A DNA stretch of 64,000 bases from Streptomonospora litoralis (GTDB lineage: Bacteria > Actinomycetota > Actinomycetes > Streptosporangiales > Streptosporangiaceae): the NCBI RefSeq assembly GCF_004323735.1, contig NZ_CP036455.1:1855101-1919100 (forward strand). The letters are read 5' to 3'. This document shows, piece by piece, positions 1 to 64,000 of this stretch (position 1 is its first letter; every line of letters begins with the position of its first letter). A model generated the notes under the pieces. It saw only the letters and a list, made by a program, of their open reading frames with translations. It made no database searches and had not been told where the DNA came from. The translations under genes and the position numbers were made by a program.

Positions 1-2
1 CC

Positions 3-185
3 GAGTGCCGCAACGTCGAGGACCTGGGCGTGACCCGGTCGGACCTCCCCCTGCCGGGCGCGTGCGGCGAACCGGTGGAAGACGCCTTCGCCGTCATGGA
101 GGCCGCCCAGGCCGTGGCCGCCGGCACCGCGCCGGTCTCGCCCCGCGCCCCCTGGGTGCTCCACCCTCCCCAGCAGGGGGACTGA
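3..185 (+). CDS. C-terminal fragment of an unidentified protein
   Basis: An open frame runs in from the window edge and stops at a TGA at 183-185. The 60 visible residues include a Cys near the start, an acidic helix-like stretch and a Pro-rich end; I recognise no family. It is the only frame that ends just before the GTG start of the next gene, with a 3-nt gap, which suggests the two are co-transcribed. Function unknown. Confidence 0.45.
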   Translation, partial: ECRNVEDLGVTRSDLPLPGACGEPVEDAFAVMEAAQAVAAGTAPVSPRAPWVLHPPQQGD

Positions 186-188
186 TAC

Positions 189-431
189 GTGGCACTGAAA
201 CTCCGCTTTTCAGGCGAGGAGCACGACATCCGCCAGGCCCTGGGGGCGCTGCGCGACGCCCCCGGCATCCGCCTGGTCGACACCAGCGGGGCGCAGCCCA
301 ACCGGCGCGACGGTGGCGTGCGCGTCTACGCCGTCGTCGAGATCCGAGCGACCCAGCGCGCCGAGGAGACGACGCCCACGACGGCGACCGCCATCGAGAG
401 TGGTCCGGTCCCCGAGATCCCCGACGTCTGA
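189..431 (+). CDS. Small hypothetical protein (80 aa)
   Basis: GTG start 3 nt after the previous stop. The 80-residue product opens with a beta-like stretch and has an alternating charged and hydrophobic pattern that suggests a compact alpha/beta fold. The C-terminus is Thr/Pro-rich. I do not recognise the family. No membrane segment or Cys pair is visible. The close spacing supports a two-gene operon with the truncated upstream gene. Confidence 0.5.
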   Translation: MALKLRFSGEEHDIRQALGALRDAPGIRLVDTSGAQPNRRDGGVRVYAVVEIRATQRAEETTPTTATAIESGPVPEIPDV

Positions 432-559
432 GACGGCGTCGGGTTGCCCGGCTGGCCCAATCCGGCCGAGCTGGGCTGTTCGGCCGCGACGTGCGCACGC
501 GGCTCGCTACGGTCCCATCACCTGCGCACACGGAAGATCGATCGATTGGAGATCCCCCG

Positions 560-1177
560 ATGAGCAACGCCTACCAGCCGCCGGCCGCCCCTCCGCCCCC
601 GCCGCAGAAGAAATCCCGAGGCCTCCTGTGGGGCTGCCTGGGGTGCGGTGGCCTGATGGTCCTGGTCCTCATCATCGGCGGCATCGTCGTCGCCTCCTCC
701 GGCGGCGGCGCCCCCTCCGACCGGCCCGCGGCCGAAGCCGGCGGCTCCGGAGGCGACAGCGGCGGCGAAGCCGAGGCCGGGATCGGCGAGCCCGTCGAGT
801 CCGGGGCGTTCCGGTTCACCGTGACCGACGTCGAGACTGGCGTTACCGAGCTGAGCGACGAGTCCGGGCTGATGACCGAGACCCCCCAGGGGCAGTACGT
901 CATCGTGCACGTCACCGTCGAGAACATCGGCGACCAGGCCGGAACGTTCGATGCCAGCCAGCAGACCCTGCTCGACGCTGAGGGGAAGGAGTACTCGGCC
1001 GACTCCGCGGCGGAGATGCTGACGGGCGACCAGGACGCCTTCCTCAACCAGATCAACCCCGGCAACACAGTGGAAGGCAGGCTCCCCTTCGACGTCCCCA
1101 CGGACGTCGAGCCCGCGAAGATCGAGCTGCGCGACTTCATCAGCCTCGACCAGTCCGCAGTGGTGAAGCTGTCGTGA
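560..1177 (+). CDS. Membrane-anchored DUF4352-like extracellular protein
   Basis: The 205-residue protein has a Pro-rich cytoplasmic N-terminus (residues 7-16), a small Cys/Gly motif (WGCLGCGG), one transmembrane helix at about 30-50, a Gly/Ser linker and a C-terminal domain from about residue 75. That domain has the DUF4352 (telokin-like) pattern, with a YVIVHVTVENIGD core strand followed by a segment describing a default residue. Such proteins sit outside the membrane in actinobacteria and phages and often lack a defined role. The start is set by GGAG at 548-551. The stop overlaps the GTG of the next gene (GTGA), so the two are probably translationally coupled. Confidence 0.7.
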   Translation: MSNAYQPPAAPPPPPQKKSRGLLWGCLGCGGLMVLVLIIGGIVVASSGGGAPSDRPAAEAGGSGGDSGGEAEAGIGEPVESGAFRFTVTDVETGVTELSDESGLMTETPQGQYVIVHVTVENIGDQAGTFDASQQTLLDAEGKEYSADSAAEMLTGDQDAFLNQINPGNTVEGRLPFDVPTDVEPAKIELRDFISLDQSAVVKLS

Positions 1178-1659
1178 GGCGCATGGCTGCATGGGTCGCA
1201 CTCGCCGGCGCCGTCCTCGCCGGCGGGTGCGCCCCCGCGCCCACGCAGACCGTCGAACCTACGCCGACACCCATCAGCTCGCCGTCGCCCGCCTCGACCC
1301 GGGAGCACGTCGAGACGATGATGGCGGGGGACGAGTGGTACGAGAGCCTGCCGTCTGAGGGGCGGAAGTCCATGCACGAGGAGGCTCAGGAGTTGTGCGA
1401 GGTCGCCGACGAGGAGCTGACCTACGGCGCCGTGGAGGGTGGCAGCCAGGAACTCAACTACACCCGCACGCTGGTGATCCAGATCGGTCTCTCCGGCGGC
1501 ATCGCCGGCGCGTTCCACGATCGAGGTGATGCCACCGAGTCGGCGACCACCTTCATCCTCGCCTACGTGACCGCGGGATGCCCCGAGCACGAGGTGGCGA
1601 TCGAACAGATCATCGACGAGCAGCACGACGTCATCTTCGGGACGTCGCTCAACGAATAG
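1174..1659 (+). CDS. Small secreted lipoprotein (DUF732-like)
   Basis: The GTG start overlaps the previous stop. The N-terminus is a lipoprotein signal: basic MRRM, a hydrophobic stretch, then lipobox LAGGC with the lipidated Cys at about residue 19. A Pro/Thr/Ser-rich linker follows. The mature domain of about 115 residues has two Cys (in the ELCEV and TAGCP segments) that could pair, and resembles mycobacterial DUF732 cell-envelope proteins; that assignment is tentative. It probably works with the membrane-anchored neighbour upstream at the cell surface. Confidence 0.6.
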   Translation: MRRMAAWVALAGAVLAGGCAPAPTQTVEPTPTPISSPSPASTREHVETMMAGDEWYESLPSEGRKSMHEEAQELCEVADEELTYGAVEGGSQELNYTRTLVIQIGLSGGIAGAFHDRGDATESATTFILAYVTAGCPEHEVAIEQIIDEQHDVIFGTSLNE

Positions 1660-1704
1660 GAACGCGGCCACTGGTCACAGCACGGCTACGGCCCTGACAG
1701 AGAC

Positions 1705-1757
1705 GAGGTCCCGTCCTACGCTGGCAGGTGGACAACCCCCAGCAAGGACGGGACCTC
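1705..1757. promoter_or_regulatory. 13-bp perfect inverted repeat before the XRE gene
   Basis: GAGGTCCCGTCCT at 1705-1717 is repeated as its exact reverse complement at 1745-1757, with a 27-nt spacer, ending 4 nt before the ATG at 1762. It could be the operator of the downstream regulator (autoregulation) or an RNA stem that hides the ribosome binding site, because the right arm carries the purine-rich AAGGACGGGA segment. The sequence is observed; both roles are inferred. Confidence 0.55.
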
Positions 1758-1761
1758 TCTC

Positions 1762-2958
1762 ATGACCGACGGTATCAGCATCGGCCCGCGCCTCCAGCAG
1801 CTGCGCAACGCCCACGGCATGACCCAGCGCGAGCTCGCCGAACGTGCGGATGTCTCGATCGATGTCATCTCCAAACTCGAGCGGGGCGCCCGCCACACGG
1901 CCCGCCTGACCACGATCACCAGGCTCGCCAAAGCGCTCGACGAGGACACCGGCTCCCTGACCGGCAAGGGCAACCGAGTCGAGCGCGTCGGCGACCTCGG
2001 CGTCCTCGCGGTGCGCAACGCCATCACGTCGCCCGACCTCCTGCCGGGCCTTGACCCCGACGACGACGGCGCGCCCTCCGATCCCACCGATCTCCACCGG
2101 CAGGTCGAGAAGGCCTACGGGGCATATTTCGAGGGGGAGTTCGGAGCGTTGGCCGCGCAACTGCCCGGTCTGCTCTCGGAGTGCCGGCTGACGCGCTCGG
2201 CCATGGGCCCGTCCAGTGTCGCCGCGGCCTACGCCCACGCCTACCAGCTCGCCGCCTGCCTGCTCGTTCACGTCGGCAAGGACGACGCCGCGTTGATCGG
2301 CGCGGAGCGGGGCATGGCCGCGGCCACCGAGGGCGATGACGAGTACCGGGCCGCCACCCTGAGCGGTACCTACGTCTGGATCCTGCTGCGGATGGGGCGT
2401 TACGCCGAGGCCGAGCGGCTGGCGGTACGCACCGCGTCCGGTATCGAGCCCACGTACTCGACCACGGACCCGCGCCAGCTCACCGCATGGGGCGGACAGC
2501 TCCTGCACGCCGCGGTGATCGCTGGCGCCGACGAACGGGGCGACGAGGCACTGGAGTACCTTTCGCGCGCGAGTGCGGCCGCCGCCCGTATGGGCAGCGA
2601 CCGCCACGACTACTGGGTATCTTTCGGGCCGTCGCAGGTGGCGATGCAGCGGGCCCACGTCCAAGTCTCCCTCGACGAGCCCGACGAGGTCCTCGCGGCC
2701 GCGGCCGCCGTCAAACGGTCTGACCTGTTCCCCATCTCCTGGGCGCGCCACAGTCTGAACGTCGCCCAGGCCCTCGAACGCAAGCGGATGGTCGATGACG
2801 CGATAGCGGTCGCGGCTCGCGCCTACGAGATCAGCCCGCAGTGGTTTCGCCATCAGCAGTTCGCGGCGTCGGTGATCTCCGATCTCGTTGGCCACAAGCA
2901 GCGCTTGCCTCGCGCATTGCAGACGATGGCATCCACTGTTTCAACAGCGGAAGAATAA
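1762..2958 (+). CDS. XRE-family regulator with TPR-like C-terminal domain
   Basis: The 398-residue protein begins with a canonical XRE helix-turn-helix at about residues 8-65 (LQQLRNAHGMTQRELAERA, then the SIDVISKLERGAR recognition region). The remaining 300 residues are Ala-rich helices of the kind seen in actinobacterial HTH-TPR regulators, where the tail senses a peptide or partner. It starts after a perfect inverted repeat and ends at a strong terminator, so it is probably a monocistronic, self-regulated gene. Whether it belongs to the prophage or the host is not clear; it lies on the opposite strand from the phage late genes. Confidence 0.85.
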   Translation: MTDGISIGPRLQQLRNAHGMTQRELAERADVSIDVISKLERGARHTARLTTITRLAKALDEDTGSLTGKGNRVERVGDLGVLAVRNAITSPDLLPGLDPDDDGAPSDPTDLHRQVEKAYGAYFEGEFGALAAQLPGLLSECRLTRSAMGPSSVAAAYAHAYQLAACLLVHVGKDDAALIGAERGMAAATEGDDEYRAATLSGTYVWILLRMGRYAEAERLAVRTASGIEPTYSTTDPRQLTAWGGQLLHAAVIAGADERGDEALEYLSRASAAAARMGSDRHDYWVSFGPSQVAMQRAHVQVSLDEPDEVLAAAAAVKRSDLFPISWARHSLNVAQALERKRMVDDAIAVAARAYEISPQWFRHQQFAASVISDLVGHKQRLPRALQTMASTVSTAEE

Positions 2959-2960
2959 AC

Positions 2961-2985
2961 GATCTCGGACATTGTGTCCGAGATC
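2961..2985. terminator. 11-bp stem hairpin followed by an A run
   Basis: GATCTCGGACA and its exact complement are separated by TTG, with AAAAA after the right arm. It lies 3 nt after the XRE stop and may slow ribosomes or act as part of a tandem terminator with the next hairpin. Confidence 0.5.
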
Positions 2986-2995
2986 AAAAATCCGC

Positions 2996-3032
2996 AAGGC
3001 CAACCCGGACGTGGTGTCCGGGTTGGCCTTTT
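2996..3032 (+). terminator. Rho-independent terminator of the XRE gene
   Basis: A 15-bp perfect stem (AAGGCCAACCCGGAC with its complement, loop GTGGT) ends in TTTT. The placement 38 nt after the XRE stop fits a terminator. Confidence 0.85.
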
Positions 3033-3130
3033 CTGCGGCCGCGAGAACTGACGTGCTGTCCCTTCAGCGCCTCGGTCGCGCCGCGTAACGTTCCTCCCAC
3101 CTGCAAGAAATGCGGCAGGAGGACCGATCG

Positions 3131-3355
3131 ATGAGGACTCGAAACGACGAGCGCGAGGCACTCCACGGCCCATGGGACGAATCCCAGGCCGCACTCGCCG
3201 AACTACGCAAGGCGTTCCCCGCGTACCGGTTCTGGAGGAGCATGCTCCAGACCTGCACGCAGGGCGACTGGCACGCCCAGCACATCACCACCGGAGTCGT
3301 CTACGACGCTGCCTCCGCTGCCGACCTGCGGCAGATGCTGGAGGAGGCGAGCTGA
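3131..3355 (+). CDS. Small hypothetical protein (74 aa), first of an overlapping cascade
   Basis: The ATG at 3131 is preceded by CAGGAGGA at 3116-3123, which favours it over the upstream in-frame ATG. The product is charged with several aromatic residues (FPAYRFWRSM) and a C-terminal helix ending in LRQMLEEAS. No family is recognised. Its stop overlaps the next start (TGATG), beginning a run of three or four coupled small genes. Confidence 0.55.
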   Translation: MRTRNDEREALHGPWDESQAALAELRKAFPAYRFWRSMLQTCTQGDWHAQHITTGVVYDAASAADLRQMLEEAS

Positions 3356-3591
3356 TGATGGCGACTGAGATGACCGATCCGCTCCTGGCGGAGGTCCAGG
3401 AGATGTTCGGAGACTGGATCATCGGCGCAATGGAGAGCGGCGGCTACATCGCCGTGCACCGCACCGAGGGGTTGGATCGCGAAGACGACCACCGCAAGGT
3501 CACCGTGACCGCGGACTTCCTCGAGCTGCTGGCCGCGCGCCTGCACGTCCAGCAGGGCCTGCGCCGCGGTGAACAGGAGCTTTCGCGGTGA
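3355..3591 (+). CDS. Small hypothetical protein (78 aa)
   Basis: The ATG shares one base with the preceding stop. The protein has an acidic N-terminal helix, a GDWIIGAMESGGYIAVHR segment typical of small beta-containing actinobacterial proteins, and a C-terminal helix. Paired small genes next to XRE regulators are common in streptomycete-type genomes; a regulatory accessory role is only a guess. Confidence 0.55.
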   Translation: MMATEMTDPLLAEVQEMFGDWIIGAMESGGYIAVHRTEGLDREDDHRKVTVTADFLELLAARLHVQQGLRRGEQELSR

Positions 3592-3866
3592 GGGCGCAGG
3601 AGGAGCCGCCAGCGTGGCTAATCACGGCCCACGGTATGGCATGGGACATCCGCGCCTTCCAAATCGAGCCGGGGGTCGTGGCCTTCCGCCATGAGATCCT
3701 CCCCTCGCACCGGGCAGGAGCGCGTACCATCACGGCCGCTACATGGGACCGCCTCGCGCAACTCCTGGACAAGGCGGAACGGTTCGATGCCGACTGCCAC
3801 GCGCGAATCGCGTCCAGCCGCGCGCGGGCCGCGACACGTGCCGACGAGATGGCGGTGCCTGCGTGA
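3588..3866 (+). CDS. Small hypothetical protein (92 aa)
   Basis: The GTG start overlaps the upstream stop (GTGA). The N-terminal half alternates hydrophobic residues (AWLITAHGMAWDIRAF); the C-terminal half is a long helix rich in Ala, Arg and Asp. No catalytic motif or membrane segment is visible. Overlap on both sides supports translation within this cascade. Confidence 0.5.
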   Translation: MRAQEEPPAWLITAHGMAWDIRAFQIEPGVVAFRHEILPSHRAGARTITAATWDRLAQLLDKAERFDADCHARIASSRARAATRADEMAVPA

Positions 3867-4090
3867 ACCGTCCGGACCTACCGCGGCGCGACCGCGGCCA
3901 CGAATACTTCGTACTCCCGCCGTCCGCCGCGCGGACGACGGAGCGGACGCCGCGCGAGGAGAGATCCCCCCTCGCCGGTACGCCGCAGGCACCCCAGCTT
4001 GTGGCATGCCCTGGGGAGCTCTCCCCCGTGAGCCCCCAGGGCCTGATTTCCCCTCAGCTCCGCGTGAGCGGAGGGGCAGCCGCGGTGTGA
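3863..4090 (+). CDS. Doubtful small ORF at the end of the cascade (75 aa)
   Basis: A GTG overlaps the previous stop and opens a 75-codon frame rich in Pro, Arg and Ser without an obvious fold. The overlapping start is the only support; composition resembles translated noncoding GC-rich DNA. The frame ends about 60 nt before the first of two strong hairpins. Confidence 0.25.
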   Translation: MNRPDLPRRDRGHEYFVLPPSAARTTERTPREERSPLAGTPQAPQLVACPGELSPVSPQGLISPQLRVSGGAAAV

Positions 4091-4146
4091 GGGCGCCGCG
4101 GCCCACCGGGGTGGGGCTCCCCTCGTGAGCCTCGCCCCGGTCGCCG

Positions 4147-4180
4147 CCCCGCCCCCGGAACCCACCTTCCGGGGGCGGGG
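4147..4180. terminator. 14-bp GC-rich hairpin (first of a pair)
   Basis: CCCCGCCCCCGGAA at 4147-4160 pairs exactly with 4167-4180 across a 6-nt loop. There is no T run, so it would be an I-type actinobacterial terminator, if it is one. It shares the CCCCGCCCCC arm with the hairpin at 4363. Confidence 0.55.
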
Positions 4181-4362
4181 TCACCCTGAACGTCCGCTCG
4201 CGTCCTTCGGGCAGCGAGCGGCAACCGTCCGGCGGGACCATCGGGAGCAATCGGAAGCCGGGCGGAGCCGGGCCACGGCCCGGCGGCGGTCCCGTTCCGT
4301 CGCGGGTTACGGGCCGCCCGACCGGGGCGCCTTCCCTTGAAACACAGCCGCCCCGGTCAACC

Positions 4363-4394
4363 CCCCGCCCCCTGGGTCCGCCCAGGGGGCGGGG
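4363..4394. terminator. 14-bp GC-rich hairpin (second of a pair)
   Basis: CCCCGCCCCCTGGG at 4363-4376 pairs perfectly with 4381-4394 around a TCCG loop. It lies 32 nt before the ATG at 4426, so it could be a 5'-leader structure of that gene rather than a terminator of anything upstream. Confidence 0.5.
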
Positions 4395-4425
4395 CCACAA
4401 CAACCCCCCGATACCGAGGAGCGAC

Positions 4426-4905
4426 ATGTCCACCACCACGGCAACCACCCGCGGCCGCGACCTCATCGCGCCCGAACTGTTCAACCGCCTCACCGACGAC
4501 GTCACCCGCGACCCGCACTGCCCCGACCGCGACACCGCCGAGCGCATCGTCGACCAAGCCGTCGTGTTCCTCGTCGCCTGCGCCCTCAGCGACGACCCCA
4601 TCGGCCCCTCGCCGCTGGTCGACCTCGGCTGGCACGCCTTCATCCTGCGCACCGCCGACTACCGCCGCTTCTGCAACACCGTGCTCGGCGAGTTCGTCGA
4701 CCACGTCCCCAACGACACCGCCCCCACCATCGAGCAACGCACCGCCTCGGCCGCCCGCACCCTGGACGCCCTGCACGCCACCGGCCTCCAGGTCGACACG
4801 GGCGTCTGGGCCCAGGAGATGCCGTGCTCCAGCTGCAGCGACACCAAGACCGGCGGCGACGGCGACGGCTGCCACAAGGGCTGCCACGACAGCCAGGCGA
4901 AGTGA
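4426..4905 (+). CDS. DUF1399 / glycine-rich-domain-protein-like, with Cys-rich tail
   Basis: The 159-residue protein carries the DUF1399-like core LVDLGWHAFILRTADYRRFC at about residues 65-85, which resembles the xLWHxHILxTxxYxxFC signature of that family. Its biochemical role is not established. The C-terminal 30 residues hold six Cys in close pairs (CSSC, then C-HKGC) with Gly, Asp, Lys and His, and could bind metal. GAGGAGC lies just before the ATG. The phosphotransferase follows after 17 nt, so the two form an operon. Confidence 0.6.
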   Translation: MSTTTATTRGRDLIAPELFNRLTDDVTRDPHCPDRDTAERIVDQAVVFLVACALSDDPIGPSPLVDLGWHAFILRTADYRRFCNTVLGEFVDHVPNDTAPTIEQRTASAARTLDALHATGLQVDTGVWAQEMPCSSCSDTKTGGDGDGCHKGCHDSQAK

Positions 4906-4922
4906 CCGGGTAAACCAGGGTC

Positions 4923-5846
4923 ATGGACCGATTCACCTGGGCGCGCCTGCCCGAACCTGCCCGGACTGCGTTCGAGGCGGAGTTCGGGCGGGTGCGCTCG
5001 ACCACGTCCAGACCGGCCGGGCTGACCGTCGGCATCGCCTCGACCGTGGTGACCGACCGCAACACCGTGTTCGTCAAGGCCATCCCGGCCCGCTCGCCTG
5101 CCGCCCCCTCCTACCGGCGCGAGCTCGCCATCGCCGACGCGATGCCCGAACACGGACCGGCGCCCCGTCTGCTGTGGGTCAGCGACGCCGGCTGGATCAC
5201 CCTCGTCTGGGAGTATCTGCCCGGTCGCCACGTCGCCCTGCTCCTCGAGGCCGACGAGGTAATGGCCGCCCTGGTGAGCATGCGCCAGACCCTGCGCCAT
5301 GTCCCGGTCGAGCTGCCTGCGATCACCGACGACGGAGAGAAGTTGGCCGTGCTCCTGGCAGCCGCGCGCCGCGTGATCGCGGACCCGCCCCCCGGCCTGG
5401 CGCACGTCGACCTCTACCGCCGGGCCGTCATCCGCGCGCGCGAGGACGACTTCGCCGGCGCCGCGCTCGTCCACGCCGACCCGGCCACGTCGAACATGAT
5501 CGCCACCGACGACGGGGTGCGCCTGGTCGACTGGGCCCTGGCCGCACGCGGGCCCACCTGGATCGACCCGGCGCTGCTGATCGCCCCGCTGATCGAGGCC
5601 GGCTATTCACCGGCGGCCGCCGAGGCGTGGGCCGCGCGTCACCACCCGGACTGGGCTGCGGCTCCGCGGCGCGCGCTGGATGCGCTCGCCGTCGCGCGGC
5701 TGCTGTTCCTGACCGAGAAGATCGACTCCGGTGCCGAATGGCTCGCCGACGGGCGGCGGCGGGCGCTGTGGGCGCACCAGGCATGGGTCGACTATCGCCT
5801 CGGAACCGCTGACACCGTCGGCGCGGTCGGCTACAGTCGCGCGTGA
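4923..5846 (+). CDS. Aminoglycoside phosphotransferase (APH) family small-molecule kinase
   Basis: The 307-residue protein has the APH/choline-kinase fold signatures: the catalytic loop LVHADPATSNMI (H-x-D-x4-N, about residues 182-193) and the metal-binding VDWA at about 202-205. The N-lobe is short and lacks a clear P-loop, as is common in this family. Such enzymes phosphorylate hydroxylated small molecules with ATP; resistance activity cannot be assumed. It is co-transcribed with the DUF1399-like gene and is convergent with the first phage gene, with a palindromic terminator between them. Confidence 0.8.
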   Translation: MDRFTWARLPEPARTAFEAEFGRVRSTTSRPAGLTVGIASTVVTDRNTVFVKAIPARSPAAPSYRRELAIADAMPEHGPAPRLLWVSDAGWITLVWEYLPGRHVALLLEADEVMAALVSMRQTLRHVPVELPAITDDGEKLAVLLAAARRVIADPPPGLAHVDLYRRAVIRAREDDFAGAALVHADPATSNMIATDDGVRLVDWALAARGPTWIDPALLIAPLIEAGYSPAAAEAWAARHHPDWAAAPRRALDALAVARLLFLTEKIDSGAEWLADGRRRALWAHQAWVDYRLGTADTVGAVGYSRA

Positions 5847-5847
5847 T

Positions 5848-5923
5848 GGTCCCCGCACACGCGGGGTTCACTCGAGCAGGTTCCATGCTGTGCCGAGCAC
5901 ATGCGCCCCGCATCCTGCGGGGG
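5848..5923. repeat. Two CRISPR-repeat-like palindromes
   Basis: GGTCCCCGCACACGCGGGG (5848-5866) and CGCCCCGCATCCTGCGGGGG (5904-5923) have the CCCCGC..GCGGGG hairpin core of type I-E repeats common in actinobacteria and lie 55 nt apart. Only two imperfect units exist and no cas genes are visible. They may be a relic or plain hairpins at the 3' end of the kinase transcript. Confidence 0.3.
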
Positions 5924-5992
5924 TCAGGCGGAGCCTGAGGATCGCGACAGCGACCGACCCATCCCACTCTCAGGGCTCGCTGACACGACGAA

Positions 5993-6026
5993 AGCGCCCC
6001 GCCCTCCAGCTGGAGGGCGGGGCGCT
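5993..6026. terminator. Bidirectional terminator between convergent genes
   Basis: A perfect 34-nt palindrome of two 17-nt arms (AGCGCCCCGCCCTCCAG and its complement) lies between the kinase gene stop and the stop of the last phage gene. It suits transcription arriving from both sides. Confidence 0.8.
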
Positions 6027-6068
6027 GTGCTGTTCGGAGCGAACTTGAAACTCCTGGTTGAGGGGTCG

Positions 6069-6779
6069 TCAGGTGCGGGCGCGCAGCGGCCGCGTCTGGC
6101 GGTGGCGCAGGTGCTGGTTGAGCTGCGGCAGGGACACGGTCTGACCCGACCAGTCCGCGTCCAGCGCGCTCGCGTCGGCGCCGATGAACCGGTGGGCGTA
6201 GCGGCCGCGGCTGGTGCGGCCGGGCACCAGCGAGGGTGAGTCGCGGTGGTCGACCAGGCTGGGCCACGGGTACCAGACGGTGATCCGCTGGGTGTCCAGG
6301 TACCGGGAGATGCGTTTGTCGTAGTTCGCGATGTCCTCGCGCCGGTCGCCCCACGCGATGCAGTCCTCGATCACCTCGGTCGGCAGCACGATGCCGACTC
6401 CCCAGTGCAGCTGGGCCATCGACAGCCACGAGGTGGTCTGCCGCGCCTGGTCGACGAGCCGCTCGACGTAGGTCCTGAACGGCCGAATGCGCCCGGCGTA
6501 GAGGCACAGCGGTGTCGGGGTGCCCGCCGGTGCGGGCACGTGGTCTAGGGCCCGCTCGACGCCGGCGACCAGATCGCGCGGCAGCACGGCGTCATCCTGC
6601 AGCACCAGGTGGTGAGTGGCCTCCCGGTCGTACGCCAGCATCGCGCGGCGGCCCGTGTCCCACCGGTCGTCGCGCCGATCCCAGATCACCTCGGCCTCGC
6701 GGTCCAGGCGCTCCAGGAGTTCCGGCACAAACGCTTCGCGCGTGCGGTGGGCCATGACGGTGACGCTCACCCGGACCAT
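6069..6779 (-). CDS. Phage glycosyltransferase (GT-A-like)
   Basis: The protein begins with a short beta strand (VRVSVTVMAHRTR) typical of nucleotide-sugar transferases and has HLVLQDDAVLP, whose DD pair fits the metal/nucleotide-sugar motif of a GT-A fold, plus a later VDHRDSPS segment. Proteins with this layout are annotated as glycosyltransferases in many actinophages. GGAGG with 7-nt spacing supports the ATG at 6779 over the GTG two codons upstream. It overlaps the FkbM-type gene by 13 nt and is the last gene of the late operon. The acceptor is unknown; phage tail proteins or host wall glycans are candidates. Confidence 0.75.
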   Translation of the reverse strand: MVRVSVTVMAHRTREAFVPELLERLDREAEVIWDRRDDRWDTGRRAMLAYDREATHHLVLQDDAVLPRDLVAGVERALDHVPAPAGTPTPLCLYAGRIRPFRTYVERLVDQARQTTSWLSMAQLHWGVGIVLPTEVIEDCIAWGDRREDIANYDKRISRYLDTQRITVWYPWPSLVDHRDSPSLVPGRTSRGRYAHRFIGADASALDADWSGQTVSLPQLNQHLRHRQTRPLRART

Positions 6780-7417
6780 TCCCACACCTCCATCCGGGAG
6801 CCCATCTTCACCGGCTTTCCCATCTCGTAGCCGAGCGGCTCGAGCACCGCGGCCTGGGCGTCATGGGCGGCCCGGGTGTGGGTCTCGGTGACCACGAGCG
6901 GATGGCAGCGCGCGAGGTGGCGGCGCATTCCCACCAGCGCGGCCGGCTCCATCCCCTCCACGTCGAGCTTGACCAGGACGAGGTCGTCGAGGTCCAGGAG
7001 CTCGTCGACGGCGCGGACCTCCACGTTGCCGCGGCCGACCTCCAGCGTCATGCGCTGCTCGTCCTCGCGCCAGTGCGCCTCGGCCGAGCCGGCCCCGGCG
7101 GCCATCGGGTAGATCCGCACCCGGTCGTCGCCGAGGTCGTTGAGGCCGAGGTTGGTGCGCAGGGCCCGCACCCGGGCGGGGTGAGCCTCGAAGGCGTGCA
7201 CCCGCAGCTCGCACACGATCGCCAGATAAAGCGAGTGGTTGCCGACGTGGGCGCCGATGTCCAGAGCGGACCCGGCCAGCCGGCGTTTGCGGATGCCGGC
7301 CAGCAGCCGGTGCTCATAGGGTTTGCCCGCGGCGAGCTGTCGGCCGATGCGGCCGCCCGGGTCGGTGATCCGGTACTCGTGCTCGGGCACGCTGATGTCG
7401 AGGACGCGTGTCTTCAC
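6767..7417 (-). CDS. FkbM-family methyltransferase
   Basis: The 216-residue protein has the SAM-binding motif ALDIGAHVGNHSLYLA, the acidic VHAFEAHP of motif II, and VLVKLDVEGMEPAALVG, the hallmark of FkbM enzymes, which O-methylate sugars or polyketide hydroxyls. The GTG at 7417 follows GGAGGAG and lies 1 nt after the sulfotransferase-like stop. Its position among sugar-active genes suggests methylation of a glycan made or attached by this cassette. Confidence 0.85.
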   Translation of the reverse strand: MKTRVLDISVPEHEYRITDPGGRIGRQLAAGKPYEHRLLAGIRKRRLAGSALDIGAHVGNHSLYLAIVCELRVHAFEAHPARVRALRTNLGLNDLGDDRVRIYPMAAGAGSAEAHWREDEQRMTLEVGRGNVEVRAVDELLDLDDLVLVKLDVEGMEPAALVGMRRHLARCHPLVVTETHTRAAHDAQAAVLEPLGYEMGKPVKMGSRMEVWEWSG

Positions 7418-7418
7418 G

Positions 7419-7979
7419 TCATGGACTCCTCCGGCTGGGGTTGTGGATCTGGGCCAGGGCGGCGTGGGCGCCCGCCCGGTCGCCGCGGCCGTCGAGGAGA
7501 TCCCAGAGCCGGTCGAGGCTGGCGTGCGGGTCGGCGATGTCCATCCACACAACCCGGCTCTTGTCGGCGAGGAACGCCTCGATGTTGGTGGTGACCGTGG
7601 CGACCAGGGCGCGCGCGGCCGCGAGCTGCTCGCCGGTGGTGCGCGGCGGCCGCCGCCGGATGATTCCGGAGGCGTAGGCCGGGGCGATGCCGGCGCGGAC
7701 GGTGTAGCGGGCGGCGTAGGAGCGGGCCACCTGCTCTGGGTCGCGGGTGAGGTGGACGTAGACCGGGGCGTCGCCGTACCGCTGGTCGAGTTCGCCGAGG
7801 TGCCAGGCGAGCCGGTTGTCGACCTCGACGTGGTGGTCGGGGTAGGCCAGACGGTCGGGCCCGATGAGGTGGGCGCGGGACTCGTGGCCGGTGGTGTGGC
7901 TGGTCAGGTGCGCCGCCAGCGCGCGGGCCAGGGTGAGGCTGCCGCACCGGCCGGTGCACAGCACCATGGCGCGGCTCAC
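7419..7979 (-). CDS. Sulfotransferase-like protein
   Basis: The 186-residue protein opens with VLCTGRCGSLTLARAL, which fits the 5'-phosphosulfate-binding loop of PAPS-dependent sulfotransferases, and has VHLTRDPEQVARSY, which fits the 3'-phosphate motif. It is short for the family and may be a minimal domain. The GTG start overlaps the upstream stop (GTGA). If active it would move sulfate from PAPS to a hydroxyl, most likely on the same glycan handled by the neighbouring transferases. A P-loop kinase-like role is the main alternative. Confidence 0.65.
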   Translation of the reverse strand: MSRAMVLCTGRCGSLTLARALAAHLTSHTTGHESRAHLIGPDRLAYPDHHVEVDNRLAWHLGELDQRYGDAPVYVHLTRDPEQVARSYAARYTVRAGIAPAYASGIIRRRPPRTTGEQLAAARALVATVTTNIEAFLADKSRVVWMDIADPHASLDRLWDLLDGRGDRAGAHAALAQIHNPSRRSP

Positions 7980-8602
7980 CAAACGCCCCGGCCGGCTTTC
8001 CTGGCGGCGGTGTTCCAGTCGTGTTTGATCCAGCCGCCGCGGGCGTGTGGCCCGAAGGCCTCCTCGTGGCCGACGACGGTGACCTCGTCGCCCCAGTCGC
8101 GGCCGCGGTAGGTCCGGGTCAGATGCCAGGGCCCCACCGACTGGGCGAGGTGGCGGTGGCCGTGGGCCTCCAGCGCCGCGCGGATCCCGTCGACCAACGC
8201 CCGGATGTAGGGGTGGCCCGGGGCGGCGGCCATGAGGCAGTTGGTGATGGGGTGGTCGCCCTCGGTGTGCTGCGGCGAGGTCACCAGAACGCACGATCGG
8301 TCCGCCAGGAGCCCCTCGAGGTTGGCCATCGGCGCGACGTCGGTATCCGAGTACACCCCGCCGTAGAGCAGCAGCAGCTCCAGCCGCACCACATCAGCCT
8401 GAAACCGCTTCCAGTCCCGCGGGTAGCGCTCGGCCGCGTTGTCGACGAGGGCCTGGTGGGCCAGCGGCGGCAGCTCGGCCGAGGACGTCCAATCCGTGCG
8501 GTCCCAGCCGGGGTGCAGCCGGTCCCACCACCGCCCGTACTCGCGGTACCGGGCGGGCATCGGATCGTCCAGCCAGATCCGATGCAGCACCCGCGGGATC
8601 AC
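7976..8602 (-). CDS. GT32-type glycosyltransferase (capsular polysaccharide/OCH1-like)
   Basis: Two hallmarks are clear: the N-terminal IPRVLHRIWLDDPMP and the catalytic region RLELLLLYGGVYSDTD at about residues 71-86, whose DxD binds the metal-sugar nucleotide. At 208 residues it is a compact member of the family that includes OCH1 and bacterial capsule transferases. The GTG start overlaps the preceding stop. It is the first enzyme of the modification cassette. Confidence 0.85.
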   Translation of the reverse strand: MIPRVLHRIWLDDPMPARYREYGRWWDRLHPGWDRTDWTSSAELPPLAHQALVDNAAERYPRDWKRFQADVVRLELLLLYGGVYSDTDVAPMANLEGLLADRSCVLVTSPQHTEGDHPITNCLMAAAPGHPYIRALVDGIRAALEAHGHRHLAQSVGPWHLTRTYRGRDWGDEVTVVGHEEAFGPHARGGWIKHDWNTAARKAGRGVW

Positions 8603-8826
8603 CCGGCCTCGCCCAGCGCGCGGATCCGCTTCACCGTCGGGCTGTTCTTGCCGCTGGCCTGGTGCAGGAGGTCGGCGGCCGCGGCCGCGGCCGCCGCGTA
8701 GCCCTGCCGGTAGCCCTCGGCGCGCGCGTCCCCGTCGCTGTCGGCGTCGCTGTCGGTGGCCTGGGTGTCCTCGAGCCGCTGACGCAGCTCCGCGTTCTCC
8801 TCTTCCAGCTCAGCCTTCGTTGGCAT
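8599..8826 (-). CDS. Small acidic coiled-coil phage protein (75 aa)
   Basis: The ATG at 8826 has GAGGAG at optimal distance; an in-frame ATG two codons upstream sits directly on the Shine-Dalgarno and is less likely. The sequence has a heptad-like N-terminal helix (AELEEENAELRQRL), an Asp-rich middle and a run of eight Ala. It is the last gene before the modification cassette and could be a tail-fibre partner; function unknown. Confidence 0.6.
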   Translation of the reverse strand: MPTKAELEEENAELRQRLEDTQATDSDADSDGDARAEGYRQGYAAAAAAAADLLHQASGKNSPTVKRIRALGEAG

Positions 8827-8868
8827 GATCATCTCCTCAGTGAGCATGTGTGATCGTCAGTTACCGGG

Positions 8869-10119
8869 TCAGGACCCGGGCGTCAGCAGATACATCGGCA
8901 GCCCCCACCCGGTGTGCTCGCCCTCGACCCCGGAGGCCTCGACGACCACCCGCTCATCGGCAGGGCCCAGGCCGGCGGCGGCGTCGTTGAGCGCGAGCTC
9001 GTCCCAGCGGACGGCGCCGGTCCCGAATCTCTCCCACCACCACTGGGTCACGACGTCGGTGGTGATGGTGCCGCTAGTCTCGACGTCGGGGATGGAGGCC
9101 TGCGGATCGCTCGACCACACGGCCAGATAGCCTGTGCTGCCCTCGCGGCGAGCCTCGATGCGCACCCAGGTGTCGGCCGGGATGGTGCCGGACGGCAGGC
9201 TCAGCCCGACGCCGTACCAGTCCAGACCGCCCTCGGCCGATAGCGAGCACCCGCCGGTGCCGGAGGCCCACCAGACGTGGCCGTCCTGGGCGTCAGCGTC
9301 GCGTTTGAGGTAGCCGCGCACGGCCATGTCGGTGAGGTCGGGCAGGCTGCCCCACACCACTCCGGACCCGGAGTCCATACCGGATGGCAGCAGGATCGCG
9401 CCGGAGCCGGTGTAGGCGTCGTCGGTGTAGACGGTGCCGGCGTCGGCCCCCGACCACGCGTCACCGAGACTGCCGCCGGAGTTGGACGTGGTGATCTGGG
9501 CGCCGGTGGGCCCGTCGCAGGTGTTGGTGCGCAGCGCCTCGATGACCGGGCCGATGGCGTCGGCCGTGTCGGCGATCGACCATTCGTCGATCCAGATCGC
9601 GTCGCCGAGATGCTCGAGCCACCACTGCGTGATCGTCGACCCGTCGATGGTTCCCGACGTCTCGGCGTCGGGCGCGCCGGTCGAGGCCGGGTCGGTGGAC
9701 CAGACGCGCAGGGTGCCGGTGGTGCCCTGGCGGGTGGCCTCGACCCGGCACCAGGTGTCGGCCGGCAGCGCGTCCTCGAGCGTGAGCGCGTCCCAGGTGA
9801 CGTCTCCGGCGGCGCCGAGGCTGGCGGTGCCCGGGCCCGGGCTCCACCAAATGTTGCCGGACTCGCTGCTGCCGCGGTTGATGTAGACGCGCAGCGCGCA
9901 GTCGGCGAGACTGAGATCGGTCCAGGACATGCCGTTGCTGCTGCTGGGATTGTCCAGCCGCAGCGCGGCCGCGCCCGCATAGACGGTGGACTGGTCGTAG
10001 GTGACGCCAGGGGAGTCGACGCTGTCGAAGGGGTCGCCGTGCATCGAGGACCGCTCGATGGTGACGGCCGTGTCGGGGGCGCCGTCCCAGTTGAAGCTGT
10101 TGCGGCGGATGATGGCCAT
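8869..10119 (-). CDS. Tail fibre-like protein with tandem jelly-roll domains
   Basis: The 416-residue protein is built from two related halves of about 190 residues. Each has a GxxWW strand, a PADTW-R-EA strand, a WS-DP turn and a T-QWW strand, in the same order, consistent with concanavalin/LamG-like beta sandwiches. Such domains in phage fibres commonly bind carbohydrate. Its ATG overlaps the stop of the upstream tail gene (TGATG). It is probably a virion surface protein for host recognition; enzymatic residues are not evident. Confidence 0.65.
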   Translation of the reverse strand: MAIIRRNSFNWDGAPDTAVTIERSSMHGDPFDSVDSPGVTYDQSTVYAGAAALRLDNPSSSNGMSWTDLSLADCALRVYINRGSSESGNIWWSPGPGTASLGAAGDVTWDALTLEDALPADTWCRVEATRQGTTGTLRVWSTDPASTGAPDAETSGTIDGSTITQWWLEHLGDAIWIDEWSIADTADAIGPVIEALRTNTCDGPTGAQITTSNSGGSLGDAWSGADAGTVYTDDAYTGSGAILLPSGMDSGSGVVWGSLPDLTDMAVRGYLKRDADAQDGHVWWASGTGGCSLSAEGGLDWYGVGLSLPSGTIPADTWVRIEARREGSTGYLAVWSSDPQASIPDVETSGTITTDVVTQWWWERFGTGAVRWDELALNDAAAGLGPADERVVVEASGVEGEHTGWGLPMYLLTPGS

Positions 10120-10793
10120 CAGGCGACCCGGATCTCGACGGTGAGCGCTGCGGCGTCGGCGTCGCCGGTGACCTCGACGGTGAGGTACTCGCCGTCGGCG
10201 ATCTCCGAAGTGTCGAATGAGGTCGTTTTTGACGAGGTGTTCGCGCCGGTGGCGATCGAGATCGGAGACGAGGTGAGCGAGGTGACACCGTTGAGCAGCA
10301 CGTCGACCTCGACCGCCTCACTGGCGGGGGCGACGCCGGCCGACGCGTGAATCCACTGCACCTCCAGCGCGCGGCCGGTCATGTTGTAGGCGCGGTGCGC
10401 CGACCCGGTGGCCACCTCCGGCGCGCTGAACCGCCAGGTGTCACCAGCGCGCTCCTGCAGGGTGGCAACCTCGTCGCTGATGGTGGGCGAGGCCATGATG
10501 TAGCGCGGCTCGGTCCCGTCCGCACTCGCGCTGGCCCAGAGGTAGGCGACGCCGTCGGGGCCGCGGAACCGCGGAATGGTGCCGTGCTCGTCGGACTCGA
10601 CCGAGGTGACCGCGGCGCCGTCGGCGTCGAGCAGATCGGTGTACTGCGACCCGCCGGTCTGGGCATCCCACATCGTCACCGTCACTCCGGGCAGCAGCAG
10701 CGGGGTGTAGCCCACCACCTCGCCGCTCTCGGTGACCTCCTCGCCCTCCTGCATCACCCAGCCCGCATGGCTGCGCCCGAACCAGTGCCTCAC
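10119..10793 (-). CDS. Phage tail/fibre protein
   Basis: The 224-residue protein starts with RHWFGRSHAGW and an acidic stretch, then a beta-rich region with DAQTGGSQYTDLLDADG, typical of actinophage minor tail proteins whose N-terminal domain attaches to the tail tip. The C-terminal half alternates beta strands. The GTG start overlaps the holin stop. It lies between lysis genes and the jelly-roll protein, so it probably belongs to the same tail-tip complex. Confidence 0.6.
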   Translation of the reverse strand: MRHWFGRSHAGWVMQEGEEVTESGEVVGYTPLLLPGVTVTMWDAQTGGSQYTDLLDADGAAVTSVESDEHGTIPRFRGPDGVAYLWASASADGTEPRYIMASPTISDEVATLQERAGDTWRFSAPEVATGSAHRAYNMTGRALEVQWIHASAGVAPASEAVEVDVLLNGVTSLTSSPISIATGANTSSKTTSFDTSEIADGEYLTVEVTGDADAAALTVEIRVA

Positions 10794-11062
10794 AATCCGC
10801 CCCTTTCGCTCTCGTCCCGGTGGCGGCCGCGCGCGGTGGCGAGGTGGCGGGTGGCCAGCGGCGACCCGCGCTCTCCTGCCTCCATGGTGATGAGGCTGGT
10901 CAGCACCGACAGCAGCGCGCCCAACCCGGCTGCACCCAGCACCTGCCACGCCGAGATTTCCCACAGGGTGCTGGCATCGGCGACGCCAGCCCCCAGGGCC
11001 ATATGCGCGGCGCCGCGCGCCGCCAGCTCGGCGGACTGGCGCCAGAACCGCACTGTGAACAT
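10790..11062 (-). CDS. Holin (r1t-like)
   Basis: The 90-residue protein has an amphipathic N-terminal segment (TVRFWRQSAELAARG), two hydrophobic helices at about 18-30 and 38-60, and a basic C-terminus, as in r1t-type holins of actinophages. It would form membrane pores that release the endolysin encoded immediately upstream in the transcript. GAGGAG precedes the ATG. Confidence 0.8.
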   Translation of the reverse strand: MFTVRFWRQSAELAARGAAHMALGAGVADASTLWEISAWQVLGAAGLGALLSVLTSLITMEAGERGSPLATRHLATARGRHRDESERGGL

Positions 11063-11074
11063 CGGCGCGACTCC

Positions 11075-11983
11075 TCAGGTGTAGCGGGTGACGGGCTTGC
11101 GCCAGATCCAGGGCCAAGTGCGGCGCCCGACCAGCCCGTCGGCCGGACCGACCGCGGTGTGGCCCTCTGCCCGCGCCTGGGCCTGGAACTCCTCGACCAC
11201 ACGGGCGGTCTTGGGGCCGTGGCGGCCGTCGACCGAGATGCGCCAGCCGCGGTCGGCGAGGTGCTGCTGGTACTCGCGGATGTGGGGCCGGTCGTCGGGC
11301 CAGTAGTAGCCGGAGTGGTTGCGGTCATCGCTGGAGGGCGGCCCGAACCAGTGCCCGCGCTTCAGCGGGAACGCATAGGGCGGGTCCTGCCCGGGCTCGA
11401 CGACTTCCTTCTCACGGCGCGGCCGCGCCCCGCCGCCCCCGCCGCTGCCAAGATCGGGGATGGCCGAGCCCGGCGGCCGCCGGAAGGTCCCGGCGCGCAC
11501 CAGCCGGTAGGCACGGTCGCCCGGACACGATGTCTCCGTGAAATCCTTGTGGCCCAGCACGCGGCCGGCGATGCTGGTGTCGGGCTCCATCAGCCACTGC
11601 CGCAGCTCGCGCACCGCCTCGATCTGGGCCTCGGGGATCTCGTCGTCGGGCCCGCACGCCAGCGTCGCGGAGTAGTACTGGGAGTTGCCGGCGGTGGTGC
11701 CCTGCGCCGCCTGGTACCGGAATAGTCCCCGTCCTTCCAGGACGTACCCGTGGGGACACGGGAACCAGCTGTACCCCACGTCGTCCCACCCGCGGGTGTG
11801 CACGTGGAAATCCCTGCACCAGTTCCAGTACTCGATGCACGCCTGGTGGCCGCGGCGCGCGAGACGCTGGTCGGTGGAGTCGTAGTGGATGACCAGCCCC
11901 TGGTCGGGGTCGGCGTAGTCGGCGGGCGAGTACGGATCCCACCCCAGATCGGAGCGCCACACAAGGTGCGTGGGTGCGGGCAT
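11075..11983 (-). CDS. Endolysin: N-acetylmuramoyl-L-alanine amidase with peptidoglycan-binding domain
   Basis: The 302-residue enzyme has an amidase_2/PGRP-type catalytic domain (about 1-165): zinc ligand His in GLVIHYDST and the second cluster GHKDFTETSCPGD with His and Cys. It cleaves the bond between MurNAc and L-Ala. After a Gly/Pro/Arg linker, residues from about 225 form a PG_binding_1-like domain (IREYQQHLADRGW, then VDGRHGPKTARVVEEFQ). GGAGG lies 7 nt before the ATG. It works with the holin downstream in host lysis. Confidence 0.9.
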   Translation of the reverse strand: MPAPTHLVWRSDLGWDPYSPADYADPDQGLVIHYDSTDQRLARRGHQACIEYWNWCRDFHVHTRGWDDVGYSWFPCPHGYVLEGRGLFRYQAAQGTTAGNSQYYSATLACGPDDEIPEAQIEAVRELRQWLMEPDTSIAGRVLGHKDFTETSCPGDRAYRLVRAGTFRRPPGSAIPDLGSGGGGGARPRREKEVVEPGQDPPYAFPLKRGHWFGPPSSDDRNHSGYYWPDDRPHIREYQQHLADRGWRISVDGRHGPKTARVVEEFQAQARAEGHTAVGPADGLVGRRTWPWIWRKPVTRYT

Positions 11984-12044
11984 GGCAAGCCTCCAGGCAG
12001 ACGGAAGCGCCGCCCCCGGGGGCAGCGCGGGCATGGATCGGGGG

Positions 12045-12575
12045 TCAGCCCGCCGGACGGCACGACCAGGGGTCGGTGGGATCCAGCGGCGGTTCGCAGT
12101 ACATGCGCGACGGTGCGGGCGATCCCGGGGGGCCGGAGGGTCCGGGCGGGCCGGAAGGGCCCGTCTCGCCGCGCGGTCCCGACGGGCCCGCGGGCCCGCT
12201 CGGCCCGGGAGGCCCCGGGCGGCCGGACGCACCGGAGGGACCGGCAGCGCCGGGCGAACCCGTCGGCCCCGCGGATCCGTCTTCCCCGGGCGCGCCCGGG
12301 GGACCGCGGCGCCCCGCCGCGCCGGCGGGCCCGGGCGGGCCCGGCGTCGGCGAGGGGAGGCCGGCATAGGGCGAGGGCGCGGGTGTTGGTGTGCCGCCCA
12401 GCTGCTCAACCTGTTCGGTCAGCGCGGAGCGGTGCGCCTCGGCCGCCTCGAGCTGGGCGCTCTGGCGCGCGGTGACGGCGATGATCCAGGCCAACAGAGC
12501 TACCGCGCTCAGCAGCCCGGCGGCGAACAGCATGCCGCGCAGCATGGTCCAGGGAGGCAGTCGCGGGCGGATCAC
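12045..12575 (-). CDS. Membrane-anchored collagen-like protein
   Basis: The 176-residue protein has one transmembrane helix at about 13-35, a short polar helix (about 38-58), a Pro-rich linker and 25 uninterrupted Gly-X-Y triplets at about residues 79-153. It ends in a short tail with two Cys that could lock a trimer. Triplets rich in Pro and Ser, plus GRR, GED and GET, fit a triple-helical rod. Phage collagen-like proteins are usually fibre parts, but the N-terminal anchor here suggests a lysis-module or envelope role. The GTG start overlaps the upstream stop. Confidence 0.75.
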
Positions 12576-12868
12576 GCGGCACCACCTCCGCGCAGCATCC
12601 AGGCCAGTACCAGCGCCACCACCACGGGCGCGATGAAGCTGGTGACGGCGGTCCACATCGCGCGGCGGTTGCTCTCGCGCAAAGCCTGCACCTCGGCTTC
12701 AAGCCGGCCGATGCGTTCCTGGTCTGCGGCCCGGTGGGCGTTGTAGACCTCTTTGAGTACGAAGTGGTCGAGCCGGGCGGCCAGGGCCTCGATGTCCTTC
12801 TGGACCTCGGCATAGCTGCTGGCTATGGTCCGCTGCAGCTCCCATAGGGTCGGTTGCTCATCACTCAC
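12572..12868 (-). CDS. XhlA-like coiled-coil membrane protein of the lysis module
   Basis: The 98-residue protein combines a long helix with heptads (about 10-70: [15 protein letters not shown], then [12 protein letters not shown]) and one C-terminal transmembrane helix (about 73-92), the architecture of XhlA/hemolysin-type phage proteins that assist holins. No sequence-level family match is claimed. The GTG at 12868 follows an AGGGGGG tract. Confidence 0.6.
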
Positions 12869-12878
12869 CCAACCCCCC

Positions 12879-13859
12879 TTATTCGATCTCGTATTCGAAC
12901 CCGTCGAGGGCGACCCAGGTCGGGTCGTGGTTGTTGGCGCGCAGCACCCGCACCTGGCCCGGACGGAAAGCCGCGGTGTCGAGCGGGGCGACGTCCAGGC
13001 GCACACTGACGTGGTCGCCGTCGTCGTAGGCCGCACCGATGTGGCGGGCATAGTCGGCCGGTCGCATCTCCGGCGGAACCCGGGCGATGATCGCGCCTTG
13101 CGGAATGACGCCGCCATCCGAGCGGGCGATAGTGCCGCGCAGCTCCACCCGCGTTGGCGTCCAGAATCGCCCGGACGGCGCCGATCCCGTCGAGCCGAAG
13201 TTCTCGTAGCCGCTACCCAACGTCAGAGCTTCCCAGTCGGTGGGGTAGCGCGGGTCGTGCGCGGTGACGTAGGCGCCGTTGTAGACGTAGCGCAGTCGGC
13301 CGGTCGACAGCTCCATCGCCAGCCCACCCTCGCCAACGTCGGCGTTGGGGTAGTCGGCCAGCATCGGAACCGCGCCATGTCCGGTGTACTGGCGCACATC
13401 CACCACCGCACCGGCATTGACGACGGACGCGTTGCCGGCGACGGTGATCTCGGCGAGCGGGATCTCCCAGATGTCGTCGGGGTCGCGCGTTGGCGAAGGC
13501 GCGGTGCCTGCGCCGGACACACCCTGCTTGATCACGATGCCGGCCTCGCCCGGGTCCACGCTGGACCCGGCGAGCGGGTCGGCCCGCACCACCACCAGGT
13601 CCACACGCGCGGCCGCGGACGCGTTCGGGCTCACCTGCTCGGTGACGTCCTCGGTGGAGCGGTACCAGTACCCCCCGGCCAGGCAGTAGCCGGGGCGCAC
13701 GCGGATCTCGGCGGTGCCGTCCGCGGTCACCTGCAGCCGCTGGTCCGCGTCCAGGCCGTCGCGCACCACACCGGAGGGGGCGAACTGCCGGTACCAGCGG
13801 GCGAGGACGGTGTCCTCGGTCACCGGCGATCCGGCGAAGACGCCGTAGGTCTCAGCCAC
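12879..13859 (-). CDS. Minor tail / baseplate protein
   Basis: The 326-residue beta-rich protein starts with AETYGVFAGSPVTEDT and has a VRPGYCLAGGYWY strand pair followed by VVVRADP and a DIWEIPLAEITV segment. This pattern is typical of actinophage baseplate or receptor-binding proteins encoded after Gp37-like genes. A Gly-rich hinge at about 215 leads to a C-terminal domain. AGGAGG precedes the GTG at 13859. It probably sits at the tail tip. Confidence 0.65.
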   Translation of the reverse strand: MAETYGVFAGSPVTEDTVLARWYRQFAPSGVVRDGLDADQRLQVTADGTAEIRVRPGYCLAGGYWYRSTEDVTEQVSPNASAAARVDLVVVRADPLAGSSVDPGEAGIVIKQGVSGAGTAPSPTRDPDDIWEIPLAEITVAGNASVVNAGAVVDVRQYTGHGAVPMLADYPNADVGEGGLAMELSTGRLRYVYNGAYVTAHDPRYPTDWEALTLGSGYENFGSTGSAPSGRFWTPTRVELRGTIARSDGGVIPQGAIIARVPPEMRPADYARHIGAAYDDGDHVSVRLDVAPLDTAAFRPGQVRVLRANNHDPTWVALDGFEYEIE

Positions 13860-13862
13860 GTG

Positions 13863-15041
13863 TCACCTCCTGGTCTGGAGCTGGTTGACGTCGCGCCGCA
13901 GCCCGGAGACGCGGCGGTAGATGGCGGGCCGCTCCTGCTCCTCACCGATCGAGGGGGTGATGAGCTGCCCGTTGTCCGTATCGCGGGTGTAGCGCATCTC
14001 GCGGATGGTGTCCTCGACCGGGCCGACCTCGGTTTCGAAGGTGACGACGTCGCCGCGGTCGTAGTCGCGGCCGGCGACCAGCTGCTCGGTATCGATCGGG
14101 CTGAACGAGACACTCGCGGTGCCGCGGCCCTCCTCGAGCCGCTCGGTCGCGGCCTGCCCCGCGGCCTCGTCGGGGTCGACGTAGTCGTCGTCACCCGGGC
14201 TCGCCGAGGGGTCGACCTGGCGCTGGTCGGCGAACTCCTCGACGATCAGGTGCGGCCACAGCGCGTCGCGCTGCTGGAACCGGTAGAACACCCGGTTGAC
14301 GTCTTCGCCGCCGATGCCGACGATGACGTCGGTGACCTCCGGCGGCGTCAGCTCGTAGGAGTAGCTGGTGACGTTGCCGAGGTCGACGGCGAACCGTGCG
14401 ATGGCGGCCAGGTCGGCCGGCTCGTAGAACACCAGCTCCAGGTCGCTGCCCGACTGGATGATGTCCCAGCCGATACCACCGGACTCGGCCAGCCCGTGCA
14501 CGGTCTCCAGCAGCGCGTCCATCCGCAGCTTCGTGGTGACGGTGGACCCGCGGCCCTGGTCGGTGGTGAGCACGAGGCCGTCCTGGCGCCGGTCGGCCAG
14601 CGCCGAGGGGCCGGCCTGCCGGTCGACCAGCGTGCGGATCACGGTCTCGGCCGCCCCCGAATGCACCGCATAGGCGCTGGACTGGGTGGTGCCGCTGGTG
14701 GTGATCGGCTCGTCGTAGGCCGGCCAGATCACTCGCGCGATCGTGGCCGCATCGGAGACGCCGGAGACGGTGAGCTGGCCGCGGCCGCCGTCCTCCTCGG
14801 TGACCTCGGTGGAGTCCGGCCGTTTGGGCCCGGACAGTTTGATGGCGCCGTCGACGACGAACAGGATGCCTTCGCCGGCCTGGAGCAGGTCGGCGCTGGC
14901 CGAGCCGGCGTCGACGGTGACGGTCCAGGCGCCGGCGTCCAGGTGCCGCACCCGCACGTCCAGGCTCTGCTCGTCGTCGATCTCGCCGATGATCGTGCGG
15001 TTCTCGTCGCGTACGAGGATGCGCCACTCGGTCTCGGCCAC
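13863..15041 (-). CDS. Siphovirus Gp37-like minor tail protein
   Basis: The protein opens with WRILVRDENRTIIGEIDDEQ followed by a beta-rich domain with an LSGP motif, the recognisable start of the Sipho_Gp37 (ReqiPepy6 Gp37-like) family, a tail-tip protein encoded after Dit. The GTG at 15041 is preferred because GAGGGG is 8-9 nt upstream; a GTG three codons earlier is possible. It lies 21 nt after the Dit stop. Confidence 0.8.
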   Translation of the reverse strand: MAETEWRILVRDENRTIIGEIDDEQSLDVRVRHLDAGAWTVTVDAGSASADLLQAGEGILFVVDGAIKLSGPKRPDSTEVTEEDGGRGQLTVSGVSDAATIARVIWPAYDEPITTSGTTQSSAYAVHSGAAETVIRTLVDRQAGPSALADRRQDGLVLTTDQGRGSTVTTKLRMDALLETVHGLAESGGIGWDIIQSGSDLELVFYEPADLAAIARFAVDLGNVTSYSYELTPPEVTDVIVGIGGEDVNRVFYRFQQRDALWPHLIVEEFADQRQVDPSASPGDDDYVDPDEAAGQAATERLEEGRGTASVSFSPIDTEQLVAGRDYDRGDVVTFETEVGPVEDTIREMRYTRDTDNGQLITPSIGEEQERPAIYRRVSGLRRDVNQLQTRR

Positions 15042-15062
15042 CGCCGCCACCCCCTCGCTGCC

Positions 15063-16025
15063 TCAGGCGGTGAGCTCCTGCGGGGTGTAGGACAGGGCGA
15101 CCTCGGTGCCCTCGCCCACGCCGGTGGCAATGACGTCGATCTCGTTGACCGTCGGCGCCAGCGGCCACAGCGCGCTGCCGAGCGCCAGGTCCCCGTAGGC
15201 GTTGGTCGACCCGTTGAGGGTGACGGACTTGCGGCGGGGCCGGGTGTCGATGACGATCGTGTCGCCGCCGGTCAGCTCCCGATCGAGCGTGAGCTCCTTG
15301 CCGAGGGTGACTGAGCGCAGCACGGTGCCGGAGGACAGCGGCCCGGTCAGGGTCCAGACCGGCCAGGCGCGGGCGGTGCCGACGATGGCGATCTCCATGC
15401 CCTCGCCGATCACCGCACCGCTCACGACCTCCAGCGGCAGGATCGGCAGGAACCGGTCGGCGCTTTCCTGCGCCCGCCAGAAAAGGGTGCGGGTTGGCCT
15501 GGACCAGTAGGGGTTGGCGGCCATCCACGTGATCCCGTAGTTGGCCCAGCACAGCCCCGCCTCGTCCTGGCCCTCCGAGCCCTCCATGCCCTCGGTGTAG
15601 TGCGCCTCGATCCAGCGGCTGGTGCCGTCGAACTCGGTGACCGTGAGTCGCCCGGCCCCACCGAGGTTGGTGGGTTGGGGGTCGACGTCGCGGGCGAGCT
15701 GGCGGCGGCGGCCGCGGGCCTCCTCCCGCGAGGCCCCCCACACCCGGATGGGCACGAAAACCTCGCGGGGCTCGGCCCGCACACCCGTCACGACGTCGCC
15801 GTCCAGCGCCCCCGACTCGCGCCGGTAGAGCTGGTAGGGCGGCAGGTCCAGCCCCCGCACCCCCGGCATCGCCACATAGCCCGCCTCCGGCGCGGTCAGC
15901 ACCGTGGTCACACCCTGCGCGCTGGTCCACTCCAGGCGACTGGAGTGGTCGGGCCGGTTGATCAGCGGGTTGGGCGCCGGCTCCTCCGGCGTCACCTCCA
16001 CACCGGCGGTCACCAGCAGCGGCAT
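15063..16025 (-). CDS. Distal tail protein (Dit-like)
   Basis: The 320-residue protein directly follows the tape measure, the usual place for Dit. It has the family's PIRVWGASREEARGRRRQLA helix after a beta-rich N-terminus, the WIEAHYTEGMEGSE strand pair and the YGITWMAANPYW motif, followed by a C-terminal galectin-like domain. Dit forms the hexameric hub at the tube end to which the Gp37-like protein attaches. Confidence 0.8.
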   Translation of the reverse strand: MPLLVTAGVEVTPEEPAPNPLINRPDHSSRLEWTSAQGVTTVLTAPEAGYVAMPGVRGLDLPPYQLYRRESGALDGDVVTGVRAEPREVFVPIRVWGASREEARGRRRQLARDVDPQPTNLGGAGRLTVTEFDGTSRWIEAHYTEGMEGSEGQDEAGLCWANYGITWMAANPYWSRPTRTLFWRAQESADRFLPILPLEVVSGAVIGEGMEIAIVGTARAWPVWTLTGPLSSGTVLRSVTLGKELTLDRELTGGDTIVIDTRPRRKSVTLNGSTNAYGDLALGSALWPLAPTVNEIDVIATGVGEGTEVALSYTPQELTA

Positions 16026-16040
16026 GACCGACCACCTCCC

Positions 16041-19000
16041 CTATGGGTGCAGGGCGTCGTAGTTCTTGAGGGCCTTGCTGACCTCCCTGCTGGTGGCGCG
16101 GGCGTTCTTCGTCTCGTAGATGTTCCAGGTGTCGCCGCCGTCGCCGCCGCGCTGGCGCTCGCGCGCGGCCGCGATGATCGACCGGAGCATCCGGTCGGTC
16201 ATCACCGGCTCCGGCGCGCCCGTGCCGTTGTACACGGTGCTGATCCCGGGCGGCAGGTACCCGCCGGAGTCGTAGGAGACGATCCCGCCCGCGGCCTTGC
16301 CGTGGGCGGAGGCGTCGCCGGTGACCGGCTTGAACCCGTACCGGTAGGGGAACATGCTGCTGAACGCGCCGCGGGCGCCCCCGCCCACGCGCACCCCGGC
16401 GCTGCCGGAGCTTTCGACATTGACTCCCATCAACGTTCCGGCGGTGTGACCGACGGAACTGTGGGTGATGCCGACCATGTAGGGCGACCGCAGCCCCCGC
16501 ACCCAGCCCGCCGGGGCGTTGGACCCCCGGAACGCGTGCGTCGAATACCTGCGGAAATACGGGCCAACGCCTCGGATCTTGTTCTCGATCGCTCCGGTGA
16601 AACCGGAGCAGTCGTATCCGTAGGGGCCCGCACCGCCCCACCGGTACGGCTCGCCGGCCTGGGCCCGGGCGAAGCGCGCCGCGCGCCGCAGCCGTTCGGA
16701 GGCCGAGGCCAGCCCGGCCCAGGAGTCGGCCCCGCCGCGGGAGTTGTAGGCCTCGTCCTCCGACCCGAGCTTCGCCAGGATCTTCTTCTGGAACTGGGTC
16801 ATCATCCGGTAGGGGATGCCGGGCCACCCGGACTTGCCGAACTTGTCGGCGAGCTGGCCGGAGAGTTTGTTCAGCGGCTTGGTCGCCCAGGACTTGAGCC
16901 CGCCGACGATGTCGTTCCACTTGTCGCCGATCCAGTCGCCGACGATGCCGCCGACCGCGAACCCGGGTGCGCCCGGCAGCGACGGCGGGTTGCCCAGCCT
17001 CGTCGCCGAGACGCCGGGCACCTGGTAGTCGCCGTCGCGGAAGCGCCCCAGCGGTTTGCCCATGCGGGCGGCCTTGTTGACCGCGGCCAGCCGCGCCCGC
17101 TCGTAGGGGTCGCGCATCGCCTCGGAGACGTAGACGCCCTCACCCCGGCGCATCGGCACCAGCTGGTCGTCGCCCTGACGCCAGGACGACTGCCCGGGCA
17201 GGATGCCGCCGCGCGCGAAACCCTTCGGGTGCCATTTGCTGAGTTCACCCAGACCGGGAACCTTCTTCGCGACCTTATTCCACAGGCCGACAATTCCCCG
17301 GTTGTAAACCGTGTTGATGATGAACGACACGGGTTTCTTCGCGACGGACTGGAGTTTCGTCCAGACGTGCTTTACCCCGTCTCGCGCGCGACGGAAAGCG
17401 GCGACCATTCGCGACCGCAGCGCATTCGCCGCGTCGACCACCCGGTCACGCAATGCCCGCGCCCGGTTGACGATCCAATCGCGAATGTTGGAGAACAGCG
17501 CGACCGCGCGGTCGCGCAGCCGCGTCACAGTCGAGACCACCGCCGTGCGCAAAAGCAGCCAGGCACGCTGCGTGCGCACCCGCAGGGTCCGCCACTGGAT
17601 CTGGATCCACCGGACCACGTACTGGATCCTGGCGTTCACCCAGGCGATCGCGGTCCGTAGCGCATTGGTGATCGCCGCCTTCAGCAGCAGCCAGGCACGC
17701 AGCGTGCGCACCCGCAGCGTGATCCACTGGATCTGGATCCACCGGACGACATAGAGGATCCGCGCCACCAGCCACGTGACCGTGGAATTCCACAAATTCG
17801 AGATCGTGGACTTTATCCAGCGCCAAGCCGCCTGCGTTCCGGCGACAATCTGATCCCAGTATTTAACGATGAGACCGACGGCAAGACCAATGGGCCCGGT
17901 CAAAATTCCGAGCAAAAGCATCCAATTGGCCTTGATCCAATTCAGGCCAATTGATATCCATTCTCGGATTTTCGCTATCGCGCCTTGTATCCAGGAAACG
18001 ACCGCCGACCAGATGGCGAGCGTCCACTTTTTCACGGTCGACCAGTTGGCGATCACGAGCGCGACCAGGCCGATGACCGCGGCGATCACCCACCCGACAG
18101 GGCCCATCGCGATGAACCAAGCGGCCGCCATCCGCGCGGCCTGGATCATGGACTGCACGCCCATCAGCACCCAGCCGGCCACCACCCGCGCCGCCTGGAT
18201 CGCCGACTGCATCGCCATCCGCACCAGCGAGGCGATCATCCGCGCCGAAGCGGCCGCGGCCTGGGCCGCCATCCGCGCCAGTGACGCCGTCATCGCCGCG
18301 GCCGAGCGGGCCGCCGAGGCCGCCATCCGCGCCAGTGCGGCGCCGGCCTGCGTCGCGCCGCGGCCCAGCGAGGCGGCCGCCGAAGTGACCGCGCGCCCGG
18401 CCGAGGCCGCGCCGGAGCGCACCGCCGACCAGGCGCGTTTCGACCCGGAGGCGACCGCGCTCGCGCCCTTGCGGGTGGCGTTGGCGGCGCCGTTCCAGGC
18501 CGTGCGCAGCGCCCCGCCGACCGAGCCGGCCTTACCGCTGAACGCCGACTGCGCCACCTGAGCGGAGCGGAACCCCTGGGCCATGCGCCGGGTCGCGCCG
18601 ACCGTGGCCCCCACGCCCTTGGACAGCAGCTTGACCCCGCCGACGGCGGCCTTCGCGGCCGGCGCCAGCGACGACACCCGTGCCAGCACCGGACCCAGCA
18701 CGATCGACCAGGCCAGGGTCTGGGTCACCGTGGACTGCACCGGCCCCGGCAGGCTCGAGAACGTGTCGGTGATCTGGCCGACGACCGCGGCGACGCTGGG
18801 CAGGATCGTCAGCAGATCGGTGAAGATCTGGTTGAGCAGCGAGAAGGTTTGGTTGAGCTGCTGCTGGCCCTGGGCCGAGGTCGCCCAGGTCGCGAACTTG
18901 GCGGAGAGCTGCTCGATGGTGTCGAGCAGGCTGGCGCCGTCATCGGAGGCTGCGCCGAAAATCCCGCCCAGCGCCACCCCGAGGTTGGTGCCGATGTCGC

Positions 19001-19934
19001 GCAGCTGGCCCAGCACGTCGACCGACCGCTGCACGATGCCGTTCATGCGGGCCGCGCCCTCTTCGGAGGCGAGGAACGCGGCCGCGGACTTGAGCCCGCC
19101 GGTGGCCCACTGGCCGAACTGCGAGACCAGCGGCAACCCGATCTTGACCAGCTCGGCGATGACCGTGACCAGCGGCGCCACCGACCCGCGGAACGAATCG
19201 GTCGCATCGGCCGTACCGGCGAAAATGTCGCGGACCTGGCCGCGGAACATGGGCGTACTGGCGGCCTTGGTGGCCTCCTTCGCCAGGGCGTTGATGGACC
19301 CGGCCACGTTGGTCATGCCGCGCCGCAGCGTGGGCATGCCCTGGTCGGCCAGGGTACTGATCTGCGACCCCAGCCCCGCGAACAGCCGGTCCTGGACGGC
19401 ACGCCGCACCGGCTGGAAACTGGTCGCGATCCCCGCCCACGAGCGCACGAAATCGCGCGCTTTGGGGGAGAGCCCCTCCATGGCGTCCGACAACTTCTCG
19501 GCGTCGCCCTCGGCGACCGCGGTCATCGCGTCGCCCACCCCGGAGACGCCCACGGCCAGGGTGCCCATGGCGGCCCCGGCCACCCCGGCGGCCGCGGGCA
19601 GCGCCAGGATCGCGCCGGAGGCCGGCGCGAGTGCGGCGGTCAGCGACACCCCGGCCGAGCCCAGGCTGGAGACCAGCATGGCGGCGGCCGATTTACCGAC
19701 GCCCCGGACGCTCTTGGTGATGGCCTTGTCGGCCGCCTGGCCGAACCGCTGCCCGAACGTGGTGCCGGCCTGGGAGCCGGCCTTGGCCGCCGGGCCACCC
19801 ATGGACTTGCCCAGGGTCGGGCCGGCCGCCAACCCGGCGGCCTTCGCCGCGGCGTTCGTGTCGGTTTTCAACCGCCGGCCGAACGACCGCATGCTGGGGA
19901 GGACGTCGATCCAGACCGCGCCCGCAGTCGCCAT
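16041..19934 (-). CDS. Tape measure protein with NlpC/P60-like domain
   Basis: The 1,297-residue protein is Ala-rich and helical, sets tail length and is the longest gene of the phage. The region at about 480-640 is dominated by Ala-rich helices, and about 735-793 holds two copies of a 44-residue unit (YVVRWIQIQW, LRVRT-RAWLLL) repeated at DNA level from 17554 and 17686. Near the C-terminus, GYDCSGF (Cys at about 1107) and a His in THSSVGH at about 1155 fit an NlpC/P60 peptidase that could open the wall during DNA injection. Confidence 0.9.
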   Translation of the reverse strand: MATAGAVWIDVLPSMRSFGRRLKTDTNAAAKAAGLAAGPTLGKSMGGPAAKAGSQAGTTFGQRFGQAADKAITKSVRGVGKSAAAMLVSSLGSAGVSLTAALAPASGAILALPAAAGVAGAAMGTLAVGVSGVGDAMTAVAEGDAEKLSDAMEGLSPKARDFVRSWAGIATSFQPVRRAVQDRLFAGLGSQISTLADQGMPTLRRGMTNVAGSINALAKEATKAASTPMFRGQVRDIFAGTADATDSFRGSVAPLVTVIAELVKIGLPLVSQFGQWATGGLKSAAAFLASEEGAARMNGIVQRSVDVLGQLRDIGTNLGVALGGIFGAASDDGASLLDTIEQLSAKFATWATSAQGQQQLNQTFSLLNQIFTDLLTILPSVAAVVGQITDTFSSLPGPVQSTVTQTLAWSIVLGPVLARVSSLAPAAKAAVGGVKLLSKGVGATVGATRRMAQGFRSAQVAQSAFSGKAGSVGGALRTAWNGAANATRKGASAVASGSKRAWSAVRSGAASAGRAVTSAAASLGRGATQAGAALARMAASAARSAAAMTASLARMAAQAAAASARMIASLVRMAMQSAIQAARVVAGWVLMGVQSMIQAARMAAAWFIAMGPVGWVIAAVIGLVALVIANWSTVKKWTLAIWSAVVSWIQGAIAKIREWISIGLNWIKANWMLLLGILTGPIGLAVGLIVKYWDQIVAGTQAAWRWIKSTISNLWNSTVTWLVARILYVVRWIQIQWITLRVRTLRAWLLLKAAITNALRTAIAWVNARIQYVVRWIQIQWRTLRVRTQRAWLLLRTAVVSTVTRLRDRAVALFSNIRDWIVNRARALRDRVVDAANALRSRMVAAFRRARDGVKHVWTKLQSVAKKPVSFIINTVYNRGIVGLWNKVAKKVPGLGELSKWHPKGFARGGILPGQSSWRQGDDQLVPMRRGEGVYVSEAMRDPYERARLAAVNKAARMGKPLGRFRDGDYQVPGVSATRLGNPPSLPGAPGFAVGGIVGDWIGDKWNDIVGGLKSWATKPLNKLSGQLADKFGKSGWPGIPYRMMTQFQKKILAKLGSEDEAYNSRGGADSWAGLASASERLRRAARFARAQAGEPYRWGGAGPYGYDCSGFTGAIENKIRGVGPYFRRYSTHAFRGSNAPAGWVRGLRSPYMVGITHSSVGHTAGTLMGVNVESSGSAGVRVGGGARGAFSSMFPYRYGFKPVTGDASAHGKAAGGIVSYDSGGYLPPGISTVYNGTGAPEPVMTDRMLRSIIAAARERQRGGDGGDTWNIYETKNARATSREVSKALKNYDALHP

Positions 19935-19943
19935 AGGGAGGGC

Positions 19944-20417
19944 TCACCTCCCCGGCATCACCTGCGCCACCAACGCCTTGTGGGCCTCGCGGGCCTCAGC
20001 GTTGGGGTCCTCGTCCCGGCTGTGCTCGGCCGTCTCCGGCCGCGGCAGCGGTTTGGGCTTCTTCACGGACTTCGCGCCCGCGGCCGCGGCCACCTGCGCG
20101 TTGCTGACCTGCAGCGCATCGGCGATGAACGCCAGCAGGTGGGTCTCGTCCGACCAGGCGTTGCCGTTGAGGGCCCGCCCCAGCGCGCTGGTGGGCGGCA
20201 GAGCGTCGATGAGCACCCGCAGCTGGCGCAGACTCACCCCCGCCGCCAGGTCCACCTCCGCGCCGCAGGCCGCGCACGTCTCGGCGTGCAGGGTGGCGAG
20301 ATAGTCGCCCAGGTAGTCGCGGTGGTACTCCGCGATCAGGCTCGCCTCGACGGTCTCTGGATGGTCCCCGAGCAGGCTCAGGACTGTGTAGGTCCCGCCG
20401 GCGGCGTAGGCCCCGCC
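19944..20417 (-). CDS. Tail assembly chaperone, frameshift extension (T part of GT)
   Basis: This frame continues from the upstream chaperone if ribosomes slip back one base on the GGGGG run (minus strand, 20420-20416): a Gly codon re-pairs on GGG and translation goes on with GGC at 20417. The joined product would be about 270 residues. This extension is charged and helical, with a CAAC pair, and ends 9 nt before the tape measure start. A G/GT pair at this exact place is a near-universal feature of long-tailed phages; the slip site itself is inferred. Confidence 0.7.
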   Translation of the reverse strand, partial: GGAYAAGGTYTVLSLLGDHPETVEASLIAEYHRDYLGDYLATLHAETCAACGAEVDLAAGVSLRQLRVLIDALPPTSALGRALNGNAWSDETHLLAFIADALQVSNAQVAAAAGAKSVKKPKPLPRPETAEHSRDEDPNAEAREAHKALVAQVMPGR

Positions 20418-20755
20418 CCCGAGATCTCGTCCTGCATCGTCAGCTGCACGTCGGTGAACATGATCATGACGTCGCTGGCGGTGCCGCCGGCGGCCTGGAA
20501 CTGTTCCCACTGCTGCTCGCCCAGGACGGCCTGGGCTTTGCCGATGTTGGTCTCGGCCGCCGCGTCGACCGATGCCTGCCATTCATCGCTGGCGAACAGC
20601 GGGTGCGGGAAGGTCCAGACCTTGTCGAACGCCTCGAACGAGGCGTAGACGACGCCGTCCTCACCGGTCTCGCAGTCGGTGCGCTCGATGAATTTCTTCT
20701 TCGTCGCCTCGAGCGTCCGCCGCGTCTTGCGGTTCTGCTGCTGCTTCTGGGCCAT
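20378..20755 (-). CDS. Tail assembly chaperone G
   Basis: The 125-residue acidic protein begins with a basic helix (MAQKQQQNRKTRRTLEATKK) and includes WTFPHPLFASDEW. It occupies the slot between major tail protein and tape measure. It coats the tape measure during tail assembly in the G/GT model. Its last 12 codons overlap the shifted frame, as expected for a programmed frameshift. Confidence 0.75.
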   Translation of the reverse strand: MAQKQQQNRKTRRTLEATKKKFIERTDCETGEDGVVYASFEAFDKVWTFPHPLFASDEWQASVDAAAETNIGKAQAVLGEQQWEQFQAAGGTASDVMIMFTDVQLTMQDEISGAGPTPPAGPTQS

Positions 20756-20793
20756 GCGGCCCTCCTTCCGCGGCGAGCCTGGTGAACCTGAAA

Positions 20794-20836
20794 GGGAGCG
20801 GGGCGGCGGGGCTCACCAGACCGCCGCCCCGCTCCC
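20794..20836 (-). terminator. Strong hairpin after the major tail gene
   Basis: A perfect 16-bp stem (GGGAGCGGGGCGGCGG with its complement, 11-nt loop) lies just after the major tail protein stop. It probably lets that gene be transcribed more than the downstream chaperones. Confidence 0.75.
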
Positions 20837-20854
20837 GTCTGCGGGGTGCGCCGG

Positions 20855-21493
20855 TCAGGACCCGGAGGCCAGCAAACGCCAGCCCGGGCCGTCGACCCAG
20901 TTGCGCACCGAGGTGTTGATGGACGAATCGCGGTAGGCGGTCATGGTCACGCCCCGCTCGGTCGCGTTCTCCCGGTTCTGCGTCTCGTCCTCGCGGCCGG
21001 TCAACTTCGCCCGGGGATAGAGCTTCACCACGTAGATCGGCTGGCCCTGGTAGGTGTCCTGGCCGATCACCAGCAGCCGCCGGTACAGCCCGAGAGGGTT
21101 GGGTGGTTTGTCCCACTCCCAGGCCTCGCCGACCTCCGGCAGCGTCCCCAGCTCCAGACCCTCGAACAATTCGACGGCCGTGGGGTTGGTCTCCTGCATC
21201 ATGAAGCTGAGCTGGCTGGTGTCGGTGGTCTCGTCCGACCGGGTGGGCTCCACGCTCTGCCAGGAGTTGACGTCGGAGACCTCGGTCTCACGCGGCATCG
21301 TGGTGCCGTCGGGGTTGATGTAGCCCACGTCGCCGAAACCCGTGGGCAGCGTCTGCAGCGCCCCCGTCGAGTTGTTGAAAAGGTCGGTCATCGTGGGCAG
21401 GTCGACGCTCTCCGCGGCCGCGAACACGCTGCCGAAAAGCGCCTTGCGGATGAGCTCGTTACGCCAGGTCGCGATTTCCTCGACGCCAGGCAT
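20855..21493 (-). CDS. Major tail (tube) protein
   Basis: The 212-residue protein starts PGVEEIATWRNELIRKALFG and has a polar beta-rich body (TDTSQLSFMMQETNPTAVEL, then IYVVKLYPRAKLTG), fitting a siphovirus tube subunit. Its position before the chaperone pair, a strong GGAGGCGGG site and its own terminator fit a highly expressed structural protein. Confidence 0.8.
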   Translation of the reverse strand: MPGVEEIATWRNELIRKALFGSVFAAAESVDLPTMTDLFNNSTGALQTLPTGFGDVGYINPDGTTMPRETEVSDVNSWQSVEPTRSDETTDTSQLSFMMQETNPTAVELFEGLELGTLPEVGEAWEWDKPPNPLGLYRRLLVIGQDTYQGQPIYVVKLYPRAKLTGREDETQNRENATERGVTMTAYRDSSINTSVRNWVDGPGWRLLASGS

Positions 21494-21512
21494 CCCGCCT
21501 CCAATACGAATG

Positions 21513-21536
21513 GCCCCGCCGGCGTCGCCGCGGGGC
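21513..21536 (-). terminator. Hairpin upstream of the major tail gene
   Basis: GCCCCGC and its complement frame a GC-rich loop between the connector gene stop (21563) and the major tail start. It could end the head-completion transcript or be part of the tail gene leader. Confidence 0.45.
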
Positions 21537-21562
21537 TGGTGGGATCAGGTACAGGTGCGGCC

Positions 21563-21988
21563 TCAGGCGGGGGCCTGGGCGCGGGCAGTGAGCCTGTAGG
21601 TGGTCACGGTGCGTCGCACCGCCTTGTTGGAGTAGGGGACCTCGCCGGGGCCGGCGTCGGTGTCCGCGGTGTCGACGACCGCGCCGCCCCCATCGGGCAG
21701 CGCCACATAGGTGCCGCCGAGGGCGTGCATCGCCGCACGCATCCGCCGGGTCAGCACCCAGGCGGCGCCGCGGTCAGCACCGAAACACTCGACATCGACG
21801 TCGGCCTCATCGGTGACGCGGTCGTCGCCGCCGCCCGGCACACGCCGCACCGCTATCAGCGGCACCACGTCGGCCAGGTCCGCAGGCAGCTCGTTGCACA
21901 GCCGCACGTCGGCCAACTCGCCGGCCAGGTAGACGGTGACGACCAGCTCGGCATCGGGCCAGTCGCCCTGCTCGGTGCCGTTGCCCAT
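21563..21988 (-). CDS. Tail terminator / completion protein
   Basis: The 141-residue protein contains DAELVVTVYLAGEL, then a region with VLTRRMRAAMHALGG, and ends in a VRRTVTTYRLTARAQ strand, a layout typical of phage tail-terminator proteins. Its order, after the HK97 gp10-like gene and before the major tail gene, supports this. The ATG overlaps the previous stop (TGATG). Confidence 0.65.
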   Translation of the reverse strand: MGNGTEQGDWPDAELVVTVYLAGELADVRLCNELPADLADVVPLIAVRRVPGGGDDRVTDEADVDVECFGADRGAAWVLTRRMRAAMHALGGTYVALPDGGGAVVDTADTDAGPGEVPYSNKAVRRTVTTYRLTARAQAPA

Positions 21989-22320
21989 CAGCCGCGGACC
22001 CGCACGCGGGCGGCGCGGCCGAGGATGCGCAGCCGATCGGTGCCGGCGTCGCCCCACTCGAGCGCCTCCGGCGAGCGCCCCTTGTCGGGGTGGTCGCCGA
22101 TGATGCGGGCATAGGGGCGCCGGTCCGGCCCCGACCGGGTGCCCTCCTCGACCCGGATGGAGTCGGCGAAGGCGGGCGCGACATTCAGGCGGGCGAAGGC
22201 GCGCGCCTTGCCGGCACGCCCCTGGGCCACGGAGGCGAGGTGGCGGCGCACCTTGTCGGAGCGCATCACCTCGCCGATCCCCTGATACGACAGCTCCATC
22301 CGGACGCGTTTGGCGGGCAT
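21988..22320 (-). CDS. HK97 gp10-like head-tail connector protein
   Basis: The 110-residue protein is basic and rich in Ala/Arg helices (VRRHLASVAQGRAGKARAFA), with PYARIIGDHPDK and EWGDAGTDRLRILGRAA, close to the pattern of HK97 gp10-type proteins that join the head to the tail terminator. Stops and starts overlap on both sides. Confidence 0.65.
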   Translation of the reverse strand: MPAKRVRMELSYQGIGEVMRSDKVRRHLASVAQGRAGKARAFARLNVAPAFADSIRVEEGTRSGPDRRPYARIIGDHPDKGRSPEALEWGDAGTDRLRILGRAARVRVRG

Positions 22321-22652
22321 CAGCCACTCACCTCCCGGATCGTCATCTCGACATGAGCGAGCCGGCCGGTCGGAGATCCCCAACGCTTCGGCTTGCCGTC
22401 GATCTCGTAGCGGACGCCGGCGACCTTGACCTCGTCGGTCTCCACGACGTCCATGTCGCTGGGCCCGTCGATCCACCACTCCGAGGTGGTGGTATCGCGG
22501 TTGTCGAGGTCCTCCTCGCGGGATCCCGGCTGCATGTGGCAGTCGGGGTAATCGACCTCGGTCTCGCTGTAGACGTCGTTGCCGCGCTCGTCGGTGCCGG
22601 TGACGGTGCGGCGCACGACGGTGACGGTGACCGGGGCCCAGGAGGCTGGCAC
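22320..22652 (-). CDS. Head closure / head-tail joining protein
   Basis: The 110-residue protein is beta-rich with VTVVRRTVTGTDERGND, then EWWIDGPSDMDVVETDEV, and ends VEMTIREVSG, resembling stopper proteins that close the portal. The gene order adaptor, stopper, gp10-like, terminator is the usual one. The start is a GTG. Confidence 0.65.
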   Translation of the reverse strand: MPASWAPVTVTVVRRTVTGTDERGNDVYSETEVDYPDCHMQPGSREEDLDNRDTTTSEWWIDGPSDMDVVETDEVKVAGVRYEIDGKPKRWGSPTGRLAHVEMTIREVSG

Positions 22653-22673
22653 GGCGGCGCCCTCCTCCCCGCC

Positions 22674-23285
22674 TCACCACGGCAATTGCACCGTGGCGGC
22701 CCGTGTGCGGTACCGGTTGAGGATGCGGCGGTCGTCGCGGGTGAGCGTGACCGTGCCGGTCATCAGCGCATCCGCATACGAGATCGACTCGCCGCCGGCC
22801 TGCTCGCTGCGTACGCCGGGCTGCTGGGGCACCAGCAGCTGGCGGATCACCATGCCGCACACCACCGCGACCACATCGCCCGGCGTCGTGGCATACCCGT
22901 GGGTCCAGGTGACCTCGGCGGTGGTGGCGGCGGCGTCCAGGTCGGCCCACCATTCGGGGGCGTTGAGCAGGACGTCGCCGCCGGTCAGGTTGATCGAGTC
23001 GATGCCGTCGAACATGTAGGGCACCTGCGCCGGCGGCGACTGGCCCCACGGGTCGACGATGCCGACCGCGCTGACGCTGAGGACCGGGCGCTGCGGTAGC
23101 CGCACCCGCCCGTTGATGATCCGCAGGATCTGCGTCGACTCCTGCTGCCCGAAGTCCTGGCGGGTGTAGTTGCGGACGATCGCCGAGGCGTCGTCCAGCA
23201 CTGCCTCGACGCGGTCCTCTTCGGCCGTGGTGAGGGCGCGGCCCAGCCGCGCCTCGATATCGGTCTGGGAGGCGAGCGCAGCCAT
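22674..23285 (-). CDS. Head-tail adaptor protein
   Basis: The 203-residue protein starts with the classic adaptor helices (QTDIEARLGRALTTAEEDRV, then LDDASAIVRNYTRQDF) and continues with VLSVSAVGIVDPWG, as in gp6/gp15-type adaptors that bind the portal ring. It follows the major capsid gene. Confidence 0.75.
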   Translation of the reverse strand: MAALASQTDIEARLGRALTTAEEDRVEAVLDDASAIVRNYTRQDFGQQESTQILRIINGRVRLPQRPVLSVSAVGIVDPWGQSPPAQVPYMFDGIDSINLTGGDVLLNAPEWWADLDAAATTAEVTWTHGYATTPGDVVAVVCGMVIRQLLVPQQPGVRSEQAGGESISYADALMTGTVTLTRDDRRILNRYRTRAATVQLPW

Positions 23286-23300
23286 CCGCGCTCACCCCCT

Positions 23301-24245
23301 TTAGGAGCCCTCCGGCTCGATGACGGCGAAGGGATAGCGGGTGCCGCTGGTGCCGTTGAGCGCGGTGACGGGGTTGGCCGTGGCGAAGGCGACCCGCATG
23401 GTGACCCGCATGGCCTGCGCATCCTGCTGCATGAGGTTGAGCACGACCGCGCCGGAGTCGTCGGAGATAACGCCCTCGGTGAACATCTTGAAGGTGATGT
23501 CTGACCGCAGTCCGAGGATCGCCTTGCCGAAGTCGCCGCCGAGAATCTCGGCCTGGGAGTCGTCCCACGCCCCGTTGTCCAGCTCCGGCATGGGGTAGCC
23601 ATACAGTCCCGTGGAGATGGGCCCCGACAGATTCTGCTGGTAGATCGGGGTGTTGTCGTCGGCGCGCAGGCCCAGCAGCCGCCACTTCAGGCCCGGGCGG
23701 GCGACGAAGCCCTTGACGGTGTACCCGTCGGTGGCGACCTGTTCGCCGAGTTTGGTGACGTCGTGGGCGATGTCGGGGCCGGTGCCCAGGGTGAGGTTGT
23801 TGCCGGCCGCCACAGCGGCGGGCACGATCCCGGTCGGCCAGGTCGTCGGCTTGTTCGCGCCGAACAGCGCCGCGCCGTCGATTTTGGCGCCGATCGCCTC
23901 GACCAGGCGCGGACGCACCTCGTCCCAGACGGGCACCTGCGCGTCGTCGAGGTAGGCCTCGGGGATCGGCACGATCACCGCCAGCTCCTCGGCGGTGAGC
24001 GTGACGCCCTTCCACTCCATGGAGCTGGTCTGCTTGAGGCCGGTGTCGCCGCCGCCGACCCAGTAGGCCTGGGGCAGGACGTCGAGCACCGGCATGCGCT
24101 GCGTCTTGGCGGACATGGTGACGCGTCGGGCCATCTGCAGGATGGCCGACTGCGTGGGCAGCTCCTGCATGATCGCCTGGCTGACCGGTTCGGGAACCAG
24201 CGGGTCCGACGGGGACCCGCGGCTGATCATGTCGTCGTAGGGCAC
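23301..24245 (-). CDS. Major capsid protein (HK97 fold)
   Basis: The 314-residue protein has the features of HK97-type capsids without a long delta domain: N-terminal QAIMQELPTQSAILQMARRV, then GLKQTSSMEWKGVTLTAEEL and VIVPIPEAYLDD of the E-loop and spine, IDGAALFG, and a C-terminal AMRVTMRVAFATANP strand. Assembly is presumably guided by the separate scaffold gene upstream. The GTG start follows GAGGAG. Confidence 0.85.
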   Translation of the reverse strand: MPYDDMISRGSPSDPLVPEPVSQAIMQELPTQSAILQMARRVTMSAKTQRMPVLDVLPQAYWVGGGDTGLKQTSSMEWKGVTLTAEELAVIVPIPEAYLDDAQVPVWDEVRPRLVEAIGAKIDGAALFGANKPTTWPTGIVPAAVAAGNNLTLGTGPDIAHDVTKLGEQVATDGYTVKGFVARPGLKWRLLGLRADDNTPIYQQNLSGPISTGLYGYPMPELDNGAWDDSQAEILGGDFGKAILGLRSDITFKMFTEGVISDDSGAVVLNLMQQDAQAMRVTMRVAFATANPVTALNGTSGTRYPFAVIEPEGS

Positions 24246-24311
24246 GGGGACTCCTCACATTCGGGCAGCACCCGGCCCGTGCCACAGGGACGCCGGCGCT
24301 GCGAGGTGGAT

Positions 24312-24956
24312 CTACTGGCGCCCGGCCGCGCGACGCAGCCAGGCGTTGGGGTCGGCCTGCGGCGGTGCGCCGCGGCTGCCCTGTTTGAGGTCGGCCGGGG
24401 GCGGCGAGCTGGAGGCGGGCGCGATCTTGGACCACCGCTCCACTGCGGCCTTGATGGCCTTGGAGTCGGGGCGCCCGGACTCGTCGAGGAACTTCGTGAG
24501 CTTGAGGTCCTCGATGAAGTCGTCGATGCCGGCGACCTTGCCGGCCGCTGCGGCCTTGAGCTCGGCGCGCGCGAGGTCCTCGCCCATCTCCTGGCGGACC
24601 TTGGTCTCGGTCTCGTCGCGGGCCTGGGCGACGGCTTTCTCCTGCTCGCTCATCTGGGCGCGCTTGAGTTTGTCCAGCTCAGCCTGGGCCTTCGCGTTCT
24701 GCTTGGCTCGGTCCTCCCATTTGCGGCTCGCTTTGAGCCGCTCGGTGACCTGGCCCGGGGTGAGGCCCTCGTCCTCCAGCTCCTTGAGCAGCGCCGACCA
24801 GCTGCTCTCGCCCGTGCCGGACTGGTGGCCGCCCTCGCCCCCGCCCTGGTTGGCGGAGGAGGTCGACGACTGGTCGCCTCCGGCCTGCTGCTGGTCGCCT
24901 CCGGTCGTGTGGGTCGGCTCCTGGGTGTCGCCCGTGCCGGGCTGGTCGTCAGACAT
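24312..24956 (-). CDS. Capsid scaffolding protein
   Basis: The 214-residue protein has a disordered Gly/Gln/Ser-rich N-terminus (1-50), a long charged helix (about 60-130) and a basic C-terminal segment, the profile of phage scaffolds. It directly precedes the capsid gene in the transcript. Its GGGAG ribosome site is embedded in one of the three palindromic start-associated elements. Confidence 0.75.
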   Translation of the reverse strand: MSDDQPGTGDTQEPTHTTGGDQQQAGGDQSSTSSANQGGGEGGHQSGTGESSWSALLKELEDEGLTPGQVTERLKASRKWEDRAKQNAKAQAELDKLKRAQMSEQEKAVAQARDETETKVRQEMGEDLARAELKAAAAGKVAGIDDFIEDLKLTKFLDESGRPDSKAIKAAVERWSKIAPASSSPPPADLKQGSRGAPPQADPNAWLRRAAGRQ

Positions 24957-24965
24957 GCGTCCTAC

Positions 24966-25003
24966 TCCCGTGTCGGGTGTGGGTGATCGGCCCCGTGCCG
25001 GGG
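24966..25003 (-). promoter_or_regulatory. Paired start-associated palindromes, scaffold gene
   Basis: TCCCGTGTCGGGT (24966-24978) ends 9 nt before the scaffold ATG and, read on the minus strand, contains the GGGAG ribosome binding site. CCCCGTGCCGGGG (24991-25003) lies 25 bp further upstream. The same pair occurs before two other genes. Confidence 0.65.
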
Positions 25004-25007
25004 CATG

Positions 25008-25037
25008 AAAAAACCCCGCACCGTCCGGTACGGGGTT
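25008..25037 (-). terminator. Rho-independent terminator before the scaffold gene
   Basis: Read on the minus strand, AACCCCG and CGGGGTT flank a 12-nt loop and are followed by a run of T (AAAAAA on plus at 25008-25013). It follows the small Cys protein stop, so the scaffold gene may need its own promoter. Confidence 0.75.
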
Positions 25038-25053
25038 GATCGGAATCCGCGCG

Positions 25054-25290
25054 CTACTGGCGGCGGCTCATCTGCGCGAGCTGGTCCAGCGGGTGCTCAT
25101 GCTCGCCGCGCGGCTGCCACCGCAGGTCCTCATCGCCGAAGGGTTCGCGGTGGTCGTGGGTGTTGCGCAGGATCGCCTCGGGGATCCCCTCGGGGAAGGC
25201 CGGGCAGCCGATCGGTTCGCCGGGCATCAGCCCGCCGGTGCGGTGCCGGCAGGTGGCGCACTGCGGGGGACCGAGGCGGTTGCGGCTCAT
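25054..25290 (-). CDS. Small Cys-containing phage protein (78 aa)
   Basis: The ATG overlaps the MuF gene stop (ATGA) and has GGAGGAGGGG upstream. The sequence has CATCRHRTGG and a later IGCPAFPEGIPEAIL, a pattern of small actinophage proteins encoded between MuF and scaffold genes. The Cys could bind zinc. Function unknown. Confidence 0.65.
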   Translation of the reverse strand: MSRNRLGPPQCATCRHRTGGLMPGEPIGCPAFPEGIPEAILRNTHDHREPFGDEDLRWQPRGEHEHPLDQLAQMSRRQ

Positions 25291-26867
25291 GTCCCCTCCT
25301 CCCATGCGCGGTGCAGGCGTTCGGCGATCAGAACAGAAAGCTCGTAGGCGTCGTCGCCATTCACAATGTAATCGGTAAACGATTCCGCGACAAGTTCCCC
25401 GAAATCCGTCGCCCCGTATTGGCCGATCTGTTGTTCCACGAATTCCGCGATCGCGTCCTCGTCGTGGATGTCGACGCCGCGGTCGAGCAGGTACTGCAGG
25501 TACTGCTGCTGCAGCGGCGCGTCGAACGGGCCCGTGGCCTCCATCCACCGCCCGTCCAGCCCCTGGTCATCGAGCAGGTGCGCGAACTCGTGCACCGCCA
25601 CCGAATACGGGCCGGCTCCCCCGGGAAACGTCCACCCGCTGGCGGGCTCGTCGGCGGCGTTTTCCAGCGCCGTCTGTCGGTCGCCGAAACTCGCGGTGTT
25701 GAAATGCAGCGACGCGGAGTCATACCACGCCTCGGCGTGGGAGGTCGAATGCCTCATGCCATCCGGGCCGGCCGAGGAAACCTCGGTCACATCCACGTCG
25801 GGATAGCGCTGGGCCATGTCCACCAGGGCGCGGGCGATGTCGGCGGCGTTCTCCGCATCCAGTCCCGCCAGGTCCACCTGCACCTGGGTGCCCAGTGCCT
25901 CGGCCAGGCCGGTGCGGAGCCGCTCCTCCACGGCCGCCAGGTCGCCGCCCGCATCGGGCGCGGCCGCTGGCGGCTCCTGCTCGTCGCCCTCCCGCGCGTT
26001 GACCCGGGTCGGGGCCGGGCGGTCCGGGGAGAGCCCCAGCTGGTCGGCGTCGGTGAACTGTTGGTCGGCCACCGTCAGGGTGGGCCCGTATTCGCCGTGC
26101 TCGCGGGTGACGATCAGCCGACGGTAGTCCCTCTCGCGGCCGCCGCGGTCGACCGCCTCGCGACCGAACGCGGCCTCGACGGCGTCGTGGGTGGCCTCGA
26201 GCAGCTCCTCGTCGATGACCTGGCCCGGGTCGTCGTCGCCGGTCAGCGGCGCCACACCGCAGTCGCAGCCCGGATGGATCGGCAGCAGCTCCTCGCGGTG
26301 GTAGCGCTGCGTCGAGGCGATCAGGCACAGCGCGCACGTCTCCGCGCCCCTGGGGACCCGCCGGTAGCCCGTGACCGCGTCGACGCCTGCCATGACCGCC
26401 TGGGCGGTGTAGACCTTGGCCATCTGCAGGTCGGTGGCCGCGATCTTCTCGGCGCGGCTCATGCCCTGCTCGACGGCCTTATCCAGCGGCGCACCCCGGC
26501 TCAGGGCGGTCCAGATCGTGTGGAACGGCCGCAGGTAGACCTCGGCCATGTCCACGCCGCGCAGGTCCTGCGGCAGCTGCGCGGGCAGCGCCTCCTGCGG
26601 CGGCTCCACGCGGCGACCGAGCATGTCGGCCAGCAGCTCCAGGAGGTAGGTCAGCACCTGGCCGGCCATGTCGCGCTGGGCCCCGGTCACGCTCGGCACG
26701 ATCTGCTCGACCCACCGGCGCGCATCGGCGTCGCGGTAGGACGACAACGACGCGAACTCCTGGCGCACCAGGGCGAGCAGGTCCTCGCGCAGCTGGTGGG
26801 TGCGGCGCCCCTGCGCCTCGATCAGCGCCCGCTGCTCAGCCGCCCCCAACGCCCGGCTCCTGCCCAC
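25287..26867 (-). CDS. MuF-type minor head protein with C-terminal zinc metallopeptidase domain
   Basis: The N-terminal 300 residues are helical and end in ETCALCLIASTQRYHREELL followed by HPGCDCGVAPL, the Cys/His cluster of MuF-type head proteins that follow the portal. A Pro/Ala/Asp-rich linker leads to a C-terminal domain of about 170 residues with VAVHEFAHLLDDQ (HExxH, His at about 426 and 430) and a downstream ELVAESF glutamate, which together fit a zincin active site. It would enter the head and may be delivered with DNA. The GTG at 26867 overlaps the portal gene; the start is the least certain part. Confidence 0.8.
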   Translation of the reverse strand: MGRSRALGAAEQRALIEAQGRRTHQLREDLLALVRQEFASLSSYRDADARRWVEQIVPSVTGAQRDMAGQVLTYLLELLADMLGRRVEPPQEALPAQLPQDLRGVDMAEVYLRPFHTIWTALSRGAPLDKAVEQGMSRAEKIAATDLQMAKVYTAQAVMAGVDAVTGYRRVPRGAETCALCLIASTQRYHREELLPIHPGCDCGVAPLTGDDDPGQVIDEELLEATHDAVEAAFGREAVDRGGRERDYRRLIVTREHGEYGPTLTVADQQFTDADQLGLSPDRPAPTRVNAREGDEQEPPAAAPDAGGDLAAVEERLRTGLAEALGTQVQVDLAGLDAENAADIARALVDMAQRYPDVDVTEVSSAGPDGMRHSTSHAEAWYDSASLHFNTASFGDRQTALENAADEPASGWTFPGGAGPYSVAVHEFAHLLDDQGLDGRWMEATGPFDAPLQQQYLQYLLDRGVDIHDEDAIAEFVEQQIGQYGATDFGELVAESFTDYIVNGDDAYELSVLIAERLHRAWEEGT

Positions 26868-28326
26868 CGGCCGGCGGCGCGGCCGCGGCGTTCTCGTCCT
26901 CCTCGGTCGGCGGCAGACCACCGCGGTTCTGCGCCCCCGCGGTAGGCGGCGGCGGGTTGGCGGCCATATGGGCCTGGAACATCTCGGTGGCCCGGTCGGC
27001 CTCCATCCGCTCGATCTGAGCCGGGGTGTAGTTGAGATCCTCCATGTTCTGCCGCCAGGGCACACCGACCTGCTTCCGCTTCAGCGCGGCGTCGGCGAGC
27101 TCGGCCATGCTGCGCGACTCCGGATCCTTCCAGATGGTCTCGGAGTCGACGGCCGCCTCGCGCCCGGTGATGCGAAACGCGAGATCCAGGACCTGCTCCC
27201 AGGACTCGCCGAACTGGCGCTGACGCTCTAGCGCTTTGGAGACCAGCCCGGTCTCGGCCGCCTTCAGCGCGTCCCCGCTGGCGTTGACGATCTCGCCGAG
27301 CAGGTAGTGCGGCGGGGTGCGGGTGATCGCGGCGAGGTCACGCACGTCGGCCTCGGCCGCCTTGAGCAGCGGACCCAGGTCCGCCTGGCCCAGCTCCTCG
27401 ATCTTGAACTCGGGCGAGTCCAGAACCCAGAGCAAATCAGCGCCCGGGTCGAAGGGAAGGTCTTCGCGTTCCAGCTCGGGGCCGGTCAGCACCCGCTGGC
27501 GAAACGCCTGCATCGCGGCGACGATCATCCGGTGCAAGGTCGTGTTGTTAATGCGATCCTGGATGTCGCACACGTCTTCGAACTCGCCGACGCCGTAGCC
27601 GTCCAGGTGCGGCCGGTTGATGAACGGCACGACCGGCACGAGGCCGTCGATGGGCGCGGCCGCGTAGCCGTCCTGGCCCTCGCTCTCGTCGATCCCCCAC
27701 CGGTTGGCCGACCACCGGTTGGAGGCGTCTTTGCTGGTCGCCCGGAAGTAGTGCACCCCGGTGGGCAGGTAGACGACGGCCCGGTCGTAGCCGTCGAACT
27801 CGTCGCACCACCACTTCAGTGCCGCACGCACCCGCCGGCGCCGCAGCGGGTCGCGGGCGTGGATGACCTCGCGCGGATCCTCGATCGTGATCAGCGGGGT
27901 CTCTGGCTTCTGGGGGTCGCGGCCGACGATGGCATATGAGCGGCGCATCACCAGCGCCGCGCGGTGCAGCAGCCCCGAGTCGGCGTCCAGGCTGTTGGCC
28001 TGCCAGATGCGGGCGGCCTCGGAGTCGGCCCCCTGGCCGTCGGCGCCCTGGCGAAAACCCAGCACCCGCAGCCGCTCGAGAACCGCCTCGACCACCAGCC
28101 CGGTGAAGTTGGACCGGGCCTGCTCCTGGAACCGGCGGTAGGACTCGGCGGCGCGGCGGTGGCCGGTCGGCAGCGGGTGGTCGCCGCGGTCGTAGCCGTC
28201 GAGCTTGTCCATCTGCTCACGGTCGGCCTGCAACCGGCGGCCGAGGCGGATCAACCACCACCCGGGCGACTCCGGAGTCTGGTCGAGGATGGTCGACTCG
28301 GGGCGCGACTCCAGCTCGACGGTCAC
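26836..28326 (-). CDS. Portal protein
   Basis: The 496-residue protein lies right after terminase and has portal features: SNFTGLVVEAVLERLRVLGF near residue 60, the stem/wing region with VVPFINRPHLDGYGVGEFED, then DIQDRINNTTLHRMIVAAMQ, and the long C-terminal helical part. It is the SPP1/HK97-size dodecamer at the DNA-entry vertex. The chosen GTG has a G-rich Shine-Dalgarno 9 nt upstream; two GTGs slightly upstream are alternatives. Confidence 0.85.
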   Translation of the reverse strand: MTVELESRPESTILDQTPESPGWWLIRLGRRLQADREQMDKLDGYDRGDHPLPTGHRRAAESYRRFQEQARSNFTGLVVEAVLERLRVLGFRQGADGQGADSEAARIWQANSLDADSGLLHRAALVMRRSYAIVGRDPQKPETPLITIEDPREVIHARDPLRRRRVRAALKWWCDEFDGYDRAVVYLPTGVHYFRATSKDASNRWSANRWGIDESEGQDGYAAAPIDGLVPVVPFINRPHLDGYGVGEFEDVCDIQDRINNTTLHRMIVAAMQAFRQRVLTGPELEREDLPFDPGADLLWVLDSPEFKIEELGQADLGPLLKAAEADVRDLAAITRTPPHYLLGEIVNASGDALKAAETGLVSKALERQRQFGESWEQVLDLAFRITGREAAVDSETIWKDPESRSMAELADAALKRKQVGVPWRQNMEDLNYTPAQIERMEADRATEMFQAHMAANPPPPTAGAQNRGGLPPTEEDENAAAAPPAGGQEPGVGGG

Positions 28327-28349
28327 CAGCACCACCCCCCAACGCTGAG

Positions 28350-30059
28350 TCAGTACCGGCGCAGCCGGCGCTTGCGGGTCTGGCGCTGCAGCACGCCGTG
28401 GGCGATGGCATCGGCCCGGGCCTGGAACGCGAGGATCCCGGCGACGATGGCGTCGATTTTCTTCGCCGACTCCGGGTGTTCTTTCATGATCTGGACACCG
28501 GAGTGGGAGGAGCGGCGGCGCGCGTTGAGCGCGTGCCGGGTCAGGACGTGGTCGCCGTCGTGGGTCATCTCGCCGTCGACGATGGCGTTGTACAGCCGGT
28601 CGGTGGCGCGCACGATCTGGATCGACCGGCCACCGGTCATCCACCACTCGATGGGGTTGGACCGGGAGGCGGCCACGTGCAGCTGCCGACCGTAGGCGGC
28701 CTCCCACGCCGAGACCGACGACTCCCATTTCGCGGGGTCGGCGTAGAAGCCGACCACGGTGTAGCGCTCGAACGCCTGGGCGACTGCGGCCTCGACCTCG
28801 CCGACCGGCACCCGCCAGTCCTGCCCGTCGGGGCCTTCGGGCTGCTCCCACACGCGGAGCACGAAGAGGTGCCCGTCCTCGACGCGGCAGCCCACCAGCG
28901 CGGTCGCGTCGGCGGTGCCGCGGGCCCGCTTCTGGGAGCCGTCGAACCCGAGGGTGATCATCTCGCCGTCGGCGACCACCGCGGTCACATCCGCGCGCGG
29001 CTTCCACTCCTCTTCGCTCAACCAAGCGTCGGCCGCCTCGGTCGTCTGGTTGAAGAAGTAGCGGCGGAACTTGCCGGGCTTGGTGCGGGTGTCGTATGCG
29101 GAGTTGACCATCCGCTCGAGGTCCATGGCCTCGGCGAAAGGCCCGTAGGCCTCACGCAGCCCCTGCAGGATCTGCGCCTCGTCGGTCAGGTCCAGGCCCA
29201 ACGACGCCTCGCGGTGATCGAACAGCAACCGGCCGCCGCGGGTCTCGCCGCGCAGGATCTGGCGGGCGAAGGTGTGCGTCGCCTCGGCCACGGACTCCTC
29301 GCCCTTCTGATACATCGTCGAGGTCTCGATGTACCAGGGCTGGGCGACCAGCCGTTTCTCCAGGTTGCGGCGCACGGTGTCATACATCGACCGCAGCGCC
29401 GGCAGGACGTAGAGGTGCGTCTCGTCGAAGACCGCGAAGGTCTCCAGCCCGCCGTCCTTGCTGGCATCAGCCGAGGTCGAGGGGCGGACCTCCCCGCGGT
29501 AGGGGGCGGGGAGCATGATCCGGGTCTTGCCGGCGTCCATGCCCGGCACCTGCGCGAGCGGCCCCTCGGTCAGGTTGAGGTAGACGGTGGCGTAGGTGTT
29601 GCCGGTCTGCCGCTCCTCGGTCGCCAGCACGCGGATGAACGGCGAGGTGACGTGGCGGCCCATGGGCTCGCCGGGCGCGTAGACGTAGACGAATCCCAGA
29701 CCGTAGGGGTCCTCGTAGACCTCGCCGCCCTCGGCCCACCCGGCGAACCGGCACGGTCCCAGCGCCTCGAACAGCACGATCCGCCCCGCCTGGCCGGACT
29801 TGTCGCGGCCTTTGGCCCGGCTGAAGAACGCCGAGTCGTACAGGCGCCGGCCCGACCGCGGGGCCAGCCCGTAGCAGTCGACGATGTGGGCGGCGAGCTC
29901 GTCGTCGAGCGGGACCGCACCGTCGAGCTCGGGGTTGAGCGGGCGGCCCTCGATGTCGCCGGGCCCGTGGACGGTGAAGTACTCCATCCACGCCAGCGCC
30001 AACCAGCCCAGCGACCGCGCCCGGTCGTGGTTGGGATCGCGGATCAGCTCACGGGGCAT
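28350..30059 (-). CDS. terL: Terminase large subunit
   Basis: The 569-residue protein shows an ATPase half with an SRAKGRDKSGQAG loop in the Walker A position, Walker B FAVFDETH, and a nuclease half starting at LGFDGSQKRARGTADATALVG, the first metal-binding Asp of the RNase H-like fold, with a later Asp in VGFYADPAKW. It packages DNA into the procapsid. It overlaps the small subunit gene by 11 nt. Confidence 0.9.
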   Translation of the reverse strand: MPRELIRDPNHDRARSLGWLALAWMEYFTVHGPGDIEGRPLNPELDGAVPLDDELAAHIVDCYGLAPRSGRRLYDSAFFSRAKGRDKSGQAGRIVLFEALGPCRFAGWAEGGEVYEDPYGLGFVYVYAPGEPMGRHVTSPFIRVLATEERQTGNTYATVYLNLTEGPLAQVPGMDAGKTRIMLPAPYRGEVRPSTSADASKDGGLETFAVFDETHLYVLPALRSMYDTVRRNLEKRLVAQPWYIETSTMYQKGEESVAEATHTFARQILRGETRGGRLLFDHREASLGLDLTDEAQILQGLREAYGPFAEAMDLERMVNSAYDTRTKPGKFRRYFFNQTTEAADAWLSEEEWKPRADVTAVVADGEMITLGFDGSQKRARGTADATALVGCRVEDGHLFVLRVWEQPEGPDGQDWRVPVGEVEAAVAQAFERYTVVGFYADPAKWESSVSAWEAAYGRQLHVAASRSNPIEWWMTGGRSIQIVRATDRLYNAIVDGEMTHDGDHVLTRHALNARRRSSHSGVQIMKEHPESAKKIDAIVAGILAFQARADAIAHGVLQRQTRKRRLRRY

Positions 30060-30549
30060 CGGCGGTCAACCGGCGGCGCCGGTCGTCCAACCGCGCGACC
30101 GTCTGGTCGCGGCGGTTGGTCGCGCCGCCCGCGCTGGTCGCTTCCTGGTCGCCGCCGGTCGGGGACTGGTCGACGTAGCGGATGCGCAGCGCCATACGCG
30201 CATCCGCGGTGGTGCCGAGGATGCGCTCGCGCTGGCGCAGCTCGGTCGCCGCCTTGGTGAAGCCGCGGTAGAAGTCGTCGGCGATCAGCGCGGTCTCGGC
30301 CGCGAACAACCAGTCCGACTCCGACCACAACCGGCAGTGCGGCATGGTCGACACCGTGCGCCACCACGCCCGCGTCATGGTCGTCAGCTTGAGCCGCTTC
30401 ATCTCGCCGTCGACTAGAACGGCGCGCGTGGCCGGCGGCGCGACCGGCGGCGTGCGGGTGTATGGCTGGTTGGGGACCTCGTGCCAGGTGTGCGTCGGCT
30501 GGTTGCGCCGGGCCGCGTTCTCCTTCGGTTCGGGTCCAGTCAGAGGCAT
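30049..30549 (-). CDS. Probable terminase small subunit
   Basis: The 166-residue protein begins PLTGPEPKENAARRNQPTH, a start typical of actinophage small terminases, then has helices with MTRAWWRTVSTMPHCRLWSE and LIADDFYRGFTKAATELRQR, and a basic tail. Overlap with the large subunit supports the call. The ribosome binding site lies inside a start-associated palindrome. Confidence 0.75.
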   Translation of the reverse strand: MPLTGPEPKENAARRNQPTHTWHEVPNQPYTRTPPVAPPATRAVLVDGEMKRLKLTTMTRAWWRTVSTMPHCRLWSESDWLFAAETALIADDFYRGFTKAATELRQRERILGTTADARMALRIRYVDQSPTGGDQEATSAGGATNRRDQTVARLDDRRRRLTADAP

Positions 30550-30557
30550 GATCGATC

Positions 30558-30595
30558 TCCCGTGCCGGGACAGCCCCGCCGTCCCCGTGCCGGGG
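30558..30595 (-). promoter_or_regulatory. Paired start-associated palindromes, small terminase gene
   Basis: TCCCGTGCCGGGA (30558-30570) ends 8 nt before the ATG and holds the GGGAG site; CCCCGTGCCGGGG (30583-30595) is 25 bp upstream. Both match the elements at 24966 and 30966. Confidence 0.65.
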
Positions 30596-30787
30596 TCAGC
30601 GAGGAGCGAGGGCCAGCAGAATCGCCTGGCAGCGGTGGCAGCCGTAGTGCGCATCCCAGGCCGCCGGCGTCTTGCGCAGCGCGCGGACGGTTCCCGCGGG
30701 GTCGGTGCGCAGGTCGGCGTGGACGCGGTCGGGCTCGTCGGCGCGGTAGAGGCGGCCTGCGACCGGGCGCCGGACGACGGTGATCAC
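30596..30787 (-). CDS. Small phage protein with CxxC (63 aa)
   Basis: The GTG start overlaps the preceding stop. The basic N-terminal half is followed by WDAHYGCHRCQAILLALAP, whose CHRC could be half of a zinc site. No family recognised. It lies between two start-associated elements, so it probably shares a message with the gene upstream. Confidence 0.5.
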   Translation of the reverse strand: MITVVRRPVAGRLYRADEPDRVHADLRTDPAGTVRALRKTPAAWDAHYGCHRCQAILLALAPR

Positions 30788-30957
30788 ACCGCGACGTCGA
30801 CGGTGTCGTCGGTCAGCAGCGCGGTGCGCGCGCCGCAGCCGACGGAGCGCTGCCGGTTCTCGGTCTCGGCGAGCTGGTCGACGATCAGCGCGAACGGCTC
30901 CTCCGTGCTCTCGCCGACGTGGACCATCGGCAGCGTCAGGACCTGGATTCGGGCCAT
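30784..30957 (-). CDS. Small phage protein (57 aa)
   Basis: The protein begins ARIQVLTLPMVHVGES and contains FALIVDQLAETENRQ, a layout recalled from small actinophage proteins of unknown function encoded near terminase. It has its own strong GGGAGG site within a start-associated palindrome, suggesting high or controlled expression. Downstream overlap couples it to the CxxC protein. Confidence 0.6.
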   Translation of the reverse strand: MARIQVLTLPMVHVGESTEEPFALIVDQLAETENRQRSVGCGARTALLTDDTVDVAV

Positions 30958-30965
30958 GGGTTTCC

Positions 30966-31002
30966 TCCCGTGTCGGGACTCTCGCGCCGTCCCGTGCCGG
31001 GA
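30966..31002 (-). promoter_or_regulatory. Paired start-associated palindromes, 57-aa gene
   Basis: TCCCGTGTCGGGA (30966-30978) ends 8 nt before the ATG and includes the GGGAGG site; TCCCGTGCCGGGA (30990-31002) lies 24 bp upstream. This is the most symmetric of the three pairs. Confidence 0.65.
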
Positions 31003-31007
31003 GGGCG

Positions 31008-31601
31008 CTACAGCAGCTCCGCCAGGACGGCGGAGAGATCGGCGAGCTGTGACGGCGCCCTGTGCCAGGGCCGGTGCGTCACGGTGATGTAGCGGCCGGC
31101 GCCGTAGACCTCGACGGTCCCGGCGCCGTAGACCAGCCGCCGCCCGTGGGCGAGGTCGCCGTAGCCCCACACGTGCAGGCCGTCCCCTGACGGGCTGACC
31201 TCGATGTAGGTGGCGGGCAGCTGGTCGAGCAGCGGTTGCGCCCACGACCGGGCGTGGCCGTCGGGGGTGAGGCAGTGGTCGAGGTCCAGGCAGACCAGGC
31301 CGTCGCCGTCGAGGACCAGGCCGAGGCCGGCGCCCACCCGGCTGGTCGCCGCGGTCGCGTAGGTCGACCAGGTGGTCGCGTCGGTCGAGGAGGCCGGTCG
31401 GCCGGTGGTCGTCAGCGGGACCTTGGTCGGCGAGTGCCGCACCCAGCGGTCGCGCTCGACCAGCGCCCTCGGCAGCGCGGCCGCGGCCGCGCGACGGCGC
31501 GCCCTCGATGCAACCTGGCGGCAGCGCGCCGAGCAGTAGCGGGCGTGGCGCCGCGCCATGGTCGGCAGGGGGGTGGGGCACTGCTCGCATCGCCGGTCCA
31601 T
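31008..31601 (-). CDS. Prim-pol (bifunctional DNA primase/polymerase N-terminal) domain protein
   Basis: The 197-residue protein opens with a zinc-finger-like CEQCPTPLP...YCSARC segment, then a prim-pol core: GDGLVCLDLDHCL carries the catalytic acidic pair and TYIEVSPSGDGLHVWGYG the nucleotide-binding S-G-H motif, followed by VEVYGAGRYITVT. The domain makes primers in plasmid and phage replication. No helicase domain is attached, and it sits among packaging genes, which is unusual. An in-frame GTG two codons upstream is an alternative start. Confidence 0.8.
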   Translation of the reverse strand: MDRRCEQCPTPLPTMARRHARYCSARCRQVASRARRRAAAAALPRALVERDRWVRHSPTKVPLTTTGRPASSTDATTWSTYATAATSRVGAGLGLVLDGDGLVCLDLDHCLTPDGHARSWAQPLLDQLPATYIEVSPSGDGLHVWGYGDLAHGRRLVYGAGTVEVYGAGRYITVTHRPWHRAPSQLADLSAVLAELL

Positions 31602-31886
31602 GCCCACCAGTCTACCGCGGGACTGTCACACTTTTAAGTGTCTGATCTGCGGCAATGTATTTGTGTGACCGCGCGTGAGGCGGGTTGGTTCGCTGAGGCG
31701 GGCCGCGCCGCGGCGGGGTCGCGCCCACCCGCGCCGGGGCGTGCGCGGCCGCGAGCGTGCGCCTGAGCGCCGCCGGGCCTCAGAAAAACCGGAACCCGTA
31801 CAGATCGCGAGACGCAGCACCTTCCCGGGCGCGCGACACCCCCGGTCGGGGGGTTACCCCCCACCCCACCTGCGCAAATACCCAGG
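31602..31886. other. Noncoding stretch between HNH and prim-pol genes
   Basis: No gene is supported here. It contains an AT-rich segment with the hairpin ACACTT-TT-AAGTGT (31628-31641), a possible promoter region for the packaging genes on the minus strand, and a C/G-run structure at 31838-31862. In HNH-encoding cos phages the packaging site usually lies near HNH and terminase, so this is a candidate cos region; that is inference. Confidence 0.4.
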
Positions 31887-32192
31887 TCAGAGCAGGCCCG
31901 GATGCTGTTCCGGAGGCCGGCGGTTGGAGAACCGGCGTCGCTGGGCGTTGCCCTCGGCCGAGGACTTGCGGCGGTGGTGCCACTCGCACAGGGCTTGGAG
32001 GTTCTGGTCGCGGTGGTCGTGCTTGCCCTTGATGTGGTCGACCTCGGTCGCGGCCCGTGTGCATCGGCGACCATCCGTCATGATCCATCGGCATCGGTGA
32101 CCGTCGCGGTCGAGGATGCGCGGTCGGATGGTCGTGTACCAGTCGGGCGGCAGCTCGGCCCGTCGACCACTGCCCTCCCACTGCCCCGGCAT
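31887..32192 (-). CDS. HNH endonuclease
   Basis: The 101-residue protein has the HNH metal finger: zinc Cys in HRCRWIMTDGRRC, the catalytic EVDHIKGKHDHRD, and NLQALCEWHHRRKS. Phage HNH proteins encoded beside terminase stimulate cos cleavage and packaging. Here the prim-pol and three small genes lie between it and terminase. The ATG overlaps the upstream stop. Confidence 0.9.
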   Translation of the reverse strand: MPGQWEGSGRRAELPPDWYTTIRPRILDRDGHRCRWIMTDGRRCTRAATEVDHIKGKHDHRDQNLQALCEWHHRRKSSAEGNAQRRRFSNRRPPEQHPGLL

Positions 32193-32413
32193 CAGCCGGG
32201 CCCCTGCTTGTTCTCCCCGCCGTGGTGGCCGGGCCAGATCCCGTTGGCGTCCATGTGCCACTGCGCGCAGATGCGCCGGGCCCGGCTCTCGCCGACGTGC
32301 TTGTCGAGCTGGCGTACGCACCGGGTGTAATCACCGTCGGTGCCCCACCGGATCTTGGCCGCGCCTTCGCCGCGCAACCAGTAGGCCTTGAGCTGGTTGA
32401 TGCCGTCGGCCAT
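32192..32413 (-). CDS. Conserved-looking small phage protein (73 aa)
   Basis: GGAGG five nt before the ATG sets the start. The basic protein has KAYWLRGEGAAKIRWGTDGD and CVRQLDKHVGESRARRIC, and ends in a Gly/His tail. Proteins of this pattern accompany HNH genes in actinophages. Nucleic acid binding is plausible from its charge; function unknown. Confidence 0.6.
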   Translation of the reverse strand: MADGINQLKAYWLRGEGAAKIRWGTDGDYTRCVRQLDKHVGESRARRICAQWHMDANGIWPGHHGGENKQGPG

Positions 32414-32435
32414 GGCCACCTCCGGGCGGGCTGGG

Positions 32436-32744
32436 TCAGCGGCGGCCGATGCCCAAGGCGGCGGCCGCCGCGCGGATGGCGTCGACGTAGGGCTGGTCCA
32501 GGCGCTGGACGTCGTGGGCCAGCTGGTTGAACGGGATGATCGACCGGTGGTCGGGTCGGCTGCGTGAGCGCCACAGCGACCAGGCGTCGTGCACGTCGCC
32601 CGGGGTGGTGGCGCCGGCCTTGGCGTGGACGAGCAGGGCGTAGTGGTCGAGCAGCACGGGCTCGTCGGCCAGGTCCGGGTGGCGCTGGGTGAGTAGGTGG
32701 CGGGCGTGGTCGACGTAGGTGGTCGTGTGGTCGGGGGCCGTCAC
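32436..32744 (-). CDS. Hypothetical phage protein (102 aa)
   Basis: Helical protein with YVDHARHLLTQRHPDL, LLDHYALLVHAKAGATTPGD and HDAWSLWRSRSRPDHRSI. The GTG start overlaps the upstream stop. No family with a known role is recognised; the gene is expressed between the methyltransferase and HNH genes. Confidence 0.6.
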   Translation of the reverse strand: MTAPDHTTTYVDHARHLLTQRHPDLADEPVLLDHYALLVHAKAGATTPGDVHDAWSLWRSRSRPDHRSIIPFNQLAHDVQRLDQPYVDAIRAAAAALGIGRR

Positions 32745-33037
32745 AGGGGGCCCTCGGTCTGGCCCCGCTGGGCGGCCTGCTCGAAGAGGGCGCGGGCGCG
32801 CTCGCCTTCGCGGGCAACCTCGTCGTGGTCGAACTGGGGGACCAGGCGCACGCCGACGCTGCCGAGCGCTTCGGGGTCGGGTGGCTGGACGGTGACCTCA
32901 TGGAGCTCGGTGGGGGCGACCATCTGCATGAGGGTCTCGGCGGTGTCCTCTCGGACGCCCGCGTCGATCAGCTCCTGGCGGTAGGCGCCGAGGGTCTCGG
33001 CGGTGGTGCGGGGCTTCTCGGGGTGAGCCTCGGACAC
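32741..33037 (-). CDS. Hypothetical phage protein (98 aa)
   Basis: AGGAGG precedes the GTG start. The product is acidic and helical (AETLGAYRQELIDAGVREDT), then has HEVTVQPPDPEALGSVGVRL and a final charged helix. It overlaps the next gene (GTGA). Unknown function. Confidence 0.6.
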   Translation of the reverse strand: MSEAHPEKPRTTAETLGAYRQELIDAGVREDTAETLMQMVAPTELHEVTVQPPDPEALGSVGVRLVPQFDHDEVAREGERARALFEQAAQRGQTEGPL

Positions 33038-33121
33038 GGTGTCCTCCTGGTGAGCGTGGGTATCGGTGGTCCCGGGAGCGGGCCGGGGTGCGGCTGCCGG
33101 GTGGTGGCCGCGGGTGTGAGG

Positions 33122-33162
33122 CCCCGACCCCCGCGCAGACCCCCCGTAGACGGGGGTCGGGG
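33122..33162. terminator. 12-bp GC hairpin after the methyltransferase gene
   Basis: CCCCGACCCCCG pairs with CGGGGGTCGGGG across 17 nt, 12 nt after the methyltransferase stop. It separates that gene from the 98-aa gene downstream. Confidence 0.65.
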
Positions 33163-33173
33163 AGCGCAGGGGG

Positions 33174-33896
33174 TTATTCGGGGGCGGTCTGGTCGAGGCG
33201 GTCGCGGGCGATGGCGGCGTAGTGGCCGCTGATCTCGACGCCGACGAAAGCGCGGCCTTCGGCCAGGGCGGCGACGCCGGTGGAGCCGGCGCCGGCGCAG
33301 GGGTCGAGGATCGTGCCGCCGGCGGGGGTGATCTTGACCAGCTCGCGCAGGACCTCGACGGGCTTCTGGGTGATGTGCTGGCGGCGGCGGCCGCGGGGTT
33401 GGGAGCCCTCGACGAGGCCGGGCAGGTAGATGGTGGGGGCGTGGCGGTAGGGCTCGCCGTGGGTGCCCCAGACGACGTATTCGCAGGCCCTACGGAATCC
33501 GTCCTTGGTGGGGCGGGTGGCGGGCTTGTGCCAGGGGATGATGCCGCGCCAGGTCCAGCCGGCGGCCTGGAGGGCGTCGGTGGTGGTGGGCAGCTGCGAC
33601 CAGTCGGTGAACACCAGCGCGCTACCGCCGGGGCGGGTGATGCGCAGCCCGTGGCCGAGGAGGAGGCCCAGCCAGGCGAGGTAGCCCCGCTGGTCCTTGG
33701 TGTCGCCGGTGAAATCCGCGAGGTCGTGCTGGGCGTCGCCGGAGACGTATTTGCCGCGGGCGGTGTCGCCGCGGCGGGCGGCGGGTGTGAGGCCGCCGGC
33801 GTTGTACGGGGGGTCGGTGATCAGGGCGTCGGTGGTGCCGGTGGGCAGGGTGGGCAGGATGGCGAGGGCGTCGCCGTGGTGGATGGTGGCGGGCAC
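33174..33896 (-). CDS. DNA methyltransferase (beta-class, N6-adenine or N4-cytosine)
   Basis: The catalytic motif IV TDPPYN comes first (about residue 28) and the SAM-binding motif I DPCAGAGSTGVAALAEG last (about 200-216), the order of beta-class enzymes; HITQKPVEVLRELV before motif I is also typical. No specificity domain or restriction enzyme is adjacent, so it is an orphan phage methylase, probably protecting phage DNA or marking sites. GGAG lies 6 nt before the GTG. Confidence 0.9.
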   Translation of the reverse strand: MPATIHHGDALAILPTLPTGTTDALITDPPYNAGGLTPAARRGDTARGKYVSGDAQHDLADFTGDTKDQRGYLAWLGLLLGHGLRITRPGGSALVFTDWSQLPTTTDALQAAGWTWRGIIPWHKPATRPTKDGFRRACEYVVWGTHGEPYRHAPTIYLPGLVEGSQPRGRRRQHITQKPVEVLRELVKITPAGGTILDPCAGAGSTGVAALAEGRAFVGVEISGHYAAIARDRLDQTAPE

Positions 33897-33940
33897 GTGG
33901 GCTCCGGAGCAGTGGGGTGGGGGTCTGCACCGGACGGGGT

Positions 33941-33975
33941 GGCCGCCTCGGGGCACAGGTCCCGAGGCGGCCTTT
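33941..33975. terminator. 12-bp stem terminator
   Basis: GGCCGCCTCGGG and its exact complement enclose an 8-nt loop, followed by TTT on the plus strand. It lies between the HTH gene and the methyltransferase start. Confidence 0.7.
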
Positions 33976-33986
33976 GGAGCAACCCT

Positions 33987-34256
33987 CTATGAGGAGTCGT
34001 TCGGGGGTGGGTTCGTGACGGCTGCGGTGCCGGGGGTTTTGGGGTGGGGGGTGCGGCGGGCGCGGTGGCGGGTGGCTTGTTCGGCGCGGGCGACGTCGAC
34101 GAGGCTGTACTTGGCCTCGCCGCGTTCGCCGGGGTTGGCGCGGGTGAGTAGGCCGCGGCGGCACCATTGGCGGATGGTGGAGGGGTCGACGCCGCAGTGG
34201 TCGGCGGCCTCGGCGGTAGTGATCAGCTGGAAGGGGTCGGCCAGCAGCATGAGCAC
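33987..34256 (-). CDS. MerR/excisionase-type HTH protein
   Basis: The 89-residue protein has a winged-helix start, FQLITTAEAADHCGVDPSTI then RQWCRRGLLTRANPG, typical of small phage HTH regulators. A basic Pro-rich tail follows. The second GTG is favoured by GGAGGG five nt upstream. It sits between the Ro60 gene and the methyltransferase and might regulate either. Confidence 0.75.
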   Translation of the reverse strand: MLMLLADPFQLITTAEAADHCGVDPSTIRQWCRRGLLTRANPGERGEAKYSLVDVARAEQATRHRARRTPHPKTPGTAAVTNPPPNDSS

Positions 34257-34277
34257 CACCGCCCTCCGAAATGACGA

Positions 34278-34309
34278 ATGCCCCGGCCAGGTGTCCTGGT
34301 CCGGGGCAT
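34278..34309. terminator. Terminator-like hairpin between Ro60 and HTH genes
   Basis: ATGCCCCGG and CCGGGGCAT form a 9-bp stem with a further CCAGG/CCTGG pairing in the loop. It may end the Ro60 transcript. Confidence 0.6.
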
Positions 34310-34329
34310 AGAGGTGTCGCTGGCATCAG

Positions 34330-34343
34330 CGTGACATGTCACG
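34330..34343. promoter_or_regulatory. 14-bp perfect palindrome, operator-like
   Basis: CGTGACATGTCACG lies upstream of the HTH gene and downstream of Ro60. Perfect symmetry and position suggest a dimeric-repressor site, possibly for the HTH protein itself. Confidence 0.45.
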
Positions 34344-34410
34344 GCACCAAGATCAACGAATCGGGTTCGTGACGGTCGTGTCGCTGATGTGAGGTCGGCG
34401 ACGGGCGGGG

Positions 34411-36045
34411 TTATGCCGCGGGTTCGTCGGCGGTGGTCTGCCAGGGCCAGGCGGCGGCGCGGCCGGCCTCGAGCAGGGGGATGAGGCGGAAGCAGGCGTC
34501 GGTGAGTCCGCCGAAGGTGTGCCGGTGGCCGAGGCCGCTGGGGGCGTGACCGCGCTTGTAGCCGGCCAGGTTGAAGGTGTACATGGGCACCCGCTCGGGG
34601 ATGGCGGCGTGGACGCTGGGGCCGGCGGCCTGCTCGTCGGTGAGCAGCACGACGCGGTCGTGGCCGGCGTAGTGGCGGTGCAGGGCGGCTGCGGTATCGG
34701 TGCCGCCGCCGAGGAAGTAGCCGCCGCGCGACCACCGATCGAGGCTGCGCAGCAGGGACTCGCCGGCCTTCAGGGGGAACGCTGCGGTGTGGGCGCCGCG
34801 GGGGTCGCCGACGTAGCGCTGGGCGCTGGAGAAGCTGACGACCTCGGCGGCCGCGCAGCGGGCGGCCAGGGCGACGCCGAACAGGGCTGCGGCGTCCCAC
34901 CGCATCATGGTGCCGTCGGCCGAGAACCCGCTGTGCATGCTCGAGCTGGTGTCGACCATGACCAGGGTGCGGCCGGTCAGGGTCGGGATGTTGGCCAGCG
35001 AGTGGGTGAGCGCTTGGTCGAGGGCGTAGGCCCACCGCAGGCTCGGCGCCTGGCGGTAGGCGGTCAGGAACCGGAACGGGAACTGCTTGGAGCGGGCGAC
35101 CTGGTCGGGGTCGGCCAGCCGCTGGGCGACGTGCTGGGCGACGCTGTCGGGCACGCCGGCCTCGTCGAGGTTGCGGAGGTTACGCAGCGTGGCCATGTAG
35201 CCCATGGACGGCAGCACCGATTCCCACAGCGCCACCTTGTCGACGCGGTCGCCGGCGATCGACAGCACCTGCTCCCAGGTGAATGCGAGGTCGCGCAGCG
35301 CGTCGGGGTCGAGCAGGGCGGCGGGGTCCTCGGCGGCGCGGGCGCGCAGGCGCGCATGGCCGTTGAGCCGCTGCAGCGCGCCGGGGATGTCGGCGTCGGG
35401 GCGGTGGCGGCGGTCGATGGCGTAGCCGTAGAGGACGTCGCGCCAGGTGCCACGGATGTGGGGGTGGTGGGTGCGGGGCTGGACCAGCTCGACCACGTCG
35501 CCGAACCGGTAGTCGGCGGCGGAGCTGTCGTACTTGAGCATGGTGCGCTCGTTGTAGAGGTCCAGCAGGGCGTCGGCCACGCCGCGCTTGAGGGCGATGG
35601 GCATGCGGCGGCCGTAGCGGCCGTGCCAGTAGGCGATGAGCTCGCCGGGTTCGTCGGCGCGGCCCAAGGCGGCGCGCACGGCCGTGCGGGTGTGGCCGGA
35701 GGCGCCGGCCTCGGTGCGGGCGTGGGCCATCTCGGCGGCGGCGACGAGGGGCGCGGTGCGCATGTGGGCGCCGGTGCGTAGCCAGCCGATGAGGCCGGTG
35801 AGCCAGGCGGGGTCCTCCAGGGCCAGGCGGTGGACGAGGGTGCGGTAGCGGCCGTCGCGCACGCCGGCGGCCTCGTAGAACGTCTGTTCGCCGACGAGGT
35901 TGGTGACGGCGAGGAGGAACAGTTCGCTGCGGGGGTCGCGGGCGTGGCCGGGTGCGCCCTCGTGGGTGGCGCCGGAGGCGATCTCCTCGGCGCGGACGGG
36001 GCTGCGGCCGGCGGGTAGGGTGCCGCCGCGGTTGAACTTGGCCAT
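34411..36045 (-). CDS. Ro60-type RNA-binding protein (TROVE plus vWA domains)
   Basis: The 544-residue protein has a helical TROVE ring domain (about 15-350, with YDSSAADYRFGDVVELVQPR and LPSMGYMATLRNLRNLDE) and a C-terminal von Willebrand A domain with the MIDAS motif LVMVDTSSSMHS (D365, S367, S369) and GGGTDTAAAL. Ro60 binds Y RNAs on its outer surface and misfolded RNA ends in its central hole; bacterial Ro60 works with Y RNA and PNPase in RNA decay. Two tRNA-like RNAs lie just upstream on the same strand. GGAGGAG precedes the ATG. Confidence 0.92.
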   Translation of the reverse strand: MAKFNRGGTLPAGRSPVRAEEIASGATHEGAPGHARDPRSELFLLAVTNLVGEQTFYEAAGVRDGRYRTLVHRLALEDPAWLTGLIGWLRTGAHMRTAPLVAAAEMAHARTEAGASGHTRTAVRAALGRADEPGELIAYWHGRYGRRMPIALKRGVADALLDLYNERTMLKYDSSAADYRFGDVVELVQPRTHHPHIRGTWRDVLYGYAIDRRHRPDADIPGALQRLNGHARLRARAAEDPAALLDPDALRDLAFTWEQVLSIAGDRVDKVALWESVLPSMGYMATLRNLRNLDEAGVPDSVAQHVAQRLADPDQVARSKQFPFRFLTAYRQAPSLRWAYALDQALTHSLANIPTLTGRTLVMVDTSSSMHSGFSADGTMMRWDAAALFGVALAARCAAAEVVSFSSAQRYVGDPRGAHTAAFPLKAGESLLRSLDRWSRGGYFLGGGTDTAAALHRHYAGHDRVVLLTDEQAAGPSVHAAIPERVPMYTFNLAGYKRGHAPSGLGHRHTFGGLTDACFRLIPLLEAGRAAAWPWQTTADEPAA

Positions 36046-36149
36046 CGGGCTCCTCCTTCAGGGGTGGGAGGAGCGGCTCCATGGGCGGCCCGATAACAGG
36101 GTGGCGTCGGGGTTTAGTGTCCTTGGCCGCTGGACGACACCAGCCAGGG

Positions 36150-36292
36150 GCTGGCGGCGGGATTCGAACCCGCGTCTCTCCTTTGCGAGAGGAAGTATCC
36201 GGCACCGGCACTTCGGGCCGCCTATGGAGTTGTCCTCCCGAGAACGGGGCGGCGTCGGTACGTAAGCGCTCTGCCAGCTGAGCTACACCGGC
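36150..36292 (-). ncRNA. Candidate Y RNA 1 (tRNA-like, extended arm)
   Basis: Read on the minus strand, it begins like a tRNA: acceptor GCCGGTG, TA, and D-arm GCTC-AGCTGGCA-GAGC (36283-36268). It ends with T-arm GCGGG-TTCGAAT-CCCGC (36173-36157) and acceptor CGCCAGC, which pairs with the 5' strand at six of seven positions. Where the anticodon arm should be lie 94 nt that contain CCCGAAGTG, then GGATACTTC (36217-36192), and a CTCTC/GAGAG hairpin. A tRNA mimic next to Ro60 is the hallmark of bacterial Y RNAs. The exact ends and fold are inferred. Confidence 0.7.
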
Positions 36293-36296
36293 GTTA

Positions 36297-36391
36297 CCCG
36301 GTGACGGGACTCGAACCCGCGACCACTCGATTAACCATCGAAGTATCCGATGCCTGCACTTCGGTGAGGTGGAAATGACCGTAGCACCGGG
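36297..36391 (-). ncRNA. Candidate Y RNA 2 (tRNA-like)
   Basis: The 95-nt RNA lies 4 nt upstream of the first one. Acceptor strands CCCGGTG (36391-36385) and CACCGGG (36303-36297) pair at all seven positions and the T-arm is GCGGG-TTCGAGT-CCCGT. No normal D-arm is seen. The body carries ACCGAAGTG and GGATACTTC as in RNA 1, and CCACCTC pairs with GAGTGG with one bulged C. A GGTTAA loop could be read as an Asn anticodon, but base 33 would not be U, which argues against an ordinary tRNA. Confidence 0.65.
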
Positions 36392-36413
36392 TGATACGCC
36401 GATTCCAACGCGT

Positions 36414-36656
36414 TTATGGATTGTCATTGCCCGCGTTATCGGCGAGGCGCCAGCCCCACAGCTGCGGCGTCGCCTCGGAGCCGCCGACGGTGACCTCGAG
36501 GGTGCGGCCGGGCAGCATCAGGGCGGGCAGTCCGGTGGCGGTCACGAGGTCGGCCACGGCCGCGACGATCGTCGTGCCGCGGCCGTCGTCGAGGGCGATC
36601 TCGAGGTCCTGGCCGTCCAGGCGCACCACGCGGGCGCGGAGACACGTCGACATCAT
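36414..36656 (-). CDS. Hypothetical small phage protein (80 aa)
   Basis: A beta-rich protein with RARVVRLDGQDLEIALDDG, then TTIVAAVADLVTATGLPALM and RTLEVTVGG, possibly a small SH3-like barrel. Several in-frame ATGs lie at the start and none has a clear Shine-Dalgarno; 36656 is a compromise. It is the first early-side gene before the RNA pair. Confidence 0.5.
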   Translation of the reverse strand: MMSTCLRARVVRLDGQDLEIALDDGRGTTIVAAVADLVTATGLPALMLPGRTLEVTVGGSEATPQLWGWRLADNAGNDNP

Positions 36657-36704
36657 TACGGCACCGATCATCAGCAGAAACGGGGGGCGAGGGCGGTACA
36701 GAGC

Positions 36705-37244
36705 TTAGTGCAGACCGGTGACAGGCGGGTCGGGAACGTAGACGCGGCGGAAGTCGTCGTGGCCGGTCGTGGCGCGGTGGGCCTCGCGCCAGGCCGCCAG
36801 ATCCGCGGAGGTGGGGAACTCCTGCAGGCGCCAGGGCGTGCACGCGCGGCACCACAGCAGGTGCCGCGGCTCGGTGACGTTGAGCCGCCGCAGCGTGCCC
36901 AGATCCGTCCAGGGCGCGGCCGCGGCGGGCGGGGCGTCGAGGTTGATCGCGGTGTCGGGGTCGGTGATCGTCACGGAGTCCTGCACCCCGGCGTGTTCGT
37001 AGAGGGCCGGCACCGGCCACAGCTCGGCGCGGCGGAGGACGTAGTGGTGCACGCGAGGGCCGGTCGGGCGGACGCGGACGGCGCCGGGGCCCCACCAGGA
37101 GGCCGGGTCGTCATCGGGGGGCGGCTCGATGTGCCAGCCTTCGGCGGGGGTCACGTCGACCCGGCAGCACCTGCCGTCCAGCGGTCCGCCGACGATCACG
37201 ACGCGGTGGCCGGCGGCGTCTGGGTCGTCGCTGACGCGCCTCAT
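36705..37244 (-). CDS. Hypothetical phage protein with GGPLDG motif (179 aa)
   Basis: The protein starts with VVIVGGPLDGRCCRVDV, a motif found in many small actinophage proteins and repeated in the gene at 37567. A central region with HHYVLRRAELWPVPAL follows, then a C-terminal WCRACTPWRLQEFPTSADLA. The ATG overlaps the upstream stop. Function unknown. Confidence 0.6.
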   Translation of the reverse strand: MRRVSDDPDAAGHRVVIVGGPLDGRCCRVDVTPAEGWHIEPPPDDDPASWWGPGAVRVRPTGPRVHHYVLRRAELWPVPALYEHAGVQDSVTITDPDTAINLDAPPAAAAPWTDLGTLRRLNVTEPRHLLWCRACTPWRLQEFPTSADLAAWREAHRATTGHDDFRRVYVPDPPVTGLH

Positions 37245-37570
37245 CGCGCCGTCGGCGAGCCGGTGAAGCTGACGAAGAAGGCGATGAGGCTGCAGGCGAT
37301 GGTGACGCCGGCGGTGGCGCCCCACCGGGCGTCGCCGGTCCAGATCCAGGCCAGCAGCAGGGCGGCGGTGGCCACCGCGAGGGCGGCGGCGATGTAGGCC
37401 GGGAGTCCGCGCGGGGCCGGGTCGTCCTCATCGCCGGTGCGGATCGTCAGCTGGTCCTGGCGGACGCCGGCGTCGCGCAGCGCCTGGACGATGGCGCCGT
37501 GCAGGGGCTCGTCGACCTGGTCCACGGTGACGTGCAGGCGGGTCGGTGCCGGCGTGGTCGGGTCGCTCAC
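37241..37570 (-). CDS. Two-TM phage membrane protein (109 aa)
   Basis: A soluble N-terminal half (LHVTVDQVDEPLHGAIVQAL) is followed by two hydrophobic helices at about 57-75 and 85-103, with a short basic end. Such early membrane proteins are often superinfection-exclusion or host-takeover factors, but nothing specific supports that. The GTG start overlaps the preceding stop. Confidence 0.65.
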   Translation of the reverse strand: MSDPTTPAPTRLHVTVDQVDEPLHGAIVQALRDAGVRQDQLTIRTGDEDDPAPRGLPAYIAAALAVATAALLLAWIWTGDARWGATAGVTIACSLIAFFVSFTGSPTAR

Positions 37571-38067
37571 GTGCGGTCTCCCGGGACGTAGCTGAAACGG
37601 CGGGGGTGGCCGAGCTGGCGCTCGTAGGTCAGCTCGGTGATGGTGCTGTCGGGTGCCAGCGCGGGGCCGGTGGTGTGAGGGACCACCAGGCGCAGGCGGT
37701 CGGCACGGGCCGTGACGGTGCGGCCGTCGGCCGGGCCGCCGACGAGGACGGCCTCGTATTCGCCGTGCACGTGCTCCTCATGCGCGATGGCGATCATGCC
37801 GACGTGGTCGTCCTCGACGCCATCGGCGAGGAAGACCTCGCGGTGCAGGGCGGCGTCACAAGCCCTGAAGACGACCGCGACGTCGGGGACGGTTGTGCGC
37901 AGTTCCTCCGTTAGCTGCCGCTGCATGCGCGCGGCGGCCGCCGCCCGCCCGGTGGTCTCGACCTCGAAGGGATCGGCTGTCAGGTGGCCCCATCCGATCG
38001 GGCGGTGCCCAGGCGGGACGTCGGCGGTGAAATGCTGCAGCGAGAGCGGGGCGGGGTGTTCGGTCAC
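37567..38067 (-). CDS. Hypothetical phage protein with GGPADG motif (166 aa)
   Basis: The N-terminal half has PIGWGHLTADPFEVETTGRA and a helix; the second half contains YEAVLVGGPADGRTVTA, related to the motif in the gene at 36705, followed by a TYERQLGHPRRFSYVPGD end. GGGAGG precedes the GTG. Confidence 0.6.
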   Translation of the reverse strand: MTEHPAPLSLQHFTADVPPGHRPIGWGHLTADPFEVETTGRAAAAARMQRQLTEELRTTVPDVAVVFRACDAALHREVFLADGVEDDHVGMIAIAHEEHVHGEYEAVLVGGPADGRTVTARADRLRLVVPHTTGPALAPDSTITELTYERQLGHPRRFSYVPGDRT

Positions 38068-38330
38068 CGGGGCCTCCCTACGGGGTCCTGGTCGGCGTGG
38101 GGTGCGGCGAGGACGAGGCCTGCCCGGTCGCAGAACTCGTCGAGGTCGATGCCGCCGTCGTAGGGGCGGCCGGTGTCGAAGTCCGCCACCAGGGGACCGC
38201 TGGGGTCGTCGAGGTTGACGGTGCCGTGGCCGTACCGATAGCGGAGATAGAGGCGGTTTCCTGCGAGGGTTTCTGCGTCCCACTGGGCGGGGCACGCCCA
38301 ACAGGTTTGGACGGCGCGGACGATGATCAC
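38064..38330 (-). CDS. Hypothetical phage protein (88 aa)
   Basis: It starts IIVRAVQTCWACPAQWDAET, where the CWAC pair could bind a metal, then RLYLRYRYGHGTVNLDD and an acidic helix. Overlaps on both sides (GTGA) place it in the early operon. Function unknown. Confidence 0.6.
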   Translation of the reverse strand: MIIVRAVQTCWACPAQWDAETLAGNRLYLRYRYGHGTVNLDDPSGPLVADFDTGRPYDGGIDLDEFCDRAGLVLAAPHADQDPVGRPR

Positions 38331-38797
38331 GGCGCCCACCTTTCGGGGTCGTAGTCGGGGTGGTCGGCGTAGACGGCGGCCGCGTCGAGGATGGCGTCCC
38401 AGCACGCCTCTCGGTAACCATCATCCTGGCCGCGGACGCGCGTGGCCACCGATGCGGGCATGCGGGCCGCGCGTTCGTACCGCTCGATCAGGCGCCGCTT
38501 GGCCCGGGCCTCGGCCAGCGCCCGGTCGGGATCCCAGCGGGCCATGTGGCGCTGGTTCGTCAGGGCGGGCAAGGGGTGATCGTCGGCGTCCTCGCCGTGG
38601 GCGGAGGCGATCTCCCAGGCGCAGGTATCGCGGCCGCACGAGTCGCGCGGGCCGATGCCGTAGGAGTCGGCGTCGGCGACCCAGCGCCGCGGGGGCTCGC
38701 CGGTCTCGGCGCGGGTCGCGGCCAGGGCTATCGACTCGTCCTCGGCGATGCGCGCCTTGAGGAAATCCAGGACGATTAGCGATTCGTTAATCGGCAT
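38327..38797 (-). CDS. DUF6221-family protein
   Basis: The helical protein matches the DUF6221 pattern of actinobacteria: an N-terminal VLDFLKARIAEDESIALAA, a mid HMARWDPDRALAEARAKRRL followed by IERYERAA, and a C-terminal AAVYADHPDYDPERW. The family is common in actinophages and has no assigned role. A GTG two codons upstream is an alternative start; it overlaps the previous gene. Confidence 0.75.
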   Translation of the reverse strand: MPINESLIVLDFLKARIAEDESIALAATRAETGEPPRRWVADADSYGIGPRDSCGRDTCAWEIASAHGEDADDHPLPALTNQRHMARWDPDRALAEARAKRRLIERYERAARMPASVATRVRGQDDGYREACWDAILDAAAVYADHPDYDPERWAP

Positions 38798-39176
38798 TCT
38801 CACGGCCTTGGGCCACGTCGACGGCGTGCAGGGCGAGGATGAGGTCGGTGTGGGATCTGGGGTCGATGCCCAGCTGGTTCGGGTCGGTCTCGCCGCTGAG
38901 TGCGGCCAGCACCATGTTCAGCGGGTGGGCGGCTGTGCGGCTCGGGTGGGGCCAGGTGACGGCATGGGAGCGCCAGTGTTCGGCGGTGAACACGGCGGCT
39001 GCGAGGCGGCGGCGCAGCGGGGCGGTGGTGGCGCGCTCGGTCTCGAGCGCGGCGCTGACGGCCCGCCAGATCATGGCGTTGCGGTGTGCGGGGTCGGGCG
39101 GCATGGTGTCGCCCCACTGGTCGATCAGTTCGTAGACGGCTGCGTAGGCCGGGTCCAGCCCGGGCGGGTTATCCAT
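38787..39176 (-). CDS. Hypothetical phage protein (129 aa)
   Basis: A helical protein with YAAVYELIDQWGDTMPPDPA, RNAMIWRAVSAALETERA and VFTAEHWRSHAVTW. The ATG lies within the end of the upstream gene. No family or catalytic motif recognised. Confidence 0.6.
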   Translation of the reverse strand: MDNPPGLDPAYAAVYELIDQWGDTMPPDPAHRNAMIWRAVSAALETERATTAPLRRRLAAAVFTAEHWRSHAVTWPHPSRTAAHPLNMVLAALSGETDPNQLGIDPRSHTDLILALHAVDVAQGRENAD

Positions 39177-39384
39177 GGGTCTTCTCGTTCTTCCGTTTCC
39201 AGGGCCACCACCAGCGCGGCCGGTAGGTGCCACACGGGCAGTGTCCCGGGATCGCGATCAGATACGGGGGGATGTCCTTCCACCCGGCGGCGCATTGGCC
39301 GAAGAAGAACTGGCCGATGCTGTTGGGGCCTTCGCCGCGGGTGTGGGCCGATTTCGGGTGTCCGCACGTGCAAATCAGCCTCAT
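39169..39384 (-). CDS. Small Cys-rich phage protein (71 aa)
   Basis: Begins with MRLICTCGHPKSAHTRG and has FFFGQCAAGW then GHCPCGTYRPRWWWPW, giving two Cys pairs and several His that fit a zinc ribbon. The end is Trp- and Lys-rich. The ATG overlaps the upstream stop. Confidence 0.65.
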   Translation of the reverse strand: MRLICTCGHPKSAHTRGEGPNSIGQFFFGQCAAGWKDIPPYLIAIPGHCPCGTYRPRWWWPWKRKNEKTHG

Positions 39385-39671
39385 ACGTCCTCCAAGGTCG
39401 CGTCGAGGGTGAGCTGGCCGGTGATCTGCTCGCCGGCCTCGGCGGGGCGTCGGCGGCCGGTGCACAGCTGGCAGGTGGGGTCTTGCCACACGGGGTGCAG
39501 CCGGTCCGGGCTGATCGCGAATCCGGTGTGGCAGGCGGGGGCGGGGACCTGGACGCCGGCGATCCAGGTGCAGAGGTCCTGGGCGTGGATGACGTGGGAG
39601 TCGCCGATGCGGATGGCGGCGCCCTGGAACTGGGCCCGCATGGCGGCGGCCTGGGCCTCGACGTCAGGCAT
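39381..39671 (-). CDS. Hypothetical phage protein (96 aa)
   Basis: Contains an N-terminal helix, RIGDSHVIHAQDLCTWI, and CHTGFAISPDRLHPVW followed by CQLCTGRRRP, with four Cys that could form a metal site. Unknown function; part of the early operon. Confidence 0.55.
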   Translation of the reverse strand: MPDVEAQAAAMRAQFQGAAIRIGDSHVIHAQDLCTWIAGVQVPAPACHTGFAISPDRLHPVWQDPTCQLCTGRRRPAEAGEQITGQLTLDATLEDV

Positions 39672-39693
39672 CAGCCGGCCCCGGGGTGCTGGG

Positions 39694-40164
39694 TCATAGC
39701 GCCGCCCGCCCGGAGCCGTTGAGCTCCACGGTTTCCGTATGGCGGGGTTCAGGCCGCTGGTTCGGGGGCGGGTCGTCGACGAGCCGAGGCACGGTCGGCC
39801 TGCCGCCGGGGTTGGGGCACTCCTCGTGGATGCGCCCGCAGAAATGCAGGTCCAGCCAGGAGTACACGCCCCCCTCAGCGGTCAGCCCGGCGATGGCGAG
39901 CCCGTCCACCAGCGCGCGCCGCGCCGCGGCCGAGGCGGGGGTGCCGGGTGTGTACAGCAGCGCGTCGCCGTGGGCGCCCAGGATCGTGGCGGCGCCCCGG
40001 CAGGTGTCCTCTTTGCACCCGCGGCACGGCAGGGCGTCCAGGTGCAGCTGTAGCTGGTGCCAGTCCACGGCGGCGAGTTCGTGCATGCGCAGCGGTACCA
40101 GGGCGGCGAGCATGTCGCGTAGTCGAGGGTGGGGGTGGCCGGCCGAGCTGGGTGTGTGCGTCAT
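39694..40164 (-). CDS. Hypothetical phage protein with CRGC motif (156 aa)
   Basis: Starts THTPSSAGHPHPRLRDM and has LDALPCRGCKEDTCRGA with three Cys in a cluster, then ALVDGLAIAGLTAEGGVYSW and a proline-rich tail. The ATG overlaps the previous stop (ATGA). No function assigned. Confidence 0.55.
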   Translation of the reverse strand: MTHTPSSAGHPHPRLRDMLAALVPLRMHELAAVDWHQLQLHLDALPCRGCKEDTCRGAATILGAHGDALLYTPGTPASAAARRALVDGLAIAGLTAEGGVYSWLDLHFCGRIHEECPNPGGRPTVPRLVDDPPPNQRPEPRHTETVELNGSGRAAL

Positions 40165-40916
40165 GATGCGGCGGCCTCCAGGTCGGCGTCGGTCACCGGC
40201 GTGCGGCACGAGGAGCAGTAGGCGGTCGAGCCGGATTCGCGGACGACGGCGAGCAGCTCGCAGGCCGGGCAGATGACGCCGGGCACGGTCTCCAGGCGGC
40301 GGGTCTGGCCGGCGCGGGCGCGGGCGCGGCGGTGCAGGGTGAGGATCTCCTCGACGGCGTCGGCGGCGCCGAGGTCGACGGGGACGTGGGCGTCGTCGTC
40401 GCGGATGCGGCCGACGTCGGACAGCAGGTGGAGATCGCCGATGTCCTCGAGCTTGAATTGGCGCATCATCGGCTCCGGCGGCAGATTGAGCAGGACCTCG
40501 AGGTGGCGGCCGAGAGTGGTGGTGATGCGGGTCAGGGGGCGGCCGGCGGGCTGGGGGCCGAGGGTGGTGCGGTCGGTCAGCCGGGCGACGACGCGTACCC
40601 GCTCCTCCCAGCTCGCGAGGACCTCGTACAGCTCGCGCATGAGGGCGTCGACGTCGCCGCGGATCGGCAGCGGCGCCTCGGCGCGGCCGGTGCCGCCGCT
40701 GCGCTCACCCAGCGGGCGGCTGGTGGGGCGCAGGTGCAGCCATAGCCAGGCGTAGAGCTCGGGGAACTCGGCGATGGCGTCGGCGAGGATGCGCCGGTCG
40801 GCCTCGCACAGCAGCCGCGGGCCCCAGGCGCCGCGGTACTCGCGCTGGTCGTCGATCCAGTAGGTGGCGCAGCGTTCGCCGCGCGCGCACTCACGGCCGT
40901 CGGAGTCCTCATGCAT
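40161..40916 (-). CDS. Conserved-type phage protein with C-terminal zinc ribbon (251 aa)
   Basis: An N-terminal part with Cys/His residues (ECARGERCATYW) is followed by a helical core (RILADAIAEFPELYAWLWLH, VRVVARLTDRTTLGPQP) and a C-terminal zinc ribbon, VICPACELLAVVRES then YCSSCRTPV. Proteins of this layout are frequent in actinophages and streptomycete elements; DNA binding is plausible. Confidence 0.65.
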   Translation of the reverse strand: MHEDSDGRECARGERCATYWIDDQREYRGAWGPRLLCEADRRILADAIAEFPELYAWLWLHLRPTSRPLGERSGGTGRAEAPLPIRGDVDALMRELYEVLASWEERVRVVARLTDRTTLGPQPAGRPLTRITTTLGRHLEVLLNLPPEPMMRQFKLEDIGDLHLLSDVGRIRDDDAHVPVDLGAADAVEEILTLHRRARARAGQTRRLETVPGVICPACELLAVVRESGSTAYCSSCRTPVTDADLEAAAS

Positions 40917-41562
40917 GGGTGCTGTCCTCCTGCTCGTCGGTGGTGTGGCGCCACCGCTCCCAGGCGGCCTGGCGGGTGATGCCCAGCTCAGACCCGATCT
41001 GTTCCCATGTCCAGCCGTGGTGACGTGCGTGGGCGACTGCGCGGCGCGTCAGGTGCTGGGCGTGGTCGGTGGCGCCGAGGGCGGTGCGGATCTGCTCGGT
41101 CGGGATGGAGCGGGTGTGGGTGATGATGTCGTCGGCGGCGCGGGCGGTGACGTCGTGGAGGGCGGTGAGGCGGGCCTCCAGTTCGTCGACGCGGTCGCAC
41201 CGGTGGGGGGCGTGCGGGTCGCCGGTGGTGCCCCAGGGCAGCATCAGCCCGTCGCCGTCGGTGCGCGGGACGACGTGGATGTGCAGGTGGTACACGGATT
41301 GGGTCGCGGCCGCGCCGATCGAGGTGAGGATGTTGGTGGAGGCCCACGCGTCGGCGAGCTGGGCGGCGCGCCGCATGACGTGGGCGGTGATCTCGGGGTC
41401 GGCGACGGCGTGGGCGACGTGGCGGCGCGGGATGACGAGCGTGTGCCCCGGCACCACGGGGTTGAGCGGTGTGATCGCGAGGGCCTCCGGCCAGGAGTCC
41501 ACGACGGTGGCGGGCGCGTCGCCGTCGACGATGCGGCAGAACACGCAGCTCGGGTCACGCAT
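40909..41562 (-). CDS. HIT-family hydrolase fused to an HTH-like domain
   Basis: Residues 1-115 form a HIT domain: zinc-type start CVFCRIVDGDAPA, TPLNPVVPGHTLVIPRRHV, and the catalytic triad VYHLHIHVVP (HxHxH). HIT enzymes cleave nucleoside phosphoramidates or dinucleoside polyphosphates. The C-terminal part (about 165-210) has GWTWEQIGSELGITRQAAWE, a clear helix-turn-helix. AGGAGG precedes the ATG. The fusion suggests nucleotide sensing linked to DNA binding, or targeting of a hydrolase to DNA. Confidence 0.8.
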   Translation of the reverse strand: MRDPSCVFCRIVDGDAPATVVDSWPEALAITPLNPVVPGHTLVIPRRHVAHAVADPEITAHVMRRAAQLADAWASTNILTSIGAAATQSVYHLHIHVVPRTDGDGLMLPWGTTGDPHAPHRCDRVDELEARLTALHDVTARAADDIITHTRSIPTEQIRTALGATDHAQHLTRRAVAHARHHGWTWEQIGSELGITRQAAWERWRHTTDEQEDSTHA

Positions 41563-42100
41563 CGGTGGCCTCCTGGTCGCGTAGCCCGGTGGGGCGGACG
41601 TTGCGCATGACGCGGTAGACCTCCTCGACCTGGTCGGGCGTGAGGTCAGTGGCCTCGGCCAGGGCGTAGAGGAGGATGACGTCACGTTCGGCCGCCTCGG
41701 CGCACGCCAGCCACTGTGCAGCCATGCCGCGCAGCACGGCCGGGTCGATGCGCACGGCGCGGCCGCCGAGGAGGTTCAGGTGGACGAACGGCGCGGCGTC
41801 GAAGACGCTCACGCCGGGCACGAAGGTGAGCGTGCCCTTGATTCCGAAGCCGTGCTTCTCGTAGCGGGACCGCAGCCCGAGGAGCATGCCGCTCACGATC
41901 TCCTCGCCGAGCTGGAGTTCGCGGAAGACGCCGGCGGCGGCGGCCTCGGCTTCGGCGCGGGCGGCCGCGGCATGCATCGCCTCGGCGAGCCGGCGGACGG
42001 CGGCGCAGTCGAGCACCAGCTCCTGGTGGCGATAGGTGACGCGGCAGGTCGGCGGCGAGGCGCGGGTGGCCTCGATGGTGATGCTGTCGTCCTCGGACAT
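41555..42100 (-). CDS. Hypothetical phage protein (181 aa)
   Basis: The protein has an N-terminal beta hairpin, an Ala/Glu-rich helix (AEAMHAAAARAEAEAAAAG), a central LTFVPGVSVFDAAPFVHLNL strand set and a C-terminal helix with LTPDQVEEVYRVMRNVRP. The ATG overlaps the previous stop. No recognised family. Confidence 0.6.
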   Translation of the reverse strand: MSEDDSITIEATRASPPTCRVTYRHQELVLDCAAVRRLAEAMHAAAARAEAEAAAAGVFRELQLGEEIVSGMLLGLRSRYEKHGFGIKGTLTFVPGVSVFDAAPFVHLNLLGGRAVRIDPAVLRGMAAQWLACAEAAERDVILLYALAEATDLTPDQVEEVYRVMRNVRPTGLRDQEATDA

Positions 42101-42360
42101 CAGCCTTCCTCACGGTCGCGGTTGAGGCGGGCCTCGAGGGCGGCGGTGAGCCCGGGCGGGATGGGCATGGCCACGCAGCCGCCGGGGCCGCCGGCGCACT
42201 CGCAGGCGCACGGGCGCGCGGCGGCCTCGTCGTCGGGCAGCGGCCAGGGCAGGCCGGCGTGTTCGGCGTCCTCCGGGCCCATCCAGGTGTGGGGGCCGTG
42301 CGGGGTCGGGCAGTAGTCGAGCATGCAGGGCTCGCAGCGCGTCATCATCACCAGCACCAT
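42100..42360 (-). CDS. Small Cys-rich phage protein (86 aa)
   Basis: Starts VLVMMTRCEPCMLDYCPTPH and has ARPCACECAGGPGGCV, giving seven Cys in two clusters, consistent with metal binding. The start and stop overlap neighbours by TGATG. Unknown function. Confidence 0.6.
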   Translation of the reverse strand: MVLVMMTRCEPCMLDYCPTPHGPHTWMGPEDAEHAGLPWPLPDDEAAARPCACECAGGPGGCVAMPIPPGLTAALEARLNRDREEG

Positions 42361-42632
42361 CAGCGGACCTCCTTCTGGCGGTCGTCGAGGCCCTCTTCGA
42401 GCGCGGTTCGGAGGTTCTCGCCGGTGAGGTCGTCGGCGTCGTCCAGGCACCAGCCGGTCAATCCGTTGATGTGCGGCCCGTCGAGTTCGACGAAGAAGCC
42501 CGGGTGGCCCGGACCGTTGGGGTCGGTGCCGTCGTCGTAGAAAAACGAGATGCGGCTGATGGTGTCGGGGTCGTGGGTCTCTCCGTTGAGGAGCGCGGCG
42601 AGTAGATCCTCGAGGTCCGTGAAGTGGGTCAT
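42360..42632 (-). CDS. Acidic hypothetical phage protein (90 aa)
   Basis: Highly acidic, with FTDLEDLLAALLNGETHD, SFFYDDGTDPNGPGHPGFF and DDADDLTGENLRTALEEGLD. The charge pattern resembles DNA-mimic or inhibitor proteins of phages, but that is speculative. Overlaps both neighbours. Confidence 0.6.
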   Translation of the reverse strand: MTHFTDLEDLLAALLNGETHDPDTISRISFFYDDGTDPNGPGHPGFFVELDGPHINGLTGWCLDDADDLTGENLRTALEEGLDDRQKEVR

Positions 42633-42964
42633 CGGCCTGCGCTCCCGTCGGTGGTGGCGGCCTGTTCGATGCGGGCCAGTCGTTGGCGCAGGTCGCGCAT
42701 GTTGTCGCTGGTGATCTCGTTGAGCTGGACGAAGGTCTTGTGGTTGCTCGCGAGTTCCTTCTCAATGGCGTTTACGCGCTGAGCGATGTCGGCGAGGAGT
42801 TCGGGCGGGTCGGCCCGGCCGCGGGAGGCCATGAGGGTGGCGTAGGCCAGGCGCCATCCGTCGGTGTTGTCGACGGCGTCGAGGTCGCCGGTGATCGGGT
42901 CGGTGCTGGTGAGGTGGGCCAGGACGAGAGCGCGCCAGTCGGGCGAGGCGATCGAGTCAGGCAT
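42629..42964 (-). CDS. Coiled-coil hypothetical phage protein (111 aa)
   Basis: An N-terminal globular part (SPDWRALVLAHLTSTDPITG) is followed by a coiled coil (LADIAQRVNAIEKELASN and MRDLRQRLARIEQAA). Unknown function. Confidence 0.6.
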   Translation of the reverse strand: MPDSIASPDWRALVLAHLTSTDPITGDLDAVDNTDGWRLAYATLMASRGRADPPELLADIAQRVNAIEKELASNHKTFVQLNEITSDNMRDLRQRLARIEQAATTDGSAGR

Positions 42965-43424
42965 GGGTCGGGCCTTCCGTGCGTGGGTGGTCGATGAGGT
43001 AGGCCAGCGATGCGGCGAGCAGCGCGGCCGCGTAGTCCTGCGCCTGGTCGGCGGTGCCGGCGTTCAGCTCGCGGCCGGAGTGCACGCCGGCCTTGTCGTG
43101 CCAGGCGTAGGCGCCGCCGTCGGGGTGGACGCCGTACAGGCCGGACCAGGCCGGGTCTTCGGCGGGCAGTGGCACGACGGCGATCTCGTCGGTGCCGGGG
43201 TCGGAGTCGAGCCAGCGGATGCGGGTGTGGCCGCCGTGGCCGTGGATCGTCTCGACGGAGTCCATGCCGTGGTCCCAGTGGACGGTGCTGGGGCGGTCGC
43301 CGCGCCAGCGGACGGCGGCGGTGCCGTCGGGCCAGCAGATGCCGTCGGCGACGATGCCGGTGCCGGATACGCCGGTGACGTCGTGGTCGCGTTGGAGGGC
43401 GAAGCGGCGGGGGAGCGGGGTCAT
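42957..43424 (-). CDS. Hypothetical phage protein (155 aa)
   Basis: Beta-rich N-terminus with FALQRDHDVTGVSGTGIVAD, GICWPDGTAAVRWRGDRPST and HWDHGMDSVETIHGHGGH suggests a small barrel; the C-terminal half has GLYGVHPDGGAYAWHDKAG. The ATG overlaps the HAD gene stop. Confidence 0.6.
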   Translation of the reverse strand: MTPLPRRFALQRDHDVTGVSGTGIVADGICWPDGTAAVRWRGDRPSTVHWDHGMDSVETIHGHGGHTRIRWLDSDPGTDEIAVVPLPAEDPAWSGLYGVHPDGGAYAWHDKAGVHSGRELNAGTADQAQDYAAALLAASLAYLIDHPRTEGPTHA

Positions 43425-43795
43425 GTCAGGTCCTCGATGTCGGCGCGGGCCTGGTCCCACGAGGTGAACTTGATGGCGCGGTCGTCGATGTAGGCCAGCG
43501 AGGCGATCTTGCGGTTGGAGACGAGGATCGTTTCGCGCTCGTTCCAGAAGACGCGGTCGGTGCGGTGGTCGGGAATGGCGTTGAGGCCGCGGGCGCACAG
43601 CCACCCGGCGACGGTGTCGGCGTCGCGGGTGGTGTGCACGACGACGGCGAAGGTGCGCTGCATCTCGGCGAGGGTCTCGATCGCGCCGGGCACGGACGGG
43701 TCGTAGATGGTGCCGTCGTGCCAGCCTCGGGTGTAGGCGTGGATGACGCCGTCGAAATCGACGGAGATCGTGCGGGGTTTCGGCTGGTCGGTCAT
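43421..43795 (-). CDS. HAD-like phosphatase, phage type
   Basis: The 124-residue protein has motif I SVDFDGVIHAYTRGW, motif II VVVHTTRDAD, and the late acidic YIDDRAIKF, all in HAD order. The size and the FDGV(I/L)H start are typical of phage HAD proteins, thought to act on nucleotides or nucleic acid ends. It has no cap domain. Confidence 0.8.
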   Translation of the reverse strand: MTDQPKPRTISVDFDGVIHAYTRGWHDGTIYDPSVPGAIETLAEMQRTFAVVVHTTRDADTVAGWLCARGLNAIPDHRTDRVFWNERETILVSNRKIASLAYIDDRAIKFTSWDQARADIEDLT

Positions 43796-43825
43796 GGGTG
43801 TGGTTTCCCTCCTGGTCGGGCTGGG

Positions 43826-44167
43826 TCAGGTGATCGGGGTGCCGCAGGTGCAGCGGTCGAGAGCGGGCCGCGCCTCCTCGGCGGCGGGCTGCGGGGCGCG
43901 GCCGCGCAGGTCCTCGACGAGGGCGGTGGCCAGGGTCCAGGGCCAGATCAGTGCTTCGTGCATGACGCCCAGGGCCAGGGCGGTGCGCGCGGGGGAGGCG
44001 TGCTGGCCGGCGAGCACCGTGATGCGGTGGTCCTGGCAGGAGGCGCACAGCTGGGTGGGCGGGGTCTGGGCGAGGCGGCGCAGGTGGCGGGTCTGCAGCA
44101 GGGCGATCAGGCCCATGCCGTAGAGGTAGAGCACCATGGCGCCGGCGAGGAGGAGGCCGGGGGTCAT
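43826..44167 (-). CDS. Phage membrane protein (113 aa)
   Basis: One clear transmembrane helix at the N-terminus (LLLAGAMVLYLYGMGLIALL), a CASC pair at about 42-45, a second hydrophobic stretch near 65-85 and a CTCG pair near the end. Starts by ATGA overlap. Confidence 0.6.
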   Translation of the reverse strand: MTPGLLLAGAMVLYLYGMGLIALLQTRHLRRLAQTPPTQLCASCQDHRITVLAGQHASPARTALALGVMHEALIWPWTLATALVEDLRGRAPQPAAEEARPALDRCTCGTPIT

Positions 44168-44562
44168 GACGGCGGTTCCTCCCGGTCCTCGGCGGCGACC
44201 TCGGTCGGGTCGCCGGCGGCCAGGAGGTCGCCGAGGTGGCGTTCGGCCTCCAGTTCGTTGACGAACTGCCGCCAGTGGTGGATGGCCTGGCGGGCGAGGT
44301 CGGCGACGTGGTCGAGGTCGACCTCGTGGGTGCCGGAGAGGTGGCGCACGTGCCGCCGGCGGGCGTCCTGCCCGGCGCGGTGGGCGTGGGTGGCGTGGGC
44401 GGCGGCGGTCGAGCCGACGTCGATGACGGGGGGCCGCGGATCCGCGGGGGCGGGGCCGGGCAGCACGCCGCCGGCGGCGAAGCGTGCGGCCTCAGCGCTG
44501 CCTGTCACCTCGAGAGTCGGCTGTTGGGGTCGGCGGCGGCGTAGCCAGGTCGGGAGTTTCAT
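44164..44562 (-). CDS. Hypothetical phage protein (132 aa)
   Basis: Basic start KLPTWLRRRRPQQPTLEV, Ala/Pro-rich middle, and a C-terminal helix with VDLDHVADLARQAIHHWRQF and NELEAERHLGDLLAAG. Overlaps both neighbours. Unknown function. Confidence 0.55.
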   Translation of the reverse strand: MKLPTWLRRRRPQQPTLEVTGSAEAARFAAGGVLPGPAPADPRPPVIDVGSTAAAHATHAHRAGQDARRRHVRHLSGTHEVDLDHVADLARQAIHHWRQFVNELEAERHLGDLLAAGDPTEVAAEDREEPPS

Positions 44563-44924
44563 GAGGGGGTCTCCTGCTCGGTGTGGTCGGTGAGGTTGCA
44601 ATAGCCGCAGGCGATGCAGTGGGTGTGGGCGGTCAGGACGGTGTAGCCGTCGGAGTCGACGGTGTCGACGCGGTGGACGAAGGTGTCGGGGTGGCCGCAG
44701 TTGAGGCAGTCGATGCGGCCGCAGCCGATGCGCAGCCGCATGCGGGCTGTGGCCGGGCGGCAGCGGTGGAACCAGATCCACGTGGCGAGGGCGGCGCTGA
44801 GCAGGACGAATCCCAGCTCGCCGCCGTCGCGTTCGTTGACGGCGCGGACGGCGCTGAGGACGTAGGCGCCGTAGGCCACGGTGATGGACGCGATGAGCGC
44901 GACGCGCCAGAGTGGGCGAGTCAT
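44559..44924 (-). CDS. Membrane protein with C-terminal zinc ribbon (121 aa)
   Basis: Two transmembrane helices at about 6-26 and 37-52 are followed by GCGRIDCLNCGHPDTF and THCIACGYCNLTDH, four CxxC-type Cys that fit a zinc ribbon facing the cytoplasm. The ATG overlaps the stop of the 55-aa gene. Confidence 0.65.
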   Translation of the reverse strand: MTRPLWRVALIASITVAYGAYVLSAVRAVNERDGGELGFVLLSAALATWIWFHRCRPATARMRLRIGCGRIDCLNCGHPDTFVHRVDTVDSDGYTVLTAHTHCIACGYCNLTDHTEQETPS

Positions 44925-45088
44925 GGCTGCTCCGGCGCGTCGTCGGGGAACAGGCGCTCGAGGCCGGCGGCGAATCGTTCGAGGACGGCGCGGTCGTGGG
45001 GTGAGACGGGCGGCGGGTCGACGGCGGTTCCCTCGGCGGGGCCGCGGCGGGGCAGCCCGGCCGCGGTGGTCGGGGGGTCAGTGCGCAC
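44921..45088 (-). CDS. Small phage protein (55 aa)
   Basis: A GTG with GAGGAG upstream opens a 55-codon frame that overlaps the previous gene by 11 nt and ends in ATGA with the next start. The product is Pro-rich in the first half with a helix at the end (RAVLERFAAGLERLF). The overlaps are the main support. Confidence 0.55.
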   Translation of the reverse strand: MRTDPPTTAAGLPRRGPAEGTAVDPPPVSPHDRAVLERFAAGLERLFPDDAPEQP

Positions 45089-45272
45089 GGGGGGTCTCCT
45101 CGGGGGTGGTGGTGTGCTGGCGTAGGTGGCGGGCGTAGCGCTGGATGGTGCGGACGCACACGCCGATGCGGGCGGCGGCCTGGGTCTGGGAGTAGCCCCA
45201 GGCCTGCAGTTCGGCGTAGGTCGCCCGGCGGTCGTCGGCGGGGCCGGCGGCGCGGGCGGGGCTGGTGGGCAT
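45078..45272 (-). CDS. Small HTH protein (64 aa)
   Basis: A helix-turn-helix is clear in TYAELQAWGYSQTQAAARIG then VCVRTIQRYARHLRQ, like the N-terminus of phage HTH proteins or a resolvase-type motif. The ATG is preceded by GGAGG. Confidence 0.65.
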   Translation of the reverse strand: MPTSPARAAGPADDRRATYAELQAWGYSQTQAAARIGVCVRTIQRYARHLRQHTTTPEETPRAH

Positions 45273-45289
45273 CGGACCTCCAGGGCGCG

Positions 45290-45316
45290 GGGCCCGGGGC
45301 GTGTGGCCCCGGGCCC
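45290..45316. terminator. 11-bp GC hairpin after the exonuclease gene
   Basis: GGGCCCGGGGC and its complement enclose GTGTG, directly after the exonuclease stop at 45324. It could reduce readthrough into the distal early genes. Confidence 0.6.
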
Positions 45317-45323
45317 GGGGTGG

Positions 45324-45950
45324 TCAGGTCAGGGAGGGCCAGGTGTAGACGGCGTCCCATTGGTCGCGGACCCAGCGGGCGTCTTCCAGCGCCTGGTGGC
45401 GCGCGTACTGCTTCGGGTCCACACCGACGGCGGCCGACAGCTGGTTGCTGTTCCAGGGCGGCGGCCCGGCGGGGGCGAGGTCGGGGTGGGCCTGGAGGTA
45501 GCCGGCGACGAGCGGCTCGATGTCGATGTGGTGGTAGTGGGCCGACCAGCACTGGCCGTGGCGGCGGAGCCAGCGGCGCAGGTGCCGGAAGTCGAAGTCC
45601 GGCAGGGCGCCCACGCCCACCGCTTGGTCGAGGATGGGTGCGAGTAGCTCGGCGACGGCGCGCGGGTCCGACCACTGCGGCGCGGCCGCGGCGGCCAAGT
45701 TGACGGCGCCGCGGTCGGTGGGGCCGGTGCGCTGCGTGCGCTGGTAGTACCCGCCGATGTGCAGGGCGCCGGGGTCGGCCGTGCTCAGGTCGGGCGCCAC
45801 CTGGTACAGGTGCTCCTCGTCGGGTTCCATGTCGAGCGGGCTGCGCACGATGAACCCGATCTCCCACACCTCGTGGCGCTCGTCATCGAGGCCGGTCGTC
45901 TCGGTGTCGAGGAACACCAGGTTGCGCGGCGCGGTGTCGGTGGGCGGCAT
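45324..45950 (-). CDS. DnaQ-like 3'-5' exonuclease
   Basis: The 208-residue protein has Exo I FLDTETTGLDD, an Exo II candidate in GALPDFDFRHLRRWL and Exo III in RHQALEDARWVRDQW (H-x4-D), the DEDDh arrangement. It could proofread or degrade DNA or RNA during phage replication. No polymerase is encoded nearby. Confidence 0.8.
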   Translation of the reverse strand: MPPTDTAPRNLVFLDTETTGLDDERHEVWEIGFIVRSPLDMEPDEEHLYQVAPDLSTADPGALHIGGYYQRTQRTGPTDRGAVNLAAAAAPQWSDPRAVAELLAPILDQAVGVGALPDFDFRHLRRWLRRHGQCWSAHYHHIDIEPLVAGYLQAHPDLAPAGPPPWNSNQLSAAVGVDPKQYARHQALEDARWVRDQWDAVYTWPSLT

Positions 45951-46261
45951 CAGACCTCACCGCCGTCGGCGCCGTCCCAGGCGATCTGGCGGACGTGGAC
46001 CAGGTGACCGATGCCGTCGTCGGTCTTGCCGTAGACCACCTCGTCGTCATCGGGCAGATCGACCTGGCCGCGGCGCATCATGTAGGCGAGCGTCGCCGGA
46101 TTGGTCACCGGGTCGATCTCGCCGAAGACGCGCACTCCCCAGTCCTCGACGCGGAAGCGGGCGCCGCCGGCGCCGACGAGGCGGGGCGGGTGGGGGTCCA
46201 GCAGGTATGTCCGGGGTTTGAGCGTGACGGTCTGGCCGGCCTGCGGGTGCTGGTCGCGCAT
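45950..46261 (-). CDS. Hypothetical phage protein (103 aa)
   Basis: Beta-rich with QTVTLKPRTYLLDPHPPRLV and ARFRVEDWGVRVFGEID, then an acidic DDDEVVYGKTDDGIGHLVHV end. Starts 1 nt after the lipoprotein-like gene and overlaps the exonuclease start. Confidence 0.6.
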   Translation of the reverse strand: MRDQHPQAGQTVTLKPRTYLLDPHPPRLVGAGGARFRVEDWGVRVFGEIDPVTNPATLAYMMRRGQVDLPDDDEVVYGKTDDGIGHLVHVRQIAWDGADGGEV

Positions 46262-46262
46262 A

Positions 46263-46847
46263 TCAGTTGCCGCCCCCGCCCTTGGCCTCGTCGACGGAGG
46301 TCTCGCCGAGCTGGGTAGCGTCGGAGTAGGGGCCCATGGTCTGCGGCTGGTTGAACAGGAAGTAGCTCTGGTTCGCGCCCAGGCTGAACTCGACGTAGGC
46401 GCCGGTGGTGGCGTCGAATCCGTAGTAGACGTCGCACTGCTGGCCGGAGTAATAGGCGCCGTCCATGCCCGGGGCGGGCACGACCTCGTCTGCGCTGGTG
46501 CTGTCGTCGTCGTGGATCTCGTAGTTGGGTGTGAGCATCGCGCAGTAGGAGACGGGCGGCCCGTCGAGGACGTAGTAGCCGTACTGGCCAGCGCCGTTCT
46601 GGACGTAGACGTAAGCGAGTGCGCCCTTCTTGTCCCACGTGTCGATCCAGCGGTTGATCGTTTCGCGCGTGGGGCTGTAGCTCATGGAGTCGGCGGGCTG
46701 GTTGGCCGAGAGTTGGTCGTAGCCGGCCTGGCGCCGCTTGGCCTCCTGGTCCTGAGACGAGGAACCTTCGCAGTCCGATGCGGTCAGCAGCAGGACCGCG
46801 GCGACGGCGCCGCCGGCGAACAGGGTCTTCTTGGTCAGGTGGTGCAC
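46263..46847 (-). CDS. Exported phage protein (lipoprotein-like, 194 aa)
   Basis: A signal-like N-terminus (basic, then LFAGGAVAAVLLLTASDC) is followed by a polar mature part rich in Tyr, Gly and Asp, with two pairs of Cys. The Cys after TASD is not a canonical lipobox. Homologous-looking exported proteins in prophages can modify the host surface or exclude other phages; not established here. It overlaps the TM protein gene. Confidence 0.6.
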   Translation of the reverse strand: MHHLTKKTLFAGGAVAAVLLLTASDCEGSSSQDQEAKRRQAGYDQLSANQPADSMSYSPTRETINRWIDTWDKKGALAYVYVQNGAGQYGYYVLDGPPVSYCAMLTPNYEIHDDDSTSADEVVPAPGMDGAYYSGQQCDVYYGFDATTGAYVEFSLGANQSYFLFNQPQTMGPYSDATQLGETSVDEAKGGGGN

Positions 46848-47284
46848 GTGGTCTCCTCGGCGTCGGTGTCGAGTCGTTCGGGCAGGTCGGAGTCGCGCAG
46901 TTCGGCGCGGTGCTCTTGGGCGGCCGCGGCGTTGTAGTCGTTGATGGCCTGGGCGCGGGTGTTGCGGATCGCGGTGAGGCTGGCCTGGATCTGGGTTTCG
47001 CGGGCTTGGGGCGGGTCGCTCTCCAGCTCGGTCTCCAGCGAGGCGATGTCGGCCTCGGCGTCCTGCACCGAGGTGCAGAGGTTGTAGAACTCCTCGTAGG
47101 CGGCGATGCGGAAGTCGCCGTCGGCCTCGGTGCGCTCGATCTCCTCGCCCTCGCCGCGCCAGCCGGCGGTGACGCGGGCCAGCCCGCCGAAGGCGTAGAT
47201 CGCGATGGCGGCTAGGGCGACGATGGCGAGCAGGGCCACGGCGCCGAAGCGGATGGCGTAGCTCGCGGATCGGAACGGGTTCAC
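46835..47284 (-). CDS. Single-TM phage protein (149 aa)
   Basis: One transmembrane helix at about 15-35 (VALLAIVALAAIAIYAFG) precedes an outer helical domain with a Cys at both ends and EADIASLET-type coiled coil. The GTG overlaps the upstream stop. It is adjacent to the exported protein and may be its partner. Confidence 0.6.
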   Translation of the reverse strand: MNPFRSASYAIRFGAVALLAIVALAAIAIYAFGGLARVTAGWRGEGEEIERTEADGDFRIAAYEEFYNLCTSVQDAEADIASLETELESDPPQARETQIQASLTAIRNTRAQAINDYNAAAAQEHRAELRDSDLPERLDTDAEETTCTT

Positions 47285-47562
47285 TCGGATGCTCCGGATT
47301 CGTGGTGGGCGGGTGGTGTCCAACCGGCGGCGCGCAGCTGGTCGGCGAACGCCGGCGGCACGTGCAGCGGGCCGGCGTCGAGGCGCACGTAGGCGTCGGC
47401 GGTGATGTCGGCGAGGGCCGCGGCGACCTGGTCGGGGTCGGCGTGGCTGTGCACGGCGGTGGTGTTGTCGCAGTTGGTGATGACCAGCAGGTGGCAGTCG
47501 CGCGGCGCGACGCGCATTGGGGCCTTGGGGTCCAGTCGGCGCGGGTCGAATGTCAGGGCCAT
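47281..47562 (-). CDS. Hypothetical phage protein (93 aa)
   Basis: Contains HLLVITNCDNTTAVHSHADP and QVAAALADITADAYVRLDAG, suggesting a small alpha/beta domain. GAGGAG precedes the ATG. Unknown function. Confidence 0.6.
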   Translation of the reverse strand: MALTFDPRRLDPKAPMRVAPRDCHLLVITNCDNTTAVHSHADPDQVAAALADITADAYVRLDAGPLHVPPAFADQLRAAGWTPPAHHESGASE

Positions 47563-47577
47563 GTCTCCTCGTTCACG

Positions 47578-47737
47578 TCAGGGGCGGCTGGTCAGGTGCC
47601 ATCCGCCGCAGCGGGGGCACTCGTTGATCCGCACTGGCAGGTCCAGGCCAGGGCGTGGCCGACTTCGTACTCGTCGATGAACCGGCGCTTGCCGCGCAGG
47701 CGGGGCTGCGTCGTCGGCGGCGGAGGCGGCGTCTCAT
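47578..47737 (-). pseudogene. Small zinc-ribbon protein gene split between reading frames
   Basis: One frame encodes RLRGKRRFIDEYEVGHALA followed by WTCQCG; another, in the -1 frame from about 47630, encodes RINECPRCGGWHLTSRP and ends at 47578. Joined, they give a plausible Cys4 zinc ribbon. An ATG at 47735-47737 opens a third frame. This may be a frameshifted gene, a sequencing error or programmed slippage. Confidence 0.45.
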
Positions 47738-48120
47738 GGCGGCCGTGCCCGGGTTTCGTCGGGCGCGACGATCGGCAGCATCTGCTGGCCCTCGGTGGGG
47801 GGCAGTTGGTCGCGCATCTCCTGCAGGTAGCGGTCGCGGGCGGCCGGGTCGGCGGGCTGCGGGGGCCGGTGCAGCAGGTCGGGCGGGCCGAGGCGGATGA
47901 CGGTGCGGGGCAGGTCGTAGGGCTGGCCGTCGGGGTCCAGCGCGGTGCGGACCATGCCGACGACCACGCGGGGCCAGGGCCAGCCGGCGGTGACGCACCC
48001 GGTGATGGCGCCGTCGATCGCGGCGCGGTGCCAGTCGGGGCGCAGCGCCGCGGCGAGGTCGGCCAGCGCGCCGGGGCACAGCCGCACCGGCGACGGGCGG
48101 GGTTCCTGCCGGCGCGTCAC
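47734..48120 (-). CDS. Hypothetical phage protein (128 aa)
   Basis: It has LCPGALADLAAALRPDWHRA, GAITGCVTAGWPWPRVVVGM and RYLQEMRDQLPPTEG, resembling proteins encoded after replication initiators in actinobacterial elements. The GTG start overlaps the initiator stop, so it is probably a replication accessory factor (inferred from position only). Confidence 0.6.
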   Translation of the reverse strand: MTRRQEPRPSPVRLCPGALADLAAALRPDWHRAAIDGAITGCVTAGWPWPRVVVGMVRTALDPDGQPYDLPRTVIRLGPPDLLHRPPQPADPAARDRYLQEMRDQLPPTEGQQMLPIVAPDETRARPP

Positions 48121-49382
48121 ACCGCCTCCCGTCCGCGGCCGCGGCGGTCGCGCTGCTCGCGGCAGCGGTCCTTGACCTCGGCGAGGTGCTGGCGTGTCTG
48201 GTCGAGGATGGTCGCGCGGTCGGGCGTGGCCCGGTCGGTGGCGTGCGGGGTGCCCTTGGGTGCGGTGGCCGGTGTCAGCGCGGGCACGCTGCCCAGCAGC
48301 GGCGGCTGCAGGCCGGCGCCGCCGCCGCGGCCGCGGCCCATGATCAGTGTCAGGTCCGGGGCGTCCCACGGCGCGGGGGCGTGCGGGTCGGACTCGACCG
48401 GCTCCGGATCGCGCTCCGGCTCCGGCTCGGGGGCGGGTTCGGCGGGCGGTGGCGCCGATGGGAAGCGTTCGGCTGCGGCCTGGTCGACGGCGTCCCAGTC
48501 CAGGCGGTCGGCGGGTGTGTGCGTCGGCAGGAACCGCTCGCGGGCCCGGGTCTTGTTCTCGCGCGCAGCCGCCCAGATGGACTTGCGGACGTACTTGGCC
48601 CGCACCCACGGCGGGCGGGACCGGACGTCGCGGTCGCCCAGCAGGCCCTCGACGACGCGGGCGGCCCAGGCGTCGTCGACGGCTGCGCCGATCGCTTCGC
48701 GGATCGCGACGGCGGCGGCCTCAACGACGGGATCCGCCGACGTTGCCGCGCCATTCCCTGACGTTCGCTCCTGATGATGATCATGATCAGAACCGAACTC
48801 GGAAGAGCCTGATGATTGATGATCAGGAACGTCGGGATTCTCTGACGTTGAGGCCGCCTGAACGTCGGGATTTCCAGACGTTGAGGCGGGGTCGAACGTC
48901 GGGTTTTCCAGACGTTCGACGGCGGGGTCTTGCGAGTCGAACGTCTGGGGATCCTGACGTTGGGCCGGACCGGCCGCGGGCTGAACGTCGGGATTTCCTG
49001 ACGTTGAGGCCAGCGGCGGGGCGACGTCCCACAGATCACCCGAGAGCAGCGCCTCGCGGCGGTCGTAGACCTCGCGCGGGACGGTGGCCTCGTAGCGGCT
49101 GGAGCGGTCACCCGTGGACCGGTGGCCGCCGCGCTCGGCCAGCCGCAGCCACCCGGCGGCCTCGGCCGCGGCCAGGTGCTCGCATAGCGAGGTGCGGTTC
49201 AGCCCTAGGGTGACCTGGCTCAGCCGGTCGTTGCCCGGAGAAGCCGACCCGTCCGGCCACATGAACAGCTTCAGCTTGCACAGCGTCGCCTGGACGGCGC
49301 GCGGCAGGCGCGACGCGCACGCCAGCAGCCGCTCCCAGATGGTCGGGTCGACGCGGACGCGCTCGATGCCGGCCGCCGTCAT
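48117..49382 (-). CDS. Replication initiator with winged-helix N-terminus
   Basis: The 421-residue protein has an N-terminal DNA-binding region (about 15-110) with LCKLKLFMWPDGSASPGNDR, a GLNRTSLCEHLAAAEAAGWL recognition helix and a wing. A low-complexity linker (about 125-210, NPDV repeats) follows, then a helical C-terminal part and an acidic/Pro tail. The linker DNA holds five 23-bp iterons and an AT-rich block, the arrangement of lambda O-type initiators where the origin lies inside the gene. It would bind the iterons and recruit host replication proteins. Confidence 0.7.
   Translation of the reverse strand: MTAAGIERVRVDPTIWERLLACASRLPRAVQATLCKLKLFMWPDGSASPGNDRLSQVTLGLNRTSLCEHLAAAEAAGWLRLAERGGHRSTGDRSSRYEATVPREVYDRREALLSGDLWDVAPPLASTSGNPDVQPAAGPAQRQDPQTFDSQDPAVERLENPTFDPASTSGNPDVQAASTSENPDVPDHQSSGSSEFGSDHDHHQERTSGNGAATSADPVVEAAAVAIREAIGAAVDDAWAARVVEGLLGDRDVRSRPPWVRAKYVRKSIWAAARENKTRARERFLPTHTPADRLDWDAVDQAAAERFPSAPPPAEPAPEPEPERDPEPVESDPHAPAPWDAPDLTLIMGRGRGGGAGLQPPLLGSVPALTPATAPKGTPHATDRATPDRATILDQTRQHLAEVKDRCREQRDRRGRGREAV
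48769..48828. other. AT-rich element next to iterons (candidate unwinding region)
   Basis: A 60-bp block with many TGAT/ATGA/GATCA units (for example TGATGATGATCATGATCAG) is strikingly AT-rich for this genome and abuts the first iteron. Confidence 0.55.
48827..49005. repeat. Five 23-bp palindromic iterons, candidate phage origin
   Basis: Copies at 48827, 48860, 48894, 48939 and 48983 are all 23 bp, begin GAACGTC and end GACGTT with a GG..CC core. Spacing is 33, 34, 45 and 44 bp, close to whole helical turns. A half-site occurs at 48760-48765. The array lies in the initiator gene linker. Confidence 0.8.
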
Positions 49383-49462
49383 GACCGGCGCCCTTCCGGC
49401 AGTCTCCCCGCGGCGACGGTATGGAGCGCGGTCCCGACCACGGTGGCGGTACTGGTGTCCAT
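49379..49462 (-). CDS. Very small ORF upstream of the initiator (27 aa)
   Basis: An ATG with GAGGGGG upstream opens 27 codons (start DTSTATVVGTALHTVAAG) and ends in ATGA with the initiator start. It may be a leader peptide controlling initiator synthesis. Confidence 0.45.
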   Translation of the reverse strand: MDTSTATVVGTALHTVAAGRLPEGRRS

Positions 49463-49491
49463 GGATCCCCCTCGTCGTCGTGATGTGTGGT

Positions 49492-49528
49492 GGGCCGCCC
49501 GCGCGCTCCCCCACGCAGCGGGCGGCCC
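49492..49528. terminator. 11-bp hairpin upstream of the initiator
   Basis: GGGCCGCCCGC pairs with GCGGGCGGCCC across 15 nt. A second hairpin (GGCGGCCCG / CGGGCCGCC) lies at 49562-49599. Together they probably separate the DUF6292-like gene from the replication genes. Confidence 0.6.
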
Positions 49529-49610
49529 GGTGCCCGGCATCACCCCGCCGGGTCCAGGGGCGGCGGCCCGACCCCGCCCCTCGTGAGGGCCGGGCCGCCT
49601 CGGTGATGGA

Positions 49611-50063
49611 TCAGGTGCCGCGGCGGTAGGCGGCGAGCTGGCGCTCGAACCCCGGCGCCACGGTCGAGACGAGGCGGCGGCGCCGGTCGTCGACCGAGGC
49701 CAGGACCTCCAGGCCCTCCAGCAGCCGGCGGACGGCGTCGACGACCTCGTCGGGTGAGAGCAGCGGGTGGGCGCCGGAGACCAGCGCGGCGGGCCGGACG
49801 GTGCGGGTGTGGCTCCAGCCGTCGAACTCGTCCCAGCGCAGGACGATCCCGCCCTGCTCGGGCGGGGTGAGGATGATCTCGGCCGAGCGGATGTCGCGGC
49901 CCTGCTGGTGGCAGTAGGGCAGGGCGAGCTCGGTCGCGGCGGGCAGCTCGGTGCGCAGGGCGTCGCCGACCGCGCGGATGTAGGCGTAGTGATTGATGGG
50001 CCAGGGCACAGCGTTGGCGTCGGGGTACATCAGCTGCCTCTTGGGGGCGAGCGTGGTGGGCAT
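49611..50063 (-). CDS. DUF6292-like protein (150 aa)
   Basis: The sequence has YAYIRAVGDALRTELPAA, RDIRSAEIILTPPEQGGIVL and RWDEFDGWSHTR, then a C-terminal helix, similar to actinobacterial DUF6292 proteins found near replication or transfer genes. Role unknown. Confidence 0.65.
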   Translation of the reverse strand: MPTTLAPKRQLMYPDANAVPWPINHYAYIRAVGDALRTELPAATELALPYCHQQGRDIRSAEIILTPPEQGGIVLRWDEFDGWSHTRTVRPAALVSGAHPLLSPDEVVDAVRRLLEGLEVLASVDDRRRRLVSTVAPGFERQLAAYRRGT

Positions 50064-50244
50064 GGCCGGTCCTCGTCTCTGTCAGTGGGGTGGGCCCGCC
50101 GACCGGCCCGGGGGTGCAGACCGGCCGGCGGGGGTCGGGGGGCCGCCCCCGGGTACGGAGTCCCGGGGGCGGGGGGCCGCGGTGGACGGGGACCGCGGCC
50201 GGGGCCTGCCCTCCCGTCACCCCCCAGTGGGGAGGGCAGGCCGA
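50064..50244. other. Intergenic region with several GC hairpins
   Basis: Perfect stems occur at 50143-50172 (CCGCCCCCGGG) and 50204-50241 (GCCTGCCCTCCC), plus a CCGCGG pair at about 50177-50198. No gene is supported. The stretch may hold a promoter and terminators between early sub-operons. Confidence 0.6.
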
Positions 50245-50406
50245 TCACGGCGCCCGGGGTCTGTACCGGCCGGGCAGGGCGGGTGGGGGCGGCGCGCTGC
50301 TGCGCGGGGCGCGCAGCCCCCACCCGCGGGACCCCCGCCTCTGGCCGTGCGTGACCACTCCGCCGGCCGCGGTCGAGGGCGTCTGGGGTGTCTGGGTGGT
50401 GGTCAT
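50245..50406 (-). CDS. Small Pro/Arg-rich phage ORF (53 aa)
   Basis: An ATG overlapping the upstream stop (ATGA) opens 53 codons with a Thr/Pro start and a basic, Pro-rich end. Only the overlap supports it. Confidence 0.4.
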   Translation of the reverse strand: MTTTQTPQTPSTAAGGVVTHGQRRGSRGWGLRAPRSSAPPPPALPGRYRPRAP

Positions 50407-50696
50407 ACGCGGTGCCTGCCGATCCGCGTCGTAGCCGCCGCGGGCTCCTCGGGGAGCAGGTGCGGGGCGGCGCGCACCAGCAGACCGCGCAGGTGGTCGG
50501 CCTCGCCGCGGGCGGCGTCGCGGTCGCGGCAGGCCTCCTCGAGCGCCATCTCCAGGCGCACCTCGCGCCAGCACCGGACCGCGTGCAGGATCAGGGCGGA
50601 TGCGCCGCCGACGCCGAGCAGGATGACGGCGTAGGTGGAGGCGATCAGCAGCAGGTCGGCGGGGATCATGTCCTCGGCCGGCGGCAGGATCTCCAT
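50403..50696 (-). CDS. Phage membrane protein (97 aa)
   Basis: One transmembrane helix at about 14-38 (LLLIASTYAVILLGVGGASA) followed by a coiled coil (REVRLEMALEEACRDRDAAR) and a basic end. Overlaps the upstream stop (TGATG). Confidence 0.65.
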   Translation of the reverse strand: MEILPPAEDMIPADLLLIASTYAVILLGVGGASALILHAVRCWREVRLEMALEEACRDRDAARGEADHLRGLLVRAAPHLLPEEPAAATTRIGRHRV

Positions 50697-50812
50697 CAGT
50701 CGTCACCGCCCCGGGCGCTGCGGCCGATCATGGACACGATCCAGGCGGCGGCCGCCGCGACGGTGCCGACCACGATGACCGTGGCGGCCACGGCGTGCAG
50801 GAGTCCGGTCAC
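50696..50812 (-). CDS. Tiny phage membrane protein (38 aa)
   Basis: The GTG overlaps the WhiB gene stop (GTGA). The product is essentially one transmembrane helix (AVAATVIVVGTVAAAAAWIV) with a basic tail SMIGRSARGGDD. It ends by overlapping the next membrane protein start, so the two may act together. Confidence 0.6.
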   Translation of the reverse strand: MTGLLHAVAATVIVVGTVAAAAAWIVSMIGRSARGGDD

Positions 50813-51309
50813 GACGCCACCGCCTCGTCCGTGGCCGGGTCGAGGCGGCGCAGCTCGCGCGGGGTGTAGCCGCCGCGAATGGTTTCGTGGGGCTGGCCCT
50901 GCTCGGCCGCGGCCGAGAGCGCGTCGTCCAGGCACTCGGGGCGCACGGGGCACTCGGTGCGGCAGATGCGCACCGCGAGCTGCGCGGTTTCGGGCGCGGT
51001 GGCATAGGTGCTGTAGCCGCGGACCTCGGTCCACCAGTCGGCCTCGACGTCGGGCCCGGTGCAGGCGGCGACCGAGCGCCAGTCCTGGTCGGCGGGCCAC
51101 CGGCGTCGGCCGGTGTCGATTGCGGCGTGGGGGATCGCGGCGGCCGCGGTGTCGTAGCGATACAGCGGCTCGTAGTAGCGGGCGGCGATGCCGGGGGCCA
51201 CCTGGAGTTCGGCGGCTGCCTGGGCGATGGTGGCGCCGGTGCGGCGCCAGGCGTCGTAGGTGTCCTGCCGCTGGCGCCGCATGCGGGCGCGGGCGTTCGC
51301 GTCGGTCAT
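50809..51309 (-). CDS. WhiB-family iron-sulfur regulator with extra N-terminal helix
   Basis: The C-terminal domain matches WhiB: DWRSVAACTGPDVEADWW, then ICRTECPVRPECLDDAL (Cys ligands of the Fe-S cluster) and GGYTPRELRRL, which resembles the G-rich turn and DNA/sigma contact region. Before it, about 70 residues contain RRTGATIAQAAAELQVAPG, an HTH-like helix pair. WhiB proteins bind the housekeeping sigma factor; phage copies can alter host gene expression. GGAGG precedes the ATG. Confidence 0.88.
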   Translation of the reverse strand: MTDANARARMRRQRQDTYDAWRRTGATIAQAAAELQVAPGIAARYYEPLYRYDTAAAAIPHAAIDTGRRRWPADQDWRSVAACTGPDVEADWWTEVRGYSTYATAPETAQLAVRICRTECPVRPECLDDALSAAAEQGQPHETIRGGYTPRELRRLDPATDEAVAS

Positions 51310-51397
51310 CCAGACCTCCGGGATGGTGCCCGCCGCCGGCCGCGCCGAGAGGTGCAGCGACCGGCGGCGGGGGTCAGGGAGTGCGCGGGGGCGGGGA

Positions 51398-51462
51398 CCT
51401 CCGCCGACCGCAGTGGGACGCACTCGGCCATGCCAGACTCGGAGTGCTGCGGTCGGCGGAGG
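51398..51462. terminator. Long 16-bp hairpin upstream of the WhiB gene
   Basis: CCTCCGCCGACCGCAG pairs perfectly with 51447-51462, with an inner GCACTC/GAGTGC stem in the 33-nt loop. It lies between the 51468 gene and whiB-like start; it may terminate or be a structured leader. Confidence 0.65.
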
Positions 51463-51467
51463 AGCCA

Positions 51468-52082
51468 TCACGACCCCGCCGCGGGGTGGTCGTCGGCGCC
51501 GTCGACCAGGGCCGTGGCGATCCAGCGGGCGGCCCCGGTCGGGCTGTCCCAGGTGCGTTCGGCCCGGCGGGCGGCGTAGAGGGTTCGGCCCGCCTCGCTC
51601 ACCGCCGCTGTCGCGGCGGCGAACTTGGTGTTGCCGGCCCGGTTGATGTGCGACCACACCAGGCCCAGGACCTCGTCGGGGGTGGTGGGCGCGCGGCGCG
51701 AGCGGGTCAGGTAGTAGCCCAGGTAGCCGCTGCCGGGGTCGCGGTGCAGGCGCTCGCCGTGGGCGTGCAGCCAGTACTCGCGCACCCGCCGGGGCCGGGT
51801 GAGGTGGCCGTAGGTGGCCCGCGTGGTCACGTCGATGATCGGGCCCTCGGGGCCGCCGGTCTCCTCGTCGATCCAGCCGGTGTCGGCGGCCAGCTCGTAG
51901 CTGGTGCCGCAGGTGCGGCAGACCGCGCGCAGGGCGACCTGCACCGTGATGCGCGTGTCCCAGCCGGGCGGCATGCCCGTGCGCTCCAGGGTTCGCACCT
52001 CCCAGCCGTCGGCGGCGCAGCCATCGGCGTGGGCGACGGGGACCCACTGCAGGTAGGGGTCGGTGTAGGCGGTGGATCTCAT
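51468..52082 (-). CDS. Hypothetical phage protein (204 aa)
   Basis: Contains a CRTCGTSYELAADTG segment, then VREYWLHAHGERLHRDPGSG and YYLTRSRRAPTTPDEVLGLV. Aromatic- and Arg-rich; one CxxC pair. ATG overlaps the upstream stop. Unknown function. Confidence 0.6.
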   Translation of the reverse strand: MRSTAYTDPYLQWVPVAHADGCAADGWEVRTLERTGMPPGWDTRITVQVALRAVCRTCGTSYELAADTGWIDEETGGPEGPIIDVTTRATYGHLTRPRRVREYWLHAHGERLHRDPGSGYLGYYLTRSRRAPTTPDEVLGLVWSHINRAGNTKFAAATAAVSEAGRTLYAARRAERTWDSPTGAARWIATALVDGADDHPAAGS

Positions 52083-52339
52083 CGCGGCGCACCTCCCCGC
52101 AGGACCCGCACGCGTTCGCGCACCCCGACGGTGACGCAGCCGACGGCGCTGGAGCCGGGTACGGCGTAGTCGACGAGCAGCACCCGTGGGTCCAGGTCCG
52201 AGGGGGTCACGTCGGTGACGACGACCTCCTGGTCGTGCAGGCCGAGGGCGCGGGTCGGGTCGGTGATGACCAGGGTGGGGTGCAGCTCGGCGCCGGTGAC
52301 CCAGCGCGGGCCGCGGGTGGGCACGGTGAGGGTCAGCAT
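52079..52339 (-). CDS. Hypothetical phage protein (86 aa)
   Basis: Predicted beta-rich (LTLTVPTRGPRWVTGAELHP, then VGCVTVGVRERVRVLRGG). Starts by TGATG overlap. No family recognised. Confidence 0.6.
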   Translation of the reverse strand: MLTLTVPTRGPRWVTGAELHPTLVITDPTRALGLHDQEVVVTDVTPSDLDPRVLLVDYAVPGSSAVGCVTVGVRERVRVLRGGAPR

Positions 52340-52725
52340 CACAGCCCACCCCCCACCAGGGAGACCACGATCGTGATCGGGTAGCCGTCGCGGGTGCCGC
52401 GCAGCACCCCGGAGGCGCCGGGGTGGTCGCGGTCCTCGTCGCGGTCCTGCTGTTCGACCGCGTTGGCGAGCAGCGTGCGCCAGGTGGCGAGCGCCCCGTC
52501 GACCGCGGTGATGGCGGCGGCTGCGGCGGTGCCGCGGGCGGCGGAGTAGTGCACCACGCACCGGCCGTCGGTGTCGGGGATGGTGTGGTGCAGCCCCGGC
52601 CAGGTCGCCGGCGTGGTCTCGATGAGGTGCTCGACCAGGCGCTGCACGGCGAGGAGGTGGCGCACGGGCGAGTCGGCGAGCTGCTCGCTGGGCGCGGTGG
52701 CGGTGGCGGTGGCGGTGTCGGTCAT
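52339..52725 (-). CDS. Hypothetical phage protein (128 aa)
   Basis: Helical N-terminal half (VRHLLAVQRLVEHLIETTPA), then CVVHYSAARGTAAAAAITAV and a C-terminal RDGYPITIVVSLVGGGL strand. Overlaps both neighbours. Unknown function. Confidence 0.6.
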   Translation of the reverse strand: MTDTATATATAPSEQLADSPVRHLLAVQRLVEHLIETTPATWPGLHHTIPDTDGRCVVHYSAARGTAAAAAITAVDGALATWRTLLANAVEQQDRDEDRDHPGASGVLRGTRDGYPITIVVSLVGGGL

Positions 52726-53156
52726 CGGGCCTCGACCTCCTCGACCACCGTGGCGCGGTGCGCCCTGGCGTAGACCGCGGCCGCTTCGTCGATGTCGTCG
52801 CGGACGGCCGCGGTCCCGATCAGCGTGCCGTCCTCGCGCAGCGCGAGCACCGGGTAGTCCAGGACGATGTCGGCGTCCATCCGGGAGTGCTCGAGGGTCG
52901 CGGCCTCGACGGTGACGGTGCGCCGCGGGAGCGGAGCGGCGGGAGCCGCGTCGGCCGCGGGCCGACCGCGCTGCATCAGCTCGCGGATCTCGCGCTCGGG
53001 GTAGCGGCGGTGCCCGCCGAGGGTCCAGATGAACGGAAGCTTGCCCTGCTTGGCCCAGCGGGTGACCGTCTTGGGGTCGACGCGGAACGCCTGCGCGACC
53101 TCGCTGGGGGTCATCAGTGGTTCCGCATCCGCGATCGGGCTGTTACTCTTCGGCAC
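52722..53156 (-). CDS. BldC/MerR-type HTH protein (144 aa)
   Basis: LMTPSEVAQAFRVDPKTVTR followed by WAKQGKLPFIWTLGGHRRYP is the textbook BldC-like winged helix found in phage excisionases and MerR relatives. The C-terminal half is acidic with IVLDYPVLALREDGTL. AAGGA precedes the GTG. It is the second gene of the leftward operon and may control excision or early transcription. Confidence 0.8.
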   Translation of the reverse strand: MPKSNSPIADAEPLMTPSEVAQAFRVDPKTVTRWAKQGKLPFIWTLGGHRRYPEREIRELMQRGRPAADAAPAAPLPRRTVTVEAATLEHSRMDADIVLDYPVLALREDGTLIGTAAVRDDIDEAAAVYARAHRATVVEEVEAR

Positions 53157-53185
53157 GGAGTTCCTTTCGATCGGTACTTCTTTTC

Positions 53186-53213
53186 AGCCCCCGGGGTGCA
53201 TCCCGGGGGCTTT
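53186..53213. terminator. Hairpin between the first two early genes
   Basis: AGCCCCCGGG pairs with CCCGGGGGCT across GTGCAT and is followed by TTT on the plus strand. It sits after the Xis-like gene stop. Confidence 0.7.
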
Positions 53214-53229
53214 GTGCTGTCAGGCGGGG

Positions 53230-53553
53230 TCAGGCGACGCGCTTCGAGGCGCGGCCGCGGCGGCCGGGCTCGGGGGCGGGGCGCGGCCGGTCGTCGACAC
53301 TGCCGTGCAGGAGGCGGTCCTCCTCGCGGCAGCGTTCGACGTAGGCCTGCAGTGCGCCGTAGGTGATGTTGTGCCGGCCTTTGCGCAGGCCCACCCGCAC
53401 GGCGTCGATCTCTCCGGCGTAGATGAGGTCGTACACCGCCCGTGCCGAGAGCCCCAGCAGCTCAGCGGCCTTGGGCACCGGCACCAGCAGCGGTTCCAGC
53501 TCCACCACACGCACCTGCACCCGGGAGGCGTCGGCCTCCGGTGTTTCGGTCAT
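53230..53553 (-). CDS. Excisionase-like HTH protein
   Basis: The 107-residue protein has LLVPVPKAAELLGLSARAVY and DLIYAGEIDAVRVGLRKGRH, a typical excisionase (helix, helix, wing) fold, and a basic tail. It is the first leftward gene, divergent from the repressor, the usual place for a Xis or Cro-like factor. Confidence 0.75.
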   Translation of the reverse strand: MTETPEADASRVQVRVVELEPLLVPVPKAAELLGLSARAVYDLIYAGEIDAVRVGLRKGRHNITYGALQAYVERCREEDRLLHGSVDDRPRPAPEPGRRGRASKRVA

Positions 53554-53718
53554 GGGTCGACCATAGCCATAGACCGCAATGATCCGCAATACCTGTCCTG
53601 ACTTCATGGCTATCGCTTGGGTATAGGGATAGGTGCGGCTGTCACAAGATGTCCAAGTCGCACGGTGGTAATCTGCATATGCTTGCGAGGCTTCCGGCGA
53701 CTGGTGGGAGGAGACCGC
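53554..53718. promoter_or_regulatory. Divergent immunity/early control region
   Basis: The 165-bp gap between the divergent Xis-like and repressor genes is AT-richer than its surroundings. It has the inverted pair ATAGCCAT (53563-53570) and ATGGCTAT (53606-53613), the direct repeat CCGCAAT (53574 and 53584) and TATAGGGATAGG (53622-53633). These are candidate operators and -10 elements. Confidence 0.6.
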
Positions 53719-54246
53719 GTGGCCAGCAGAAACGAGCCTGACCAGCCACCCGAGGCGAGGCTCATCCGAGAGCGGCGCGAGGCGATGCTGATCTCTCCCG
53801 AGACGCTCAGCCGGCGCATTCACGAGGCCGGCTACGACAGGGGCGTCTCGGGGCGCCGGCTCCGCGAGATCGAGGAGGGCAGGACACGCGCGGGCAAACC
53901 CACGGCGGCCCCGGCCCTGACCCTGGTCCAGGTCGCCCTCACGCTCGGCATCACCGCAGCGGACCTGGACGAGGTCGGACGCGCCGATGCGGCCGCCATC
54001 ATGCGCAACCACCTGAAGGGGCGCATTCAGCAGGAACCCGAGGTCGCGGCGCTGCCCGGCGTCAGCGAGGAGCTACGCCAGCAGATCATCCAGGGGCTCG
54101 ACGAGTTGCGGGCGGCGCCCGACCTGACGCGCGAGCAGAAGGCGCAACTGGAGGCGGCCTACCTGCGGTCGCTGTCGCGCAGCGCCGAGGCGGCGCGGGA
54201 TCAACTCCAAGAAACGATACGCACATTCCGGGGCGACAGCGAGTAA
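53719..54246 (+). CDS. Immunity repressor-like XRE protein
   Basis: The 175-residue protein has an XRE-like DNA-binding start (RLIRERREAMLISPETLSRR, then VSGRRLREIEEGRTRAG) and a helical C-terminal half that may dimerise (DELRAAPDLTREQKAQLEAA). Divergence from the early operon and position beside the integrase fit a lysogeny repressor. GGGAGGAG precedes the GTG. Confidence 0.75.
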   Translation: MASRNEPDQPPEARLIRERREAMLISPETLSRRIHEAGYDRGVSGRRLREIEEGRTRAGKPTAAPALTLVQVALTLGITAADLDEVGRADAAAIMRNHLKGRIQQEPEVAALPGVSEELRQQIIQGLDELRAAPDLTREQKAQLEAAYLRSLSRSAEAARDQLQETIRTFRGDSE

Positions 54247-54280
54247 TCACTACAATTGCGCGCATCTCGGCACGGATAAC

Positions 54281-54296
54281 GTTCCGATATCGGAAC
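54281..54296. promoter_or_regulatory. 16-bp perfect palindrome, operator-like
   Basis: GTTCCGATATCGGAAC lies between the repressor and the next gene, flanked by two copies of CAATTGCG (54253 and 54310). Candidate site for a dimeric regulator. Confidence 0.5.
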
Positions 54297-54359
54297 CCTG
54301 GCCCATGTGCAATTGCGTCATATAGTTCCCGGACGCGATACATGGGACGAGGGGGAGTA

Positions 54360-54650
54360 ATGGGAGGCCAATCCTATAGCGCGCGCCGCGTCGTATGCGC
54401 CCTGTGGGGACTCGCGGCGGTCATTGTGGGAGTCGAGATCGCCGTCGAGAATCCTTACACAGCGGGCATTCTGGCGGTCGCGGGAACGGCCGTCGGCGCC
54501 GCGGCCGCCGGCAGCGTCATGGCCCGGGGCCAGCGGCGAGCGCAGACCGCCGCCCGCTGGGCACACCAGACCGGATGGCGCGAAGGGTTCGTTGCCGGCA
54601 CGGAGGCCCAGCTGGCGCGCGACATCGAGCGCGCCCGCCACGACGTCTAA
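54360..54650 (+). CDS. Two-TM membrane protein in the lysogeny region (96 aa)
   Basis: The ATG follows GGGGGAG. Two hydrophobic helices (about 12-32 and 36-58) are followed by an Arg/Gln/Ala helix. Genes between repressor and integrase that are expressed in lysogens are often superinfection-exclusion proteins; that role is a hypothesis here. Confidence 0.65.
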   Translation: MGGQSYSARRVVCALWGLAAVIVGVEIAVENPYTAGILAVAGTAVGAAAAGSVMARGQRRAQTAARWAHQTGWREGFVAGTEAQLARDIERARHDV

Positions 54651-54679
54651 GCCGAGCCCTGGTTTACATGGGGAGGGAA

Positions 54680-56317
54680 ATGGGAGCGAAGAAAGGACGG
54701 CGGCAAAAAGGGGAAGGTGCGCTTTACCTAAGGCGAGATGGGCGCTGGGTCGCGAACGTCGACCTCGGATGGCGCGGCGGGAAACGCGACCGGCGCGAGT
54801 TCTCCGGCGCCACACCGGAAGAGGCGCTCGATAAACGGCGACGTTTCCTCGAGGACCGCGCCGACGGCTTCCTCCGGCCGAAGGGCCGCGCCCCCACCGT
54901 CGGCGAGTGGCTGCGCCACTGGCTGTACACCATCGCCCAGACCACCGTCGCCGAGTCGACCTACTACACCAGCTACCGCGGCAAGACCGAGCGCCACCTC
55001 ATCCCCTACTACGACCGGATCCGGCTCACCAACGAGGTGCTGACCGAGGAGGTCGTCGAATCCTGGCACGTCTGGCTGCGCGAGGAGCAGGGCCTGGGGC
55101 CGGCGACCGTCGTGCAGTGCCACCGCATCCTGTCGCGGGCGCTGAAGGTCGCGGTGATCCGGGGCCGGCTGATGCGCAACCCCTGCTCGAACGTCTCCCC
55201 TCCGGCGATCCCCGAGCGCGACATGGACGTGCCCGACCGCGACGAGGTCGGCGACATCCTGACCGCGGTCGCCGGGCAGCGCATGGCCGCTCGGTGGCTG
55301 CTGGCGCTGATGGTCGGGCCCCGCCAGGGCGAGACGCTCGGCCTCACCTGGCAGTGCCTGGACATCGACGACCCGCACAACGCCTACGTCGCGATCGAGT
55401 GGGAGCTGGTGCGGCTGCCCTGGCGCCACGGCTGCGGCGACCCGCACCGCTGCGGCGCGAAGCTGCACCGCTACCCCTGCCCCGACGAATGCACGCGCCA
55501 CCGCCACAAGCCGACCTGCCCCGCGGACTGCGCCAACGCCCGCCACCTCTGCAAGCGGCCATGCCCGGACGACTGCACGCGCCACCGCCACGAGCCCGAC
55601 TGCCGACACAACTGCTCGAAGCGGGGGCACGTGTGCCCCACGTTCTGCGAGCCCGGGTGCGAGGCCCACGCCCGGGCCTGCCCGCAGCGCGTCGGCGGCG
55701 GACTCAGTCTGAAGCGGCCCAAGACGGCGAAGTCCCGGCGGTCCATCCGCATCGACCCGATTCTGGCGGTGGCCCTGCAGCGCCACCGCCAGGAGCAGAA
55801 GGCCGAGCGCGAGCGGCTGGGCGCGGCGTGGGAGGGCTGGGGCCACACCCCCCACCACAAGAAGTGCCCGACGGGCTGTGTGGCCCATTGCGGCCACGCC
55901 CCGCGCCGCAAGGACCGGGTCTGCCCCGGGTGCCACACGCCGGTGAAGCGGGACCAGCTCGTGTTCGCCCAACCCAACGGGCGCCCCCTCAACCACCGGG
56001 AGGACTACGAGCAGTGGCAGCAGATCCTGCGTGACCTGGACCTGGACGAGTACCGGGTGCACGACATGCGCCACCGCGCCGCCACCGCGCTGCTCGAGGA
56101 GGGCGAGGACGTGCGCGTCGTGCAGCAGATCCTGGGCCACGCCAACCCGGCCACGACCCAGCGGTTCTACCAGCACGTGACCGACCGCGTCTCCCAGCGG
56201 GCTGCGAGCCGGATGGCGAGTGGTCTAGGCTCATGGTCCGCCAGCCAATCCGCCAGCCTGGAGTCTGCAAGTGATCGCGAGCAAGGTTTCCGTGGGGGTC
56301 CTGATGACCCCTCCTGA
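54680..56317 (+). CDS. int: Tyrosine integrase with Cys/His-rich insertion
   Basis: The 545-residue recombinase has an arm-binding start, a core-binding domain (about 70-170) and a catalytic domain with R215 (GPRQGE), H461-x2-R464 (VHDMRHR), H487 (LGHANP) and nucleophile Y497. Inserted between the first Arg and the HxxR are about 85 residues (252-335) with repeated C-P-x2-C-x-R-H-x-H units and a second cluster (396-418), so it is longer than usual. The gene ends 72 nt before the tRNA-derived attachment core. Confidence 0.92.
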   Translation: MGAKKGRRQKGEGALYLRRDGRWVANVDLGWRGGKRDRREFSGATPEEALDKRRRFLEDRADGFLRPKGRAPTVGEWLRHWLYTIAQTTVAESTYYTSYRGKTERHLIPYYDRIRLTNEVLTEEVVESWHVWLREEQGLGPATVVQCHRILSRALKVAVIRGRLMRNPCSNVSPPAIPERDMDVPDRDEVGDILTAVAGQRMAARWLLALMVGPRQGETLGLTWQCLDIDDPHNAYVAIEWELVRLPWRHGCGDPHRCGAKLHRYPCPDECTRHRHKPTCPADCANARHLCKRPCPDDCTRHRHEPDCRHNCSKRGHVCPTFCEPGCEAHARACPQRVGGGLSLKRPKTAKSRRSIRIDPILAVALQRHRQEQKAERERLGAAWEGWGHTPHHKKCPTGCVAHCGHAPRRKDRVCPGCHTPVKRDQLVFAQPNGRPLNHREDYEQWQQILRDLDLDEYRVHDMRHRAATALLEEGEDVRVVQQILGHANPATTQRFYQHVTDRVSQRAASRMASGLGSWSASQSASLESASDREQGFRGGPDDPS

Positions 56318-56388
56318 ACTGGGCGCACGGAAAACCTCGCAACCATATGCGGACGGCGTTTCCGCGGAGTCGAGAACTCATAATCCTT

Positions 56389-56420
56389 GGGTCGCGGGTT
56401 CGAGCCCCGCCCGCCCTACT
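56389..56420 (+). repeat. Prophage attachment core: tRNA 3' end
   Basis: This 32-bp segment contains the T-arm GCGGGTTCGAGCCCCGC and acceptor end of a tRNA but no 5' half. Upstream CTCATAATCC looks like an anticodon loop with CAT. An identical 32-bp copy lies at 58246. Confidence 0.75.
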
Positions 56421-56438
56421 CCCCTTGAGCATGAAATA

Positions 56439-56475
56439 AGCGCCGCTGACCTGCGGTTTACAGGGCAGCGGCGCT
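56439..56475. terminator. tRNA-type terminator after the att core
   Basis: AGCGCCGCTG pairs with CAGCGGCGCT across 17 nt. A weaker, diverged version follows the second core copy at 58.29 kb. Confidence 0.6.
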
Positions 56476-56579
56476 CGGCTGCGCGTCCGGTTGGTTGCGG
56501 CAGAGTGCGGTGCTGTCCGGTTGGCTGCGGCGAATGCGGGGTGAAGTTTGCGGCGACTCAGAAGCCCTCGAAGCCGCGC

Positions 56580-57836
56580 TCAGCGGCCGAGGCGTTCGTC
56601 CATCCAGTCGAAGACGCGCTGCTCGGTCAGTTCGCGGGCCAAAGGCTGGCAGTGGCGGTCGGCCCCTTCGGCGGCCGTGAACTCTACCGGCTCGGCCCCC
56701 GGCACGGCGGCGGCGAGCTCCTGCGACTGGCCGGGGAAGAACTCCTCGTTGTGCGGCGCCGCGACGAAGAGCGGTGTCTCGATCCGGGCGCAAAGGGCAT
56801 CGGTGAGGCTGTAGGCCGAGACGGCGTCGAGGGTTTCGGCGTAGCCCCGGGTGCCGTAGGGGCGGGCGCGGAAGGCCCACGTCCGTTCGGCGGCCTTGCC
56901 GCCCGGCAGCTTGAAGCCCAGCGCCATGTCCCGGTCGAACTTCTCCTTCTCGCCCTTGTCATACGCCTTGCGCAGAGAGTCGGGGATGTGGGCCCACCAG
57001 GACCTGGACACGTCCACCACACCGCCGTCGACGGCCGCGGCGGCGAAGCGGTGCTCGAAGGCGAGCGCGCGCGGGAGCCAGTACCCCCCTTGGCTGATGC
57101 CGTAGGCGACGACGGCTGCGGGGTCCGTGTCGTCGCGGCCGAGCAGGACGTCGACGACGGGAGTCAGCACCGCCTCCCAGTCGGGGCGGAACACCACCCC
57201 CTGGTCGAGGAGCATCGACTGCTGGCCGGGACCGTCGAAGAGCAGGACGTTGTAGCCGCGTTCCAGCGCCCCTTCGGCACCTTCGCACCACAACCCGCTG
57301 ATGGAGCCGTCGCTGCCGTTTACCATCACCAGCGTCGGACGCGGGCTGCCGGCGGCGTCGGGGCGGAAGAGCAGTCCGGGCATGGTGCCGTCGCCGTAGG
57401 GCAGGTCGAGTACACGCACGTCCCACCCGCTCTGTGCGGTGAAACCGTCCCACTCGGCCCGGTGCCGCCGGAAGACGGCCTGCAGCCGGTCTTCGGCGTC
57501 GGTGCGGCCCGCGAGCGCGTTCACCGCCACGGCGAGGTAGTTCGCGGCCCGGAGGTGGGCGCGCGCGGCCGAGACCCGGTGCCCCCGCTCGGCCGCGCGC
57601 GCGGCGACGGCACCGACGCGGTCGCCGAGAGCGATCCAGGCGGTCGGCCACGCCTCGGTGTCGTGGGGTTCGACCGCCGCGATGGTGGAGAGGACCTCGC
57701 CGACGTCCGCGCCGCCCCGAGGCGCCTTGCCGAGGACGGAGCGGACGTCGTGGTCCCACGAACCGCCGTAGAAGCCGGCGGAGAACACCCGGTGCGCGGG
57801 CCGCTCCTTCCGCCGCGCGATGTCCATGATGTCCAT
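56580..57836 (-). CDS. Alpha/beta hydrolase (FrsA/DUF1100-like)
   Basis: The 418-residue protein has an N-terminal helical cap and an alpha/beta hydrolase domain: VMVNGSDGSISGLWCEGAEG near the oxyanion region, nucleophile elbow GISQGGYW, an acidic segment (ETPLFVAAPHNEEFFPGQ) and the late His in GADRHCQPLA. Relatives act on diverse esters or C-C bonds. GGAGGAG precedes the ATG. It lies alone between two tRNA-tail copies, so it may be cargo of an earlier insertion. Confidence 0.8.
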   Translation of the reverse strand: MDIMDIARRKERPAHRVFSAGFYGGSWDHDVRSVLGKAPRGGADVGEVLSTIAAVEPHDTEAWPTAWIALGDRVGAVAARAAERGHRVSAARAHLRAANYLAVAVNALAGRTDAEDRLQAVFRRHRAEWDGFTAQSGWDVRVLDLPYGDGTMPGLLFRPDAAGSPRPTLVMVNGSDGSISGLWCEGAEGALERGYNVLLFDGPGQQSMLLDQGVVFRPDWEAVLTPVVDVLLGRDDTDPAAVVAYGISQGGYWLPRALAFEHRFAAAAVDGGVVDVSRSWWAHIPDSLRKAYDKGEKEKFDRDMALGFKLPGGKAAERTWAFRARPYGTRGYAETLDAVSAYSLTDALCARIETPLFVAAPHNEEFFPGQSQELAAAVPGAEPVEFTAAEGADRHCQPLARELTEQRVFDWMDERLGR

Positions 57837-58587
57837 TGCTCCTCCCTCTGGTCGCCCTGGCCATGGGATGTGCCTCTCGCCGCGCCACGCCGAACACCGC
57901 GTTCGGCAACGGTTCGCCCACGATCGACGATTCGCCGCGGCCGGTGTCCGCAGCATCCGCTCAGGTCACATGCCGGTTCGCGGCGGTGCGGACACTGCGG
58001 ACACCGGCGCCTTTCCGATCTCCGAAAGGAGTGCTCAGCGGAACCGTCCAATGGCTGGCTCCGCCTCTCGGCGAGGGACGCAGAGCGGTCGGCGGCCGCC
58101 GCGCGAGGCGGTCTCGTGCCGCCGGCTCGCCGTGTACTTTGGCGAATGCGCGGTGAAGAATACGCCGACGGGCCCAGCCTCTCTGCTTCGTAGCGCAGGT
58201 CAGGCGGGCCTTGTAGGGTGCTTGAGCGCAGGATCCGGAGTCCTCGGGTCGCGGGTTCGAGCCCCGCCCGCCCTACTTCTCGTGAGCATGAAGAAAGCGC
58301 TGCTGACCTGCCCTCGACAGGGCGGCGGCGATGTGCCGTGCGGCCGGTGCGCCGAATCTGTTGGCGGCGGGAACCGGCGTGCTCCGGTCGTCCGCGGCGA
58401 ATACGCGGCGGAGTTCGCCGCGGCCCGCACACCCTCGGGTACGAGGTCCGGTCGTCGCCGTGTCCGCGTAGGGCCGACGCGTCGTGGCGCTCCGGTGAAT
58501 GCGACTCCGGCGGGGCTGTGGGTAGTGGGGTAGGCGTGACCGTTGGGCCGACCGGTGGGGTCGGTCGGTATGCAGAGGAGGCAGCCC
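57837..58587. other. Gene-poor stretch with tRNA-like remnant and diverged repeats
   Basis: No gene is convincing. It holds a degenerate tRNA-like sequence (about 58214-58276: 5' GTAGGG and 3' CCCTAC could pair, D-arm missing) and diverged copies of a GGCGAATGCG-type unit at about 58139 and 58396 that also occurs at 56530, consistent with an old insertion. Confidence 0.5.
58246..58277 (+). repeat. Second copy of the 32-bp tRNA-tail core
   Basis: It is identical to 56389-56420, and the following 34 nt match at most positions (for example GAGCATGAA and GCTGACCTGC). Upstream the anticodon region differs (CCGGAG), so it is not a simple duplication of the prophage junction. Confidence 0.75.
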
Positions 58588-59298
58588 ATGCCCGAGGGGG
58601 GCGACCGCAAGCGCATCGACGCCTATCCCCGCCTGTTCGCCGATATGGCGCGCGAGCTCTTCGCGCAGGGTTCGACAGAGGAGCTGTTGCAGCGCATCGC
58701 GCAGATGGCGGTCGAGGCCATCGACGGCTGCGAGGAGGCCGGCATCATCCTGGTCGACCGGCGCAAGCGCGAGTTCCAGGCCCCGGCCGCCACCTGCGAG
58801 ATGGTCCGCGAGTCCGACCGCGCCCAGATGGAGTGCAACGAGGGACCCTGCCTGGACGCCGCCCGGCACGAGCAGAGCTTCCGCGTCGACGACATGGCGG
58901 ACGAGTCGCGCTGGCCGTGCTACCGCCCGCGCGCCGTCGACTTGGGTATCGGCGCGATGCTCGGTTTCGACCTCTACACCTACGAGGACCACCTGGGGGC
59001 CCTCGACCTGTACGCGCGCACTCCCGGCGTGTTCGACGACGACGCCCGCGAGGTCGGCTGGGTGTTCGCCTCGCACGCCGCGCTGGCCATCGCGGGGTCC
59101 CAGCGCGAGGCCACGCTGCGGGAGGGCTACACCACCCGCCAGGAGATCGGCGAGGCGGTCGGCATCATCATGGAGCGCCGCCGGCTGACCGACGAGCAGG
59201 CGTTCGAGGTGCTCAAGACCTACTCCATGAACGCCAACACCAAGCTGCGCGAGGTCGCCCGGCGAATCACCCGCACAGGCGAGATCCCCGACGTGTGA
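58588..59298 (+). CDS. GAF-ANTAR regulator
   Basis: The 236-residue protein has a GAF domain (about 15-160, with EEAGIILVDRRKREFQAPAA, CNEGPCLDAA and YEDHLGALDLY) and a C-terminal ANTAR domain (about 170-225) with EIGEAVGIIMERRRLTDEQA and FEVLKTYSMNANTKLREVA. ANTAR proteins bind paired RNA hairpins to prevent termination. GAGGAGG precedes the ATG. Confidence 0.9.
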   Translation: MPEGGDRKRIDAYPRLFADMARELFAQGSTEELLQRIAQMAVEAIDGCEEAGIILVDRRKREFQAPAATCEMVRESDRAQMECNEGPCLDAARHEQSFRVDDMADESRWPCYRPRAVDLGIGAMLGFDLYTYEDHLGALDLYARTPGVFDDDAREVGWVFASHAALAIAGSQREATLREGYTTRQEIGEAVGIIMERRRLTDEQAFEVLKTYSMNANTKLREVARRITRTGEIPDV

Positions 59299-59349
59299 CG
59301 CCCGTCCAGGGAGGGGCCGGGGGCGGCCCGACCGTTCGGAGCGCGCGGC

Positions 59350-59919
59350 TCACCCTCCCGCCGGGTCCGCGGGCAGCAGCGGCGCCTGTGCGGCCGCCCA
59401 CGGGCTGATCGCCCACGGGGCCCGTCGGCACAGATCCGTGAAGTCGCCCCAGTCGACCCACTCCCATTCGACGACCTCGGCCGGATCGGGCCGCGGGGTC
59501 TGCTCCGTCGTCGCCCGGTACACGGGGCAGAACTCGTTCTCCACGACACCCGAGGCGTCCACGGCCCGGTAGGCGAAGTCGGGCAGCAGCACCGAGACCC
59601 CGCCTATCGCGATCCCCAGCTCCTGGTGTGCGCGCCGGTGCAGCGCCTCCTCCGACGGCTCGCCCGGAGCGGGGTGGCCGCAGAAGGAGTTGGTCCACAC
59701 CCCGGGCCAGGCGGTCTTGCTCAGCGCACGGCGTGTCACGAGCAGTCGTCCCCCCGGATCGAACACATAGCAGGAGAATGCGAGATGGAGCGGCGTGTCC
59801 GGGCCGTGCACCCGGCGCTTGTCGGCCGCGCCCGCGGGGTGGTGGTCGCCGTCGAGCAGGACCACTTGCTCGGGCTCCACGCTTTCGGCCGCCCTCTCGG
59901 AGCCTGTTGTAGGTGGCAC
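59350..59919 (-). CDS. idi: Isopentenyl-diphosphate delta-isomerase, type 1
   Basis: The 189-residue Nudix-fold enzyme has the catalytic Cys in WTNSFCGHP, a Nudix-like helix EEALHRRAHQELGI, the catalytic Glu in EWEWVDW, and LHLAFSCYVFD near the start. It interconverts IPP and DMAPP, supplying the substrates for crtE, which diverges from it. The GTG at 59919 follows GGGAGG. Confidence 0.92.
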   Translation of the reverse strand: MPPTTGSERAAESVEPEQVVLLDGDHHPAGAADKRRVHGPDTPLHLAFSCYVFDPGGRLLVTRRALSKTAWPGVWTNSFCGHPAPGEPSEEALHRRAHQELGIAIGGVSVLLPDFAYRAVDASGVVENEFCPVYRATTEQTPRPDPAEVVEWEWVDWGDFTDLCRRAPWAISPWAAAQAPLLPADPAGG

Positions 59920-60043
59920 ACACCCTCCCGCCGGTGAAGATCGCCCGCCTGAACTTACAAGAAAGAAGTTTGAAAAACAAGAATTATGAAAATAGAGATA
60001 AATGTGGGTCAACGCGCACAATCACCCCGTGGAGGCGTCTTTC
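59920..60043. promoter_or_regulatory. AT-rich divergent promoter between idi and crtE
   Basis: The 124-bp gap has a strongly AT-rich core at 59943-60003 (for example TTGAAAAACAAGAATTATG) in otherwise GC-rich DNA. Candidate -10 sequences exist in both directions. It probably controls the carotenoid genes, perhaps with light or stress regulators; no operator is identified. Confidence 0.6.
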
Positions 60044-61270
60044 ATGGCAGAGAGTGCACGGACGTATCCGCCCGCCGCCCGCGTAGGCGTGCCTGAAGCG
60101 CCTCCCGCCCAGGACGATCCCGCGCGGTGCGCCCCTGCACCGCTGGACGGCGACATCGCCGGAGCCGTGGCCGCGTTCCTGGGGGAGTTCTTCGCCGACC
60201 GGCGTGCGGCGGTCGAGGAGCGGCCTCCCGATGACGCCGCAGACGCGGGCGGCGGCCTCGACACCGTTCTCGACGCCGAGTTCCAGTCGGAGGTGGTGGC
60301 GCGGCTGGCGGAGTTCACCCTGTCCGGCGGCAAGCGCATCCGCCCGGTCTTCGCCTGGTGGGGATGGCGCGCCGCCGGCGGAACCGCCGACGGGCCCGCG
60401 GCGCACGCGGCGCTGCGGGCGGCCTCGGCGCTGGAGCTGGTGCATGCCTGCGCGCTGATCCAGGACGACGTGATGGACGGCTCGGTGCTGCGCCGCGGCC
60501 GCGCTGCCCTGCACGCCGCGGTCGCCGAGCAGCACCGGCGGTCCCGCTGGTCCGGCGGCTCCGGACGCTACGGGGAGTCGGTCGCCGTGCTGGCCGGCGA
60601 TCTCGCTCTCGTCTGGGCCGACGACATGCTCGACGAAGCCTTGGAGGAGCTGGGCGCGCGCGGGGGCGCCCGGGTGCCGTGGCGGCGCATGCGCACGGAG
60701 TTGATCGCGGGCCAGTTCCTCGACCTGCGCGCCCAGGCCGGGCGCCAGGAGTCGCCCGACGCCGCGCTGCGGGTGGACCGGCTCAAGACCGCGGCATACA
60801 GCGTCGAGCGTCCCCTGCATCTGGGCGCGGCCCTGGCCGGTGCCGGGGGCGGGCTCGTCGCGGCCCTGCGCGGCTACGGCGCCGGGATCGGAACCGCCTT
60901 CCAGCTGCGCGACGACCTGCTCGGCCTCTACGGCGACCCGGCCGTGACCGGCAAGCCGGTAGGCGAGGATCTGCGCGAGGGGAAGCGCACGCTGCTGCTG
61001 GCGCTGGGCGTGGAGCGCGCTCTGGCGCGCGGCGACGCCGAGTCCGCGGCGGCCCTGCGGGACGGCGCGGGCGAGCCGGAGCTCACCGCCGCCGACGCGG
61101 CCCGCCTCGCCGCGCTGCTGGAGGCGTTGGGCGCGCGCGCCGCCGTCGAGGAGCGCATCGCCCGCCTGGTGGACGAAGGGTTGGCCCACATCCGCGGCGC
61201 CCCGATGCCGGGCGAGGCCCGCAGGGCACTGGAGACGATGGCCGTGCAGGCCGGCACCCGTATCCGTTGA
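60044..61270 (+). CDS. crtE: Geranylgeranyl diphosphate synthase
   Basis: The 408-residue trans-prenyltransferase has GGKRIRP for IPP binding, the first Asp-rich motif LIQDDVMDGS and the second FQLRDDLLGLYGD. It condenses IPP with FPP/DMAPP to GGPP, the phytoene precursor. The N-terminal 60 residues are a low-complexity extension. GGAGG lies 8 nt before the ATG. It heads the crtE-I-B set. Confidence 0.92.
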   Translation: MAESARTYPPAARVGVPEAPPAQDDPARCAPAPLDGDIAGAVAAFLGEFFADRRAAVEERPPDDAADAGGGLDTVLDAEFQSEVVARLAEFTLSGGKRIRPVFAWWGWRAAGGTADGPAAHAALRAASALELVHACALIQDDVMDGSVLRRGRAALHAAVAEQHRRSRWSGGSGRYGESVAVLAGDLALVWADDMLDEALEELGARGGARVPWRRMRTELIAGQFLDLRAQAGRQESPDAALRVDRLKTAAYSVERPLHLGAALAGAGGGLVAALRGYGAGIGTAFQLRDDLLGLYGDPAVTGKPVGEDLREGKRTLLLALGVERALARGDAESAAALRDGAGEPELTAADAARLAALLEALGARAAVEERIARLVDEGLAHIRGAPMPGEARRALETMAVQAGTRIR

Positions 61271-61532
61271 ACCGCCCCCGTGGTGCGGGGCGCGAGGAGT
61301 CCCGCCGGCGGCGGCGAGCGTGGCCGGTGGCCGCCGAGTGGGCATGTACCCGGTTGCGGCCGGCTGCGGTGCCGGCTGCGGTGCCGGTTGCGGCCGTCGC
61401 CGCTACCCGCCCGTCGGGGCCGCGCCGGTCCGGGCAGCCGGTCCCGCCGCACGAACGTCGCGCCCGCCCGATCCCGCGGCCGGTCGCCGACGAACCGCAG
61501 AGCCGCACCCGAGCTGAAAGGCGCCGCCGCCC
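61271..61532. other. Intergenic stretch between crtE and crtI
   Basis: 262 nt without a supported gene. It contains short tandem units of GGTTGCGGCCG / GCTGCGGTGCC type around 61350-61395 and no clear terminator, so readthrough from crtE is possible. Confidence 0.5.
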
Positions 61533-63050
61533 GTGACCGCTCACTCCACTACCGTGCGCACCGTCCCCGGCCCCACCGACCGCGTCGTCGTCGTGGGGGC
61601 GGGTGTCTCCGGCCTGGCGGCGGCCCTGCACCTGCTCGGCGCCGGGCGCCGGGTCACCGTCGTCGAGCGCGACTCGCACCCGGGCGGCCGCGCCGGCCGA
61701 CTGGACATCGGCGGATTCCGGTTGGATACCGGGCCGACCGTGCTGACCATGCCCGAACTCGTCGACGAGGCCCTCGCGGCCGTCGGGGCGTCGCTGGAAC
61801 GCAGCCTGAACCTGACCCGGCTGGAGCCCGCCTACCACGCCCGCTTCGCCGACGGCTCGACGATCGACGTGCACACCGGCGCCGAAGCCATGGCCGCCGA
61901 GGTGCGCCGTGTCGCCGGTGCGCGCGACGCCCGGGGCTACCTGCGGCTGCGCCGGTGGCTCGGCCGCCTCTACGAGCTGCAGATGCACCGCTTCATCGAC
62001 ACCAACTTCGACTCCCCGCTGCAGCTGCTCTGCCCCGAACTCGCCCGCCTGGCCGCGCTCGGCGCCTTCGGCCGGCTGGCACCGGCCATCGGCCGATTCG
62101 TCTCCGACGAGCGCCTGCGCCGGCTCTTCTCCTTCCAGGCCCTTTATGCGGGTGTCGCCCCCCGGCGCGCGCTGGCCGCCTACGCCGTCATCGCCTACAT
62201 GGATACGGTCGCCGGCGTCTACTTCCCCGAAGGCGGGATGCGCTCGCTGGGAACGGCCATGGCCGACGCGGTCACCGCGGCCGGCGGCGAGATCCGCTAC
62301 GGCAGCGCCGTCAACCGCCTGGAGCGCCGCGGCGAACGCGCCACCGCGGCCGTCACCGCCGACGGCACACGCTTTCCCTGCGACGCCGTGGTGCTGACCC
62401 CCGACCTGCCGCTGGCCTACCGACTGCTCGGCCGCACCCCCTGGCGTCCGGTCCCGCTGCGCTTCTCACCATCGGCGGTGGTGCTGCACGCCGGCACCGA
62501 CCGAGGCTGGCCCCAGCTGGGCCACCACACCGTCTCCTTCGGCGCCGCCTGGGAGCGGACCTTCGACGAGATCATCCACCAGGGGTCCACCATGACCGAC
62601 CCGTCGCTGCTGATCACCCGACCCACGGCAACCGATCCCGGACTCGCCCCGCCGGGCCGCCAGCTGCTGTCCGTGCTGGCGCCCTGCCCCAACCTGCGCA
62701 ACGGCACGACCGACTGGCGCCGCTTCGGCCGGCGCTACCGCGACCACCTCGTCGACACCCTCGAAGCGCGCGGACTGACCGGTTTCGGTTCGGCCATCAC
62801 CGCGGAGCACCTCATCACCCCCGAGGACTGGTCGGCCGGCGGCATGGCGTTCGGCACCCCTTTCGCCACCGCGCACACCTTCGCCCAGACCGGGCCTTTC
62901 CGCCCGCGCAACACCGTGGCGGGCACCGTCAACGCCGTTCTGGCCGGGTGCGGCACCACGCCGGGCGTCGGCCTGCCCACCGCCGTGGTGTCGGGCAAGC
63001 TCGCCGCCGCACGTATCGCCGGGACCGCCGTGGGCCGAGGGAGGGGCTGA
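61533..63050 (+). CDS. crtI: Phytoene desaturase
   Basis: The 505-residue flavoprotein has the N-terminal FAD motif [18 protein letters not shown], then [14 protein letters not shown] and the [13 protein letters not shown] signature of CrtI, and a C-terminal [23 protein letters not shown]-contact motif. It introduces double bonds into phytoene. The start is GTG. Its stop overlaps the crtB ATG. Confidence 0.95.
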
Positions 63051-64000
63051 TGGGGACCACCGCCGAACTCGACGCCGCCGGTATCACCGATACCGGCCTG
63101 CGCGCCGCCTACGCCCGCTGCCGCGAGCTGCACGCCCACCACGGGCGCACCTACTATCTGGCCACCCGCGTCCTGCCCGCCGCCCGCCGCCCGGCCGTCC
63201 ACGCCCTCTACGGGTTCGCCCGCTGGGTGGACGACGTCGTCGACGGCACCGGCGCCGACGGCGTCCCGCCCCGAACCGCGCAGCGGCGCGCCCGGATCGA
63301 CGCCGTCGACAGCGAGGTCGAAGCCGTCCTGGAGGAGCCGACCGACCCTGTCGACCCCGCCGGCGCCGCCCGCGAGCCCGTCGTGCGCGCCCTGGCCGAC
63401 ACCGCCCGTCGCTACGCCATCCCCGCCGGGTACTTCCGCGCGTTCATGGCCTCCATGCGCGCCGACCTCACCGTCGACCACTACCCCACCTACGCCGACC
63501 TGCGGAGTTACATGTACGGCTCGGCGCAGGTCATCGGCCTGCAGATGCTGCCGGTCCTGGGCACCGTCGTGCCGCGGCAGCGTGCCGCACCGCACGCCGC
63601 CGCACTGGGCGAGGCGTTCCAGCTCACCAACTTCCTGCGCGACGTCGCCGAGGACCTCGACCGCGGCCGCGTCTACCTGCCCGACGACGTGCTGGCGGCC
63701 CACGGCGCCGACCGCGCTCTGCTGGAGTACTGCCGCGGCAGTCGCACACAGGACCCGCGGGTGCGCGCCGCGCTGGCCGAGTGCGCCGCGATCAACCGCG
63801 ACCTCTACCGCCGGGCGGAGCCGGGCTGCGCCATGCTCGACCCGGTCTCGCGCCCCTGCATCCGCACCGCCTTGCTGCTCTACCGCGGCATCCTCGACGA
63901 GATCGAGGCCGCCGACTTCGATGTGTGGACCCGCCGGCACCGGGTGCCCAACTCCCGTCGCCTGCGGGTCGCCCTGCCGGCGCTGGGGCGGTCGCTGGCC
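63050..64000 (+). CDS. crtB: Phytoene synthase (C-terminus beyond the window)
   Basis: The ATG shares its first base with the crtI stop (TGATG). The visible 317 residues contain the squalene/phytoene synthase start ([14 protein letters not shown]), the first Asp motif WVDDVVDG, and the second [16 protein letters not shown]. It joins two GGPP to phytoene. The reading frame is open at the window end. Confidence 0.95.

Follow-up and report, generated by a model that had tools for sequence, protein, structure and literature searches.

A prophage ro60 gene in Streptomonospora litoralis preceded by tandem Y RNAs that resemble circularly permuted tRNAs

What are the two tRNA-like RNAs encoded beside a phage ro60 gene in Streptomonospora litoralis, and what might a phage gain from them? 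A sequence-only reading of the stretch analyzed here (64,000 nucleotides, referred to as the window) had taken them to be tRNA mimics in which a Y stem replaces the anticodon arm. We find that the module is almost certainly Ro60 with tandem Y RNAs, and that both RNAs are of the YrlA type: their paired ends form the presumed Ro60-binding stem, and their body is a circularly permuted tRNA with a closed acceptor. Our reading of the whole, to which we assign a probability of about 60%, is a prophage-borne Ro60 ribonucleoprotein module with a tethering or gating tRNA-like head.

The ro60 gene is carried by a prophage of ~58 kb inserted at a tRNA-Met gene of the bacterial chromosome. The proposal of a phage Ro60 with Y RNAs is borne out by sequence and fold, the phage being an integrated prophage. 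The protein, a bacterial counterpart of the human Ro60 autoantigen, belongs to the TROVE family, matching Pfam PF05731 with 64.3 bits against a cut-off of 23. Its AlphaFold model (pLDDT 85.4, pTM 0.80) has the overall Ro60/Rsr fold, and the protein carries the vWA-type metal-site motif. Indeed, the best Foldseek matches were solved Ro60/Rsr structures (9kop, 9l5y, 1yvp, and 2nvo), and ranks 1 to 13 were all TROVE/Ro60/Rsr entries, with E values of 2.7e-15 to 6.8e-9 and TM-scores by query of 0.50 to 0.63. In an alignment of 32 sequences, D365, S367, S369, T449, and D470 are invariant, and the first three are what we take to be the vWA-type metal site. PADLOC returned nothing for Ro60. The PF05731 match and the AlphaFold and Foldseek results uphold the description of a TROVE-vWA gene, and two tRNA-like units lie directly upstream of it on the same strand.

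The two units, Y1 and Y2, are in tandem and immediately precede ro60 (Table 1). Both contain CCGAAGTG...GGATACTTC, as had been pointed out. The Rfam YrlA model (RF02553) matched both RNAs at scores below its gathering score of 69: 40.4 bits for Y1 (36327-36265) and 18.7 bits for Y2. The same pattern holds elsewhere, in that no YrlA match was returned among the 13 of 72 related loci run at gathering, and sub-threshold matches were found in 19 of 20 further loci, the best at 53.9 bits. A covariance model of our own, R1, gave 124 bits for Y1 (E 5.6e-24, over 36370-36232) and 103.8 bits for Y2 (E 8.3e-20, over 36222-36084), scores that are not independent since Y1 and Y2 are among the 40 sequences from which R1 was built.

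Table 1. Features of the Y RNA-ro60 locus, in window coordinates
Feature	Position	Strand	Description
ro60/rsr gene	34411..36045	(-)	544 aa; TROVE domain and vWA-like domain with DxSxS (D365, S367, S369)
Leader hairpin	36049..36074	(-)	GCUCCUCC-CACCCCUGAA-GGAGGAGC; 8 bp; holds likely ro60 ribosome-binding site
Y RNA 2 (Y2)	~36077..36229	(-)	Basal stem CUCCAU/AUGGAG and GGCGGCCCGA/UCGGGCCGCC, second stem (one C-A mismatch), permuted cloverleaf
Y2 D-arm	36119..36135	(-)	Stem placement; Rfam YrlA match 18.7 bits over 36176-36119
Y2 closed acceptor hairpin	36138..36156	(-)	CGCCAGCC-CCU-GGCUGGUG; 36156-36149 pairs with 36145-36138
Y2 T-arm	36157..36173	(-)	Stem placement in conserved fold
Y2 upper anticodon stem and loop	36180..36192	(-)	CCU-CUCGCAA-AGG; CGC at anticodon positions
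Y RNA 1 (Y1)	~36234..36369	(-)	Basal stem CCUC/GAGG and CCGA/UCGG, second stem, permuted tRNA cloverleaf
Y1 D-arm	36268..36283	(-)	Stem placement in conserved fold
Y1 closed acceptor hairpin	36286..36303	(-)	CACCGG-GUAACG-CCGGUG; 36303-36298 pairs with 36291-36286
Y1 T-arm	36304..36320	(-)	Stem placement in conserved fold; overlaps Rfam YrlA match
Y1 upper anticodon stem and loop	36328..36340	(-)	CGA-UGGUUAA-UCG; GUU at anticodon positions; position 33 is G, not U
Candidate -10 element of Y-ro60 transcript	36378..36383	(-)	TACGGT; upstream of Y1

Comparison of related units supports a common fold. We found 45 distinct units and aligned 40 of them (alignment A1), leaving out one each from loci L036, L041, L044, L051, and L059, with unusual or long inserts. 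In A1, 96.5% of 1299 pair cells are standard, 21 of 33 pairs have changed on both sides, and each helix shows covariation. The covariation score was 0.472, compared with 0.161 in shuffled alignments, and 0 of 500 shuffles scored as high; the first structure drawn, with a local 5-bp anticodon stem, reached 0.440. The 5' and 3' ends form a long stem, basal helices 1 and 2 being paired in 96.6% and 95.7% of cells, and the internal tRNA-like module of T-arm, acceptor hairpin, and D-arm is likewise present. Energy alone favors other folds: the conserved fold has -41.6 kcal/mol for Y1, versus a minimum of -56.5, and -45.6 for Y2 (computed with the acceptor drawn otherwise than finally placed), versus -81.3. 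When folded alone, the fragments delimited in the sequence-only reading were at most slightly more stable than shuffled sequences (z -0.3 to -1.1).

The arrangement recurs widely among 72 phage, viral-contig, and actinobacterial loci chosen by Ro60 similarity. At least one related unit lies upstream of ro60 in 70 of the 72, the exceptions being L034 and L007; L007 has matches downstream, and L069 and L114 also have units downstream of or away from ro60. The set includes copies, with L022, L023, and L024 sharing at least 3.4 kb of identical sequence and L048 and L049 sharing 2.6 kb; 69 distinct loci remain, of which 67 have a unit upstream and 56 have two or more. The sequence-only reading had drawn on the presence of two copies, which proves to be ordinary, with at least two units at 59 of 72 loci and a single detected unit at 11. 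The R1 model gave 194 matches, the best 150 of which make up alignment A2. Those confined to approximately model positions 29 to 107 were not taken as Y RNAs because they resemble tandem tRNA genes, and leaving them out changes neither 70/72 nor 59/72. In many arrays a short unit lacking the T-loop accompanies a longer one, and the copies in an array possibly have different roles.

The order in which the tRNA parts are joined distinguishes the permuted fold from a set of tandem tRNA-like RNAs with true acceptor stems, tRNA end processing, and a Ro60 stem substituted for the anticodon arm. In the conserved fold, the acceptor helix joins the sequence after each T-arm to the segment immediately downstream, and a unit's own acceptor hairpin has 6 of 6 pairs in 37 of the 40 aligned units, compared with 115 of 1560 mismatched pairings. 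Across six pairs of neighboring units the permuted register gave 6/6 in both units every time; the tRNA register gave 6 pairs once, 5 four times, and 3 once, and between Y1 and Y2 it gives 5 of 6, which together with an Rfam tRNA match of 38.3 bits over 36292-36149, with an 85-nt insert, is what the tRNA order has in its favor. Arrays of one unit are hard to fit to it, 11 of 72 loci having a single detected unit, and so are acceptor strands linked by a short loop and a CCA in the acceptor region of just 3 of 40 units. We therefore set the tRNA register aside as very improbable. Each "tRNA" proposed earlier combined parts of two neighboring Y RNAs, half from each: its acceptor stem as drawn pairs strands of neighboring units, whereas the acceptor hairpins close inside one permuted unit, and the picture of a Y stem replacing an anticodon arm is not supported. 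RNA 2 seemed to have no D-arm because that arm had been assigned to RNA 1; the D-arm belonging to the second true unit, at 36135-36119, had been overlooked. That the RNAs are decaying phage tRNA genes, alike by chance, has a negligible probability. Although tRNA genes surround ro60 in several phage relatives, the compensatory changes in each helix contradict decay unless the alignment is wrong, and 70 of 72 loci have such a unit.

The tRNA finder ARAGORN called no tRNA in the window, consistent with the sequence-only reading. Run singly in native order, 10 of 40 units were called; re-ordered in silico, 34 of 40 were called, compared with 0 of 400 shuffled sequences; 5 of the 34 calls lacked a proper anticodon, and the re-ordered window units were called as Asn-GTT and Ala-CGC. 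As a test of the acceptor this is weak, since a tRNA was still called in 194 of 400 cases with swapped halves, as well as in the 10 native-order units. A functional tRNA gene, with a finder call in native order, a free acceptor end, and CCA, was not found. With the acceptor closed and CCA mostly absent, the Y RNAs are unlikely to be charged with an amino acid, and the short loop that joins the acceptor strands likewise makes the suggested tRNA-type end processing of the two copies unlikely.

The earlier view that neither RNA has a usable anticodon arm did not hold, as a local hairpin closing a 7-nt loop of the anticodon type is present in each window unit. Such a stem-loop, with three local pairs, occurs in 25 of the 40 aligned units, Y1 and Y2 included, and the other 15 fail this criterion. 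The 25 loops have U33 in 24 cases (Y1 has G33) and A38 in all 25, position 37 is mostly a purine, and the anticodon triplet is of 16 kinds, none with A34. Pairs (45,117), (46,116), (33,43), and (34,42) of the anticodon arm covary in A1. A local 5-bp anticodon stem was rejected, as its two lower positions are better explained by pairing with the strand that follows the D-arm. Among 68 distinct new units, matching neither A1 nor A2, 51 have a T-loop, and 34 of these have the 3-bp stem and 7-nt loop, compared with 425 of 2550 mismatched combinations; these units belong to related genomes, are not phylogenetically independent, and each received the higher score of two offsets, a slight advantage over the control. 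Their loops have U33 in 28 of 34, A38 in 32 of 34, and A34 in 3 of 34, and counts of the lower anticodon pairs cover the 27 of these 34 units with a parsed D-arm flank. A broader parse gave a 7-nt loop in 36 of 111 distinct T-loop units, with A34 in 2 of 36. Both 36/111 and 34/51 include a few false units because the parses accept some chance stems (for example, L043 and L073:4534-4652). Units on bacterial genome contigs carry the loop as well, which takes it beyond known phages, with the proviso that some of these contigs may carry prophages. Among the papers listed in literature searches, no title or abstract opening described an anticodon loop on a Y RNA.

How would these parts work together? 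The sequence suggests that Y1, Y2, and ro60 share a single transcript, the TACGGT element immediately before Y1 being its probable promoter. Of 67 arrays, 36 have a TANNNT element 8 to 28 nt upstream of their first detected unit, compared with 15 of 266 controls (counted without L023, L024, and L049, on matches longer than 60 nt within 700 nt of ro60). The basal stem formed by both ends of each Y RNA would be the site that the Ro60 ring binds. The body would run from upper anticodon arm through variable region, T-arm, closed acceptor hairpin, and D-arm to the lower anticodon-stem strand, with the Ro60 stem exiting between tRNA positions 28 and 29. The resulting tRNA-like head should neither carry an amino acid nor decode. 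Most likely it would tether Ro60 to a host partner that reads tRNA shape, the first candidate being PNPase, as in the RYPER complex of Deinococcus; alternatively, the head would act as a lid on the Ro60 ring that a structured RNA can displace. The host genome encodes PNPase (TIGR03591, 859 bits, 4426827-4428929). By either route, we propose, the phage would steer RNA decay. This tether or gate is a tentative proposal, at somewhat less than even odds; the analysis establishes the genes, the arrays, the prophage, the host PNPase gene, and, by comparison, the folds, and from these we infer expression, Ro60 binding, PNPase tethering, and a benefit to the phage.

Two other functions deserve weighing against a tether or gate. 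The Y units and the leader hairpin might mainly regulate ro60 expression by sensing free Ro60, as the position of the arrays upstream of ro60, the promoter element before the first unit, and the 8-bp window hairpin over the likely ribosome-binding site would allow. However, hairpins of at least 7 bp occur in 40 of 73 leaders, 27 of them having a motif like a ribosome-binding site in the 3' arm, versus 28 of 73 shuffled leaders, an excess too weak for us to claim a conserved hairpin over this site, and the role of the hairpin is unproven for that reason; moreover, some units lie downstream of ro60 or at a distance from it. We regard leader control as rather improbable. Slightly less improbable is the idea that the uncharged cloverleaf is a decoy for anticodon nucleases or modification enzymes, protecting the real tRNAs. 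The loop keeps U33, A38, and a mostly purine position 37 though decoding is not expected, and passages of PMC7790460 record a suggestion that Salmonella YrlA is a competitive inhibitor of an anticodon nuclease. Yet the triplets vary, the loop extends to bacterial-contig units and hence beyond known phages (allowing for prophages on some contigs), and the same passages report that YrlA fragments were not detected. An extension of similarly low probability is that actinobacterial and actinophage Y RNAs are complete permuted tRNAs whose selected, non-decoding loop would act as bait or dock for anticodon-loop enzymes on the Ro60 ring, sensing or blocking tRNA damage during infection.

In light of these comparisons, the units form a Y RNA family across many actinobacteria and phages that falls below the threshold of the curated model at every locus tested. 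A conserved anticodon loop on a presumably non-decoding RNA is a sharp clue to the partner of the tRNA-like head, and Y RNA arrays may account for some doubtful tRNA annotations in phage genomes. Up to 2020, according to passages of PMC7790460, Deinococcus radiodurans was the only species in which the functions of the bacterial Ro60 and Y RNAs had been investigated.

Several known systems share parts of this module. YrlA, which passages of PMC8394870 liken to the D, T, and acceptor arms of tRNA, has the basal stem formed by both ends, the position adjoining ro60, and the order T-arm, closed acceptor hairpin, D-arm; the window units differ in their extra anticodon hairpin, and in the part of the Rfam consensus compared, stem and T-arm are separated by four unpaired bases. 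Ro60-like proteins are also found in Thermus phage phiLo (9l5y), in Listeria phage CKA15, whose Y RNAs are only proposed, in cluster C/AF mycobacteriophages, and in Streptomyces and Gordonia phages; the phage-Ro60 literature passages compared describe no full-cloverleaf Y RNA. The Salmonella rsr-yrlBA-rtcBA operon, regulated by RtcR and damage according to the passages of PMC7790460, likewise joins Ro60 with Y RNAs, whereas an RtcB gene (PF01139) was sought and not found in the genome of this host. RYPER, described in passages of PMC8394870 and PMC8058203 as Rsr, Y RNA, and PNPase of D. radiodurans, shares with the prophage module the Rsr fold, a tRNA-like Y RNA, and, at the gene level, PNPase in the same cell; the present module differs in being prophage-encoded and in that its PNPase tether is putative. 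Transcripts of circularly permuted tRNA genes are circularized and then cut back to standard tRNA (passages of PMC10085705), unlike the window Y RNAs, with their closed acceptor and mostly absent CCA; what those genes share with the window units is that the tRNA parts are permuted (PMC3978253).

The Ro60 locus belongs to a prophage of roughly 58 kb that extends about 2 kb past the left edge of the window (positions 1855101-1919100 of contig 1 in a 5.81-Mb genome). At its right end, positions 56372-56419 hold a tRNA gene's 3' half that recurs at G000:C1:1853044-1853091 (contig 1 of the host genome; 98% over 48 nt) within an intact tRNA-Met(CAT) outside the window, G000:C1:1853017-1853092; together with the window's terminase, portal, head protease, major head, minor tail and integrase genes, this identifies the prophage. 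A third, partial tRNA-Met copy at 58241-58287 (91% over 47 nt), 1.9 kb right of the right-end repeat, is perhaps an older scar. The protein encoded at 40909-41562 combines a HIT domain with a helix-turn-helix-like tail and has a weak PADLOC match to ThsC.

The sequence-only reading had placed a TROVE protein beside tRNA-like RNAs, and the protein was borne out: its AlphaFold model (pLDDT 85.4, pTM 0.80) has the Ro60/Rsr fold, and the 13 top solved-structure matches are every one TROVE, Ro60 or Rsr, among them 9kop and 9l5y (Thermus phage phiLo Ro60), 1yvp (Ro60 with RNAs) and 2nvo (Deinococcus Rsr). It is the single TROVE gene of the host genome. Among 41 genomes searched, ten carry a TROVE gene, the host's own counted, and none of the five others of the same genus does.

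Features of the Ro60 locus, and short units in comparison loci (L handles)
Feature	Position	Strand	Basis or remark
ro60 (TROVE protein, 544 residues)	36045-34411	minus	coding sequence and domain match
Y1	about 36369-36234	minus	stems placed by comparison
Y2	about 36229-36077	minus	stems placed by comparison
Short-unit examples	L012:2520-2599, L025:3734-3806, L040:4724-4799, L072:4731-4807, L063:4869-4942		without T-loop

The two tRNA-like units upstream of ro60 were likewise borne out; their proposed boundaries did not hold. ARAGORN, a tRNA scan of the kind proposed as a check, found no tRNA in the whole window, and the Rfam tRNA model gave a 38.3-bit match with an 85-nt insert, corresponding to the RNA 1 of that reading. 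The YrlA model (RF02553), also proposed, did give matches, of 40.4 bits (E 1.5e-7) and 18.7 bits (E 0.27), both under the threshold of 69. The stronger covers the T-arm of RNA 2 and continues into the D-arm of RNA 1, crossing the boundary drawn between them, which suggests that the units had been shifted in register.

We compared 72 further ro60 loci, all picked by similarity to the window Ro60 (11 named phages, 13 viral contigs and 48 bacterial genomes). Many share an upstream unit, displayed for 16, that starts near CCCGGTGCG, continues with GG[ATC]TACTTC, a T-arm, a hairpin and a D-arm, and ends near GATCTCGGG. Forty of 45 distinct full units, both window units included, were aligned and built into a covariance model, R1, which gave 194 matches at E <= 0.01 across 73 sources. 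At least one unit lies within 1.9 kb upstream of ro60 in 70 of the 72 loci and at least two in 59 (67 and 56 of 69 once identical copies are removed). A broader survey of 394 genomes from the class gave a match at E <= 1e-6 in 64, in some of them confined to the tRNA-like portion and resembling tandem tRNA genes. In the host genome, R1 found nothing else that scored comparably to the two window Y RNAs. In Arthrobacter phage Atuin (L007:4898-5194) the matches closest to ro60 are downstream of it. One unit (L114:1501-1640) sits amid 14 tRNA matches, and tblastn with the window Ro60 found nothing convincing in 3140 bases of that locus (best E 0.79).

Energy minimisation by itself favors other folds for Y1 and Y2, so the proposed structure rests on comparison. 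Across the 40 units, standard pairs fill 96.5% of 1299 cells, and 21 of 33 pairs show both-sided changes. Covariation scores 0.472; shuffles give 0.161 (0/500 as high) and slid strands at most 0.117. The acceptor hairpin forms all six pairs inside its own unit in 37 of 40 units, compared with 115/1560 mismatched combinations. Given these closures and the covarying helices, the best reading of each RNA is a Y RNA of YrlA type whose two ends form a basal stem and whose head is a circularly permuted tRNA. Ordinary tRNAs are unlikely, since the acceptor is closed (7 or 8 bp in 31/40 units) and CCA occurs within its region in three units only. We also tried a tRNA register, with acceptor strands drawn from neighboring units, and rejected it: over six neighboring unit pairs it gave six pairs once, five four times and three once, versus 6/6 in both units every time for the permuted register.

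In most aligned units a local hairpin separates the second stem from the T-arm. Its upper pairs, alignment columns (33,43) and (34,42), covary locally, and two lower anticodon pairs form with the strand following the D-arm: (45,117), with GC 18, AU 16, GU 3 and other 2, and (46,116), with GC 27, CG 4, UA 3, UG 2, AU 1 and other 3. The Ro60 stem would therefore exit between tRNA positions 28 and 29. Three local pairs and a 7-nt loop occur in 25 of 40 units. Of these loops, 24 have U33 (the sole exception being Y1, with G) and all 25 have A38; position 37 is a purine in 21, and none has A34. Among 68 further distinct units, matching neither that alignment nor the best 150 of the 194 R1 matches but from related genomes and not strictly independent, 51 have a T-loop, of which 34 show the 3-bp stem and 7-nt loop (mismatched combinations, 425/2550), with U33 in 28 and A38 in 32; where the D-arm flank was parsed, pairs 28-42 and 27-43 form in 27/27 and 26/27. 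Some units (e.g., in loci L013, L019 and L059) have no anticodon loop and resemble ordinary YrlA. Re-ordered in silico as tRNAs, 34 of 40 units are called by ARAGORN, five without a proper anticodon, the window units as Asn-GTT and Ala-CGC. No shuffled string was called (0/400), and because swapped halves (194/400) and native-order units (10/40) were, the test supports the arms more than the acceptor.

In 36 of 67 arrays (control, 15/266) a TANNNT element, TACGGT in the window, precedes the first detected unit by 8 to 28 nt, which suggests a single promoter shared by Y1, Y2 and ro60. We infer that the RNAs are expressed, that Ro60 binds them and that the phage benefits. In Deinococcus, Y RNA tethers Rsr to PNPase (PMC8394870, PMC8058203); by analogy, the Ro60 ring would sit on the basal stem, and the tRNA-like head would draw in a partner or keep one out. 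The host genome has a PNPase gene, and a search of it found no RtcB gene. The anticodon loop, kept in aligned and further units, invites a decoy or sensor role, and a competitive-inhibitor role is raised for Salmonella YrlA in PMC7790460. A simple anti-host device is harder to square with the varied triplets (16 kinds in 25 loops) and with loops on bacterial genome contigs, which may or may not be prophages. In loci L014, L026, L028 and L045, a leader hairpin over the likely ribosome-binding site, no more than 55 nt before ro60, has the unit-start motif CCCGGTGCG in or beside its loop, an arrangement through which Ro60 might bind the ro60 mRNA itself.

The finding holds, as a case of the known pairing of phage Ro60 with Y RNAs. 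It is of interest for the corrected anatomy, for the anticodon loop and for the size of an actinobacterial Y RNA family whose scores fall below the curated model's threshold. Public tRNA annotations overlapping R1 matches upstream of ro60, namely tRNA-Arg (L005:2704-2775 and L004:2769-2843), tRNA-Ser (L003:2774-2847), tRNA-Pro (L008:2745-2835) and tRNA-Cys (L009:1835-1905), may be pieces of Y RNAs. Short units of about 72 to 82 nt, lacking a T-loop and in tandem with longer ones in many arrays, may be Y RNAs without the tRNA-like head. Streptomyces phage JustBecause has an annotated RNA ligase gene (L009:2229-2981) between its Y units and ro60, recalling the rsr-RtcB linkage of Salmonella. At the Rfam gathering score YrlA gave no match in 13 loci tested; under a looser limit it matched 19 of 20 other loci, at best 53.9 bits against the threshold of 69. 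The review PMC8394870 likens YrlA to a tRNA's D, T and acceptor arms, and the displayed portion of the Rfam consensus for YrlA has no hairpin between stem and T-arm, whereas most aligned units have one. From these scores and the added hairpin, we class the RNAs as bacterial Y RNAs in the broad sense rather than RF02553, with the four-armed form as a variant.
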